Shown here: piece after piece, positions 1 through 64,000 of the stretch
Layout of the letters: each line of letters starts with the position of its first letter
How positions within the stretch are numbered: the stretch's first letter is position 1
From: Tubulanus polymorphus
Taxonomy: Eukaryota > Nemertea > Palaeonemertea > Tubulaniformes > Tubulanidae
DNA length: 64,000 bases
Direction: 5' to 3'
NCBI RefSeq assembly: GCF_964204645.1
Contig: NC_134034.1
Location: 9,109,414-9,173,413 of the forward strand
The notes under the pieces: generated by a model
Told to the model about the DNA's origin: nothing
The model's database searches: none
Seen by the model: only the letters and a program-made list of their open reading frames with translations
Made by a program: the position numbers and the translations under genes

Positions 1-946
1 AGTAGCCGCCCGTGTGACTTTCCCATATCAAAAAGAAAAACAACCTATTTAAGGAAAATTGTAAATTTATTTTTAGGATTTTATGAACAACGTTACACAT
101 TTACAAACATTATTTGTTAGATGTTGAATACTTGAAATATTTTTCATACTTTTCTGTATCAATAAAATCAATTGAAATGAATTGATCCTATTACGACTTT
201 TTAACACAACCAAAAAATAATTGCTGACGAGATGACCATCACCTGTGAAAAAAAGCGAATTTTATTTTCTGTTGGAGATATTAAAAAACGGACTTCACCA
301 TAAGATTCCTCATACAAAAATACACCAGTGACATAAGTTTGAAGGACGTAGACAGAGTGGAACATAGTGCGGTACGAAAGTAAAGGAATGCCGACCAATG
401 TACACAGAAGTTACGTGCCCTTGAAAATGTAAGGATTTCAAAAATTTTCTGCCGCAGTATTAGTAAAAGCAGCACTTAGTGATCGCTCCCCAGTAACCAG
501 TCATTGTTGCGTTAATTATTGTATTTAATTGATTAATATTTTACATTTAACATTTCTTAATTAATTTAAGGTAAGTATCATATTATAAATGGAAAGTGTA
601 TGTAGAAAACAGTCATTTATAAGTCACGTAGGAAAGTTTGAGGAAAAATGTTAAACGCAACGATATTTTCTCGTGAACTCCAAAAATTTGTTATGATGTT
701 TACCTAGAAAGCGTGCATGGTGACGTTTTGATATAACTTCAATGTCGAGGTTAGTATAACTTAGTTTTAACTCTAACTGGAATTTTAGATATCTAAAAAT
801 AAAATAACAATTATGAAATAACTAATATTTATAACGTATTTATAAATACACTGACTAATTTACAGCACTGTGATATTTCCGCTTTGTATTTCTTCTTCCA
901 GTTTCTCAACATACAATGCATCATCATTATCGTACTTGATATTGAA
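1..946. other. Non-coding, AT-rich flank
   Basis: No convincing gene is seen on either strand. The short open frames around 200-475 have no recognisable domain or splice context. The stretch is AT-rich intergenic DNA downstream of the minus-strand gene that ends at 947. Confidence 0.6.
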
Positions 947-2799
947 TCATGACGAGTAACCAGGAACAGAAGAAATAACCGTAGCTAAAAATTTGGTGAG
1001 TACGCCGCTATCATTTGGATCGTCTTCATTTTTTACAAGCATTTCATGACTGATTGTTTTCCCTATCAAATTTCCAGCTCGTTCTCTTTCCGTTGCGGTT
1101 GTTGGAATCGCTTCTGCTGCTTCGACAAGCTGAATGACATTTGCTTGTAGTTCATCTAAACTTAAATTCCTTCTTTTCTTTTCATCTACTCTCACAGAAA
1201 ATCTGTATATAGAGGCATCATCCCATTGCTGCTGGAGAATTATCTCACGGAACCTTAACTGTCCCTTCAAAGCCATTTCTTTATCACTTTTGGTTTTCAG
1301 ATTATTCAAACTCTGGATAACATCTTGGGGAGTTTGCCAAAAGCCATAATACATGATGTCTTTGATTATTAGTTCTCTTTCCTTCATTTGCCGTTCTCTT
1401 TTTTCAGCTAGCGCCTTTCTCTTATCAGCTAAGTTCTGAATTCTTTTTTCAGCTATCTCTTTTCTGCGCAATTTGTAAAGCTCTTGTATCTTGCGGCGAT
1501 CAGTCATGGCTTTCTGTACAAGTGCTTCTTGCTGTTTTGTAGGTTTTGATGCTAGCCAGTCTTGTGTCTTGTTGAGGGAGAACATAATATAAGCTTCAAT
1601 TCCAATGTGACTGATGTTGGGCTTGAATCTGAGTAACTGATCAGAATAGGCAAAGACTCTTTCTGCAAACTTATTGTGTAGCTCAGCACTTCCTGATGTT
1701 GAATGTTTCTCATTAGTTGAGAATTCACCTCCCTCCAAAAATTCCTTATACTGTTCCTTGAGCAGATTGACAATAGCAGGTAAGATGACGGAAAGTTGCA
1801 GTTCACATTCATTATCATATTCAGATTCTTCTATCAAACATGAATATACATGATCTTTCTTTACAGGATATATGTCGCTAAAGACTTCAAGTTCACCATT
1901 CATAAATTCACTGATCCTGGCACTAGCACTTTCGATGTAACTGATGAGCTCTGGAACAAATCGAATGAGGTCTACCATTTTTACTGTTTTATCCTCAGTG
2001 AGCCTCCACAATGGTCCAGTGATGAATTTACTGATTAGCCCTAATGCTTTACATCCAGCGATATTGTCTACGGATTTAAGGTCTGCAAACACAGACTTCA
2101 AGAGGCGATTTGGATTATCAACCATTTCCAAATAATCATCTTTTTGTGATCAGCTTGCTGTTCATCTTGACAATTGCGCTTATTGGACATTTTGAATGGT
2201 ATTCGCAGCCATTTTTGAAGTTCTTCCTACAAGAAATGAAATTTGGCTAATTGCTTCACTGGAGAAAAAACTGAATTTATATTTTTGTCTCCCTTCAAGT
2301 TTATAATACTGCATTTATAAATTCTATCATTATTGTAGGACTGTAGAGTATTTTTCATTCTTTATTAAAATTAATTGACAAAAAACTCTATCTTATGTTT
2401 TTATCAACTAAAAACTATTATATTATAAAAACTATTATAGATTCGAGATGGTCGAGAATGTCATTTTCTAATGATGAGATGTAACATTACCTTTTTTGAT
2501 GGCCGATTCTTTGACTTCAGCAAACTTTCATGATGTTTCACCATCCTGTCAAGCTTGGTATAAATTGAACTCTTGTTTGTTGATGGAAAATGTTCATTTA
2601 TCCATTCACCACATTTCTTCCTGCCATTGTTTTTATGGTAATGAAGATCATCACTTGTCATTAATGAATCATCATCGACATCGCTATCAGGCTGTAACAT
2701 GATTAACCTATAAATAGAAAGTTTACGATGAAATGTATAGAAAAACAAATTCAGATTATATTTAGAACTGTACATAGAATTTTGGCCAATTTGACACAA
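947..2799 (-). pseudogene. Conserved multi-exon protein of unknown function, one-base frame break
   Basis: Three exons read on the minus strand. The first (within 2799-2480) encodes an acidic start (DSDVDDDS) followed by a basic region ending RPSKK at a GTAATG donor. The second begins near 2226 after a TTTCTTGTAG acceptor (EELQKWLRIPFKM). It runs into the long 394-codon frame, but the frame changes by one base in a short A run near 2140, consistent with loss of one A. The large domain is mostly helical and contains a very basic coiled coil at about residues 205-255 of the long frame (KRIQNLADKRKALAEKRERQ). The motif ALKGQLRFREIILQQ near the C-terminus resembles, from memory, a repeated gene family of fish and invertebrates with no assigned function. 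A start within the long frame alone would lack the conserved N-terminus. No catalytic motif is visible, so no function is claimed. Confidence 0.55.
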
Positions 2800-3284
2800 A
2801 AAAAACTAGGCATGTCCTATTTTGTTCGCCTACTTCTAGTTTTGATCATTCAGATTTTTTCACTCAAAAGTCTCAAAAAATTAATTGGATGTCCATATAG
2901 TCATACTTATTCATTATTGAAACAACTATGGTAGGCTATTAATGAATAAGATAGGCCCATCATATGGTTTTGTTAAGATTCTAGCTTTTGGATATAAGAA
3001 ATGGCCAGAAATGTTAATGATTGGGCATCTTTTTATTATGAATACAGTCAGCTGTTTTCCGCACGTGCGTTTGTTTACAAATAATCGATGACGTAATCAC
3101 CGCGACCCTTAAATAACGCCCTCGTCGAGGAAGTGCGCGAAATTGCGGAGATCCGTAATTTATTTTATTTTGCAGACGACGTTATATTCCATCAGATTAA
3201 AGCTTATTTTCGTTGAGCTCGATTGAATTAAATCCGATTTTTGAGTTCTTAGTACGCTGTTTGATAAAAAATTGTCTTACCTGG
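2800..3284. other. Intergenic, no gene seen
   Basis: AT-rich sequence with no recognisable gene between the minus-strand gene and the solo LTR. It holds one GC-richer patch near 3060-3130 with an ACGTGCGT motif, of unknown meaning. Confidence 0.5.
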
Positions 3285-4111
3285 TGTCACGACCTTGCAT
3301 TCATAACTTCATATATTCATGCATTCTGCATGCATGCATAGCTTATAGCTAGCTGTGTGTTTGTTGGGATCGGCGCACCTTTCTCAATGTGACCATTCAA
3401 CCCTAGCGGTCAATTCTATATAAGATTTGGTTTAAGCGTCGTTTCACTAGACACGACAAACCCGTCCAGCTGTTAGGACACCGTATTGGGTGTAGTATAG
3501 TAACACATGTATGCTGTTCACGGGGTAAGTTAAACTATTCTAATATTTATTCTTAATAATCATTCCAAGCAAATTGCTTAATAGATAAACCATTGTATTG
3601 TTCTATCTTCGGATAAATCTTTGTATTATAATCAAATAACATTAGAATTGAGACGCACGTTTGGTTTGCAGGGTTTATGACCCTTATAAATGTCGTAACA
3701 ATAATTGTTGTTGTCTTTTAGTTTGTGAATTATATCCACTCAGATACGTCAAGTGAGTGCGTGTCTCGAAACCTCCCGTACTCAAGCTACGTCAGTTAGT
3801 GCGGTTAACGTCTGAGCGCCTGATATTTCAGTTACTAACGGACGGTCGTCAACATTCGCAATATCCTGGGAGACCCACATACGTTGATCAGTGTGCACCC
3901 ATCAAGGTCACGTCTCACTCGGATACCACCACGGCTCACTACTGGAGAAGTGTGATCAAACTCTAATTCTAACTCCATTCTAATTAACTGTAGAAGTTAC
4001 GTTGGAATAAATTTGTAATTCGTTTTGTTTTAATTTAAGAATTCTTGTCGTCCGTTGTTGATTCTCTGCTATCGGATATCCTATTGGGGTTTTCCACGGA
4101 CCCTCGTGACA
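3285..4111 (+). mobile_element. Solo LTR (827 bp) with 5-bp target duplication
   Basis: The segment starts TGTCACGA and ends TCGTGACA, a perfect 8-bp terminal inverted repeat of TG...CA type. It is flanked on both sides by CCTGG (3280-3284 and 4112-4116), the 5-bp duplication expected from an LTR-retrotransposon integrase. Inside are a TATA-like TATATAAG at 3417-3424 and an AATAAA at 4006-4011, giving plus orientation. No internal coding region or second LTR adjoins it, so this is a solo LTR left by recombination between the two LTRs of a former element. Gypsy and Bel/Pao families both make 4-6-bp duplications, so the family is open. The small frames inside are not taken as genes. Confidence 0.85.
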
Positions 4112-4561
4112 CCTGGGATTTGAACCGGCTGGCTGAGGTTAAATTTCCGATTAGTTGTAAAATCGATGAAGCTGTTACAAAAAAGAAGGTCATTCGCCAT
4201 TGATATGCTAATTTCTGGGCTTCAAATTCATTATCCTAATAAGGAAATATATTCGGTTAGAAATGCATATTCATATCCGTCGCTTCGCGATGAAATCCAA
4301 GATGGCGGCGTATTGTTTACATTCGAAGCGAAAATTTGCCAGCGCAAAAACCTTGTTTCCACAGTAATTATTGAAAATAGACATGATGTAACGCATCAAA
4401 AGACAACATAAGCAAGTACTGTTTATAAAAATACGTTTATTAATTTCTGACAGTGTCTCATTTATACGCTATTTAACCCTGAAGTTGGCTTGTTTCTTAA
4501 AATTCCCCATGCCGGCAGGCTGAAAAATCCAATATGGCGGCTCCCGTGAACATCGCTACAC
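4112..4561. other. Intergenic, no gene seen
   Basis: Contains a tRNA B-box-like GATTTGAACC just after the solo LTR, but no A box or cloverleaf. Nothing else is recognisable. Confidence 0.4.
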
Positions 4562-5067
4562 TTACTGTCTGTCACACATGCTCTTCGTGCGACGTTTTGG
4601 TCCGTAATTTCGTTAATAATCGGTTGATCTGTAAATATTATGCATCAATTTGTTCAGTAAGGAATTTGCATTCAGAAATAAATCATGAACTGGCAGAAAT
4701 TTGTTTGTGTTTTCTTCTATCAGCGATAGTTTACCTAGCATACGCTCGCTTAATGCTGAAAAACGGCTTTTATGGCCCGTCACGTGGCGCCACCTACTGT
4801 ATTTTTATATGCTAATGAGCAGGTGATGACGCCACTGTAACGTTTCCGAGCGTCCGCGGAGCGGATTTTTCAGCATTACGCGAGCGTATGCTGAGTAAAC
4901 CATCGCTCATAAATGAAAACAAAAACAACTTAAGTGAAAATTGTTGTTTATTTCTGAATGCAAATTCCTCACTGAACAAATTGATGCATAATAAAGGTAG
5001 ATAAACCGATTATTAACGAAATTACGGACCAAAATGTCGCACGGAGAGTAGGTGTGACAGACAGTAA
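4562..5067. repeat. Foldback (long inverted repeat) element, 506 bp
   Basis: Two arms of about 200 bp are inverted copies of each other: left arm roughly 4562-4768, right arm roughly 4862-5067. The outer ends are TTACTGTCTGTCACAC and its exact complement. Matching continues through landmarks such as TTACGGACCAAAA, AACAAATTGATGCATAAT and GCATACGCTCGC. The spacer of about 95 bp is GC-richer. No coding capacity is seen; the frame at 4534-4815 is an accident of the arm. This is a non-autonomous foldback/MITE-type insertion. A target duplication could not be identified, so the superfamily is unassigned. Confidence 0.8.
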
Positions 5068-5496
5068 CAGGTATGTGGCAGAAAATTTCGAAGTTATCCT
5101 ACAATGATTACTTTAACACAGCTGAAGAGAGCAGGGAAAATCCTTTCCAAAAATGCCTGGTTTGTCTTTCTAGCTCAAATATTAGGGAAATTATGAAATT
5201 TTGAAGATCTCAAAATGACACCCGTAATTAATAAGGCAAACAATAGGATAAGTGTGATTGCAAATGGGTAAGAAACGCACAAAAAGTACCATAACTTCCT
5301 TAATATAAAAGATAGCACCATGAAACTTTCAGGGATGATAAAACATAACAAGAGTTGCAAATATTAGTTTCAAAAGTTCATATAGATTTATTATTCTAAA
5401 AGTTATAGATATTTAACTAATATCAATTAGCCTAATAATGATACGTAATTATCGAAATACATGAAAATCTTTGTAACTTCACTAACACAATTTGAT
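5068..5496. other. Intergenic, no gene seen
   Basis: AT-rich 3' flank of the minus-strand gene that ends at 5497. Nothing recognisable. Confidence 0.5.
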
Positions 5497-8039
5497 TTAC
5501 AACATTACAAGGTCACCAAGCAAGTAATCAACAGCAAATTCATAATTTGTCATATCAGAGTCCTCTCCATCATCATCATATGTTTCACCTTCACTCCAAT
5601 AACAAATGACATACACGCTCTTAGACTTCAGTCTTTTCATTTTTTCTATCTTCCCGTAGTAGAAGAGTCTAAGATTTTTCTCATCATCATGCCAGTAGTG
5701 CCCGACATCTCGCCCGATACAGTCCCCAGACAGCAGATCAGTTAATTCTAACAGTTGATCTGAATCCAGATCGGGGAACGCTGACCCAACCTCTTCAGCC
5801 GGTGTTTCTCTGAGTTTTTTCTCCATTTTTTTACGATCAGCCATACAGCGTTTTTGAGTTTTGCACGCTCGCCTTAGTGAAATGTCTCTTAGAATTTGTT
5901 TGGCTTCATTGCGACTTTCTGTATTGTACTGTCTAGCTTGCTTGACAGAAAACTGCACTAGGTGATCACGCTCTGGTACTTCGAAAGTGTCCATGAACTC
6001 ATTTACACGATTTTTCTGTGCACGTAATTTAGATGACAAGAAAACCATTGTTGCAAAAAACATCGTTTGGCTGTTGACGAAGTGCAGACAGAATATCATT
6101 TTTTCGCACTAGTTCTCTGTTTTTACTATCCTTTCCACAAATTTTGTGTTCTAGCGGACTTCCAAACAAGTCTGTTTCTCTCGTTAAAACAGACAAAATA
6201 TCTTTCTTTTGTTCTTTCATCATTGCCAGGACATTTCTTACCAAGCTTATACCATGCAGATGATTTATTTCGGTATCTTGGGATGTATAAAACCTCTGCA
6301 TCCACGGACCAGTTAGCAGTTTTCCCATCAACCCAGCCACATGCATTTGCACGATAGCAGTAATATGGTTGAAGTCGGCTTTCAGAGCGGTTCTTAGGCC
6401 ACCACAATCGGTTCCAGTGTCGAGAAATTTGCCAAACATTTTCAAGTGGCAAAAGTATTTCCCACATATGTGGAAAAATATATGCAGACGATTTCCACGA
6501 TACCTTGGAATGAATCCCAAAGGTAAGCCATTTTCCATCAACATATTTTTAAATCCAGTTGGGTCACCTTTACCGTCTACAAAACGGAGTTTGTTCATTT
6601 GCAGAACAACATTTCCAGCCATACAATCATTTCCGAATAGTTTTCCATTTTCAATTTCTTCTTTTTTTAGCGCAGCTCGAACTGTTGAGGCGATAGTGTC
6701 CAATGGATGAAGGTGGCAATTTAATTCAGTGAGTGATTTATCCCAAGCTCTATTTACTAAAACGATGGTAGCGTGGTTTGTATTGACTCTATCAGTCATA
6801 CTGTTGGTGATTCGACTAATTATATCTGCGCGGCGTTCCTGGTAACTGATATGTTTATATGCAGAGTAAAGTTTAGCAATATGATCGAATGAGGTTATAA
6901 TATGACTACTGTAATCCGCAGCGGTTCCACCAGCTAAGCGGTCAATTGCAATCACTTGACAGCGTTCATTCGAAAATGTGAGATGGATGCTGTTTATATG
7001 GACTCCTTCTTGTGTCGTAGCATCAAAACCTAGAGTGATGTTATCATTCCTAAGTATGGTTTCAACAGATTGAATATCGCTGATAACTCCAAGTTCTCGA
7101 CACATCTGTTCCACTGTTGTTCGATGCGGAATATCCGTTTTATAATCAAGTTCAACGTCGAACCTCGATGCAGACTGTTTCAATAGAGTTGGGATATTGG
7201 CGGTGGGCACCTGATTAACTAGAGCATCATAAACAAACAGCCGAGTTGATACTTGTATCTTCTTGTTTTTACTCTCTCTACTGAAACTTTCCACTGTCCC
7301 TGATTGAGAACTGTCCAATTTCATCTCGAGGTCTTCAATAATGTCATTTTTCATATCAAGCTCCGATTTCAGCTTCTTCACTTCCGGTTGATCCACTAAT
7401 TCCTGCTCCAATCGATCATTTTTCCTTTTTAACTTTCGAATTTTGTGATTAGCGATTCCAAGCTTGACAAAATGTTCAGTTTCTGAATATTGTTCTTTCA
7501 TTGCAGATATCTGGGCATCTCGACGTCTTAACTTCTGGGTCAAAACACGAACATTGCGTTTTTTTAAAAGCTGATACTCTAAAAACGCGATGCGCTTCTT
7601 CAGTCTGGCTGACATATCTGAATGCAACTGGAGCGACTTGTCAAGTCGCAACCTGAGTGATGGACATTTTGCACAAACTGGAGTTGATGAACTCTCCGGC
7701 ACTGATGACATCGGTCTACTTCGAACTGGTTTTGTATGACATGCAACAGAGAATCGCTCCTCACACAACGAAGAAAATTTGGCAAATTCGTTTGGATCGG
7801 TCAGCTTCTTAAATTTGTTGACTTTCCCGATCAAAAGCTGAATACGTTTCTTAAATTCGTATGGAGTAATGTTGATTGTTGGTTGTAACGCTGTTATCGT
7901 TTTTGCCTGGCTCTTCTTATTCTTGTTGAATGTATATATAACATGTCCATTCTACATCTTCTTCAATTTTTGAAAATCTTTCCAGGAATTCACTGCCTAC
8001 ACCTATTTTCCGCGTCTTAACATCCTCTTTAACCTCCAT
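5497..8039 (-). pseudogene. Coiled-coil transposase-like protein with two +1 frame breaks
   Basis: Three overlapping minus-strand frames join into one protein. An ATG at 8039 opens a 40-residue segment (MEVKEDVKTRK...). The frame then changes by +1 near 7920 into the long frame (7834-6029 and upstream of it). A second +1 change within 6029-6099, at a T6 run, leads into the last frame ending at 5497. The repeated tail DVFCNNGFL/VFLSSKLRAQ at the overlap shows where they join. The protein has a Cys pair (CAKC), a coiled coil at about residues 55-185 of the long frame, then a globular region with GFDATTQEGVH, HLHPLD and FHICGKYF motifs, and an acidic C-terminus. The GFDATTQ and HPLD blocks look like an RNase-H/DDE-type core seen in repeated proteins of marine invertebrates and fish. 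I cannot assign a superfamily. Two same-direction shifts suggest decay rather than programmed shifting. Confidence 0.55.
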
Positions 8040-8975
8040 TTGAAAAGATCTGCAAATTTACCTCCAAATTTAAGAGAAAAAAAATCTATTGATAAAATAA
8101 GATTCAATTAATTTCCATGCAATAAGTGTCTATTTAAACCGAATTAGCTAGTTTGTAAATACATTTTTGAAAAGCACATGCGTTTATTTACTATTGACAT
8201 TCGCATCAGCCAATCAGGTAACGAAGACGATGTCACGTGACCAAGAATCGCCACAAAGTAAACAAAAGAAAACCCTTTCAAAATCATTTTAAAATCACAT
8301 ATTTTATTCTCAAAAGTACTTAGACATTTACCAAACATACTAATCTTTCGATTATTCATTCTAAAACATATTTTCGGCAATTTATAGGCCCATATTTCGA
8401 CCCAACACCAGAAGACAAAACATCGTAATTTCTTCAAAAATGGCCGACCACGTCAAAATACATCGTCCGTTCCGGGTAATATTTTACAATGTTCTTGTCC
8501 TAATATCTACTTCAAACTTCATCATTATTTCAATGAAAGACATAATTCGATATGCAAATAGGTTTCATTAATATGCAGTCTCACCTAGAGGTATATTTAG
8601 CGCTTCGAAATCAGGTAAAATCTTCAAACTTCGCAAATTTCCGTGATTCTTAACCGATCAATAAAATTCGAAAACGAGGTGGAAGTCCCGGATTTCCCTG
8701 ACATCATACTAGGGAATCCCATAGGTATTCCTCAAAATAAGCCAATCAGAGCGATTTTAGTAGGGGATATCCCTAAGAGAGCCCATTTCCGCGTCACAGA
8801 ATAATCGAACTGCGCGTAGCACGATTCTGCCACATACCTACTTAACACACAGGGGCTTGTAAACTGGCTTGGATTTTACTTCCGGGTTGTTGATAATCTC
8901 GCGAGAATGGCGCTAAATTTAAACTGCAAATAAATCTAAAATATCACAGAAATACCTCTTGTTGAGGTAAGATTC
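8040..8975. other. Intergenic, MITE-like debris
   Basis: No gene seen. Short palindromic phrases near 8700-8780 (TAGGGAATCCC, GGGGATATCCC) look like decayed MITE ends. Otherwise ordinary AT-rich sequence. Confidence 0.4.
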
Positions 8976-8990
8976 AAGAATAGGGGACTA
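8976..8990 (+). repeat. Left 15-bp inverted repeat
   Basis: AAGAATAGGGGACTA, an exact reverse complement of 13762-13776. The AGGGGAC core is compatible with a G-rich Merlin-type end. Confidence 0.6.
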
Positions 8991-9356
8991 GGTTGTCTAC
9001 ACTCCTAATATCAACCCGCCGTCGAAATACTTACCTCCACTGTAATTTGCATTAATCAATACAACAGCCGACGATTTTTTGTCAAAGTAATAACCCCTTG
9101 ATTAGAAACTATAACAACAAACTAATCCGCCAATAAACCACAAATAAACGAACACGGTCCGCCATGATGTTAGACTGGTCGCCTGTCGAATTCTGCGCCA
9201 CATTCATTCGCAGTCAGAATAACTTATTCGAATAACTGAAGGTAGAGACCGGTAACCAGTCTACCATGATGTCACACAAATTACCCCCAAAAACCATCCG
9301 ACGAAGTCATGTAAAGCGGGGTGTCCAGCGGGCGCAACGGAAAACGGATAAGAATA

Positions 9357-9810
9357 ACACAGTCCTCAAATTAAATATGCAATCAAACCGATTTTCATGA
9401 AACCACAACCACAAACAACTAAACAATTTCAAATTCATAACTGATAATTTTATTTACTTACATAAAACACAATCCTCAAATTAAAAAAATCAATCAAACC
9501 CGATACATTAACACAATCCTCAAATTGAATAAGCAATCAAACCTGATACATTAACACAATCCTCAAATTAAATAAGCAATCAAACCTGATACATTAACAC
9601 AATTCTCAAATTGAATAAGCAATCAAACCTGATAGGCCTACATTAACACAATCCTCAAATTGAATAAGCAATCAAACCGATTTTCATGAAACAACCACAA
9701 ACAACTAATCAATTTCAAATTCAGCACTGATAATTTTATTTACTTACATAAAACACACCATTGACACAATCCTCAAATTAAATAAGCAATCAGACCTGAT
9801 ACATTCACAC
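9357..9810. repeat. 43-bp minisatellite, about 7 copies, with a nested longer unit
   Basis: Units begin ACACAATCCTCAAATT and continue GAATAAGCAATCAAACCTGA, at about 9357, 9467, 9510, 9553, 9596, 9645 and 9765. Two copies carry an extra segment of about 65 bp (ATTTTCATGAAAC...ATTTTATTTACTTACATAAA), so a longer compound unit of about 110 bp is also duplicated. The array lies just downstream of the transposase stop codon. No coding sense. Confidence 0.85.
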
Positions 9811-9843
9811 ACACTCACCACTCACACATCTTTATCTGGTATC

Positions 9844-11007
9844 TTAATCTGTTCCACATTTATATAATGCACAAATATCGTCCAAAAATGACATGAACAA
9901 ATTGTCAGTGTCAGCATGTAATCGACGCCACATGAACTCACCAAAGTACGAATCGTACATATGCTTACGGGTGCCAAATTTTGGTAAGCTGGATTTTGCC
10001 AGGTGCCACATGCCTTCCACTGTGTTGATATGCGCGCCAGTCTCAGGGTCCTTGAAAGTGACCGAATGATTGACGGAAAAGTGTTCAAAACCTTCCTCGT
10101 CTAGCGTTTTATACGACGACCAACAATCTGAGATAATTACAGTCCCTGCCTCAATCCAATCATGGATAACGGAATAAAGCGTGTCACGCCCCCGGTCTGG
10201 CACACACACCAGAAAACAGCGAACAGGAGGCTGACCCCTCTCCACTCCTCCAAACACCCATTGCCCCTCCACCCGTTTCCCTTTGTGGTATTTTCTTTTC
10301 CCAAATTTCAATTCGTCAATCTCGACAATTATTCCGGGTCCGCCAATTTTGGAAGATCTCTTCGTGATTACCATGTCCACGCACACTTCACGACAGAAAC
10401 TGAACCAATCCACAATCGTCGGCAAACTTAGGCCACATTCATGGGCCACATTCGTCAGTGATATTTTCCGGCTCCACCAGTACGTCACTTTGAGGATGGT
10501 TCTAATACTCAGTTTGCTGCTACTAAACCACGAGTCCGCTCGCACCGATTTTTTGGACTTGCAGCTGGGACATCGCCATATGTAGCCGTCGATTCGAGAC
10601 TTATCCTTCACTTCGTACATTGCGTTGCCACAAGACACACACTCACGACAAGCACCTAACAATTCTAAACAGAAATACATAACGTCATTCATGTTTCAAG
10701 CAAAAACCATAAATTACAGTTCTGGCAAAGTCCAATCATTACCATTGCAATAAAATTCTTTCATTTGAATATATCCAAAAACTATTGAATGGCTACATAA
10801 ACAAGATATTCTAAAGCAAACAATGATTTAGGGGAATCATATACCACTCTAATTTCGCACGGATTACTTATCTCACAATTACATTCTCAGTGCATCATTT
10901 CAATACTTACTATTCTTCTGACACCATCGAAATAACTTCTCAGAATCCATGCATAATTTGAACAAATCTTCAGCTGTCCGCATTTCGATTTCTTCGACTG
11001 TGGCCAT
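9844..11007 (-). CDS. Merlin-family DDE transposase (IS1016/ISXO2-like), 2 exons, apparently intact
   Basis: Exon 1 is 11007-10911: it starts MATVEEIEMR and ends at a GTAAGT donor in phase 1. Exon 2 is 10664-9844, after a TTTCTGTTTAG acceptor. Joined, they give 305 residues with no stop. A zinc ribbon is visible: CRECVSC at 38-44 pairs with CPSC at 64-67. Next comes a helix-turn-helix-like stretch (LTNVAHECGLSLPTIVDWF, about 102-120). The DDE catalytic core has D149 (EIDELKFG), D212 (ISDCWSSY) and E249 (NTVEGMW), the spacing of ISXO2/Merlin transposases that cut and paste DNA. A start at the internal ATG at 10692 would lie inside the intron and add spurious residues, so exon 1 is preferred. 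All catalytic residues and both splice sites are present, so the copy could be active or recently active. It is divergent from the ATPase gene starting 262 bp away. Confidence 0.88.
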
Positions 11008-11268
11008 CTTAACAAATACACACTATTTCAAACCTACTGTCTAGACGACGATGCACATTTCACCCTAAAACAGCAAATCTCTGGACATTGTCACACACAA
11101 CAAATCAACATAACAATGCAATTGGACTATCCTAAATAACCTAATTCTATTATCAGGGATGACACCATCACACCTTGGACTACCCTACATAACCTTATTC
11201 TATTATCAGGGATGACACCATGACACCCTGTCTCCAGAATTATCCTCAACAGCATTAGCTGGTCCAAA
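11008..11268. promoter_or_regulatory. Divergent intergenic region with a duplicated 53-bp block
   Basis: This 261-bp gap separates the start codons of the minus-strand transposase and the plus-strand ATPase gene, so both promoters should lie here. It contains two direct copies of a block of about 53 bp (about 11125-11177 and 11178-11230). Each has TTGGACTA, then CTATTATCAGGGATGACACC, with a few differences. Duplicated blocks next to a transposase promoter are often protein-binding sites; here that is an inference. Confidence 0.45.
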
Positions 11269-13595
11269 ATGCCACCAACAAAAGGGATGTCAGCTGCACA
11301 CCTAATATATCCTTACAATGATGACCACATTTTCCTGCACATTTTCCCCCCCTATTAATAACATTAACCTTCACACACCTTCATATAAAGATGCCCTCAA
11401 CCTCTGCATGGGCCTCTTACATACCAAGATGTCGAATAGGAGATTCAAACAGGAGAGTATCAACAAGCTCTACAAATCCGCATATAGGGAAAAGTTCTCG
11501 TGGGAACATATATTCAATGAAGAGACGTTGCACTGGCTGCAATTACATGAACAGGCATTCAACTGCAATGTTGGCATATCAGTAGCAAACATATTAACTG
11601 CCACTGCTGCACTGCTGGGGCCAAATGTAGCAGTAAAAACTACAATGAATGAAACGTCATTGAATACTTACGTCATGTCCGTTTGTGTTTCGGGTGGAGG
11701 AAAAACAATTGCGTATAACAACATTACCAAGCCGGCACTGAAAGCATTCAACAATAAATACGGTTTAAACCTTCAGCTTGAAACTTACAGCATAGCAGGT
11801 ATTCAGCAACACCAAAAACAGACCAACGGCTACGGACTAATAACAGCTGACGAAGGGGGAAGAAGACTGAAAGCAATTACATGCAAACAAACAAAAGGTG
11901 AGGGCGAACTGGGCCTCCTCAACAAAATGTGGGGAGGGGAAGGTGACACATCAGTCCTCAGTACAGGCGCTCGGGGTTTTAACAAGACTGGCATTTCGAT
12001 GAACGTTCCCGTTCAGCTCTGCTCTCGAACGAAATGATGCACTTGGCGGCTGTGGCAGATGGCTTTATGGATAGAATATTGTTCATTGTGTCGAAACCAA
12101 AATTCCATGATGCCCACATCAACGAACAGAGCGCTGCCCAGTATGACGTGAACACTGTCCAACATATATGACGCCATGCTGACACACCACCAGGATAAAG
12201 TGACTTACACATTTGATGAGAACGCCACCGAACTGTACCGCAACATGACAAGCAACTTCGCCCAATACATGTCCGAGAAATATAACACAGATTCAGATTC
12301 AGGTACAGTACACACCTTTAATTATCGAATTCTTACATGAAACTGTAAAATTGGAAAACCATTGCTTTGCTCATCTAAATAAACTTTGGACGTTTCCTTC
12401 CATTCCTGTAAATAGACAAACATACCACGCACATATATACTATGTATGCAATCATTTGTTGGCGAACATGTGCCTAATGTATACCAATTCTTTTTACAGA
12501 TGCACCAGAACAAACGATAACCCAGCAACTGGAAACGCCGATTACCATAACGTCCACAAAAGATTCCCAGCACGTCATCAAACTCGCCACAATAATCCAT
12601 ATTGTAGATCACTATTTCCTTACCACACATAATCCACCCCCAACAGAAATAACTCAGCGAAGCTTTAAAGCTGCGACCAGACTGCTTTTCACAATGAATA
12701 AACAAAAGGCACTGTTCATGGATGTAAGTAACGCCGACAGCCTTTTGAATTTAAACATCTACTTTTATGCAATTCGATCAGGGGTCACTTACCCTATACG
12801 ACCTATCTCCTGATTTTACTGGTTTATTCACTGACATAACAATCTGAAAAAGACAATTAATCCTAAACATTTGCTTTCAGTCAACATTATGATTATATGT
12901 TACAGGCAATTCAGACTATAATGCAAGATGCAGCTCTCAACATTCGGGCAACACCTAATTGGAATCAGAGGATTCTGAAAGCCATATGCAATCTTCCCGG
13001 ACCTATGATAACAACACGAATGGTACAACTACGGATAGCGGGTAGCTTACAGCAACAAATCAAATGTAAGTAATGTACTTAAGGACCACTATTCACTGCA
13101 TTACGCACAAAAAATTTTTTTCTATTCTTTGCCCCCTTACCATTTTGCTAAATTTGGAACACCATACTCAATTCTATTATCAATTAAATGAAACACACAC
13201 CCTACATAACCATCACAAACTCCATAGGCAAATATAATAACCATTATGATAATGTCCCCTTCTCTTCAAACATTCCTAAAATGAGAAACAATACAATGTT
13301 TACACATAATTAAAGACCTCATGATCTTATATTTTTGAAATGTTTGTATATTGCAGATAAATTACAGGAAATCGGAGAAAGCGGTTTCGGAACATATGCT
13401 ACAATAAAGGTGGGACGTCAGAATAGAGATATATTTCTAAAGCCACATCCAGACACTATAGAAATCACAAGCAACCATCTTACAACAGCGGGTACAAGCC
13501 ATGATGTTTATGTGGCAAAATTCTACGACCTAAAAGATATGACAGATACCATGACACCAAAACCACATTCTCTCTATATCTTTGCCAGTTGTTGA
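11269..13595 (+). pseudogene. P-loop ATPase (DUF3987/primase-helicase-like), 4 exons, frameshifted
   Basis: Exon 1 (11269-12302) begins MPPTKGMSAAHL and shifts frame at a C6 run near 11350. It then carries a clear Walker A (VSGGGKT) and a Walker B-like LITADEGGRR. It shifts again near 12012 into a frame with DGFMDRILFIVSKP, and again near 12167 (YDAMLTHHQDKVTYTFDENA). Exons 2 (12500-12723), 3 (12906-13065) and 4 (13357-13595) follow canonical splice sites whose phases match exactly (1, 0, 1). The protein ends ...LYIFASC. The order Walker A, DE box, then a GF-x-x-R-x-LF motif resembles DUF3987 proteins, which are replicative primase/helicase-type ATPases in plasmids and phages. The open downstream exons show it was a real spliced gene. 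The three shifts argue that this copy is dead, unless they are assembly errors. Confidence 0.6.
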
Positions 13596-13761
13596 GGTGT
13601 CGAGCTGTCGAGCTGTCAGTCCTACAAGCCACGTTCTCTCTTTATCATCATGTATAGTAGGCTTTGTGTCGCACCGCCATCTATCCACCAGTCCCTTTTG
13701 GATTGCTAAGTATCGCCAGGTACCATCTATGGACAATTTACGGGAGCTACCACCCGCGCTA

Positions 13762-13776
13762 TAGTCCCCTATTCTT
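13762..13776 (-). repeat. Right 15-bp inverted repeat
   Basis: TAGTCCCCTATTCTT, the exact reverse complement of 8976-8990, 167 bp beyond the ATPase stop codon. Confidence 0.6.
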
Positions 13777-16289
13777 AAATCGCACCCTTGTTGATGTTGT
13801 TCATTTATCCACTATAGAGTTTCGATAAACAATTGGCTGTTAAGGATCAGTATCAGCGGGCACGACGCCTTACTTTATTAAAATAACAAGGGATGAAACG
13901 GCTTCGCTTTTGCCTGTGACCGTATTGATGCGGCGGAAACCACTGCGCATGCATACTAGGAGGCCTCGAGTCAAAAAAAGAAAGACAAATAAGTAAATAT
14001 TCATTTCAGGAGCTATCCTAGCATTTCCTTTAATAGTGAAGACGAATATTTCAACTTATTAGGCAAAGGAGATTGGGAAAAGTAAATTTTTGGTGGGGAA
14101 AAAAATTTGAGAAAGACAAGGCCTGGATTCTGGTGGAAAATACTAAAAAATTTGCCATTCGATAGCCATTATTTTACTTATACTTGGCCGATTTCTTAAT
14201 AAAGAATGAATTTAATGAGTAACATTGTCGTTTTAGTTGCTAATTTGCCATTTTGAGTAGCAAAAACGAACCAGGAAGTGTTTTAATTGATCATCTGGCA
14301 GCCGGTGTGGAGCCGGAAGTGACCTGGATGTAAACAATTTTAAGCACCTCGCCAACTTTAGGTCAAAATCCGCGAAAGACTACTAAATCAATCATAAAAG
14401 TAATTACAGAAAATGATTAATAAAGTATTCAATTTTGAAACGTATGGGTGTACTTTTTGTCAATTATTATAATTTTCGAATATTGAAGCTTTGAAATACG
14501 TTCATCGCTTGAAAATAGCAAAAACACGGCCGGGCAAAAAAGTACGCATCACTACGTTATAGCCGAGAAATGTTTTTAAAATGTCCCGAGGTCAAATAAT
14601 CAGCCAATCAGCAGTGGGCTTGCGGATTTGACCTGAAAAATTGCATGTGGTTTTCACGTGATTGAAAAATGCATGTTCAAACATGGCCGCCATTTTGTTT
14701 CCTAGAAATCCGGCGATGCGCGCTGAACTACGATTTATTCGTCTGTAACTACGCAAGATACACTCATGAAATTTACACCACAACAAATAACTGGTAAATT
14801 GAGCATACTGAGCAAGTTTGGTTTCAATCGGATATAAAATGCGTTTTTTGTGAGTGAATAAAAATTTGAAGCGAGGAAAACGCTAATTATGACACATTTT
14901 GATCACGTGACCTGAAATCCCTATTAACATGCTCTCCTGGCATTTGACTCATCATTGCTTTCACAACCGGCTTACGTAGGGCCTACCATCCTTTTTGACA
15001 CACCAAATCGAGCTGCCATTGAACAAAAGGATTCAGAAGTGCCTGAACTGATGAAATTAAGCAAAACATCCATCCATCATGTGTTAATAATCCAGAATGA
15101 AAATAAGTGAACGTAGGGCCTTGTTCATTATACCTTGTTCATATTATACCTTGTTCAGTGGATATCGTTTGATTGGGTTAATATGTAATAGATGAAATCT
15201 AAGTGACGGACGCCACGGTCAATGCTTGATTAAATTTTTCATAGCAAGAAATCGTACAGCAATTCGAAAAGAACCACATTCACGTACGAATGTTTTGATG
15301 AGCATTTTATGATGAGTTGATGAGAAAATTCAATATTTAGTTTTTGACTGGTAAAAAATGAAAGTTTGACGGGTAGAAAATGAAAGTTTGACGGGTAAAT
15401 TTGATATTTCATTTTGACAGCATATCCATGCCATAGTATTCTTCCTAGGTCTCCAAATGTTTACAAAAAAAGTATCGTAGTTATCAATAGGACTATTGCC
15501 TGTTCAGAGACTTGGAAAATGTAAAAAATATTAGCCTTATTACAAGCAACCAGAGACTAGACATAAAAGGCATGATTTATGGTAGCATTAAGATTAGAAT
15601 TTGGCTAGTGTTTCAATTTATGTTCAATAGATGGCGCTAGTTATAGCTCGGCTGTCAAAATATGTTAGCTCAGGAGGCAGTTACACCCGATAATAATTCC
15701 TAAATTTGCAATCCAAACTTCTAAAGGCAATCGTCAACTTAAATATCGATTAAAAAAACATTTTATTGATGACTTTCATCTGTTTTGTGCATTATCTGCA
15801 TTTTTCGAATGTTAGTACATAAACTATGAAAAATAATGAAATAATGAACATTTTCATAATTCATACAATTTATTATAAATGATACCTTACAACGATAGAT
15901 GGCGCTTGCATACAATCAAACCCACTACACTCCTAAAGATCTGGCTCTTTAAAGACAGAGATGTTCGAATAAATTTCAGCTGTATATGTACTAAAAAAAA
16001 AACTGCTTAGGAGCTTTAAGCTATAACAACTCGCATGTTTTCACTAGCTGGCGTATATGAAAAAAATCTATTTGTCAAAAACGCGTATTGAAAAACCTCA
16101 TAAATTTCATTTCTATTGTTGAACTGAGCATACATTCTACCAAGCCATGTGCTCAAACTACAAATTCGATCAAATTTTATTCTGCCAAAAAAATAAAATC
16201 CAATTCAATTTTGTTTTATTTAGCAACTTTCAGAAAATCCAATTCAATTCTATTCAGCATTCATATCAATAAGACCAAGAGAAACGATC
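13777..16289. other. Long non-coding stretch with small tandem repeats
   Basis: No gene seen on either strand in 2.5 kb. Local features are a direct repeat of TTATACCTTGTTCA near 15128-15160 and a three-unit repeat of about 22 bp near 15345-15400 (GACGGGTAGAAAATGAAAGTTT and variants). Confidence 0.5.
15345..15402. repeat. Three tandem 22-bp units
   Basis: GACTGGTAAAAAATGAAAGTTT, GACGGGTAGAAAATGAAAGTTT and GACGGGTAAATTTGATATTT follow one another directly. No coding meaning. Confidence 0.7.
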
Positions 16290-16421
16290 ACAGGGGCTTG
16301 ACACAAAAGGTGTTTTACCCCAGTATCCTAGGTTTTTATATGATGTCATTTTAGGTACTATATATGAAAAGTGTTTTACCAGGATACTGGGTTCAAAAAC
16401 CTTTTGTGTTCAGCCCTTGTG
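16290..16421. mobile_element. Small MITE, about 130 bp
   Basis: The left end CAGGGGCTTGACACAAAAGG matches the complement of the right end (AAGGGCTGAACACAAAAGG) with few differences. The match resumes inside with CCCAGTATCCT on both arms. The centre is AT-rich (TATATATGAAAAGTG). No coding capacity, and superfamily not assigned. Confidence 0.65.
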
Positions 16422-16654
16422 GAAAAGACGATTGTACTGTGTAAATTATAGATATTGTCTCTGAGCTTGGTGTGTATTTTTACAAATATAACCCACAGAA
16501 AGCATCACTTGCCATTTTGTGTAAAGCTGACAGGCTGACCATTATGCCCCTTGGGGCTCTTGTTTTAATTTTTCGTAATCAATACCTCCAGTAAGATTTA
16601 GATGGAGTTTGTTATAATTTTACTAATTATCCCTTCACCATGCTCTATTGCATC

Positions 16655-17750
16655 TGAATTTGTGACCTCGTGCCAGATTGCGCGAAACCGTATTATGATA
16701 TGCGTGACATAATGAGTACCGATAGATCGGGTGTCATCATAAAAGGTGAAGCCGTGTTGATTCCGGTTGCACTCCGTTCCAATATGAAGCGTCGCCTTCA
16801 TTCCGCACATCTCGGATACCAAAGTATGTTGCGTCGTGCACGAAATACGGTATAGCGCATGACATAAAGCAGCTCAACGACAGTTTGTGAGTTGTGCCAA
16901 GAGATGCGTCCGCGTAATCGTAAAGAATTTCTGAAACAACATGCGGATGGTCAACCATGGGACAAAGTAGGCGTAGACCTATTTGAGGTGAAAGGGAGAA
17001 ACTTTTTAGTCTCGATCGACTATCACTCAAATTTCATTGAGGTAGATCGCATGTAGTCAACGACAAATTCAGCGGTCATTGAGAAATTAAAGAAGCATTT
17101 CGCCAGATTCGGTATTCCGAAATGCATTGTGTCCAATCCGGGTCCGCAATTTATTGCGTCGGAATTTGCAAAATTTGCGCGACAGTGGGGATTCATTCAC
17201 GTTATGTCCTCACCCGGTCATCACTCAGCCAACGGAAAAGCCGAGGCTGCTGTGAAAGTGATGAAACACATGATGCTGAAAGCGCTCAGGGATGGTACTG
17301 ACCAATCTCTCGCTCTCTTGGAGCAGCATAACACTCCAAGGCAGGACACCGAGCTTAGTCCTGCGCAGATGTTATCCGGTCGTGGTACTGGTTCGTTGCT
17401 TCCATCTTTGTGGCGAAACGCCGATGGAACCTGGGATTTGCGCGCTGCAGAGAAGCGAGTTAAGCGTAAAGCAACCTTAAAACGTCACCATGAGAAAAGC
17501 GCTTGCAATATCCGCCCTCTCGGAGTGGGTCAAATAGTGTGTTTCGAGCATAGAAGGGAAAAAGATGGGTTTTAATTGAAATCTCTGATTTGAATGGTGA
17601 CCGTACCTACACTGTGCGTGGTGTAAACGGTGGCGTGTATCGCAGAAACCGTGTGCATATCCCTCCAACCTGTGTCAAACCCTGTCTGCTAGTCGGTGAT
17701 CCTAGCGAAACCGTATTATTCGAACATTCGATAGTTCCGAAACACAATTG
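16655..17750 (+). pseudogene. Ty3/gypsy integrase remnant (end of pol)
   Basis: Plus-strand fragments in several frames cover the end of a Ty3/gypsy polyprotein. Near 16680-16855 is an H2C2 zinc-finger half (LHSAHLGYQ), continued after stops by CELCQEM. From 16970 comes the catalytic core: the first Asp in VDLFEVKG, the second block reading SNPGPQF, and the Glu in HSANGKAEAAV. The second block normally reads S-D-N/E-G-P-Q-F, so the catalytic Asp is replaced by Asn. The long frame ends at 17575, and the last part (NGDRTYTVRGVNGG) lies in another frame. Stops, frame changes and the lost Asp make it inactive. Reverse transcriptase and gag are absent upstream, so it is 5' truncated. Confidence 0.85.
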
Positions 17751-17892
17751 AAAGCAGGTGACACTAGCCGTGGTGCTCACTCCTCCGTATCTGAGAAATT
17801 GTGTTATGATAAGAAGACAATCATAAGTTTGATTAATTTGATTTAGAATTAGAGATTTGTATTTTGATAGTTTTCATGGGTCATAGTATCTT

Positions 17893-18080
17893 AGGAAAAG
17901 GGGATGTTGATGAAGTTAGTTCATATTCATATTCCTAGTTTGCTGTAACCCAATCCGTGTATTACTGAAAACGGGATTCTGTATACGTGTACTGTATGCT
18001 ACGTGGTAGTGATAGCCGAGCAGAAATAAACATCATATATTCTGTTAAATATATCGTAAAAATAAATATATTGTATTAAT
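17893..18080 (+). mobile_element. Polypurine tract and start of a 3' LTR
   Basis: AGGAAAAGGGGA (17893-17904) is a typical polypurine tract, directly followed by TG (TGTTGATGAAG) at 17905, where an LTR would begin. It sits about 150 bp after the integrase end. The LTR contains AATAAA motifs near 18030-18065 and is interrupted by the inverted integrase copy. No matching 5' LTR is in the window. Confidence 0.5.
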
Positions 18081-18087
18081 ATGAACG

Positions 18088-18252
18088 GACCTAACGTTCG
18101 AATAATTCCGCTAGGATCACTGACTAGCAGACGGGGTTTGACACAGGTTGGGCGGACATGCACACGGTTTCAGCGATACACGCCACCGTTTACACCACGC
18201 ACAGTGTAGGTACGGTCACCATTCGAATCAGTGATTTCACCTAAAACCCATC
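18088..18252 (-). repeat. Inverted second copy of the integrase tail
   Basis: About 165 bp here is the reverse complement of about 17563-17730, with roughly 90 percent match by eye. Landmarks are TTTACACCACGCACAGTGTA and TTGACACAGGTTG. The arms flank the LTR-like segment and form a large palindrome. It arose from a second insertion in opposite orientation or from a rearrangement. Confidence 0.8.
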
Positions 18253-20628
18253 TTAGGAAATTTATGCAGATTAGGATACAATGGGACAGCACAATACAAA
18301 GTCATTTTCGGCTTTTATTCAGTGTCATTTTCACAGAATGTCTATGGTTTCCCTTACAAGGAAATAAAAACAATGCCCTCTAGTACAGTGCTTCAAAATT
18401 TTGCTGTGGCATATTGTTCTGCTAACCTGTCCAAGGCTGTAAATAAGCGGCCGGTCACGGACATTGGCCGGCTCAAAACGCTACGATGTCCGTTGCAAAA
18501 TCGCTCATGCCTGTCACGCTGACCGGCACGAAAATTTTCATGGTTCTAATAGTTTTAGCTTTTTTGAACCCATATGAAAATAAATAGCGCCGTTTCCTAT
18601 CACCGATCAATTAATTCCGATGTTTATTGCGATAAATCGCGCCAGTTGTCTTCTGATCAATTCCGTTGCTTATTGCGGTGAAATCGCGCTACCGTATTTT
18701 CTGGCCAATAAGCTGACTTGGCCAATAAGCCGAGGGCATTTTTTTAGCCTAAAATACATGGATTTCATTAAGCTTCGCCCAATAAGCTGAAGCCATTCAT
18801 CAGAGATTTTAATTCACTGATTTGTCAATTAGTTCAACTTAATTGACGATCTAAGAGGCTGACAATAGCGCCCGCCGATGTGTGAGAATGCTGTGTATAC
18901 TATCATCGCCGAATGACTGTGCTCTCACTCAGCTGATTACTATACACACAGCCATACACGCAGTACGCGGCTCACTGCTGATTTGCATATATACTAATGT
19001 ATGAACTGACACGTGGTAGTACGATGAACTCGCTCGTTATATAAATGTATACCATTGCCGCTGTGCAGTGATGAAACAATCAAAGTAAAAATAAAATAGT
19101 TCAAAATAGATTATAATTGGTAGTAAATAATGACCTCAAATAAATATCGACCACTTTTCTTGATTTTGACGGCACCAAAATCATTGTCAGGCACCATACA
19201 GTTGGTGCCTGACATGTAAATGGCAGGAACCAACTCATTAATGTCAGGCAGCATTATAGTTGGTGCCTGACATGTGACAGGCACTGGCAAAAAAATTATT
19301 TACAGGCTTGCTGTCTTTAAATTAGAGAATATTTTCGATAGCCTCTTTCAATTCGTGAAGAGTTGCTTCTGTTTGCTTGATTTTGGCATCATTTGGTGCT
19401 ACTAGTCCGTCACTATTCCGGCTTCAAAATCACTGCATGCACTCTTCCTGGGTCTCAGTACACATTCACGAATTGTGTTCGATTTACTAGATGTTGCACT
19501 TCTTAATTTCATCTGTTCAATCGATACTGCCTCGTGTTTTTTTTACACACTGGACATCCTGGTCACTGCACCAATGTAGAAATTCTCGAGATGGGACCAG
19601 GACAAAGCTTCAGTAAAGCCGGTAGAAGAAAGACAACTTAACTTATTGGCTGCATTCATATAACTGATTTTATTGCCACTATAGTGATCATATAACTTCT
19701 GTTGTCAAGAACACATCGGGTTTGCGTTTCAGTACAGCGTGAGAATGTTTATATCTCACAGTTTTCTCACAGAATCGGTTTACCGACAAGCCTCGTGCCT
19801 TGCATTCTTGGAGACATTGCAGAGAACTTGCTTACATCAGAATTCGTGAGACCAGGCATTTTTGTCTGGGGTAGGCAAGTTGCTAAGTAGAGTCAATTCA
19901 TTGAGAATAGGAGAAACATTTCTATTCTGAGGTAAGCAAATTCATGACATTTGATTTCGAGTTTCGAATCTTTGGCTGTGATGTCTGATGGAAGGTTAAG
20001 ACACTCAATATTGGACTCAATATATGCAGCAAAGGGTGACTAAACCATCCCCATGCATTACAGTCTTGCCTAGGATGACTCTCCACTGACAACATGTACG
20101 AGTAGATAAGTGGTGATAGTCGACCGGGAATCAGTAACTTTGGTCGAAAGGGAGGAAAAATCAACCTGTATGACCTGAGGGCCCATGCGTGCGCTGTGTT
20201 TGAACTTCTTTAGGACTATTTGGAGACCAAAGGCGTGGTGAAAGTCACGTCTTCGAGTTGTACCACACTCGACGTTAAAGAGCACATGCCATCATCCTGA
20301 CATCCCATAGTTTCTCTATCATATGTTAGGTATATGTTTGATATTCATGAAAATATGAATTTTATGTGTGAAAAATAAGTGTATCATAAAAGAAAATGCT
20401 TTTAGATCTTGTCTTCAAGCCACCGATTTTCTGCTAAAAATAGCTGTGTTAGTTCCCAATTTCAAACGGAAGATGGCGTGGATTATGACGTGATTGGTGC
20501 TAAACAACTGAGAGTGCCATTCTCCTACTATTGTCATTGTAAATGTTCTTAACAAAGGACCTCAAATGCCCGACAACGGGTTCAGTGATTTGGAGTTAAT
20601 TCAGGAGGATAATAATATCCAACCTTAA
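18253..20628. other. Mostly non-coding; possible coding debris
   Basis: No confident gene. A minus-strand frame at 20070-20285 (DFHHAFGLQIVLKK...) looks protein-like but I cannot assign it. Hairpins near 19.2 kb are listed separately. AT-rich elsewhere. Confidence 0.4.
19185..19273. repeat. Two adjacent hairpins sharing GTCAGGCA stems
   Basis: TGTCAGGCACC at 19185-19195 pairs perfectly with GGTGCCTGACA at 19204-19214 (11-bp stem, 8-nt loop). ATGTCAGGCA at 19241-19250 pairs perfectly with TGCCTGACAT at 19264-19273. A third half-copy (GACAGGCACTGGC) follows. Confidence 0.75.
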
Positions 20629-20711
20629 ATAATAAGATAAAATCCCACAATTTACAAATTCTGGTTTTTAAATTCTTTTAATCTGTAAATTGTGGGATTT
20701 TATCTTATTAT
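20629..20711. repeat. Perfect 28-bp inverted repeat (hairpin element)
   Basis: 20629-20656 is the exact reverse complement of 20684-20711, with a 27-nt AT-rich loop. The arm begins ATAATAAGATAAAATCCCAC. An uninterrupted 28-bp match suggests a young MITE or a recent palindromic insertion. Confidence 0.9.
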
Positions 20712-23157
20712 CCGTTCACCACGGTTGAGTGTGGTTATCGTTCAACCATACATGTTTGAACCAGTGAAAAGACCTAATTCTGACAACAAAGCTGGCATTG
20801 AATCAAGTTCATCTGACAATAGTAGTAGAAGTAGTGACGAAGGTTTTTTAGAGTTCAGTTCATTTCTTTCGGCATGGACGTTTCGGTGTAGGTGATTCAA
20901 CTGTTGTTGCATTCCGTTTTCTTCCCTCACAAGGTGATTTCACTGGCAGTTGGAATCTGCTTATGTGTGTCAGGATTACTTCTTCCTTAGTGATATCGGA
21001 CCGGTTGTATTGATGTGCTAAATTTTCCAAGTTCGGGGTAATCCTCTTCCATGTCTCAGATGCCTCTGAAATTGTGCATTGTTTTCGCACATGCCAAACT
21101 TTACTGTAGCACTGAGAGACATAGTCTTAAGTGAGAAATAATGAAATATAACTTTTGTTATACCATATTATATGTATCTAAAAGCTTCCCTATGATTCTC
21201 GAACTTACTAAATGTCATAGGAACTTAAACTTGTTTAGCCACTGCTGCGTCATCTTTATGTTTAAAGAAATACAGCTGAAACTGTTCACTTCCATTTATG
21301 GTGACTGCCTGTTCACGATTGCTTTTTTCATTGAAGTGTAATGCTGATAGTTGAAGTCTACAAATGAAAAGGAACAATGAAAACAGTTAGATAAAGTTAG
21401 TTGAAAAATTAATGAAAAACCAGCTATTCAAACATAGACAAAAAAGAGTATCATCAGTGATTAAAATAACTAGAATTCAGAAGCATTTGAGATGCATTTA
21501 TTTTATCTAAATTACCTTGCATTCATGGAATCAAAGAAATAATGCTGATCCTTTGGTGCAAAGCGTACGACCAGGCAATGATACGACTCAATACTTGAAG
21601 TTTGCGCAGCTGGTGATATCTTCCCGATATCTGCAAGAAGACCTTTCGCCAGGACTATATTCTTCAAAACTTAATGGGCAGCAGAACCTAAAAATCAAAT
21701 ATGTCATGTATGAGGGGAGATTTGAAAAAAGAAAATCATTCAAAATGGAAATATCACTGTCTCGACCTGTATTTTGATCTTACCTTTCTTCATCCAGTTT
21801 CTTGTCTCTAAATCTCCATGCGCGCAAGTTTCGAACTTGTCACTGTCATGTTCGTGTACGTCAACAACGTGATTAATTATTGACTTCCATTTGTCAACTA
21901 CCAACTCAGCATCGCCTCCACTGCTTCCAGCAACCCAATACATGTGGTTGCTCAAGGCTTTCGACCAATCCTTCAGGATAGCAAACTTTTTGGTTTTAGC
22001 CTTTTTTTTTCAACTTTTTTGAAAACTGAAAAAGGTATGAAATTTTGATAAACAGTATTCAACATATGTCAGTTCGAATCTAATTTATAACAGCTGATTT
22101 CGATGATTAGCAATTCTCATCACCAGTGATTTATGTGAATGTCAGAATTTATTATTGATGACATCAGAAGATTACCTTTTGCTAAGTGCCAGCCATCAAA
22201 CGAATGTTGTATAGTAGGGTGGTTTTGCTTATACTTCTTTATCTGCTGGTGCCCATCTGTTGTTATTTGATCAATTTCAAGTTTGCAGAAAGTCTAAGGA
22301 TCATTTGAAACCTTCCAACTCCATCACGTTCGAACTAGTAACTTCGTTGCTCTGAAAAAAATGTATTGATTTTCTTTAAAACATCACAAATGAAAGTGCC
22401 GATTCAATACATCTAGTCACATAGAATGTTACCAGTGCCACCTTACATTAGATGCAAAATCTAAAAACTGACTCATGAGAATAATGATCTATGCACTACC
22501 TGTACTAGCTGGAAGTCAAGAATCTTTGAGTCAACCATGTCCATTAAAGAATATGAGCCATATTTGGTTGTGTGTCCACTCGAGTCACACCTTCCATCTC
22601 AACCTAAAATCAATTTATTCTCGGCAGTTTTTCTCTCGTCGATCAATTGTTTCTGACTCGATTTCCACACATTATCAACTGCCATACACAGATAACTTGA
22701 CTGTAATTTGAAGTAATGACGAACACCGAACATAGACAGTCCTAAGTTCTTACAGAAATTAACAAATTTGGTAGGGCTCAATGCCCCAAAAAATACACCG
22801 GCTGCAATCAACAAATTTCCAATGGGCATTTTCTGATGTCTTGGCTGGGAGGACCACACCCAAAATGCGTTTCATATGTCACCGAAGATCCTGTCATGCA
22901 ATGCTTCGTAATCTTGCATGGGGAAAGGCATTTTTGACATACTGACAGTAACGAAACAATAGCCGATTCAAAACAAATGAATTTTCTTTCATTTTGCGGA
23001 TCATCTAAATTTGCACCTGTATTGACATGGGGTAATTCACTGGTATCGACATCTTCACAGCTGTAGAAAATAAGAATAAAATTCAAACCATTTGATTAAT
23101 TTTGTAGGGTTTCACACTGAAAAATATACTTGATCTCTAAAGGGTTTCCGTGTGTTA

Positions 23158-24356
23158 TTAGCCCACTTGGGACTTTAGTCCCAGCGGGCTATTGCGTTCA
23201 CTTTTCGTCCGTCGTTCGTCTGTAGACGGAATCCAGTTATTTTGGGAAGTTTTGAAGACGCTTCAAGGTAATGTCTTGATATTTGGGTTACACATGTTTT
23301 GGCGAACAGCCATTGTTGTTCGCCAAAATCAGCACTTTTTACACATTTCTGAACTTTTTGAGGGAAATTTTGAAGACGCTTTGATCAATTACCTTAATCT
23401 TTCGGATATATGTGAATCCCCCCTGGGCCCATCAACATAACAAAAATTGGGTCGGTCGGACTCAAGATGGCCGTCCTATGACCTTTTGCCCAAAAATGTT
23501 AACTTTGTCCCGAATTCTGAGTCCTGTAGCTTCCTACTGGTTTGCCATTTCTCATTACAATTTGTGATGGGTATTCTTTGGAAAGGGATGTTTTATACCT
23601 GAGACAGGTATTTTTCATCAGCCAATTATGACGCAATTGGCGGCCATCTTGGTGTCACCAGTACTCATTCGTAAGTGGGAAAAAGTTTTTCCACATTATA
23701 TTAATACCTAAGCGTATTTTGATACCACAATCAATTAGAAAGTTGTAGCTCATGACGTGTTCTATGATTGTGGTGAGTTTCAAGGTAATTGGATTTCGTA
23801 TATGGCCACCAGGGGGCGTTGAATAATACAATATCTTAGCATTTCTTTATTATATTCGTACCTATGCATATTTTGTAACCACAATCAATTGGAAAGTAGT
23901 AGCTCATGACATCATCTATGATTGTTGCGAGTTTTAAGGACATTAGTTATTCTATAAGGTCACCAGGGGGCGTTGAATAGTAGAATAACTTAGTATTTCC
24001 TTATTATATTGCTACCTAGGCATGTTTTGTTACCATGATCAATTGCAAAGTTGTAGTTCATGACATGTTCTATGATTGTGGTGAGTTTCGAGGTCATTGG
24101 GTTTTGAATATGGTCTTCAGGAGGCGTTGAATAGTAGAATGACTTAGTATTTCCATATTAAATTGGTAACGAGGCATATTTTGTAATCACAATCAATTAC
24201 AAAATCGTAGCTGCTGACATGTTCTATGATTGTGGTGAGTTTCAAGGTCATTGGTTTTTGTAAATGGTCACCAGGGGGCGTTGAATGTTGAAATTGTTAG
24301 ATTGTTGAGCATTTGAAACCACTTCCCAAGTGGGCATGGTGTCCCTGGACCCCTAG
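23158..24356 (+). mobile_element. Helentron-like non-autonomous element (HINE), copy A
   Basis: Starts TTAGCCCACTTGGGAC, where a palindrome (GCCCACTTGGGAC / GTCCCAGCGGGC) forms a 5' hairpin, and ends GGACCCCTAG followed by T. The 12-bp GCCCACTTGGGA recurs in inverted orientation about 20 bp inside the 3' end, giving asymmetric subterminal inverted repeats. The CTAG-T terminus, a 3' GTCCCTGGAC hairpin and internal tandem repeats are hallmarks described for Helentron/HINE elements. No coding capacity. It lies inside the minus-strand pseudogene. Two more copies are at 25794 and 32087. Confidence 0.7.
23693..24295. repeat. Four tandem units of about 157 bp inside HINE copy A
   Basis: Each unit carries CATATTTTGTTACCACAATCAATT-like sequence, CATGACATGTTCTATGATTG, GTGGTGAGTTTCAAGG and CACCAGGGGGCGTTGAAT. 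Units begin near 23693, 23850, 24003 and 24160. Copy C has two to three of the same units. Confidence 0.8.
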
Positions 24357-25793
24357 TATATGAATAGCAATATGTTATTCATTTGACATAGACCATAGAA
24401 ACATTTACTCCAAATGCTCAATTTTGCAATGAAATATTATATGGAGACTTACTCTGATGAATCTTCATCATTGTGATCCCACGTGGGGTCGTAATATTCA
24501 TCATCAAGTTCATCATCACTTTCAATTTCACTGTCATGGAAATCATCATTTGCTGTTTCAGATTCCAGGAGTTCACATTGAACACTCTTATCCAATTTAA
24601 AAGTTATTCCATCTGTCTGAATTCGTTTTGATGATGATGTAGGCTTGATGTTGCATTGCACTAACCGATTACGGTGTTCCTGGAAATCCGATTTATAAAA
24701 ACTGGTAGTGAGACAATAACAATTAGAGTATAAGGATATACAATCACTTACAACCATGCCAGTATTTGTCCCGATACTCCTAATAGGTAGAGAAAAATCA
24801 TCAATATTATCCAATGAAGGAGTTGGCACTAAAGGTTGTTCGATGGAACTATCCACAACCACAACTTTTACTTTTCTTGGACTTGGAATTAGATCTTTCA
24901 CTATCTAAAAACAGATGAAAAACATTAAGTTAAAAATGCGAATGGTGCTGAAAGAAAATGGGATTCAATTTGGAAAATGAATTACCTAATTTTAATTGTG
25001 TATCAACCTACCTTTACATGATCTCTTTTCTCGATGGCTCTGCTTGGTCTAGGACTGGGCGTACTAGCTACTGTGAGTGTGACCGGTGACGCGGATGAAG
25101 TTGGTCCTGGTCACTGTCATCGTCGACTGCACTGGAAAATGATGGGCGGGATTTAACTAGCCAGTAATAAACGTGTCTATAGTTGAATAATTGAGGTAGT
25201 GACTCTGGCTTGAACTCACTACAGCCAGTTATCGGTATGAGTGTAGGCTTAATTGTCGTATTTGCTGATTTGTTTTGTTCTAGCATCTTCTTTTCATACC
25301 ATTTTCCCTTATCAATCTTGATGTCAATCTGTCTTGATGCCAAATGCTCTAGCATCCTCACATCTGCAAAAAAATAAGAAAATACACAATTTAGGATGTT
25401 TGCAATTGTAAAGAAAAATGTTGCTTTTTAATGAGGGAAATCAAAATATTCATATTAGAAATATTCAATAAACCTTGGCTTTGAGTGTACAATAAGTATA
25501 TATTTAATTGTTATCAGCATGAATTATATTTCAAATCAGTTCTTCATGTCATTTAAATACCAAATTCCAATTTTCTTAACATTTTTGTTCTAAAATAAAT
25601 CGCTTAGAAATTGTTGTTTGAAAATAAATCTTTAAGCCATTGGAATTAAGTAAAATTTTTATGCAATTTGAAACCAATTAACCTTTTGTTTACAGTAATT
25701 TACAGAATATATACTATGAACTATACGTTTCATAAGGCCTATGAAAGTATGGTATCAGTTAACCGTCACCTCAAAGGTTGATGAGGTTCATTT

Positions 25794-26117
25794 TTAGCCC
25801 ACTTGGGACTTTAGTCCCAGTGGGCTATTGCGTTCACTTTTCGTCCGTCCGTAGACGGAATCCAGTTATTTTGGGAAGTTTTGAAGACGCTTCAAGGTAA
25901 CGTCATGATATTTGGGTTACACATGTATCTACCCTAGACCCATCTTCAGCCCAAAAACTGGCCCTGTCAGAATCAAGATGGCCGACTGGCAGCCATTGTT
26001 GTTCGCCAAAATCAGCACTTTTTACACATTTTTGAACTTTTTGAGGGAAATTTTGAAGATGCTTTGATCAATTAGCTTGATCTTTTGGATATATGTGAAT
26101 CCCCCAGGGCCCATCAG
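25794..26117 (+). mobile_element. HINE copy B, 3' truncated
   Basis: Same 5' end as copies A and C (TTAGCCCACTTGGGAC). It matches through GGGCCCATCAGCAT and then stops, lacking the tandem units and the CTAG end. It keeps a segment (TACCCTAGACCCATCTTCAG) deleted from copy A. Confidence 0.8.
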
Positions 26118-26590
26118 CATTATTTATATCATGTTTTATACATCGCGTGTAGCTACTCCAAAAAGAAGATATACTTACATTCTTTAAGCCCGGCTCAGAT
26201 CGACCTTGCGACGCAACTCAACTGTCGGCGACTATCGTAGATTGCACTCAGATCTAATTCAGCAATTATCGCCGACCAGTTGCTATCGGTCGTACGATTG
26301 AACGCGAGCGCGCTCACATCGACACCGATACACCGACTTGTAACGTCCTCGCGAATGGATCATGTGACTCGTTCAAAATGGCGCCACACAGAATGCAGGT
26401 ACGCGCACACAAATTTTCCCCATAAAAATATAAAATATGCCTAATTATTCCATAATCTCTCCATCTAATTAGCGAAATTATAGTGAGAAAGCAATTTAAA
26501 TTACCTCTAGGGATTCAAATTTTTGTTTATGATTCTATTTGATTTTATATTCATAATTTTTAGATTTGTCAACAAAGGCTTTATATCAAC

Positions 26591-28684
26591 ATGATTCAAA
26601 GACGTCGTAGACAGGCAGCTACAGCAGTCGCGTTAGCTGTCTCTCTAGGCTTAGAAGAGAAGCAAAAAAAAAGAATTTGGAAGAAGGATTGGCTTCATCG
26701 TCACGACCAACAAGGTGTTTTTTGCAATTTAATGAGGGAGTTGAACTTGCAAGACCAGGAGTCGTTTCAAAACTTCTTCAGAATGTCTGTTGAAAATTTT
26801 GAACACCTGACTGATCTTGTTTCTGGCAGAATCAGCCGGCAAACCACAAATTTCCGAAAGCCAGTTCCACCTGCAGAAAGGCTTGCAGTTACTTAAAGGT
26901 ATCTGGCCACAGGTAAGACAACACAATTTTTTTAAAGTGAATATCAAAATTTATTGTTGCAAAGTTTACATTAATACTGATTGTCAATACTATTGATGCT
27001 AAAAATATACTACTGTACTGTTGCTCTGCTATAGTTTAGATGTACAACAGTATTGGTAATACTTAAACCATTACATAACACATATTTTCAGGAGAATCCT
27101 ATAAAAGTCTATCGTATTCCTTTCGGCTTGGAGCCACGACAATAGGTGAAATTGTTCCCGAGACGTGTCGAGCAATTTATGAAGTATTGAAAGATGACTA
27201 TCTAAAAGTAAGTTAGAGTCAAATACATTTGTATTTACTATTATACCTAAACACCTAATACCAGTTTTGAGAATATGATGGCTCTGCCAGCATTTGCATG
27301 TAGGATGCACCCTCATTTCGAGCCTGGTACCGATCAGGCTGGTGTTGAGCTGATGGGTACTTTGGTGCTTCCATGTTTGCCAATTCAGCTTCTCCCAGAG
27401 CTTGATTTATTTTGTTTGTAGCTTCATAGCGTATACGGACATTTGTTATTTTTCTCAGTTTGCTAGCAATTAATCTCCCAAAAATATCCATCTCATCTTC
27501 TGAAGGAATCTCCGGATATTCAATGGGCCTATCCATTGCATTGGCGATTGTCTCCAAAAGGCTAGTTGTAGTTTTTTGAGATTCAGCCGATTTTCTTTTG
27601 GTTGGACCTGGATTGTTCCTATGCTTTTTAGCTGGCTCCAGAACTGATGTTTCTAACAGATCATCTTCGGTATCGGCATGTTTCCTTTTGGATTGGTCCG
27701 GAGCCTTGGGCTTTTTAGCGGAGTCCAGAATTGAATTTTCAGATTGAGCATCATCATCATTGTCACTTGAACTGCTGGCACCTTCATCGATCTCTTCTTC
27801 AACATTGGGATCAATATTTTCAATTTCTTGGCTATTATTGAGCTAGAAAAGAATTTAAAAAAAAAAATTACAAATTGATTTTTATTTTCAATTTTCAGAT
27901 GCCAGAAACACCAGAGGAATGGAAAAAAATTGCAACGACGTTCAATGATAAATGGAATTTCCCACATACATTTGGAGCAATCGATGGAAAACATATAGCG
28001 TTAAGAGCTCCAAATAACTCGGGCTCAACATACTTCAACTATAAGAACTTTTTCAGCATTGTTCAAATGGCACTTGTTGATGCTGACTACAAGTTTATTT
28101 ACGTCGATGTTGGATGTAATGGAAGGGTATCAGATGGAGGGGTTTTTGCAGGATGCAGTTTACTGCAGGCCCTTAATCAAAGACTGGCAAACATTCCGGA
28201 ACCAGAATGTTTGCCAGATTCGGACATTATGATGTCCTACCACATTGTTGGCGACGATGCATTTCCCCTGAGGGACGATTTGATGAAACCGTTTCCGTTT
28301 CGAAACATGACAACTGAACTAAGAATTTTTTACTATCGTCTTTCAAGAGCCCGCCGGGTAGTTGAAAATGCGTTTGGAATAATGTCATCAAAATTTAGGG
28401 TTTTCCTAAGTCGGATACCACTTAGTCCGGAGAAGGCAGAAATTTTGGTGCTTGCCTCGTGTGCCCTGCATAATTTTCTGAGGTCACGTGCCGATATAAT
28501 CTATAACAGTGGTGTAGACGGCTTGGAACTGGATGAAGGTATGAGGGTGGAACCAAACTTAATGTCATGTGGAATTCCACACAGCAACTATGCTGGTACT
28601 CAACCAAAGGAAAAGAGAAATAAGTTGATGGACTACTTGAACAGTGCTGCTGGGGCAGTTGCTTGGCAACATGCGATGATATGA
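26591..28684 (+). pseudogene. PIF/Harbinger DDE transposase (HARBI1-like), 3 exons, one stop codon
   Basis: Exons are 26591-26912 (GTAAGA donor), 27092-27207 (TTTTCAG acceptor, GTAAGT donor) and 27899-28684 (TTTTCAG acceptor). Phases match and give 407 codons. Exon 1 is a basic N-terminus (MIQRRRRQAA) with a helical domain. It has one in-frame TAA at 26894-26896, where the family usually has Leu in VTLRYLATG. Exon 2 reads ESYKSLSYSFRLGATTIGEI, and exon 3 holds the DDE nuclease. Catalytic residues are the Asp in GAIDGKHI (about residue 175), the Asp in VGDDAFPL and the Glu in RVVENAFGIM. The enzyme cuts and re-inserts the element with a 3-bp duplication, working with the MADF partner. One T-to-A change would explain the stop, so this copy died recently. 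Intron 2 contains the last exon of the partner gene on the other strand. Confidence 0.9.
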
Positions 28685-29487
28685 ACTTTATAACCTTATA
28701 ACTTTATATATCATTTATACTGCATATATGCATGACAAAATAAATAGTATTATTATTACCTCAAAAGTGCTGACAGTTTCTCGTCCTTTTATATGTGGCC
28801 TCAAAAAACTCAAATGCGTAGCAATCCATTCTTGTCTTGGTGTTCTACCTTTTCTGCCCGAGCCTGATGCTGGGCATTTTATTACTCTTCCAAATAGTGT
28901 CCTGAGTGTTTTGATACGAACGGTTATATCACTTGCTAAATAGAAAATAAAAAATTGGAAATATTAAGTTTGCTCATAAAATCATTCAGAAGACATGTAT
29001 ATCGAAATATTTAAAAAAAAGTTAAAAGCTTTTTATTGTTGATCAAACATTAATGTATGTGCAAATAGGCATTTCTCTTTCCTAGGCTAATGAAATTTTT
29101 TATTACGAACGAATAAATATGATTTTGACAGAAAAATGTACTGAATTTACTAAAATCTATTTCTTTCATATTTTTTAATAAGGAATTATCCGAATACCCC
29201 AAATAATAAGTCATTTATTCCAAGAAAATCACAGAAATAAAATGTTACTATAAGCGGGATTCGAACCCAACCACGCAGTAACGCGACGAGCTTTCGTGTT
29301 TTAATCGTTTAAGTTGCGTTTTTAACTGCTTCTTACCAGATCTATTGAGCTCTTTAGCCATTTCATCTATTGCCTTTCTTTTTTTGTCCCTATCGGAGTA
29401 CTCTTTTGATGATATTTTATAGAGGCATGGTCTCTCTTCCCACATTACAATCAGGCTTTCTTCTTCGGTCGTCCATGAGGTCGCCAT
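27255..29487 (-). CDS. MADF/Myb-like accessory protein of the Harbinger element, 3 exons, intact
   Basis: Exons are 29487-29337 (GTAAGA donor), 28935-28760 (TTTAG acceptor, GTAATA donor) and 27842-27255 (TTTTCTAG acceptor), with matching phases and no stop; 304 residues. Exons 1 and 2 form a MADF domain (SWTTEEESLIVMWEERPC, LYKISSKEYSDRDKKRKAI, then ASDITVRIKTLRTLFGRV). MADF domains bind DNA, and this partner is needed for nuclear import and end recognition in characterised Harbinger systems. Exon 3 has an acidic and KKP-rich linker and a BESS-like C-terminal segment (SEDEMDIFGRLIASKLRKI) likely used for protein contacts. Intron 2 (28759-27843) contains the whole catalytic exon of the transposase on the opposite strand, and exon 3 lies in that gene's intron 2. 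Confidence 0.85.
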
Positions 29488-29915
29488 GTTGATTTTTCAT
29501 TCGCCGCTCTGATTGGCTAAAATTTATAGCGCAGTCGGCAACCGATCGTAGAAACGCACACATCGACGATGACGAGTCGGCGACTGGTTCCGTCGCGTCG
29601 TAGAAGTAGAACATGTTCAACTTCTGCGACTGAGTCGCCGATGGTGAAAAACTGTCGCACGACGGTCGTAGCTACACTCAGATCAGCCCCCCTTTACTGC
29701 GGGCTATCGCAATTTAGTTTTCTATGCTTACTAAAATTTAATTGAATTTCACTTGAATTTTTCCAAATGAGAAATAGCATATTTATTATTCATCGAGTTT
29801 TTGGCCCATGCACTTCCAGGATTTGCGAAAGCTTGACGAATAATATGCTATTTGAGTGCTTTTGTACTAAACAACAATGGTTATTTACCGGCAACGATCT
29901 TGATGAATAACTCAC

Positions 29916-30145
29916 CATTGTTCGAGATTGTATGGTTGAAGTCTATACTCCCCATCCGGCCGATTGTCTGGTCGTTCTCCTTCAATTTGCTCATTTTCTT
30001 CAGCCAACGGCTCATGTAAATACGGGTTAATGACCTCTTCGTCACTAGAAGAGTCAGTTTCTTGATCTTCTTGGTCATTTTCAACGGCATATTTACTATT
30101 ATTCGATTCATCGTCCGTAGAAAGATCACTGTGACTATCCGACAT
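29916..30145 (-). CDS. First exon of a possible P2RX7-C-terminal-domain-like protein
   Basis: ATG at 30145 opens 76 codons ending in phase 2 at a GTGAGT donor (29915-29914). The peptide is acidic and Ser-rich (MSDSHSDLSTDDESNN), then has NPYLHEP and RLQPYNLEQ. The split last codon begins TG, so a Cys or Trp comes next. Repeated invertebrate proteins with a P2RX7-like zinc domain have a similar start (acidic, PYxFEP, then WC-x-C). No downstream exon is recognised before the Harbinger element, so this may be an orphan exon. Confidence 0.3.
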
Positions 30146-30389
30146 ATTTGAATGGCATGTATCTGTGTATTACAGCTGGCGCCGCTCTTCTGGCGCTGAC
30201 GTCATATCCGGTAAATGGAAACAGTACATGACGGAATGGAAGAATTCGCTATTGAAATACCTTTTTAATCGAATTCATTCAATTTTCAATTGAGATTGCA
30301 ATCCCTATGAGAAATTGACCATAGACCAACGATATGTGACTAAAAACTGGGGTTCTTATGAAAAGTTGTCACATGTCCTTTAAAAAACC

Positions 30390-31318
30390 TCAATTTCCAA
30401 CTGTTTGAATTTTTCGATAAGCTGTTCTTTTACTTCTTACGCACTTCCTCTGACCTGGTTTTTTGGCAATATTTCCGGTTTTAGGAACAGTCAGCAGATC
30501 TGTTGATGTCATTGTATTGATTCGTTTTGTTGGCCTTATCGTCGCTTTCATGAACTTCTCTGAAAATAGTTTGTTTTTATCGTCAGTTTGTGAGTCCAAA
30601 TGGCATGGCTGACAGTTAACATAGCTTTTCAACTTTAATACAATTTCGAAGTTTCCTTGATTGTGTATAGCTCTGCTTCACCAATTTATGCAAATTCAAT
30701 ATCTTCCATTTAGTTGAAAGTTGTATAATGCTGTTAATTGTCTCGCAATTGTGGTTGGTCCAACCGATTGAATGGACTTTTTTCTCGACTGACGGAATGC
30801 ACACATACTGCTTTAGTCGCGGTTCCAGTTTATTGAAATAAGCTATACACTCTGGTGCTGATTCTATTAACTCAGCTTTTATTTCGATCATTTTTTGTTC
30901 ATAGTTGAATTTGTCATTCTGGTGCAGCGCTCCACTTTTATCAAATATCGCATTGACCATTCTATCTTCAACACTATGGTTGACATCAGTTTTTGCAACA
31001 AATATCTTTTTACATTTTTGATAAGATGCTGGTAACATTATATTTGATTAGTGGAAAGGAATGCCTCTTTTTTACTGCCTTAAGCAACGCTTTTTCGTCA
31101 TCCGCACCGAAAGTCAGGTATTCACTGTAGGCCATTTCCGTTGTTGTTACTTCCGAGCCAAGCTTCCCTTTGATGTGTGTGAAGAAATGCTGATAGGTTT
31201 CGGTCACCCCGTCAAAATGTAGAAACAGAGGGCCGATGAATATTCTGTTGAAAAATGTGGTATCTATATGTCTGTCTAGTCTCCCTCGTGTGATTTCCAA
31301 GTCAGCTCTGAGTCTTAC
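30390..31318 (-). pseudogene. MULE-type transposase fragment, three frames
   Basis: Minus-strand pieces run 31318-31010, 31038-30616 and 30632-30390, each +1 to the last. Piece one has GPLFLHFDGVTETYQHFF and LTFGADDEKALLKAVKK, matching the second catalytic Asp block of Mutator-like enzymes (G-x-D-x-E...L). Piece two has GWTNHNCETINSIIQLS, the Glu block followed by a tryptophan-containing helix. Piece three is a short basic tail ending in KRT. The first catalytic Asp is missing, so it is 5' truncated and frameshifted. It is a different lineage from the SWIM-bearing copy at 61.4-64 kb. Confidence 0.6.
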
Positions 31319-32086
31319 AGAGGTTTATGCTGATTTATATAACCAGCAGTGACAAAAACATTCACGTTAATTCAACTTTTTCAACTATAGTCAAGTGCAA
31401 TAAAAGAAGTTTACTGAATACAATACAATGAATAAAACCTTGGAGTAATCATTTGACTGGAGAGAGCTTGCCTATTCATTCGCTATACACACTGTGGCCT
31501 ATTCATGTAGCACCACTCACCGATCTCACTCGTAGCAACAGCTCGCCGCTGACATCGCATCGCTTAACCGGAAGCTTTACTACCAGTATGCGCAAACGGG
31601 CTTGATTGAATACGACCTATTTAACGCATGCGTAGTTGTTACAAATATGTCCGCGCCGTTGTGAAGAGTTTTTTGGAAAAAGAATCGTAAAAATCGACCG
31701 ATATTTAAGGAAATAACAGATTTTTACCACGCTTTTCACAAACAGTACTCAATTGAATGTAAGTGAAAAAGAATAATTCATCAAATTAAAACCCGATTCT
31801 TCCGGATAATGGCACATACATCATATTAAAGATCGAGAGTTGATGATAATGAAATAGTAAATGTCAGTGTGTTGCGCTTTGTCGCGAAATCAATATTTGT
31901 AATGAAAATTCCCTAGTTACTGTGGTGGTAATACAATATCCTCACTGATGATAGACTTATCATTTCTGGCCATTGGCGTTGTTGCTTTGCCAAAATCAGA
32001 TTCAAAACCGTTTTATCTAGTTAATTATATTCCTAGTCTATTTGTATTCCCACTCAACATATTATCATTCGCTTACTTTTACCTTT
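31319..32086. other. Intergenic, no gene seen
   Basis: AT-rich, no recognisable gene, between the MULE fragment and HINE copy C. Confidence 0.5.
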
Positions 32087-34797
32087 TTAGCCCACTTGGG
32101 ACTTTAGTCCCAGCGGGCTATTGCGTTCACTTTCCATCCGTCGTCCGTCCGTCCGACCGTAGACGGAATCCAGTTATTTTGGGAAGTTTTGAAGACGCTT
32201 CAAGGTAATGTTAATATTTGGTTTATACATGTATCTACCCTAGACACATCTTCAGCCCAAAAACTGGCCCTGTCAGAATCAAGATGGCCGACTGGCAGCC
32301 ATTGTTGTTTGTCAAAATCAGCACTTTTTACGCTTTTTGAACTTTTTGAGGGAAATTTTGAAGACGCTGGAAATCAATTACCTGGATCTTTCGTATATAT
32401 TTGAATCCCCCAAGGGCCCATCATCATAAGAAAAATTGGGTCGATCGGACTCATGGTCACCAAGGGGCGTTGAATAGTAGAATACTTTAGTATTTCCTTA
32501 TTAGATTGGTACCTAGGCATATTTTGTTACCATGATCAATTGCAAAGTTGTAGTTTATGACATGTTCTATGATTGTGGTGAGTTTCAAGGTAATTGGGTT
32601 TTGCATATGGTCACCAGGGGACATTGAATGGTAGAATTACTTAGTATTTCCATATCAAATTGGTAACGAGGCATATTTTGTTATCACAATCAATTACAAA
32701 ATCGTAGCTGCTGACATGTTCTATGATTGAAATGAGTTTCAAGGTCATTGGTTTTTGTATATGGTCACCAGGGGGCATTGAATATTGAAATTGTTAGATT
32801 GTTGATGTGACGTTCTACTCGCTCTATGCATTTTACCTAGTGTGTATGTACATGTGCTTGTAATAATTGATGTAACAAGTTCTTCGTAAAAGACACGTGA
32901 CATCTAAAATATATACATGTATATATGTAATGTATAGTTCGTGTTTTCTGGACGATCATTGGAGTTATACTGACGAATCCTCTACTTTTACGAATGTCTC
33001 CTCTCCTCTTACGAATGTATCCTCTCCCCTTATACGAATAACTGAGAGATGTATCTCATCTCCGGTAACGATAATCGGTATTGTACAACAATCTGGTAAA
33101 GGTAAATGTTTTAGGCAATATAGGCGACGTTACAAGAGTCCTCCTGCGTCCACATAACTATGGTGAGTATAGTAAAGAAGGGGTAGTTGTACCTCCACAG
33201 GAAAATATATAGTGCTCAACATTCCGATGACTGAAGTGGCTTTAAGAATTGAGAAAATCCCCGACTACACTCAGGTGTGCGGCTCCCGGAACTCCCACGG
33301 CTTGAGATGAGAAAAGTTACTACACACAGCATCACGCCTAGGGTTATTGGCCACTCAACCCGAACATGATACGCGGTAACCAGCGCGCGCTTACTCCAGA
33401 CCTGAAATCGCCCTATCTCATTCTATAAGGGACTCAAGCCTCGTCACTCATCCCTCCTGCCAGCGTGACAGTATGTCCAACGCCACAGGATACAAAGCCG
33501 ACGAACGCTGCATCGTACTTCGAAGGACCTCGGGGCCTTATCCGATGATCCTCTACTGCCGAGTCCGCAACACACCTGCTCAATCACAATTCAGGGGTAC
33601 TCGCACATATAAGCCACAAAAACCAAAATCAACCTAAATGACCACGCACTACGCACTCACGTCCGAGCGATACGACTAACTCGCCTCGGGTCCCGACACA
33701 TTAACATTGCATGTATAACTTTTATTTATCCACTTATTCCCGTATCATAGGGCGTTGAACATTAAAATACGACTTCCTAGGGACACACATTCCCCTCGGA
33801 AAAATGTTGGGGACTTGTTTTACTATATACACAAAGGTACGGACGACTCAACTCTGACGCGTACGTATTACAGGCCCTTCAACTAATAACGCGCCCATAC
33901 GGCGCCACAGCCCCGCAGGGCGAACACACAACGAAACTCAACCACTTATATCTTGCTGCAACTACTCTTCTACTTAACCCCTCAACGGTCGAGAGAAGAC
34001 TGTCTCGAGTCGGCGAATCGCGCGCCTTTTATGGCGAGATTGCCGACCCCGGAGTGTCGTGCCACGCTTTTTGTTGATTTCGCGCCGCATGAATGACTGT
34101 GCTCGGTTCGAACTTTCAAACGGCTCTAAAATCTTCGTTTCTTCACCGATTCCTTTCAAGTGAACATTTCCTGAAAGCTTCTTTCTGAGGTTAATAGATA
34201 AAATAATAGAAACCGGCAGAAAAATTCTTTCCTTTGAACGGGAAGGGCGCGTAGAAGCCGGTCTCGGGAACTGGCGCGCGCTTTGAACCCGGATAAAACG
34301 CTCACAGCTAATTTCCACTCCGGATTTCTTCATATACTTTCTCATGCACTTCAGAACTATAAAATATTCACGACTACCTATTCGGGAAATATCAGGTGAC
34401 TCTAATTTAATTACAAAGGGAAAACGACGATTATCCGGAGCGTGACGAGGGATGACCCGGAAGTGATTGACAGGGTGATGTCACATTCATAAACAACTCG
34501 CACGTGGCATCCGGTCCGGGGTGCTTGATACTAAACGATACTAAACTCCACCAATCAACACCCTCCAAATCCGACCCGAGGCATCAGGGGAATGGGTAAG
34601 AATGCCACAAATCGCATTATCAACTAACTCGATTTTTCTCATGACTCCGTAAAGAAACGTAACTCAGAATACGCCCGCGAGGCTCACAGTACAACTAAAT
34701 ACCGTCACAAACTGACGTAATACTGACTCCTGAAATTCTGTTACATTGAGCATTGGAAACCACTTCCCAAGTGGGCATGGCGTCCCTGGACCCCTAG
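32087..34797 (+). mobile_element. HINE copy C, split by an LTR insertion
   Basis: The 5' end TTAGCCCACTTGGGAC is at 32087 and the 3' end GGACCCCTAG at 34797 is followed by T. Without the 1.94-kb insertion it is about 770 bp, with the same order as copy A: 5' hairpin, unique part, two to three 157-bp units, GCCCACTTGGGA complement, 3' hairpin. The break occurs within GATTGTTGAGCATT, which is intact in copy A. Confidence 0.75.
32806..34745. mobile_element. LTR-like insertion (1.94 kb, TG...CA) nested in HINE copy C
   Basis: The segment starts TGTGACGTTCT and ends AGAATTCTGTTACA-like (TGT-AC ends in inverted orientation). It is flanked by TTGA on both sides (32802-32805, 34746-34749), a 4-bp target duplication proved by comparison with uninterrupted copy A. 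No reverse transcriptase or other domain is visible. The minus-strand frame at 33974-34345 is Arg-rich and unassigned. A long solo LTR is the simplest reading; a non-autonomous element is the alternative. Confidence 0.7.
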
Positions 34798-35223
34798 TTT
34801 TCAGTTAGACTTTTGTTCTGATTGCTTGTTTTGTTTGCATGCAAGTCTGGTTGGAGGTATGTCATATGATTTTGCGCTATGGAAGGTAAGTCTATCTTCA
34901 ATTATTGCAAACATAGGCATGTACGTGCGACTGAAAGATTGAAGTCGCACTAACCCAGCTGTCAGCCAATTAATTGAATCACATTCTGTATTTGTCACTA
35001 GTAATGACCAGCTTGTTTGTGTTATATCGTCATTCAAAACTGTCTCTTCAACAGTTGAACGCAAATCTTGAAAAAGTCTCATAACATTATTTGTCTTTAA
35101 AATTGGATTGATAATAGTTGCTAACGTTTCAAAGAACCTGTATGCAGTCGCTGACATCTCGAATAAACCCCCCTGTTCACAATTTCTGTCCATTTATTGG
35201 TATATACCATGAAATTTTGTGTA

Positions 35224-36847
35224 CCGTATATTCTCGCGTAATAGTCGAATTTCTAGACCTCAAAAATCAGTTTTATTTTCCGGGGTCGACTTTTACACGA
35301 GTTATACTTTTCAGGTCATAAAAATATCCGCGGCAGTCGACCAATTCAATCCAATATATTTATTACTGGAAGTAAGGACTTAATTACAGGGTCTGAAGTT
35401 AGGTCTAGGTAAATGAAAAAGAAGATCAGAAGAATACAAGAAGCATTCACTAACGATTGCTTCTGCCATCTACCGGTATTCAAGTGAGATGCAGACTAGA
35501 TGTCAACTTCATGAAAATAAAAATAAAAACTTTTTCACTCAATTTCATACATTTTATTTTATATATAACTTCATTATTTTACACATGATATCAAATTAAT
35601 AATTGGCTGTTATTATGACAAAAGTAAACAATCAATAGACACAGATTAAGTCTATTCACAGTAACACAATACCGGTAATTACGGCCTGGCATATGGTATA
35701 TTGTTCTCCTTATCAAAACACACTGAACAACTATAGCACTAAACGAGCACAATAAACAGTTCTGTCTATTAATTCCCGGTACATTCTATACGTAGCGCAC
35801 TAGAATCCTTCAAATTCACTATCATCATCATCCGATTGTCCGAACAATAAATTCCAATCGTCCGTGCAAATTCGATCATCGTATGGATCATTCTCCGCAT
35901 TATCGGGAAGTTCATCTAGTTCGCCTTGATCCTGATCTTTCCAGAGAAAGTCATCCTTTGAACCGTCAACCGTAAATCTGTTTTTTTCGTGACCAGTCGT
36001 CCTGGCGAAGATGGTTTTTTCGCCGATTTTATTTATTGTTCGGTTCATCGGCATATCAAAGTTCATCGGCGTTTCATCCATGTTTCCGATGCACGCTAGC
36101 CTGTAGCTATTTTATCACGATGACGAATAACAGAAATTCAGTGATTTTATTTTCGAGTTAATCTGGTAGGCATTGGGCTATCTTCGTCTTCTGACGGAGG
36201 ACGAAGTCATGACGTTTCATGAAGCGTGAAAATAGGGACACAGTTACACTAATTGATCAATTTAGATAGTCAGCCTCCGTAAAATTTTTCTTAAAGTCTA
36301 ATTACTTATGTCATGGACTAAAGAGCAAGAAAGAACACCAACTATCTCAAGTACATGTCACTCGAGAATTACCGTTAATTGGATCTCTTTCATCTACTGA
36401 GATCAAAGCAAACCTTTGATTAAAGGAAAAATAAGCTTTCTAACACCAGTTTTAATTAAAGACGAATGAATGACACTATTTTGAACACAAATTTTGATAC
36501 ATAGTTTATTTGTTTAATATGTTTTACTTTAAAAAAAATTACGATCTTCATCCTGAAGCAAAGCAATAGAATAATTATGTGCTGACAGGTGCTGCCATCT
36601 ATCAAGGAAGTAGCGTTGTAAACAATACGGCAAAAACGGCCTGGCTGATCATTTTTCTTTCTTCATCATCAATAAAACATGAGGTGGAGGCCTTGTATTA
36701 GAAGTGTTCTAGAATTTCTGCAGGTGATATCACCCTGAAAAACTGAGGTCGACTATTACACGAGGTACATGAAAAATCCATAGATTTTTAGGCCAAAAAG
36801 TCTGGTCGACTTTTACACGGGACCGACTATTACGCGAGAATATACGG
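35224..36847. mobile_element. Internally deleted pogo/Tigger element, TA duplications
   Basis: A 24-bp perfect terminal inverted repeat (CCGTATATTCTCGCGTAATA..., 35224-35247 and 36824-36847) is flanked by TA on both sides (35222-35223, 36848-36849). This is the Tc1/mariner/pogo signature. The motif GTCGACTTTTACACG is repeated just inside both ends. It contains only a fragment of a DDE transposase. Confidence 0.88.
35800..36081 (-). pseudogene. pogo/Tigger transposase, deleted to the first Asp block and the tail
   Basis: The 93-residue frame begins MDETPMNFDMPMNRT...GEKTIFARTTGHEKNRFTV, the first catalytic Asp block of pogo/CENP-B-type DDE transposases. It then jumps directly to the acidic C-terminal tail (DGSKDDFLW...DDWNLLFGQ). 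The remaining DDE residues, and upstream HTH domains, are gone. A deletion joined the two in frame, so the product cannot be catalytic but could still be made. Confidence 0.85.
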
Positions 36848-37528
36848 TACTTGACACTCCTGGAGACACTTTCCATAACTTTAATAAGTTCGTAGATATA
36901 TGTGCACGTTGATTTTTACATTTTCTGTAGTGATTAATCAGCTTAGCACATACATAGTACCACACAAATAGTACACGACTTGCTTTTCAGTCTCTGTCAA
37001 GGTCAAATTACCTGCATTTATTTCCAGTGATTGTTTATCAGGATTTTTGTACCTTTTTTACAGAATTTCTTTAAGAAGATTTTCAAGAATTATCTGTATG
37101 AGACAGTGGTCACTACCCATGGAAGGAGTTTCTGATACTGTTTTGAACCTTTGTATAAAATTAATGGCTGGTGCCCAAGTAGCTACTTCATGAAATTTCG
37201 AAAAGACAGCGATTTGTTTTTTGGAAACTGTGTTTCATCGTCCCCCGCTGTCACAGCAATCCAAATTTTTTCCAAAAGTTCTGTTAATAATTGATTTAAA
37301 GTGTCTTTATAATTCGGGTTTTCAGTTAATTTTAAAACTGGTAGCATTTTCCAAAAGTTCCGAATTATTTATATCCGAGTTGAGAATATCCTTTACAGCA
37401 TCACAAAATAGCTGAATTTTTTCCTGTTGTAGCTCAATCAATGAATATTTGATATATTCATTGAATAAATATAAATATAATGAATACTGGATCTGGAATT
37501 ACTCATACCAAATTTTTCTAAGACACTT

Positions 37529-39534
37529 CTAATGTATGTTGGTTGTCCAATCCATACTTCGCCGGTTACATATCATTGTATGACTTAAACACCCAAAAAG
37601 GTGATTCATGCCCATAGCCATCATCATGAAATGAGCAGCAAGATCTTTCTTTACTTGTGACATCCGCTCATCATCTCTACCCGCCATAAGTATATCATCA
37701 ATATATAAAGCGATGACATATATCTCGCCATCTTCTAAGAAGGCTATATAGATGCAAGGATCAATACTTATTTGTGTGAATCCCATTTGCTCCATTTTGT
37801 AAATACTTTTATTTAATTTAAAAACTACATGTTCTTTGCCTTCAACCTCAAAGCCTGATGGCTGCTTCAAGTCCTCTAAAAATCCATCCAATTCAACAAG
37901 ATTTTTTTCAACGTTTTCATCTTGACTAACCTCATCTGCCACATTTGGTTCGTTCACAGCACTGCATCTGATCTCCTCGCAGAACACATCTCTACTATAG
38001 AACACCCATTGCTTTTCAAGATCGAACAGTCTATAACTTTTGGTTTCAGTGCCATATCCAAGGAAAATGCTTTTCTATGCCTTTGCATCTGGTTTCTTCC
38101 GCTCATCCTTTGGTATATGTGCGTAAACAACACAACCAAATACACGTAGATGATCTACATTAGGTTTATCACCTGTTCATGCTTCATATGTTGTCAAACT
38201 TTTCACAGCTTTGGAAGGACTACGGTTTTGCAGATATACAGCTGCTGACAATGCCTCTGCCCAAAACTTTAATGGCAATTTTCCATCTGCAAGCATTGAC
38301 CTCACAGTTTCTACTAGAGTTCTGTTCATGCGTTCAGCTAGGCCATTCTGTTCAGGTTTTTTAGGAATTGTCAACTGATGCTGAATGCCTTCTTCCTTCA
38401 AATAGTTTTCATACTCTTTTGATGTTTATTCTCCTCCATTATCTGTATGTAGCACTTTCAGCAGCTGTCCAGATGACCTCTCGACCAAAGGTTTCCATTC
38501 CAGAAAATTTTGAAATACTTCATCTTTGCGTTTTAGGATGTACATCCATACATAGTGAGATTTGTCATCAATAAACATAAGAAAATACTCACTTCCACGA
38601 ACTTACTGTGTGCTCATCTTTCCACAGACATCACGGTGTCTCTGATTGTTTATGACCTTCCACAGGAAACGGTTTGCGGTGAAGTCTACCCTTCGTACAT
38701 GGCTCGCAAAAACCACGATCTTGGCATGAATTGTAGTCAAAACCGCTAACCATATTCTCTTTAGCTAACTTCTTTTAGGTTTCTTCCTCCTAGGTGTCCG
38801 TATCGTCGATGCCAAGATTGAGCCGCTCTGTTCACCTGCGAACATTCATTTTGACAGTTCAGGTAGTACTAACTGCCAATTCTAGTTGTATATCCAATCA
38901 CGTTTCTTTCTTCATCAATTATCATACCTCCAACCTTTTTCACACTGAATAAAGTGTATGACAACCTGGGAAAGTACAATACTTTCTGTAGCTTGCATCA
39001 TTTCGTCTTATCATCAGGGTTTACAAGTTCTAACTTAACAATTCCTCGTCCGACTGCTTTCACTCTGTTTCCGTCCCCCAATGTTACTTCCTCTGGGTCT
39101 TCTAATATGCCAAGTTCAACAAACAGGTTCCCATTGTTACACATGTGACATTTCCCTGAGTCCACAATCCAGCATTCACGTCCAATCTCTGTACTTGTAG
39201 ACTGCTTGTGTCTGACCATTAACAAGGTGCTGTCTATGTCATCACTATCATCGAAGCCATGCTCTCTCAGTCTAGCTTCTGCATTATGGACCTTGTGCTT
39301 CAATTTCTGTTTATTCTGCTTTTGGTTTTGAGTTGCCAGAGCACGATCTCTTCTTGTCATAAACTTGGAATAATTGTCAGCATCTGAAGTATTTGGTTGG
39401 GTTTCTCGACCACTTACAATATTCCACAGTCTGTCTCTGATCAGAACCATGCGACATTGAACCTTCCAGGTCGCATAATTCTTGCTATTCAGCAAAACAA
39501 TCACCACTGGTCTTGATTCTGAGCCCATCATCAA
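37529..39534 (-). pseudogene. Ty1/copia retrotransposon, decayed gag-pol
   Basis: Minus-strand fragments follow copia order. 39534-38998 has a gag start (LNSKNYATWKVQCRMVL) fused by deletion to the protease region, with the active-site block altered to DSGKCHM (usually DSG-A/S-S-x-H-M). 38401-38177 has the integrase C-side block (EQNGLAERMNRTL, with the catalytic Glu, then NRSPSKA). 38005-37529 has the reverse-transcriptase start (PSGFEVEGKEH, KLNKSIYK) and the YIDD box inside ALYIDDILMAGR, with a deletion between them. Many stops lie between the pieces. RNase H and LTRs are not identified. It sits just downstream of the BEN-domain exon and may have truncated that gene. Confidence 0.85.
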
Positions 39535-39841
39535 TCTAAATCCTGATATCTCCGTGTATAAATATCCCTCTTAACCAGATGGTCTGGGTTTTGTTGGTCC
39601 CAAATTATCCAAATAAAGCAAAATAAACAGTACTATTACATTTTCATTGATTCTATTTCGATTTTTTATCATTTTGATATTACAAGCAGTGTTGCCAATA
39701 GTTTAGAACAGTAAGTTTTAAATTGAAATATAATAACTCAAATAGCTAGGGGAAAGCGCAGTGAAGTAAAGAAGAATATCACTCTGCTCTTCTGGAATAA
39801 CAAATTGAAACCTGTATGATGTCTGACTCCTGTACACTTAC

Positions 39842-44383
<4,542 letters not shown>

Positions 44384-45528
44384 CTGAACCAAGGCCTAGG
44401 CTATATAAAAATAATAGTTAACTTTAATTTAGGGAGAAGGCCTTCTTTATTATTTTTAGATTATTGGCAAACAATAACTTCATGTCTCAATTCGGCTAAG
44501 TGCATGTTGTTGATGAATTGAATTAATCGGCTTGCTTGGCTTTTTACTTGCTCTGTAATAGCCCTAAGAGAGTTATAGAATCGATGTGTTGCTTTACTTG
44601 ATACATGAATGGATTAAGCCAGCCTACGAATGTCAAGGATTAAAGAACTCAATAGGCCTATACCTGAAAGGACACGCGCATCACCGCAATTGGACTCATA
44701 CCACATCACTGAGTTAACATAAACATAGCAAGTTGTATATTGCTAGAAAGAAGAGATTATGCCTTACAGACCTATGTTTTCAAATAATCAGGAAACCCGG
44801 TATATAAGTAAAAAATACCAGTCGGCATTTGCTACAATATGACCCTAAATTGATGAGTCATGATTCAACCCAGAGATTAAAAAAAACAAATACCTCGGTC
44901 AGTTATCGGTTGAATTCTGTAAAGTTGCAATGAAATGAAAGCTTAGGCTATGATGATTCGAATGATTGTATTTATATACTGGCTTTTTCGAAGTATTTGT
45001 AGCTTTAAGCCTAAATTTAACTTTAAAAGAGTGCTAAAATTCTATGAACGCGACAACTTACTTCCGGGTTCTTTCGGAGAATGTTGCTCCAAGTAGAGGA
45101 ATTATTTCGAAAAAGGGGAAACTAACGTCGAAGTGTCTTTCTATTGCCAATGCATTAAAGGTGATTGAGTTCGCCGAGAGAGAGTTTACGCCGTTTGATT
45201 CGGAGTTGTCCCCACTATGTTTTCAGCATTACGCAAAGTGCGCGTGGTCTATAAATAGCGCAACGCGGGCTCAACCAATCACGCGTGGTCATCGATTTTT
45301 GACTTAGCTCTTCATATTCGCCTTTTCACGTACAGCGTGGTACATAACACAATTAACGTGACAGCCATCTACTGTCGCATCTTCACTATCATCTTCCACG
45401 GGGTTTACATCCATGCCCTTCATTGGGTTCAGGTCTCTTCTGATCCAGTGCTAGATTATGTAAGACCATGTATGATTATTTTACGACCCGATCCTGCGTC
45501 ATCTATTTTCTCCATGCAACGTGTGAAT
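44384..45528. other. No recognised gene; GC-richer patch
   Basis: Possible upstream region of the BEN gene. The plus-strand frame at 45044-45307 (87 residues) sits in a CpG-containing patch but has no recognisable motif; not called a gene. Confidence 0.4.
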
Positions 45529-45762
45529 TCACCAATTCAGTGTACCAAATGCCCTTTCAATTATACATCTCGGTGTTTTAAGTGACTTATAGTGCCTTTC
45601 CACGCGAGTTGGGGTTCCAAAAAATGATTTTTGTAGAAAATACCTACAGGCATAGCCGCTATCCCCGAGAGAATTACACCATGGTATTTTGTAAGTTCTT
45701 CTCAATGTCTGAAGGACATTGACAAGGCTATATTTTCGATCGTTCTTTGTACACAGATCCAT
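45529..45762 (-). pseudogene. PIF/Harbinger transposase fragment, different copy
   Basis: The minus-strand frame encodes LGDSGYACRYFLQ (second catalytic Asp block) and SLKTPRCIIERAFGTLNW (Glu block, IERAFG) of a HARBI1-like DDE domain. The N-terminal half and the first Asp are absent. It belongs to a different subfamily from the element at 26-29.7 kb (GDSGY rather than GDDAF). Confidence 0.75.
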
Positions 45763-46071
45763 ACAATATTCCAGGCCTTATATGCGAGATCTTTTTTTGT
45801 GAAATGTTTTACCTATCAAGATATCCCCGTCATCTTCTTTTTTATCTTTTTCTCCTTATGCTATCGTCAAAATAGTACTTACTTCCCAGCAAACACAAAA
45901 ACGTTTAAAAAACTTGTTAAAACCGTTTTGTTTTTGTTTCAGTAACGTTCTGTTGAAACGTTTAAGATTTACATGAGAAAAAGATATAAGCTCAAAACTA
46001 TAATCGCATACATTCAATCAAGATTATTACAAAACAATATTACTGATATCTAAATCATTATTTAAGGCATC

Positions 46072-46560
46072 AAGGCACAATTTGCACATTCTATACACAT
46101 CCAAAAATATTACAGCAGGCATTACCGATATCATAAATCATTATTCTAAAGGTACAATTTGTACATTCTATACACATCCAAAAATATTACAGCAGGCATT
46201 ACCAATATCTTAAATCATTATTCTCAGATTATTCTAAAGGTACAATTTGCACATTCTATACACATCCTAAAATATTACAGCAGGCATTACCAATATCTTA
46301 AATCAATATTCTCAGATTATTCTAAAGGTACAATTTGCACATTCTATACACATCCAAAAATATTACAGCAGGCATAACCGATATCTTAAATCATTATTCT
46401 CAGATTATTCTAAAGGTACAATTTGCACATCCTATACACATCCTAAAATATTACAGTAGGCATTACCGATATCTTAAATCATTATTCTCAGATTTTTCTA
46501 TAGGCACAATTTTTACATTATATGCAGAGTCATCCAAAAATATTACGGTAGGCTCCGCTA
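46072..46560. repeat. 88-bp tandem repeat, 6 copies
   Basis: Units contain ACATTCTATACACATCC, ATATTACAGCAGGCATTACC and GATTATTCTAAAGGTACAAT, starting near 46085, 46163, 46251, 46339, 46427 and 46515. The first spacing is shorter (about 78 bp). The plus-strand frames across it are artefacts. Confidence 0.9.
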
Positions 46561-47006
46561 AAAAAATTGTCCAACTTCAGTGATATATCCATGAGTTGTA
46601 GTGTTGTAAAAAATATTTCGACAAGCATTCGAGTTCCACAGTAATCCGAGTTGGTCAGATCTGACTTGAGCAGAGTTTACTGTACCATAATGGAAAGGAA
46701 AGTGTAGTCAATTTCAATAAGTACTTTACCAAGAAAAAGAATATCATTCATCTCAAATCATATTACGCATATTATATTATACATTTTCCTAAAATGATAT
46801 GCTACATTATTTTAGTCCCAAAAATAATACTCGCAATTTCAGCTATTCTAGATTTGCCACACACATGGAGACAAGTTATAGAAGATAGGATTTAATAAAA
46901 TAGTACTTGATTATTAGAAAAATAAATTGATGGATGGATGAATGGACAGAGCGCGCCCTAACTGTTCGTGATTCATAAGCTTGGTAACATAGTTCCTATG
47001 GCTTAA
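46561..47006. other. Intergenic, no gene seen
   Basis: AT-rich 3' flank of the DUF4806 gene. Nothing recognised. Confidence 0.5.
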
Positions 47007-48916
47007 CTAGGCATCTGCTTCACTGTCACTTTCATTTACGGTTACTAAATTTTCTTTCCTGGCAGTTGTCTGAAACAAACAATGACAAAGTTAGCCTCAC
47101 AAAAAACCATTTGAAATATTAGTAGATAATTACCAGGATTATATTATTTCTTACCTTTTCTGCCAAATAAGAAGAGCCTCCAGGTTTATGAGGGGCCAAT
47201 ATGAGAAAGTTTCCAATCGTAAGATCAGCATCTGTTTGGCTTGAGTTCTTGCTGGCAAAACAAGCACCTGAAAAACATTGATAGGTTCAATCTTAGTTAA
47301 GTATAAAAGGTATTAAGTAAAACAAATAAAAGCAGAACTGAATACCGGTAAGTTTTTGGAATTTGATATCATTCAACCTTTTTAGAGCAAAATCCAGAAA
47401 ATTACAGAAAAAATGCGCACAGCCAAACCTGCTTAATTCGGATCTGCTTTATCCGGATTTTGGTCTAATCAGGACAATATTTGCAGTTCATTTGTCCTTT
47501 AATATACCAAAAAAGTGACTTTTAATCCAGATTTCTCATAAACCGGATGAATTTTGTGTATGTCCCAAATGATCCGAACTATTGCGGATTTTACTGTATT
47601 CTACATGCAGGTTTTCAGAAAATTAAGTCTTTTCAGAAATATTATTGATATTGTAGAATGCTTTTACTCACGAACTATGACTGCATACAGTTTGGTTTCG
47701 ATGAAAGCGCGCTTCTTTTTTCGGTCCTTTAGAGAAAAACCTGACCATATGTTATTCGTCCCCAGGACTCTTAACATTCTCCTTGCCATATCTCCAGTAT
47801 TTTGTCCCCCGATCGAAGTTAGGTAAGATTGCTAAATAAAATCCAATAAAAGCAAAAATGGGTTGTTAGCATAAAGAAAAGAAAAAACATTGTTTACTCA
47901 TAATATATCTTGTATATACATGACACTAATTCATGTACACATACCAAAGATTTTCTATTGTTCTTGTCTTCAAGCTTTAGATTCGATTCATCAAAATCTT
48001 CCGCCGAATCCATTCTCGTGGGAATATCCTCCAATAATGATGGAGCATTTGCACGCTGGTTAAGTCGTTCAAACAAAATCTTTTGGTTCTCAAGGACCTT
48101 TTCAAGCTTCATTAACACTGTCAACTTGAAATCTGGAAGTGAAAATTTGAGGAATAATCAGTGCTCAAGTTACACTTCAAAACTAACAACTTGTACAACC
48201 TTTTTGTCTACATGCACACCTTTGTCTGGCTCCGTTTCTGTTCCTATTGGTCGTGTGGGAGATTGTCTTCTGGAAACTGATGGAAAGATTTGGTTAAAAA
48301 ATCAAATTTTAATTAATGTAACGATATTGAAAGTATAATTGAAAACAACAATTTTGTATTGGTTACCTGGTGTAGTCATAATACTCGTACTTTCAGTTGG
48401 AGTACCAGTTATAAAAGAATCTTGTCCTTAAAAATATTTTCTATCGATCACGCTCTTTTTTAGGTATATGTTCATGTTCATAAGAAAAGTTGACACAACT
48501 TACTTGGTGTGCTGGTAGTTGCTACTGGTCCCCTTTGCCTTGACAAGTATGATGGTGGGGTAGGCAAATCTGGTTCTGAAAAGAGCATCAATTAGGTAAA
48601 CCCACATTAGTTTTCAATAACAAAATCTAGGAATAATCGTAAACGGATCATGATTTCTCACTTGTAAGAGCTGATGTCTGTTTGTGTTTGTGAATTTACA
48701 AGGCGGAATATCTGTAAAGCAAAATGGATACAAGAAATAACTATAGGTGGCTAACAATATCAATGCAAAATATTAGTTCGAGGTACTTTACTATCGTCAC
48801 TTTCATCACTCAAGAAACGCCTGTTAGGTTTCACCGCGCGACCACTTCCTCATCGCTCTCTACATGCGACGTTTCTAAAGCATTTAATGACTTCTGTTCT
48901 GCTTTTTTGAAATTTT
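47007..48916 (-). CDS. DUF4806-domain protein, 8 exons visible, N-terminus missing
   Basis: Minus-strand exons: 48916-48792, 48575-48504, 48426-48367, 48276-48220, 48132-47945, 47831-47672, 47267-47155 and 47069-47007 (stop). Junction phases agree throughout, mostly phase 1, with GT/AG sites. The first visible exon (LNALETSHVESDEE ... RRFLSDESDD) needs one extra base near 48833. A P/S/T-rich linker follows (LPTPPSYLSRQRGPVATTST), then a coiled coil (LMKLEKVLENQKILFERLNQ). The DUF4806 core is in the 47831 exon (SYLTSIGGQNTGDMARRMLR, FSLKDRKKKRAFIETKLYAV). The tail is acidic (ESDSEADA). DUF4806 has no established biochemical role and is expanded in several invertebrates. The intact splice chain makes this a plausible host gene. 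Its 5' exon may lie beyond the retroelement at 49-53 kb. Confidence 0.65.
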
Positions 48917-49017
48917 CTAAACACAGAGGAATCAGTTCGATAACAAAGTGTTACAAAAAACCTTGCATTACTTGGACATGGTCAATTCAGACAAAAATTA
49001 AATAATTTGGTGATTTC

Positions 49018-49392
49018 CTAACGTATCTTAGAATCCTTAACTTGGACTTGCCTTACCTCAAACAAATTTTGCTGGTCCCAATATGTCTGAGTTAGGTGTG
49101 GCTTACTATACCGTGAGTTTTTCTCACGGTTAAAAAATATATATTTCAACCTAAGGCGGCGGAAGAAGGCTTCGGCGGCCGTGAGAAGTTCGTCCTTCTG
49201 TGTCGGTGCATTATTGGGTACGAATTTCAGACCCTTGCTTAATGCATTAATGGTGGTTTTGCTAACCACGTGGTCTGATAGGTTGACCACAAATCTGTTG
49301 TGCTGGGAGGCAGTTGTGGCGGAGGGTTTTCCTCGGCTGATGCGTGACCCAGTTGAGTGGTTTTTCCACTGGTTGTTTTTCCTCCTACCCAT
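49018..49392 (-). pseudogene. Retroelement ORF, region ahead of the RT domain (Penelope-like?), truncated
   Basis: The frame encodes RFVVNLSDHVVSKTTINALS, then KGLKFVPNNAPTQKDELL and FFRRLRLKYIFFN. The pattern NLS-x-...-LSKGLKFVP...FxRRLRLK is one I associate with the region ahead of the reverse transcriptase in Penelope-like elements. The enzyme's RT and GIY-YIG parts are missing; sequence after 49018 does not continue it. Upstream on the same strand, beyond an inserted element, is its probable companion ORF (52863-52291). Confidence 0.5.
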
Positions 49393-49834
49393 GAAGGAGA
49401 GTAAGACTGGAATATGAGTGCATGATACTGTGAGCAGAGTTCCGCGTGTGTCGTCTGGTTAGATACACTGCTAGCTTAGCCGAGTAGATCGGTATTAAAC
49501 AGCTGTAGAACAAAGGGTTTATTTGTTAGTGGCTCTATGAGTGTAATCAATAGGTGGGTAATCGACCTAGTCGTGTGATTAACACTGTTCTCTGTATGCG
49601 GGCGTGTTTTGTATACATATTATGTATAATGCACGATGGCGGCTCGTGTGTGTTCGTTTTGATGAAAAAATAAATAGAAATAAAAATTGAATTCCCATTA
49701 AACTGTGAACACATATATATGAGCCTTGTTTTTAGACACGCGGACGGTTAACGTCGGAGTGCGGTTCAAGGGAACGACTATTCAGATAGAAATCTATTTC
49801 TAAACACTTAAATAGGTTTGCGTCGGACTGAGAT

Positions 49835-52197
49835 CGGTTCCTGAACTTCGCTGAAAAAGCTGAAACACTGAAAAGCTGAAACGCTGAAATAAAAACGCTG
49901 AAATTTCAGGGAATTTCCGAAAAACGCCGAAATTTCAGGGAATTCCCGAAAACGCTGAAATCGTGCTAGGTACCGACAATACACGTTTTGAAATGTTTTC
50001 CGGGCCGTCGTCCGCTGACGAGTCCTGAACCGTGTTTTATGCTCTACCTTCGGTTACAGAGACATGCCTTAAGGTCGTCGTCATGATCGACTTGATCGAT
50101 TGCGTGGATTGTTAGATGTGTTTTTTGCCATAGTTTTATGTGCATATACCGGTACGATCTAACAATGAAGTTATCACTTCATTTGAATAAATTCTTAATC
50201 ACAGTAATATTAATTCACAATATTTTTTCTTATGTTTGGTGATTTCTTGCAACTTATCATTGCCAAGTCTCATACAAGTAGTAGCTGAATGAAAGTACAG
50301 TTAGGCTGAACCTGATAACCCAAATTAAGTGCTAGCATGGAACTAATGATTATTTTGATTCTATTTTCGGTGTCATTGAAATTCGTTAATAAAGGTTCAA
50401 CCGTCATAGTATACTGTACTTAGCATTGCTACAATTGGGTGCCATATTTCTACAATTTCTACAAGGAGGAAGGAATCTTTAAGTGTCTTTGTTCCCGGGT
50501 GGGGTACGGGGTAAAACCTGGTTTACTTTCGACTTGCCGGAGACTACTATCTGCAATGTATTGCATGCTTTGATGTGTCTGGCCTATAGGAGTCGACCGA
50601 TATTTTTTTCCCATACACAGGCATGGCTTTAGTGTAGATGAAGGCTAGGCACTGCACATTGTGGATTGACTGGAACTCTTAACTCACAAAATTAAACGAG
50701 TCAACAAGAAAGATCCAATAATTGGACATTTGTCTAACTATATTATTTAACAGCTTGAAATAATACATAACACATTCTGCAAGAGTATAGAAAGGAAATC
50801 AGTTCTTACATTATATCAGAATCAATAGTTCGCTTAACTCTGGCTAGAATTCTGGTTCCATTGCTTCATATTCTAATGAAATCCACTAGTATACCTTAGA
50901 ATATCGCTTAGCTTAAGACTAAAAATTTGGTACCAGGAAACAGGGAAGAAAAGTGGGTGTACTGTACATCCGCAATTGACTTATTTCTCTCTGGTTGAAT
51001 CAAGTTATTATTGAAATAGCATTCGAATAGCCATTTTATTTTTAAAAATTATGTCGTTCAGCTATCCTGCTGCAAATTTCGCAGTTGAAGTTTACTGGTG
51101 CCATCTGATTTCTCAGTATCTCAAAAAATTTGCACATTCTAAGCCTGAATCTAAAAATAGAAAAAGGTGCATTTTAGTCGGATATAAAAGAATAGTGGCT
51201 AATACACCCTGGACTATATAGCCTATGGGGTGGGCCTAGTTTGAAAGCACTGAGGTCCGAGAGAACAGCACTTAGTAAATAAATACTGAAATTAAACTTA
51301 CAAAACACCCAGTACTTGAGATGATTTACTTGACAAGAAGTGTCACCAGCTAAGCAAATCAACTTTGTCTATGACTCCTCCTTTTATAGATTCAGTAGTA
51401 GTCTAAAAATAAGAATGGGTTTATTTTTCTAACAGTTGGTATGTCATTTCTTCAAAAAAACTAATTATTATCACGCCACAGCAAATAAATTATTCACAGT
51501 TGTTGAATGGTTAGCCCGATTTAGATTAATTGGTTGACACTAATCAGTATGACCCATACGTAGGGGCCTACTGCATGCCATTGGCGTCAATCCATTCCAT
51601 TCCATTCCACAGTGAATTAAAAAGAAATTTAGTTAGATCCCTTTTGTCCAAAAGCTGCATCATTTATATACCTAGCTGTCAAATTTAATTTACCTCCTTC
51701 AGAGAATACCATAGTGACATAGTCCGTCGCCCATCAACGTGTTGACAAAAGAAAAGTTGCTCCATGTTTTATACATGAACGTTCAAATAAGATATTTTGC
51801 GTCTTGCAGGGAATATTGAGCATAGTGTTTAAGTTGGCTTGCACGGTTTGTGTATGGGTTTTCCTCATTATGCTGCCTGTATGCATTAAAAATCCGGATT
51901 TCAAGCGAATTAATTTGTCTAACAAGTGGCCCTCTAGAAGTATACTCCACACATACTGTCCATGCGTGTCTCTGTAACCGAAGGTAGAGACTAAAACACG
52001 GTTCAGGACTCGGCAGCGGACACCGGCCCGGAAAATATTTCAAAACGTGTATTGTTGGTACCTAGCACGATTTCAGCGTTTTTCGGGAATTCCCTGAAAT
52101 TTCGGCGTTTTTCGGAAATTCCCTGAAATTTCAGCGTTTTTATTTCAGCGTTTCAGCGTTTCAGTGATTCAGCTTTTTCAGCGAAGTTCAGGAACCG
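49835..52197. mobile_element. 2.36-kb element with 231-bp inverted repeats and 9-bp duplication (MULE-like)
   Basis: The ends CGGTTCCTGAACTTCGCTGA and its complement continue as near-perfect inverted repeats over about 231 bp (49835-50065 and 51967-52197). They are rich in short internal repeats (CGCTGAAAT, GAAATTTCAGGGAATT). GACTGAGAT is duplicated directly outside both ends (49826-49834, 52198-52206), a 9-bp target duplication. Long repeats plus a 9-bp duplication are the Mutator-like pattern. The 1.9-kb middle shows no transposase or other gene, so it is non-autonomous. It is inserted between two parts of a retroelement. Confidence 0.85.
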
Positions 52198-52290
52198 GAC
52201 TGAGATGGACTAAGTCTGTCTTGGACATAGGGGTAGTCCTAATAAGCACTGTTGAGAGAGTGTGTGTTATTGTGAGAGAGAGAAAATGGA

Positions 52291-52863
52291 TTATTCTCTT
52301 CTCGGTCGCTTGCCCCGGTAGTTAGAGCGGCCGCCGGATTGGTGACGTCCCCTACTCGGGTGACGTTTCTTCGGTGCCGCCGTAGGGTCCTCTTCGTTCA
52401 CCATTGGTGTCGGTTGAGCCGGAGCTGATTTCGGTGTGACGGCGCTAGCTTCTGCTTCTTTGAGCTGGGCTTCTGAGGCGCCTGGTAACTTTAAGATCTC
52501 AGCTGCGATCGCCTCCGCTTTAAGGCGGATTTGGTCAGCCATCGCTTCGTGGTGGCGGGCCGAAATCTTCATCATATCCAGACTCGTCTGGTGGAGTCTG
52601 CGAATCCAGTCTTTCGTAACGTCTGGATTCCTGTCTGCTTCCATCAGTTTGATGGGTAGGTGGATTTTGAAGTGTTTCGGCACCTCGCCAGCGACCAAAC
52701 CGATTCTAAGTAACGAGCCGTGATGTTGGTGTTGCAATACCCTCCGTCTCGAGTCTTTGTACATCTTAAGAGCCGAATAGTGTTCGGGTCTTGTTGAGTT
52801 GGTCTCGGTAGACGGGTGCGGCGGTTCCGATGGCGGTAATGCTTGTAAGCTGCTGGTTGTCAC
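52291..52863 (-). CDS. Retroelement ORF1-like protein, 190 residues
   Basis: The frame is open from ATG 52863 to 52291. It has an S/P-rich N-terminus, then GSLLRIGLVAGEVPKHFKIH and LPIKLMEADRNPDVTKDWIRRL, then a helical stretch (MKISARHHEAMADQIRLKAEAI). The C-terminus is Gly/Arg-rich (RGRHQSGGRSNYRGKRPRRE), which suggests nucleic-acid binding. It is GC-richer than its surroundings. It precedes the truncated retroelement ORF at 49392 on the same strand if the 2.36-kb insertion is removed, leaving about 520 bp between them. I recognise the VPKxFxIxLP block from repeated proteins of marine animals; the role as an ORF1 is inferred. Confidence 0.5.
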   Translation of the reverse strand: MTTSSLQALPPSEPPHPSTETNSTRPEHYSALKMYKDSRRRVLQHQHHGSLLRIGLVAGEVPKHFKIHLPIKLMEADRNPDVTKDWIRRLHQTSLDMMKISARHHEAMADQIRLKAEAIAAEILKLPGASEAQLKEAEASAVTPKSAPAQPTPMVNEEDPTAAPKKRHPSRGRHQSGGRSNYRGKRPRRE

Positions 52864-52864
52864 A

Positions 52865-52995
52865 AGTGTTTAAACTGTCAGTGATTTGGTATTCAAGCAG
52901 CGATACTGAAAATTCAGTCGAGGGGGACGAGTGCTATTTAACGAAATCTGAGGAGGGTGTCTTGCGGTTCATCGCTGGTTATATATGTCGAAAAC
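52865..52995 (+). pseudogene. C-terminal fragment of an LRFIAGYI-type transposase-like protein
   Basis: A plus-strand frame reads SSSDTENSVEGDECYLTKSE then EGVLRFIAGYICRKP, a motif conserved near the C-terminus of repeated transposase-like proteins. The frame beyond about 52990 overlaps the opposite-strand P-element-like gene, so the two fragments meet head to head here. Short, low-confidence remnant. Confidence 0.35.
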
Positions 52996-53986
52996 CGGAC
53001 CGACGCATTGCTTCATATGATCGGGATGATTTTCCTTGAAGATACAGGCACCACTTTATTATCAGAGGGTGCCATCGGATTGATTTCTTGTTGGACGTCT
53101 GTGCGCACTTCAATTGCTGGTCCCAGAATACTCTCGAAAATGTACCTTCAGCAAATGCCGAGTTATTTGGATGAGTCATTTCTTCGTTGTGATGTTCCAT
53201 AATCGATCAAAAATCATCAGAACTTAATTGATCGAGTTTAGTTCCCTCTCGGTCAATTTTCTTTTGAATTTGAATTTCCAATCTTTTAATTTTTAGTTGG
53301 AGTCTATCAATTTCGCACTTCATTATTCTTAGTTTACCATCTTTTTCGTTTGCCGATGAATTTGAGTATGTACAGTGTGACGACAAGCCAATTTTTTGGG
53401 TAGAGTCACTATTCTGCAATTTTGACATTCTGGCACGCAACCTAACACGAAATTTGCTGCAGTTACTGCACCGGGCGCTGAATCGGTCAATAAGTAGATC
53501 GCAATTAGAAGAACGAATTGTTGATGTGTACCGCGTTCCAAAACATGTTTGTCCATAGTCTCCTTCTCTGATTGCAGAAATAGTTTCTGAACCTTTCTCG
53601 GTTATTCCGGATCCTACCGCTATCAGACTATTGAATTTTTCATCGCTGTTGCCGCTGCATATAAGGTATGATTCTACAATTATTGGTAAATGTAGAATCT
53701 TCGCTTTAATCAATATCGTTGAAAGAAATTTCAAGTTCGAATAATTTTTGTATAAATAATGTTCAGAATCTAGAACTTGATTGTGCACCTTAATTGTTAT
53801 TTCATATTCGTTCGTAATTTGAATCCAAATCGATACAACTGGACCACTATCCGTGTCAGTTAATTTGACCAGCGTTAACTCAACATCATTTAACGTATGT
53901 ACTTTCCATGAATCCAACGCGATCTTCGATTCCGAAATTTTCTTCAGTATTTCATTTCTACTGGCATTTTGTATCCGTAAAAACAA
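52979..53986 (-). pseudogene. P-element/THAP9-like transposase, middle part
   Basis: One frame runs 53986-52979 with a single in-frame TGA at 53207-53209. Before it lie CSNCSKFRVRLRARMSKLQ (a CxxC motif with a basic coiled coil) and a long leucine-rich helix (EIDRLQLKIKRLEIQIQKK). After it comes FWDQQLKCAQTSNKKSIRWH, then PLIIKWCLYLQGKSSRSYEA and MRRSGF. The RWHPLIIKWCLYL...SYEAMRRSG block is characteristic of the Tnp_P_element helical region. The catalytic domain that should follow is missing at the head-to-head junction near 52985. The stop and truncation make it inactive. Confidence 0.65.
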
Positions 53987-55348
53987 ATTAGTTCAGAATC
54001 AGTAAAATATCGTGAAATCCGAATATAATGTAAAATATCGTGAAATCCGAAGATATATTCCTCAAAAAATTTGTTCTGCTGTTAATCAGCTTAATAAAAA
54101 TGATATCTTACCATCGATGAATTGTCTGTTTCATGGTTTAATGAACTTTCTGGTTTTACATTAAAAAATTTATCTTTCCAACAAATAAACACTTGGCCTG
54201 GATATGGGATATGGCCTAGATACACACTGCTGCATTATCATTCGGTGTGATCATAACACTGGCAATGGGGAAGTAAACAGACCCGTATCTATGGAACATG
54301 ATCTCAATCTCTGTAGGCCTATCACATAAAAAGAATAATAAGAAGAATACTTTTCAAATAAGAATTATAGACCAGATAATGTTCGTCTTCTATACCAATA
54401 TAATCAAGCCAGAAATTTAACTTTAGTTGTTTCGATATTGTATTCATAATGAATAAATATTCTACGGATGTTGAATAACTTGGTTTACTAATTTCATCAT
54501 TTCATATCATTTATTTAATTTTGTCGAGAAAATGAAAGGAAGACTGTGCAAAATATTGATATACCAACAAATCTATCGAACCGATTAAAATATAGAAAAT
54601 TTACACTCTAACAGAATTGGTTTACTAAATGAACATATCGCGAAGTCTTGGATCGAAATCGCGGAAATCATTGAGGATAATTTGATTGCAATCAACAGCT
54701 TGCGTGTTTGAATATGTGTTAAATTTAGACGACCCCGATGAAAATAGAATTTACCTTATCGATCTTGGCTGTATCCCAATAAATCTACTTTTCTCCATGC
54801 CAAGTTACTTTGTCATATACCAACTGAAAGCTTATCCCAAGTGGAAAACAACCAAAAAAAATTTCAAAAAATTTGCATAATTATGCAAATGAGGCACGAT
54901 GGCCGCCGCAAAACTACCAATATCAACTAAATCTCTTGCATTGATAACTTTTTCATTTTAAAAGATAAATACATTTTGTTTTCTTTTACTCCTAGAAGCT
55001 ATATCTAGAGTCCCTAGCAAAATAATTGTGAAAAACCAATTAGTTAAATATTTATTCCATTTTTTAAAATTTAACTTAATAGTCCTGAAAATTGTCACCT
55101 AATTAATATGCACAACCATAATATCTGCCAATGAAATAAGATCTGATCAACGATTTTGGTAGGGGCTCTTCATTAGACAGTTTAACACATACCCTGCAAG
55201 TTTAAGCACTGTATCTCAAAAGACAAATTTTTTATCTAACTTCAAAAATTGTTCATATAGCCATTTTCATGTTTCGAGAAAAACAACTTTAAATATTTTG
55301 AAACAAGTCAGAGCTAAGTAAAGGATGCTGTACTGTCCAATTTATTAT
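53987..55348. other. Intergenic, no gene seen
   Basis: AT-rich. The plus-strand frame at 54686-54880 has no recognisable motif or splice partner. Confidence 0.5.
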
Positions 55349-56770
55349 TCAATAACTGCCTGTTGCATATTTAGGGGTCACTTCTTCATTATTTTTATTA
55401 TCAATATGTCCTTTTCTAATTCCTCTCAATATTTTTCGCCTTTTGACACGCTTTTCGCTGCTTTTATATATTGAGTCGGAAATTCGCTGATTGTCCGATG
55501 TCTGGCAACCACTGATGGTGAAGCGCCCTGGTGTTATACCTAGATCTTCATACAATTTTACTATGGAGATATCACCATCATTAAAATGACATACAGCACT
55601 GTTCACTGCCATTTCAACAGTTTCTCTTGCAACATACATATGTTTTGGGCAACGCTCCCTTATAGATCCATTCAGCCCCTCGTTCGAATTTTGAGTAAGT
55701 CCATGAAGACATTTTTCTAAAGGTTTGTATCCGATAAATCTCTAAATATGGGCTTAAGGACAGTCTCAGGCAGCCCATGCTTATGTTGATAATCAACTGG
55801 ATTCTTATTGTATCCACACCATGAATCATCACCAGAAGGACACAGTTCATGACGTGGAAACTCATCCGTAGAGGCAACATGGTATAAATTGACCCAGAAT
55901 GCGTTTTTCATGTCACTGACTGAACGGCTATTTTCACGGATTGCGATACCATAATAATTTTGAATAATGTCAATTTAAATATCAGTTAATCGGCCTTTTT
56001 CACCTATCGGCTTGCCATCTTCGAGTTTTTTTCCTCTAAACTTAGATTTTAGTGCGCGACATCGAGTTCCTACACGTTTTTTAACATGGCCCAGACACTC
56101 CAACTTACATATCTCTACATCTGGACCATAGGGTTTCAATTTATTGACATCAAGAATAGTTGAGTCTCCATCTCCTAGCATTTTTACGTATTAGAGCCCA
56201 CGATTGATTTCGGAACGACCAAAATCCGGCATGCCCCTACTGATTCCATTGCACCGGCGCTTCCAATATGGTTCACTTTACACTGATGCGTCGTTGCCTT
56301 CCACTTTTTGTATTTCATACTGTTCTTATCAACCATATTCCATTTTCGACATGAAGCACAAGAATCAGTAAGTATTTCGACATCTATACACTTTTTCGTA
56401 TCTAACGTTAGGCAAGTTACCACACCATTATGCGACGAATAGCCCCTCTTTTGCCAACTACCGTCCAATGACACACCGATTTTACCATTAGGGTTGGAAT
56501 CCTTTGCATTTGTTGCATGCTATCTAAGGCTAACTGCTTGTACGCTTTCGATAAAAGAACTTGAGCCTTTTTAATGTTTGGTCAAGTCATTGGTGGAGGG
56601 CAATTTAAATGAGTACAAACAGTTCTTATAGCAGTATGACCTCTACCGATATCGCGAAAGCCAGCAACTACACGCAAGTTTACTTCATAGAAAGGTTTCT
56701 TCGTTACCTTTCCAGACACTGTGATGCAAAATTGTTCACCTTTTTACTGGGATACAGCCACCTTAAGTAT
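55349..56770 (-). pseudogene. Mutator-like transposase (SLDGSWQKRG family), decayed
   Basis: Minus-strand segments in order: about 56740-56600 (EVNLRVVAGFRDIGRGH, THLNCPPPMT), 56510-56184 (VSLDGSWQKRGYSSHNG, a catalytic Asp block; then SCASCRKW and HIGSAGAMESVGA), 56181-55717 (GDGDSTILDVNKL; CLGHVKKRVGTR; HELCPSGDDSWCGYN) with one in-frame TAA at about 55977, and 55720-55349 (LTQNSNEGLNGSIRERCPKH, the likely catalytic Glu block; then GITPGRFT). At least two frame changes and one stop are present. This order matches the metazoan protein group annotated as Mutator-like transposase domain. Terminal repeats were not found, so element borders are unknown. Confidence 0.75.
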
Positions 56771-59732
56771 CTCTAGAGTGTAATCCTTTATATAAAATGC
56801 GAGTTAAACACACTCGAATCGACAAATCTGAAGATTTATGCCACGCACATCATCACGCCACTAAATACTGCAGTCAAATATGGCGGTTCACCTTGCTCAA
56901 AGCTGTTCGTCTATTATCGGAAACACTCGGTTTCCGTTCTCAGCGTAGCTACTATCCAACGCGCGTCGATAGCTGGCCCTTTGATCTTTCGCCGCGTTTC
57001 ACGTCCCTTCGTTTTAGAGTCCATGCTTATAGTTTAAAGTTGTAAAGACCCAAGTGGGTTGATAAGGGTTCTATCAAATTAACTACAGTAAAAAAATAGC
57101 ACACAAGTGTTGTTTACCGGACTTGATTCTGAAACTAATAGACTATAAAATGTTTTGGACAGATGTGATTTACATTGCATCCATTTTCTGAACGGGTACG
57201 ATGTTCTGATAAACTTACAAGCATCTGACAATTTATATCGCGCGCTACCATCATTTTTGTTATCACTATATTTGATATTGGGAACATCACATTAGATGCG
57301 GTGAATATAAAATTTCCTGCCGACCAAGGTTTTCCACTCTGGTACACTGATTGGTCCACTGTGTAAAACGTCTAGTTGGGTTTGTGAGTTTGAGAAGAGA
57401 AAGAGAATATCATATCCCCCACACTCATTCAATAGAAAGAAAACGCTAAAATATAATCAATGTTTGTATGAAATGACTTACTTCTGCTAGGATAAATCTT
57501 TATTCCCAGTTAAGTGATTTATTTATTCACAATATTGGGATGTTGAAAGATGAATAAACAGAAAATTAGAGTATTGCGTCCAAAAGAAAATGAAGAACAG
57601 TTGACGTTCCGAACTCACTATTTAAAGAAACGGAGTCCTAACGCTGACTGGGTAGGTCCGACCCTTCAGAAAAACTACCACTGGCCTATAATATATCTAA
57701 ACTCCGGGACTTAAATAACGATACACACCATTTATTCTGTACAAAGCAAGAGAGAGAACAAAGAACATTGTCACACTAAAATGTGGATTCGGACTTAACA
57801 CTTTAACATGGATTTGAACTACACAGTCCAATTGGTCTCTGGACTCAATGCCCCATCGTTAGACGGTGGGAAGTTAATCAGAATACAATTTCTGAGAGGT
57901 GTCCAATTTGCATGATTTGACCACATATCTTACTTGAAAATAATATGTCAAAGTCAAAACTTGGTGAAGCGCACAGCCAGATTTAAGTTTCCAATAAATG
58001 AATAGAGGTGGCCGGGTCTTTCTTATTGAATTTTACATTGTAAAAAAACCGATTTGCTGAAGGCACGCCGTGGCTGTGTTAGAGGTGGCCAAAGAAAATC
58101 ACCCAATATATCAAAGATCTGTGAATATTTTTATATGTTTTAGAAATTTGTTCCCGGAAGTACAATGGGTTGCAAGGGTACGGAATTAATTAACTACTTT
58201 AAATACGGCAAAAATTTTGAGGGTTAATTATTCATATAAGTGTGTCGAGGGATGGTCGTTTTGTAACACGCGGACTGCGGGCGAAGCCATGCACGCATTA
58301 TTATCCGGGACTGACCCTAGCGATGCTGTGAAACTGACGTGCTTGTTATTCTAAAGAATTCGCCCTTTGCTAAGGGACTGTGCTTTTTGTGGGATTCGAA
58401 TCCAGTCTTCCAATCGGTTTCTCCTGAGATATCAGAACTAAAAATAACATTTTTGACATGATTTTGTGAATACTGTTTGTAAATATTTTGAAGATTGAAC
58501 AAAAATCATCTTGTAATCCTTCATTAGTATATTTACACGACGCGAGTCCAACCATGACCATCATTTCCGTAGCCACGATTCCACCAATCCTCCTTGTGTC
58601 CTGGATCTAAACTTCACATTTTGAGAAGGACGGTATGAAATATAGAAATTTGAATATGCCTCACACATGCTAAAGTCTGTCTCAGTCCAGTTTGCCGCGG
58701 CATATCAAAGCTTTTTTATCATAACATTGCCTGATTCCCGTGGTTACTGCGTGGTAACTGCGCACTCCACAGCACGATGTCTGGCCACTGTATCCAAGAG
58801 TGCATATATAGGTTTCTGACTGACCAGAGCCTTCATATCATGGCTGTTCGAATATCACGGATACCGGATACCGGACACCTAAATACCGGATACCGGATAC
58901 TCGAGATTGCGGAGTATATAGCGCATCGGGTCTAATGGTCAGCGGTAAACGGCAGTTCGTCTGAGAACAAGTAAATAATAAAAGGCCTAGATTATTTTCA
59001 TATTAATACATAGGTATATCCTTTTCAAATACAGTAGTAGCATACAAAATGTTAACGGTATAGACAATTCAATTCAGATTTATTGCTTCCGAGTAATATC
59101 ACGATTACATACGACAGTCACGGTAACAAACAGTGGAAATATTTTTTATCATTCTGCCAATATGAACGGATTACCGAATAGACCGTTACCGTTTTGGGCA
59201 GAGCTACTGTACAATACAAAATATCTTTATCATTCAGTTTCACGAAAGAAGAAGGCCATTTTAATAAAGCTAAGCTTTGACGATCTATATTTTCATGATC
59301 TTTAGAATCAAATTTAACATCGGGGTAAATAGTCACTTAGAGGTATGGTAGGTACCGGCATTCGACGAACTGATTTTTGAAGGTTATACCAAAACAATTG
59401 GTGTCCAGGGGTGTTGATTTGCGTTGATTTTCGACGATCGCCATGGACTCAATTTCATTTTTAGGGACATCGTGATTGAGAATGAAATGTAGACATATCG
59501 TCCAATAAATAGAATATTATCCTCCATAAAATAAGAAAACGAATTTTAATTCTTTGTTCTTAAATACTTGTATTTCATTGGTGTTCAGCTCAACTATTCC
59601 ATAGTAAATGAACAAATACAAAATGTAGAGATCTTTAAAACAAACTTTATTAGAAGAAACTTTAGAACTGCCAGACTCGCTTATGGCCTTCTAACTTGAG
59701 ATATAGGGCCTAGCAGTACTCAGGGTTAGCGG
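56771..59732. other. Long non-coding stretch
   Basis: No gene recognised in 3 kb. Small repeats of TACCGGATACCGGA lie near 58860-58905. A B-box-like GGATTCGAATCCCAC motif (minus strand) near 58390 has no matching tRNA fold. Confidence 0.5.
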
Positions 59733-60590
59733 TGAAAATCCCCTAGGTAAAAATCCCCAATTATTCAAAGTAGGTAAAAATCCCCCACCTTTTGAATGGA
59801 GTCCAGATTAGATACAATTTTAAGGTCAATTTATTTGTATTAATATATTCTATTTAGTTACGTTAAATAGAAATATCATGAATATAGAAGTTATCGTATT
59901 TGAATGAAAAATATAAAATTAGAAGTTAATTAATTTACAAAATCGCATCACATAGTAAATCACAAAAAAATTACAAATTGGTACTTCATTAATACTGTAT
60001 CGCAGAAAATATAAGTTAAAAAGAAAAAAAGAGGTCATCGCAGAGTTCAAACATATCATGATCTTAAATTTCAAAAAGCACTCCAAATTAAAAGTTCATT
60101 GATATCGCACAGCTTAAATAACATATCACAAGTTAAAAATGGCTCATGAAATAGATTTTGAAGTTTAAAAAGTATTGTCACTAATTAATTCAGTAAGTTA
60201 GCTTGTCACTCATTAATTTTGAGTAAGTTAGCTAACCAGTTATTCACAATAAATAGTAACTACGTTTACTAGATTTTGTTTCTTTATCTTCGTTTTTCCT
60301 ATAAATGATTTTTGACCATTGACTTTATTAAGATAAACTTAAATGCTAAACAAAATACAGTTAAATCCATACAAAGCTACAAATTTAAGGAAGAAAAAAA
60401 TTCAATCGCAAAAAGGCAGAAATAATGATAATAAATTTAGTAAAAATGATAATAAATGGATAGTACTTGAGAAATATCTTGCTTTAAAATGTTCTCTAGA
60501 TGTGAAGTGGGGATTTTTACCTACTTTGAATAATTGGGGATTTTTACCTGGGGGATTATTACCTAGGGGATTTTTACCTACAACCGTACT
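59733..60590. repeat. Foldback element with AGGTAAAAATCCCC-repeat arms, about 860 bp
   Basis: The left arm (59735-59790) and the complement of the right arm (about 60508-60583) share CCCCTAGGTAA and CCCAATTATTCAAAGTAGGT, then AAAAATCCCC. Each arm is built from the 14-bp unit AGGTAAAAATCCCC (3 units left, 4 right). The AT-rich middle has no gene; the plus-strand frame at 60343-60660 is an artefact of the repeats. Confidence 0.8.
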
Positions 60591-61117
60591 CAGCCCTATT
60601 AATGAAAGGATTTTACAGAAAAACCAAAAAGGGCCACCAATACATATCCATCACCAGTGAAGTAAGATAATAAAAAATGAATATAACCTTTAACTTCACC
60701 TAACCAAAGAAAAACAGTATTCAGAAAGAAATATGTATAATATTGAGAAAGTATGAAGTACAACAGTGTGCATGAAATCTAGTGCAGGTCGCTAGAAAAT
60801 AACAGCTGTGAAAATGCCAGACCTAAATAATACCAGGACAGAATTTTAGAACATTAATTCAAAGCTTATTACACTAACTCAAAACTGTAAGCTCAACTAA
60901 AAAAAATTTGGGATGTAACATGATGACGTATTTACATATATTATATTATTTTTATACATTTGCGTATTGATTTGTTATAACCTTCAACTAGAATTATATC
61001 AGAAAATAATGAAATGCGTTTGAAATACAATTCTACCAAATTCCGTCCTGGCATTTTCTAAGTCCAGAATTATCTGTGGTTATTTTCTGATAAAAATGTA
61101 GCTAGGCTTGTTAACGC
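60591..61117. other. Intergenic, no gene seen
   Basis: AT-rich, nothing recognised. Confidence 0.5.
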
Positions 61118-61127
61118 CTACCTAAGA

Positions 61128-61290
61128 TTTCGGAAGGTTAGGCGTACCTCATAGCGCTTTACCTGTAATCTTTTACAATTTCGGAAGACGGCTAAGCATA
61201 CTTCACAACGCTTTACCTGTAATACTTTATGATTTCGGAAGACGGCTAGGCGTACTTCACAACGCTTTACCTGTAATCCTTTATGATTAT
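61128..61290. repeat. 54-bp tandem repeat, 3 copies
   Basis: Units contain TTTCGGAAGACGGCTAGGCG, TACTTCACAACGCTTTACCT and GTAAT, starting near 61128, 61181 and 61235. It lies just downstream of the MULE gene stop codon. Confidence 0.85.
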
Positions 61291-61371
61291 TCTGAAAATA
61301 GAGAAAATTGTTTAACATTTATGAATTGACTACAGTAACATCAACATTAGATACGCTAAGTAATCACATTC

Positions 61372-64000
61372 TTAAGATTCTAGAAATGAGTTTAACTGAG
61401 ATATCTGTTCTGGTGACATTTGGTGTTGAACCTCTGTACTAACAGAAAGGGACCGAGTTGAAAATGACCGATATTTGTTTCTAATACAATGCAAATTTAA
61501 GTGATAATAGGTTCTTTGGGGTTTATTGGATTTCGTTAATTCACCAGTGTGGGGATGTTTATACGTTCTGAAATCCCATTTTCTAACAATAAGGTCACAA
61601 TTAGTTGATTCTGAATTACGGAACTCTTTACCGCAGCCATAACATTTTTTTATTAAACCTTGTAAAAAGGTTACTGAAAAATCATCCAAATTAAGGGAGT
61701 CGCATTGCTGCGATGTCGAACCTGAAGAACCACATCTCCTGGGTTGGTTACCTTTGGTTCCACAAGACTGTAAATTTACACTAGATGTTGCAATTTTAAA
61801 TAAGTTTGTTCTTTTTTTACTACTTTTGTGCCACTTCAAATACTGACCAAGACTTGCTGCTTTTTCGGCAGCTGAAACTGAATGTGAACAAAGGGAATGG
61901 AAGGAAAACTGTTTACACGTACAGAAACAATTGCCACTTTGCACATTAACATTAACCGAATTATTTGTTATCGAAGTATCGCTTATAACACTGAACTTCT
62001 TAATCAATGGATTATTTGAAGGGGCACAGGCAATAGCATTTGAAGATGACAAAATATTATCAGCTTTTTTCCAAATTGAAAATAACAATGACTCAACAAT
62101 CTGAACTCCATATTTATCTTTAGCATCTTTAACGGATATGGATATGTTTGAAGATGGTATAGTAATCAGATTTGAATCCACGCGATTATAAAGTTCATGC
62201 ATCGTTAATGATTGGACCATTTTCGAATGCTCTATGCGCTGTGGGTGCGTCAATTGAAATATATTTTTACAAACAACTGATTTAAATTCATCCCTTACGA
62301 CATATCGTTCGGAAACATTAGAAAACGCTCGGTATAACTCTTCCCTTTCACTCAGAATCATATTTTTTAACGATTTAATAAAAGCACATAAACCCAACTC
62401 TCTGTTTTGCATCCAGTTCCTCATTCTAGAATTCGTGCTCTCCGAAGAGTTAGTATAAAAGTAGGAAGGTGGATCACCCATTCCTGCATTTTGTCTTACA
62501 TTAGAAATAAAACAACTCTTAATCATGGATAGATTTTCATTCATGTACTTCGAAAATTTTTTAGACTTATCTAATTCATTCCAACGAATTTCCAGTTTCT
62601 TGAAATTGAATATCACATTCATCCGCAGTACGGGAATTAATCAATGCATTTATACTATCATTTCCAAAAATACTAGCTAGAATTTCATTACTAGAATTTT
62701 GATCCAGACCAATACTACTTAACTTACTTATAACATTTTTTTAAAGTGTCTGGTACAACGTAAATGCAAAGCATTTGGAAAATAAGACGATACTGCCTGA
62801 AAAAGTTCGGTTTCCCCATCAGTACCGAAAGCTATAATGTCTTTTAGATCATGCTTTTCAGTTAATGTTCGAAAAAGGGTCCCGTAATCGTCTTTTTTCT
62901 TAGTGAAATGAAGCAAAACGGGGCCTGTGAATATAGGTGATTCTGCTGATCTTTAACATTGAAGCATTAAATTCTTATATGTGATCGGGGTTACATGAAA
63001 CCTTCCAAATTTAAATGTGGGATCAACTGAAATAGGTGCAAAATCAATTGGATCAGATGAAAACTTAAACATATCATCTAACTGCTCATTAAAAAAAAGA
63101 ACTGCAGCGACGTTGGGGTGAACCCCCAAAAACTGAATAAACTCCTTTAGTTCACCCTTAGCCAGGTCCATTAATACTGCTAATTCCTCGTTTTCATGGC
63201 AATGAGTAATACCTTTTTTACTTTGTCTAACTTTATAGGATAAACCTCTTGTGGCTAAATCAGCTTGGGAATCAGCAGTTAATACTGACGATACAGATAT
63301 AGATTCAGCAGATGTTTGTCCAAGCATATTTTCCTTAGTTGCAGTTACAATAGAGGGTTTAACTCTCGTATGAGGTTTTTGATTAGTCTTAGAATTTCCA
63401 TGGGGTCTAGCAGATATCGGATGTTCTTCATTGTCAAATGAATACTGAATGAATACTGAACTGTTGGCTATAGTACCATTCTTGTCGGTTAAATACATTA
63501 GCTTCCTAGAATGGTCTACATCATATTTGTGCCTGTAGTAGGTCTTGTAAAGGTATAAATTACATTCAATTTTCTGCTTAGTCATGGAATATTTCTGACC
63601 ATTGTTTACAATATTTAATTTAGTTTTCCCTTTATGAATATAAACACCATTTCCATCACATTTTATATCAGCAAATGGAACTCTTTTTAAATCAATGATA
63701 AAAACGACATTTTTATCAACACAATACGGAACTTTGGTACACTTTATAATATTTTCGTTGAGTAAAGTAGTACATACAGTGTCGATATCCAATTCTTTGC
63801 CCTCTTTGAATATGGGTAATTGCTCGTCACCATTGTACAGTTTCATCGGAACAGATCTGTAAAGTTATTCAATTATTCATTATTGATGTAAACACAATAT
63901 ATTATGTATATCGTAAGGTAAAGTGACCAATTGTATATATGTATTTACCTTGTATCGTCATTTTTCTCACTGTCATCAGAGATTACTATACAGTCCGAGA
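61372..64000 (-). pseudogene. MULE transposase with SWIM zinc finger, 5' end outside window
   Basis: An upstream exon (64000-63949, continuing past the edge) ends at a GTAAAT donor and encodes DCIVISDDSEKNDD, a SUMO-interaction-like motif. The next exon begins at 63856. The catalytic core shows the first Asp in SVDPTFKFGRF, then HVTPITYKN, the second Asp in FGTDGETELF with LRCTRHF, and the Glu in TNSSESTNSRM. A SWIM-type finger follows (CFCTCKQFSFHSLCSH) and then a late Cys pair (CYGCGKEF). Damage: an in-frame TAA at 62953-62955, a frame change at an A7 run near 62740, and a compensating change near 62600. Mutator-like enzymes move DNA by DDE chemistry; the SWIM finger binds DNA ends. No terminal repeats are found in the window. 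Confidence 0.8.

Follow-up and report, generated by a model that had tools for sequence, protein, structure and literature searches.

In Tn7 (TnsB/TnsC), Mu (MuA/MuB) and IS21 (IstA/IstB), a DDE transposase and a P-loop ATPase are encoded on one element. The usual picture of Merlin is of a minimal cut-and-paste element with a single gene; in the elements considered here, a second gene lies within the same ends. A survey of the IS1595 family gives terminal repeats of 24-462 bp, conserved 5'-GG-3' ends, duplications of 8-9 bp and usually a single transposase gene (PMC8101967). No word in its main text begins with 'helicase', 'ATP' or 'DUF', and the survey attributes to chance the sole extra frame that it mentions, one overlapping the transposase in a Symbiodinium family (PMC8101967). 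DUF3987 domains adjoin primases in mobile elements of bacteria and archaea and have been predicted to act as helicases of such elements (PMC5862659). The literature search returned no report of a Merlin carrying an ATPase of this kind.

Transposase and ATPase genes of the window element

The window, that is, the whole 64,000-nucleotide stretch of Tubulanus polymorphus DNA analysed here, contains an element with both genes. The minus-strand frame 9844-10695 matches DDE_Tnp_IS1595 (PF12762; E=4.7e-19, 69.3 bits, cut-off 27) and IS1595 (NF033547; E=6.3e-31, 107.9 bits, cut-off 75). Exon 1 with the start codon (10911-11007) is connected by a frame-keeping GT-AG join to exon 2 (9844-10664), which begins at a splice acceptor and comprises zinc-ribbon-like cysteines, the DDE catalytic domain and the stop codon. 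The product has 305 aa and its frame is open, in agreement with the intact Merlin transposase of the preliminary description. Putative catalytic residues D, D and E are found in EIDE (D149), SDCW (D212) and VEGMW (E249), matched to Merlin blocks only by visual comparison.

On the plus strand, the exon-containing frame 11306-12034 matches DUF3987 (PF13148) with E=1.9e-7 and 31.1 bits, above the cut-off of 27, which bears out the resemblance suggested earlier. The exon model was built by hand from GT-AG sites with agreeing phases and consists of four plus-strand exons (11429-12302, 12500-12723, 12906-13065 and 13357-13595). Exon 1 includes the Walker A motif SGGGKT (11690-11707) and the ADEGG box (11846-11860). 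In this copy the frame is interrupted twice, near 12,020-12,040 and near 12,150-12,170 (two in-frame TGA codons). The number of exons, both motifs and the divergent orientation were described correctly at the outset, but the frame is not intact. Since its transposase is open and its ATPase broken, the window copy would depend on an ATPase from elsewhere. The C-terminal exon 4 gave no match in the Pfam scan; a winged helix is suspected there by eye. The start codons at 11007 and 11429 enclose a divergent intergenic region of 421 bp (11008-11428), where two direct copies of a 53-bp repeat occupy 11122-11227; the 262 bp first reported was not reproduced.

ATPases of three other loci score higher against DUF3987 at the same cut-off: 96.5 bits for L017 (E=2.4e-27), 68.5 for L023 and 66.9 for L024. 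The L017 protein also matches the PHROG 'DNA helicase' (E=3.7e-17), and no PDB sequence match was found at E up to 1. Helicase activity may be presumed from these family names. In combined peptide-pattern and tblastn scans, a pattern matched 82 stretches of viral contigs and 48 of prokaryote contigs, none of which was confirmed, and tblastn at E 0.01 found no close ATPase relatives in phages and plasmids. A prokaryotic or viral source was considered, but these viral, prokaryote, phage and plasmid scans gave nothing close in its favour.

Element ends and target duplication

The element spans window positions 8966-13786 (4,821 bp). The end scan placed 25-bp terminal inverted repeats at 8966-8990 (+) and 13762-13786 (-), paired at 22 of 25 positions and beginning with GG at both ends, as in Merlin, where repeats of about 24 bp or more start with 5'-GG. 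Flank comparison showed a perfect 8-bp duplication, CTTGTTGA, at 8958-8965 and 13787-13794; Merlin duplications are of 8 or 9 bp. Among 3,000 shuffles of the 2-kb flanks, the best pairing was 18, and none combined 22/25 with a perfect 8-bp repeat. The inverted repeat noticed originally does bracket both genes, but it is 25 rather than 15 bp long and its ends lie about 10 bp further out, where the duplication then thought to be missing is present.

The genome contains 206 occurrences of the 16-mer CAAGAATAGGGGACTA, which lies inside the left repeat, at no more than one mismatch, against 4 for the control. A tandem array of a 43-bp unit adjoins the left end (9466-9713). The 40-bp stretch 13556-13595(+) recurs in the genome as clusters of copies spaced about 65-73 bp apart and accounts for 65 of the 68 genome matches in that search. 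No Rfam family matched 8900-13900, and no tRNA was found in the whole window.

Other copies carrying both genes

Ends starting with GG and accompanied by an 8-9 bp repeat, at most two mismatches being allowed, were sought in 23 stretches (22 ATPase loci and the window). Eight gave a pair of ends around the genes and seven were accepted: the window element (W), four copies of family A, and L030 and L023 of family B. The end pair of L034 was dropped as weak (16/25 paired, two mismatches), and a separate pair at L023 (6378-8287) was taken to belong to a neighbouring element and left out. The remaining scanned ATPase loci appear truncated, degenerate or too short.

The family A copies L017, L018, L019 and L020, on chromosomes C4, C6, C9 and C7, respectively, are more than 99% identical over the main alignments, and all four hold the ATPase within the same ends. 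Each is flanked by a perfect 8-bp duplication: GCTGCAGT in L017, AGCAGAGC in L018, ATGAAATG in L019 (other strand CATTTCAT) and CCAGTACT in L020 (other strand AGTACTGG). Most or all of the transposase is kept in three of these copies (L017, L018, L020). Both frames are open in L017 and L020; the transposase frame is broken in L018, and L019 lacks most of this gene. In family B, the two genes are convergent inside the ends; the duplication of L030 is perfect (GTTATTTC), and that of L023, matching at 6/8, is the exception among the seven accepted copies. The usual, non-defining single-gene state of Merlin/IS1595 was thus absent from the window, L017-L020, L023 and L030. The transposase and the DUF3987 ATPase share terminal inverted repeats and were inserted jointly, leaving an 8-bp target duplication, as expected from the initial proposal of a single Merlin element with two genes.

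A Merlin lying beside, or nested with, an unrelated gene was a reasonable concern as long as no target duplication had been seen. For families W, A and B this explanation is refuted, since bounded copies enclose the ATPase and are flanked by target duplications; an accidental neighbourhood is now extremely improbable overall. A Merlin transposase lies within 5 kb at 16 of 26 ATPase loci, against 0.05 expected, and at most three paired loci appeared in 2,000 permutations.

It had been reasoned that Merlin copies ending between the genes, or the ATPase alone at a host locus, would speak against the pair. None of the former was seen. Of the A-family transposase loci lacking the A-type ATPase, two were read: L043 is cut short next to a foreign insertion, and at the C2 locus a different DUF3987 ATPase occupies the position. 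As to the latter, at ten of the 26 ATPase loci there is no transposase within 5 kb. Of these, one on C9 is a bounded element that retains a remnant of the transposase, L029 belongs to a paired family but is damaged, and the transposase-less loci of family E (L025, L033, L035, L036) are still unexplained.

Conservation and exchange of the ATPase

The pair is kept across at least four diverged families, with three gene orders. Where comparable, the unrooted family order agrees between the two gene trees (five families; chance 1 in 15). In the transposase tree, where the placement of family D is weak, no clean split of one-gene and two-gene Merlins was found: rows L040-L042, which have one gene, group with families A and W at an open fork (support 81/95), so loss or gain of the ATPase inside the group is possible. 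Synonymous sites are saturated between families (pS 0.80-0.88), with pN of 0.20-0.41. Within families, dN/dS is 1.5 for L023-L030 (11 changes only), 0.70 for L021-L028 and 0.64-0.68 for the E pairs, and the ATPase has often decayed after insertion.

L041, a one-gene Merlin of the same genome, has perfect ends and a duplication, which makes the ATPase an accessory component. Many short elements with W-type ends are also present and, together with L041, show that the ATPase is not required inside an element for movement. A candidate second full W-ended element (C1 17838260/17842657) was rejected because, by eye, it is a short element (L039) with copia-like frames interrupting it. Movement of one-gene Merlins, ATPase loci without transposase and decay in some families would all suit a captured passenger having no part in transposition and kept by chance or for another benefit to element or host, such as anti-silencing. 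This explanation is rather improbable given the recurrence of the pair in diverged families with a concordant order and the strong constraint between families; replacement of the ATPase by another of its family at the same position also opposes it.

This replacement is seen in copies on C2 and C1, which combine a near-identical A-type transposase with a very distant DUF3987 ATPase (ATPase2) at one shared sharp junction. The ATPase2 exons score 25.4 and 25.6 bits against PF13148, each below the cut-off of 27. Both A-type ends are present in the C2 element, which has differing flanks and no target duplication and may therefore be recombinant; A-type ends were also assigned to the C1 copy, its right end being unreadable. 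Substitution at the same position argues for a slot needing this activity, and the different versions of the second gene in related lineages suggest that transposase and ATPase work together. Tentatively, these lineages could be swapping an exchangeable DUF3987-family ATPase motor while keeping the transposase and ends, which would make them a counterpart, in function, of the bacterial transposase-ATPase pairs.

Possible role of the ATPase

The element is a two-gene Merlin DNA transposon; its ATPase would probably serve as an accessory, helicase-like motor that acts on the complex of transposase and DNA or on strands that the transposase leaves behind. An ATP-driven helper of that complex is the most likely role for this protein. 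As in one-gene Merlins, the transposase alone would do the DNA cutting and joining at the GG-ended repeats; it would also mobilise short elements having ends only. The ATPase could form a probably ring-shaped motor that unwinds or otherwise remodels the complex or the remaining strands, which would let host replication or repair complete the reaction.

Selection or licensing of targets, as performed by TnsC, MuB or IstB for their transposases, is a possible though doubtful role. Tn7, Mu and IS21 likewise combine a P-loop ATPase with a DDE transposase, and the occurrence of two different ATPases with one transposase would be compatible with targeting modules that can be exchanged. However, the family matches are to DUF3987 and a helicase PHROG, and the seven accepted duplications have no obvious common target sequence by eye.

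The occurrence of DUF3987 predicted helicases next to primases (PMC5862659) would be in line with a replication helicase serving self-copying of the element, either as an episome or through replicative transposition. This alternative is quite improbable and self-replication unlikely, as the 8-bp duplications fit ordinary DDE insertion. L017 has six frames of at least 100 aa, namely the transposase, the ATPase and four of 105-188 aa, none of the four being polymerase-sized by length; no primase or polymerase gene is apparent, by size, among these frames.

Comparison with known systems

If the helper role is correct, an ATPase partner that is constrained, recurrent and exchangeable would turn Merlin into a eukaryotic DDE transposon whose ATP-driven helper comes from an uncharacterised helicase family. 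One-gene and two-gene Merlins in one genome offer a natural comparison for testing that role, and near-identical transposases with two different ATPases make it directly testable. Tn7, Mu and IS21 are similar in layout, but their transposases and ATPases belong to families other than those of the present pair. With eukaryotic Merlin and bacterial IS1595/IS1016, the elements have in common the DDE_Tnp_IS1595 transposase, GG-starting ends and 8-bp duplications. The two-gene elements of this genome are 3.9-5.5 kb long and carry the ATPase, whereas the three curated mollusc Merlins, as given in their report, average 1,635 bp (PMC10294476). The ATPase belongs to the same Pfam family as those found beside primases in bacterial and archaeal elements, but here it is a spliced eukaryotic gene with a DDE transposase as partner and no primase seen. 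KolobokP, according to its description, adds a His-Me finger nuclease gene (PMC9587614); like other eukaryotic two-gene DNA transposons, it is a DDE element with an added enzyme gene, while differing from the present elements in superfamily and in the second protein.

Genes and Ends of the Window Element

A single genome was analysed (268 Mb, 77 contigs), in which the window corresponds to C10:9109414-9173413. A Merlin/IS1595 transposase ORF lies at 9844-10695 on the minus strand (PF12762, E=4.7e-19; NF033547, E=6.3e-31); together with an upstream exon the product is 305 aa long, with the acidic residues that were expected retained. A predicted four-exon ATPase gene occupies 11429-13595 on the plus strand, its first exon matching DUF3987 (PF13148, E=1.9e-7, 31.1 bits, cut-off 27). 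The exon structures were derived from sequence alone; checked by hand, GT-AG sites and phases are consistent at all three ATPase introns. The word 'intact' in the preliminary description holds for the transposase, whose frame is open, and not for the ATPase, whose exon 1 frame is broken twice in the window copy.

The element is bounded by a 25-bp inverted repeat, GGTAAGATTCAAGAATAGGGGACTA / GGTGCGATTTAAGAATAGGGGACTA, at 8966-8990 and 13762-13786, the inner portion of which is the perfect 15-bp repeat noticed earlier. An identical 8 bp, CTTGTTGA, flanks it on either side. When the flanks (2 kb per side) were shuffled 3,000 times, at most 18 of 25 end bases paired together with a perfect 8-bp repeat, versus 22 in the real element. 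The missing target duplication, formerly the weak point of the two-gene claim, is therefore no longer an objection.

Subterminal repeats are present on both sides (9356-9785 and 13556-13595). The right-hand 40 bp occur in clusters genome-wide (65 matches), some near ends of the window type, which suggests long non-autonomous relatives. Outside the element, a 640-aa open frame at 6029-7951 on the minus strand has no convincing Pfam match (best E=0.76) and 43 genome matches, several of which have long open frames. It has the look of a dispersed element or gene family that has not been catalogued.

Recurrence of the Two-Gene Arrangement

The two genes travel as a unit between Merlin ends, and the pair recurs in different orders. 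Protein searches of the genome returned at least 35 matches to the ATPase exon and at least 76 to the transposase. Four copies (family A; loci L017-L020 on C4, C6, C9 and C7) are more than 99% identical to L017 over the main alignments, end in GGCTTGGCTTTACTATACCTTACAC and GGTGCACCTTTACTATCCCTTACAC, and each has its own perfect 8-bp duplication. Their lengths are 4,738, 4,867, 3,916 and 4,714 bp, respectively. The 467-aa ATPase exon is open in all four, while the 350-aa transposase frame is open in L017 and L020, broken in L018 and mostly lost in L019. Family B carries both genes tail to tail inside its ends, with a perfect duplication, GTTATTTC, in L030 (5,548 bp) and one of 6/8 bases in L023. 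In family H (L038 and two more places) the transposase is followed by the ATPase start on the same strand; ends were looked for in this family and not found. Ends were sought in 23 stretches, of which seven were accepted as two-ended copies; clean ends were found in none of the other copies tested.

Adjoining the family-B element in L023, a 1,910-bp stretch (6378-8287) with GG ends (20/25 paired) and a perfect CGAATCAG duplication is probably a non-autonomous relative. At L043, frames resembling, by eye, a Polinton-type integrase and packaging ATPase (2994-4562) stand beside a truncated family-A transposase.

After merging into 26 ATPase and 55 transposase loci, a transposase lay within 5 kb in 16 of the 26 ATPase loci, versus 0.05 expected; across 2,000 permutations the count averaged 0.1 and never exceeded 3. 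Of the other ten ATPase loci, the C9 copy (L019) has a transposase remnant. A later search added three ATPase places with no listed transposase near (C49, C12:6860828, C2:11320330), which brings the pairing to 16/29. Searching the genome with the DUF3987 family itself gave 15 matches in 11 places, 10 above the cut-off; five of these ten have a transposase within 5 kb (six with C9), the transposase list being a lower bound. The same search matched one of 14 control genomes, Bacteroides ihuae. Two above-cut-off matches, C8:175486-175677 and C4:17716189-17716362 (both G000), have no listed Merlin transposase near, and one of them sits within a 779-aa open frame.

Constraint and Exchange of the ATPase

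Between families the ATPase is constrained: synonymous sites are saturated (pS 0.80-0.88), and pN is 0.20-0.41 for the ATPase and 0.27-0.37 for the transposase. The within-family picture is mixed and includes decay, with dN/dS of 1.5 (11 changes), 0.70, 0.64-0.68, 0.56, 0.48 and 0.23. The ATPase and transposase trees, read unrooted, order families A, W (the window element), B, C and D identically, an agreement expected by chance once in 15 for five families and in which D is weakly placed in the transposase tree.

The ATPase appears to be exchanged between elements. At C2:12131559 two A-type ends enclose a family-A transposase (96% identical, dN/dS 0.12), which adjoins an ATPase different from that of family A. 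Two exons of this other ATPase match separate parts of DUF3987 (E=1e-5 and 8.7e-6, both just below the cut-off), and in a profile comparison its N-terminal region, up to and including Walker A, aligns with the first ATPase (E=0.003, at a low 10% probability). It has three genome matches. Those on C2 and C1 are beside family-A-like transposases and have a junction in common, near-identical family-A intergenic DNA changing abruptly just 5' of the ATPase start; the C5 match has no transposase near in the list, which is a lower bound. The flanks of the C2 element carry no target duplication.

Three family-E loci carry a truncated frame for a PIF1 helicase (PF05970, E=2.2e-16; L025 3815-4499, L033 6258-5575, L036 3793-4477) immediately 5' of the ATPase and in its orientation. 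Merlin transposase was not found in these three, and L035, of the same family, is without the PIF1 frame.

One-Gene Elements and the Role of the ATPase

A one-gene Merlin, L041, spans 2,077 bp with 25/25 end bases paired and a perfect AAACCGTG duplication; a single transposase frame lies within it, and nothing in it matches the ATPase. The L040 transposase is 98.6% identical to it and that of L042 is more distant; no ends were found for either within the 3 kb read. At up to one mismatch, the genome contains 206 occurrences of the window end 16-mer, versus 4 for the control. Among 100 of these places listed, 66 make up 33 inverted pairs with spans of 161-290 bp, and these pairs resemble short non-autonomous elements mobilised in trans. 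L032 contains a 793-bp element that has the ends of family B, with TGAAAGTT on either side. Since Merlin ends are found with the transposase only, or as short end-only elements, the ATPase is accessory and stands outside the cutting chemistry. At L039, frames judged by eye to be of a copia-like retrotransposon (330-3802) lie inside a pair of window-type ends 4.4 kb apart; this would be a short element with a later insertion within it.

The ATPase would act together with the transposase. DUF3987 is described as a predicted helicase of mobile elements in PMC5862659, and L017 matches a PHROG annotated as 'DNA helicase' (E=3.7e-17). Ranked first, tentatively and for that step alone, is a helper that would act like a helicase on the transposition complex. 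A part in target choice, ranked second, is a lesser possibility; that the ATPase is a passenger, ranked third, is unlikely, and self-replication of the element, ranked fourth, is improbable.

Comparison with Known Merlin Elements

Merlin and DUF3987 (PF13148) were not reported together in the literature searched, which was mostly open-access and did not include preprints or Repbase, where such an element could stand described. The portion of a Merlin survey consulted (PMC8101967) describes the same kind of ends and duplications. It describes no ATPase, whereas the elements considered here carry one.

What the first reader, a model, noticed from the sequence alone, without database searches (positions are those of the whole stretch)
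8976..13776. Merlin transposase paired with a spliced P-loop ATPase between shared inverted repeats
The sequence shows an intact Merlin DDE transposase and, 262 bp away in divergent orientation, a four-exon gene with Walker A (SGGGKT) and a DEGG box resembling DUF3987 replication ATPases. A perfect 15-bp inverted repeat brackets both. By known biology Merlin elements carry one gene, while ATP-dependent partner proteins are typical of Tn7-like or self-replicating elements. If real, this is a two-component Merlin system in which an ATPase could aid target choice or replication. The missing target duplication is the weak point.
Basis: partly seen in the sequence, partly recalled or inferred. Interest (0 to 1): 0.78.

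Follow-up and report, generated by a model that had tools for sequence, protein, structure and literature searches.

The report
Two-gene Merlin transposon with helicase
In a ribbon-worm genome, a jumping gene of the Merlin kind moved as one block together with a second gene, whose protein is likely a ring-shaped DNA-unwinding motor predicted to help the element move or be copied.

Summary
The inverted repeats are 25 bp, start with GG, and are abutted exactly by a perfect 8-bp target duplication (CTTGTTGA). The element is 8966-13786 (4,821 bp) and holds a Merlin transposase and a DUF3987 ATPase. The joined flanks match 41 "empty" sites over essentially full length in the same genome (Tubulanus polymorphus, Nemertea, by protein match). 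The pairing recurs. A second family has four copies with ATPase, each with its own perfect 8-bp duplication; three keep both genes. A third family has two copies with both genes. DUF3987 loci lie within 7 kb of a Merlin in 15 of 29 cases (about 0.06 expected by random placement). A single-gene Merlin with ends and duplication also exists here, so the helicase gene marks a sub-lineage. A confident model of a phage DUF3987 protein resembles MCM replicative helicases. I infer that the ATPase is an MCM-like helicase assisting transposition or copying of the element; this is untested. In the window copy the ATPase frame is broken twice; in second-family copies it is open. Verdict: a real, apparently unreported Merlin variant with an accessory helicase gene. 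The two-gene unit is near certain; the mechanism is moderately supported.

The parts
8958..8965 (.). Left 8-bp target-site duplication CTTGTTGA
   Evidence: identical to 13787-13794; joined flanks match empty sites
8966..8990 (+). Left terminal inverted repeat, 25 bp, starts GG
   Evidence: the same 25-nt left end recurs at other loci of the genome
9355..9830 (.). Subterminal tandem repeats (unit about 43 bp)
   Evidence: families D1-D3
9844..10664 (-). Merlin transposase exon 2 (DDE_Tnp_IS1595; DDE residues present)
10911..11007 (-). Merlin transposase exon 1 (start codon at 11007)
   Evidence: matches the annotated protein P0002 exactly
11122..11227 (.). Tandem pair of a 53-bp unit between the two divergent genes
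   Evidence: family D5
11429..12302 (+). DUF3987 ATPase exon 1; P-loop about 11690-11707, Walker B DEGG about 11849-11860; two frame changes in this copy
12500..12723 (+). ATPase exon 2
   Evidence: intron phase 1 before, as in the second family
12906..13065 (+). ATPase exon 3
   Evidence: intron phase 0 before, as in the second family
13357..13595 (+). ATPase exon 4; C-terminal region, inferred to hold part of a winged helix
   Evidence: intron phase 1 before; winged-helix order in the low-confidence model of P0001, residues 393-451
13762..13786 (-). Right terminal inverted repeat, 25 bp, starts GG
13787..13794 (.). Right 8-bp target-site duplication CTTGTTGA

Best explanation
The window holds a 4,821-bp Merlin DNA transposon that was inserted as one unit carrying two divergent genes, a DDE transposase and a DUF3987 ATPase that is likely an MCM-like DNA helicase predicted to unwind or help copy the element's DNA during transposition. 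Shown: both genes lie inside GG-starting inverted repeats and a perfect 8-bp target duplication; the same joined flank exists uninterrupted elsewhere in the genome; a second family with the same gene pair has four near-identical copies with four different perfect duplications (three with both genes, one with the transposase mostly deleted); a third family pairs the genes in convergent order. Inferred: (1) the transposase cuts and joins the ends, as in IS1595/Merlin enzymes; (2) the ATPase forms an AAA+ ring like MCM, recognises DNA through a C-terminal winged helix, perhaps at the tandem-repeat arrays between ends and genes, and unwinds element or target DNA so that excision gaps are copied or the excised element is replicated; (3) the gene is accessory rather than essential to Merlins in general, because a one-gene Merlin with ends and duplication exists in the same genome.
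Against: The window copy's ATPase frame is broken twice. The only direct model of a transposon ATPase failed (pLDDT 33.5); the good model is of a phage relative 16-21% identical to P0001, P0122 and P0123, and its Foldseek TM-scores to MCM chains are low (0.30-0.38 by query length), so the match covers the core, not the whole chain. The Pfam MCM profile does not recognise P0001 (11.7 bits, cut-off 23.3). A single-gene Merlin with 20/20 repeats and a perfect 8-bp duplication exists in the same genome; 27 of 42 Merlin loci have no DUF3987 within 7 kb; two second-family transposase copies stand without it. 14 of 29 DUF3987 loci have no Merlin within 7 kb; one of these is the C9 second-family copy, and the others give partial or broken matches. 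Of eight two-ended gene-less copies of the window family, none has a perfect 8-bp duplication; the best is 7/8. The F6 ATPase is closer to F2 (52%) than to F3/F4 (44-45%), while its transposase is closer to F3/F4 (47-49%) than to F2 (36%), so the genes may not always have travelled together. No expression or activity data.
Confidence: 0.6

Rival explanations
1. Passenger: the ATPase gene was captured by Merlin elements and is carried along without any part in transposition (or serves the element only indirectly, for example against host silencing).
For: A one-gene Merlin with ends and duplication coexists; second-family transposase copies without the ATPase exist; the window ATPase is frame-broken; short copies without either gene exist in numbers.
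Against: The gene persists in three families with ends located, ATPases 41-51% identical (five families at 38-52% counting F4 and F6), keeps Walker motifs and intron phases, and shows dN/dS of 0.41-0.48 in three pairs.
Confidence: 0.22
2. Target selector: the ATPase acts like TnsC, MuB or IstB, an AAA+ filament that marks target DNA and activates the transposase, not a helicase.
Against: The listed structural matches of the family model are MCM helicases (absence of others from these lists proves nothing). Several phage relatives are annotated DNA helicase. No target preference was tested.
Confidence: 0.15
3. Coincidence: a Merlin and a separate ATPase element or host gene lie side by side and only appear bracketed.
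For: Only 15 of 42 Merlin loci have the ATPase nearby.
Against: One duplication and empty sites around both genes; four second-family copies with identical outer ends and separate duplications, three of them with both genes; no 10-of-12 inverted repeat with an exact 5-bp duplication around either gene alone in the stretches scanned.
Confidence: 0.01

Closest known systems
Merlin superfamily (Feschotte 2004, as described in PMC8101967)
   Same: IS1595-type DDE transposase, GG-starting inverted repeats within the 24-462 bp range, 8-bp target duplication
   Different: A second, spliced gene for a DUF3987 ATPase inside the element; the Merlin survey has no occurrence of the terms second ORF, passenger, additional ORF or ATPase in its main text
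AcademH and KolobokH DNA transposons (helicase-encoding lineages of other superfamilies; PMC10045372 and PMC9587614 passages)
   Same: A DDE transposon lineage that adds a helicase
   Different: Different transposase superfamilies; KolobokH carries a RecQ helicase, here it is a separate DUF3987 gene, inferred MCM-like
DUF3987 'DNA helicase' of T1-like phages (PHROG 2373; Shigella phage Sfin-3)
   Same: Same Pfam family; aligned Walker A/B, conserved Arg and C-terminal region
   Different: 16-21% identity; the phage gene is one open frame, here four exons in a transposon
MCM replicative helicases
   Different: No significant sequence match for the transposon protein; ring and unwinding not shown
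Tn7/Mu/IS21 AAA+ partners (TnsC, MuB, IstB; recalled)
   Same: ATPase paired with a DDE transposase
   Different: Bacterial elements of other families; the structural neighbours listed here were MCMs

Membership tests
Merlin superfamily | DDE_Tnp_IS1595 domain | tested here: met
   PF12762 69.4 bits, cut-off 27
Merlin superfamily | Catalytic DDE residues | tested here: met
   D149, D212, E249 of P0002 are invariant in 13 aligned transposases; their naming as catalytic is recalled
Merlin superfamily | Inverted repeats of 24-462 bp with terminal GG | tested here: met
   25 bp, GG at both ends; criteria from PMC8101967
Merlin superfamily | 8- or 9-bp target duplication | tested here: met
   CTTGTTGA; second family 4 of 4; third family 1 of 2 perfect, other 6/8; gene-less copies of the window family 0 of 8
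IS1595 family insertion sequence | Single transposase gene | tested here: not met
   Second gene inside the ends; usual feature given in PMC8101967
DUF3987 (PF13148) | Profile score above the curated cut-off | tested here: met
   31.2 bits exon-1 ORF alone, 53.8 read-through, 99 for P0001; cut-off 27
MCM helicase family | PF00493 profile match | tested here: not met
   P0001 11.7 bits against 23.3
MCM helicase family | MCM AAA+ fold | tested here: inconclusive
   Found for the phage family member; the model of the transposon protein itself failed
TnsC/MuB/IstB-type AAA+ partner | Fold match to these proteins | tested here: inconclusive
   None among the 50 rows listed in each, which does not exclude it
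Academ or Kolobok | Transposase of that superfamily | tested here: not met
   The transposase matches IS1595 models

The most novel reading that the evidence does not exclude
A Merlin lineage ('MerlinH') is a self-copying cut-and-paste system: the transposase releases the element and an element-encoded MCM-like ring, loaded at the tandem arrays near the ends, replicates it before reinsertion, giving an animal DNA transposon its own replicative helicase.
Probability: 0.15. Interest if true: 0.92.

Novelty: new variant of a known kind. Interest (0 to 1): 0.75.

Why it matters
Merlin elements are known as simple transposase-only elements (recalled; PMC8101967 gives a single gene as usual for the related IS1595 family). 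Several mobile Merlin families in one animal that keep a DUF3987 gene, a family otherwise met in phage helicases, raise a directly testable question: how does a DNA motor help a cut-and-paste transposon, and was it taken from a phage or other mobile element? Near-identical second-family copies, with open ATPase frames and perfect duplications, give material for such a test.

Tried and rejected
Nested or side-by-side insertion: no inverted repeat of 10 of 12 with an exact 5-bp duplication around either gene alone in the stretches scanned. Phage and plasmid searches with P0001 found nothing; P0123 gave only weak phage hits, E 3e-3 to 1e-2 in the 20 rows listed of 64. Scans of viral contigs and genome contigs with the ATPase profile, and of viral contigs with the Merlin profile, found no relatives. 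The model of P0001 with three sequences was useless apart from a tentative C-terminal winged helix. Ends were not found for the pairs F4, F5 and F6, so they are not counted as complete elements. Of two ATPase-less Merlin loci fetched as controls, ends and duplication were found for one (C11) and not for its 98.8% relative on C3. Literature, seen as listings and abstract beginnings: searches listed no report that I recognised of a Merlin with an ATPase or helicase; two searches were broad and uninformative. bioRxiv and most subscription papers are not held.

Papers: PMC8101967 abstract and passages; PMC5862659, PMC10045372 and PMC9587614 passages only. The AcademH paper (PMC7165386) is not held and is known here only as cited in PMC10045372.
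Full report
OBSERVATION. The Merlin transposase is real (PF12762, E=4.6e-19) and has two exons whose product equals the annotated Tubulanus polymorphus protein LOC141911570 over all 305 residues; that protein's contig length, 14,301,023, equals the contig C10 in which the window lies. The divergent gene is a DUF3987 ATPase with three GT-AG introns. In this copy exon 1 changes frame twice, so the ATPase is probably no longer made whole. The Walker A motif reads CVSGGGKT; three of the four aligned family members have Cys at its first position, so that is a family feature, not decay.

ENDS. The inverted repeat is 25 bp at 22/25, starts with GG and is abutted exactly by CTTGTTGA on both sides. In 200 dinucleotide shuffles of 8400-14400 no 22/25 repeat at 3.0-5.8 kb spacing arose. 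In the whole window 252 pairs reach 22/25 at 1.5-8 kb; besides this one, only 49908 with 52095 and 52124 has an exact 8-bp direct repeat outside it.

INSERTION. Joining the window flanks with one copy of the duplication and searching the genome gave 43 matches. Forty-one cover essentially the whole 188-nt query (40 at 1-188, one at 1-187) at 94-97%; 36 of the 41 are exactly 188 bases long, the others 186-193 (only 40 of 564 candidates were scored, so this is a lower bound). The element therefore inserted, genes and all, into a dispersed repeat whose other copies are empty at this point.

FAMILY 1 (window). The genome (G000, 267.8 Mb) gave one full copy. There are many shorter copies with the same ends and neither gene. 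In 17 such stretches fetched, both ends were located (at most 5 mismatches) in eight: six of 1.4-3.7 kb and two of about 7 kb with a nested insert. None of the eight has a perfect 8-bp duplication; the best is 7/8 in L039. This is unexplained and counts against a simple picture. A second ATPase piece at C3 (83% identical) lies next to a family-1 left-end fragment.

FAMILY 2. A database search with the ATPase found P0001, LOC141909242 of T. polymorphus, 36% identical over 92%. Searching the genome with P0001 gave 71 exon matches, among them four near-identical loci whose four exon matches have no stop inside. The C7 and C4 copies are 99.4% identical over 4,738 bp and the similarity stops exactly at GG ends. 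The four copies have the same ends and perfect duplications: CCAGTACT, GCTGCAGT, ATGAAATG, AGCAGAGC. Three carry both genes; the C9 copy has an internal deletion and keeps only the N-terminal part of the transposase; the C6 transposase match is in two frames. Two further second-family transposase copies lack the ATPase: C2:12131931, truncated with one end found, and C7:11892413, which encodes the annotated protein P0088 and has no DUF3987 match within 7 kb.

FAMILY 3. Two copies with convergent genes end in GGTTCAAGTCCAG / GGCTCAAGTCCA; C10 has GTTATTTC on both sides, C6 has 6/8 (read). In C10 the ATPase matches lie in several frames. In all, of seven elements in three families with both ends located and the ATPase present, six have a perfect 8-bp duplication and six hold both genes. 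For three more pairs (F4, F5, F6) the ends were not found. Each of the three families carries tandem arrays between ends and genes: about 43 bp, about 25 bp seen as shifted self-matches, and 8 and 50 bp.

HOW OFTEN. After clustering 71 ATPase matches into 29 loci and 43 Merlin matches into 42, 15 of 29 ATPase loci lie within 7 kb of a Merlin; random placement gives about 0.064, a rough null that ignores clustering of transposons. Orders: 6 divergent, 5 convergent, 4 tandem. 14 of 29 ATPase loci have no Merlin within 7 kb (the C9 copy is one of them), and 27 of 42 Merlin loci have no ATPase. As a control, C11:8859086-8861162 is a classical one-gene Merlin: 2,077 bp, 20/20 repeats, duplication AAACCGTG, no ATPase match better than E=0.9. 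Of 15 PF13148 matches in the genome, the five with E<1e-11 are the four second-family copies and the third-family C6 copy.

AGE AND SELECTION. Over the parts compared (ATPase residues 1-215, transposase 111-302), ATPases of F1-F4 and F6 are 38-52% identical to one another and transposases 36-66% (F5 is a near relative of F3). Both trees separate F1 and F2 from F3-F6, but on few sequences, and the F6 ATPase is nearer to F2 by identity while its transposase is nearer to F3/F4. Introns sit at matching places with phases 1/0/1 in families 1 and 2. ATPase dN/dS is 0.47 (F3_C6/F5; 0.50 for F3_C10/F5), 0.48 (window/C3 copy) and 0.41 (F2/C5 copy) although some members are broken; near-identical pairs are uninformative (1.63 on 7 changes, 0.26 on 2). 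Transposase values are 0.63 and 0.74 (F3/F5) and 1.08 for a pair of other loci.

MECHANISM. Shown: one mobile unit with two genes. Inferred: the transposase cuts and joins; the ATPase ring unwinds DNA to copy gaps or the element itself, possibly loading on the tandem arrays. The passenger and target-selector readings remain open.

NOVELTY. Helicase-bearing lineages are known in Academ and Kolobok (passages in PMC10045372 and PMC9587614); the searches made (seen as listings) showed none for Merlin. I rate it a new variant of a known kind.

Noticed in passing
L032, L034-L037, L039, L041, L042 (genome copies of the window family's ends): Gene-less copies with the same GG ends but no perfect 8-bp duplication (0 of 8; best 7/8 in L039). 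In L036 two copies are joined head to tail with only 3 bp between them.
   Followed up: partly
L165, genome C11:8859086-8861162: Classical single-gene Merlin, 2,077 bp, perfect 20/20 ends, duplication AAACCGTG, 329-aa transposase ORF, no ATPase.
   Followed up: yes
L167, genome C7:11892413: Locus encoding annotated protein P0088, a second-family transposase copy that departs from the other copies after residue 275 and has no DUF3987 match within 7 kb.
   Followed up: partly
Genome C6:12036577-12038486 (beside the family-3 copy): A 1,910-bp stretch with GG-starting inverted repeats (20/25) and duplication CGAATCAG that contains the 50-bp repeat array also found in family-3 elements.
   Followed up: no
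window flanks of 8966-13786: The target is a dispersed repeat with at least 41 other copies, several in inverted pairs about 500 bp apart.
   Followed up: partly
window 49908-52124: Identical 25-nt inverted arms about 2.2 kb apart with an exact 8-bp direct repeat outside; possibly another transposon.
   Followed up: no
window 27875-28684: ORF with DDE_Tnp_4 domain (E=6.4e-29), Harbinger-type transposase (label recalled).
   Followed up: no
window 37529-39534: Copia-type retrotransposon fragments; the 39001-39534 ORF matches Pol_BBD above its cut-off and a copia gag family below it; the 37529 ORF was judged by eye.
   Followed up: no
window 61372-62622: 416-aa ORF with a sub-threshold SWIM zinc finger match.
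   Followed up: no
window 6029-7834: 601-aa ORF left of the element without a significant Pfam match.
   Followed up: no
L041 and L042: Near mirror-image loci on C5 in which the family-1 ends enclose about 7 kb with long ORFs that look like a non-LTR retrotransposon (judged by eye).
   Followed up: no
Genome C10:9108243-9108482, just left of the window: Another Merlin transposase fragment about 0.9 kb outside the window.
   Followed up: no
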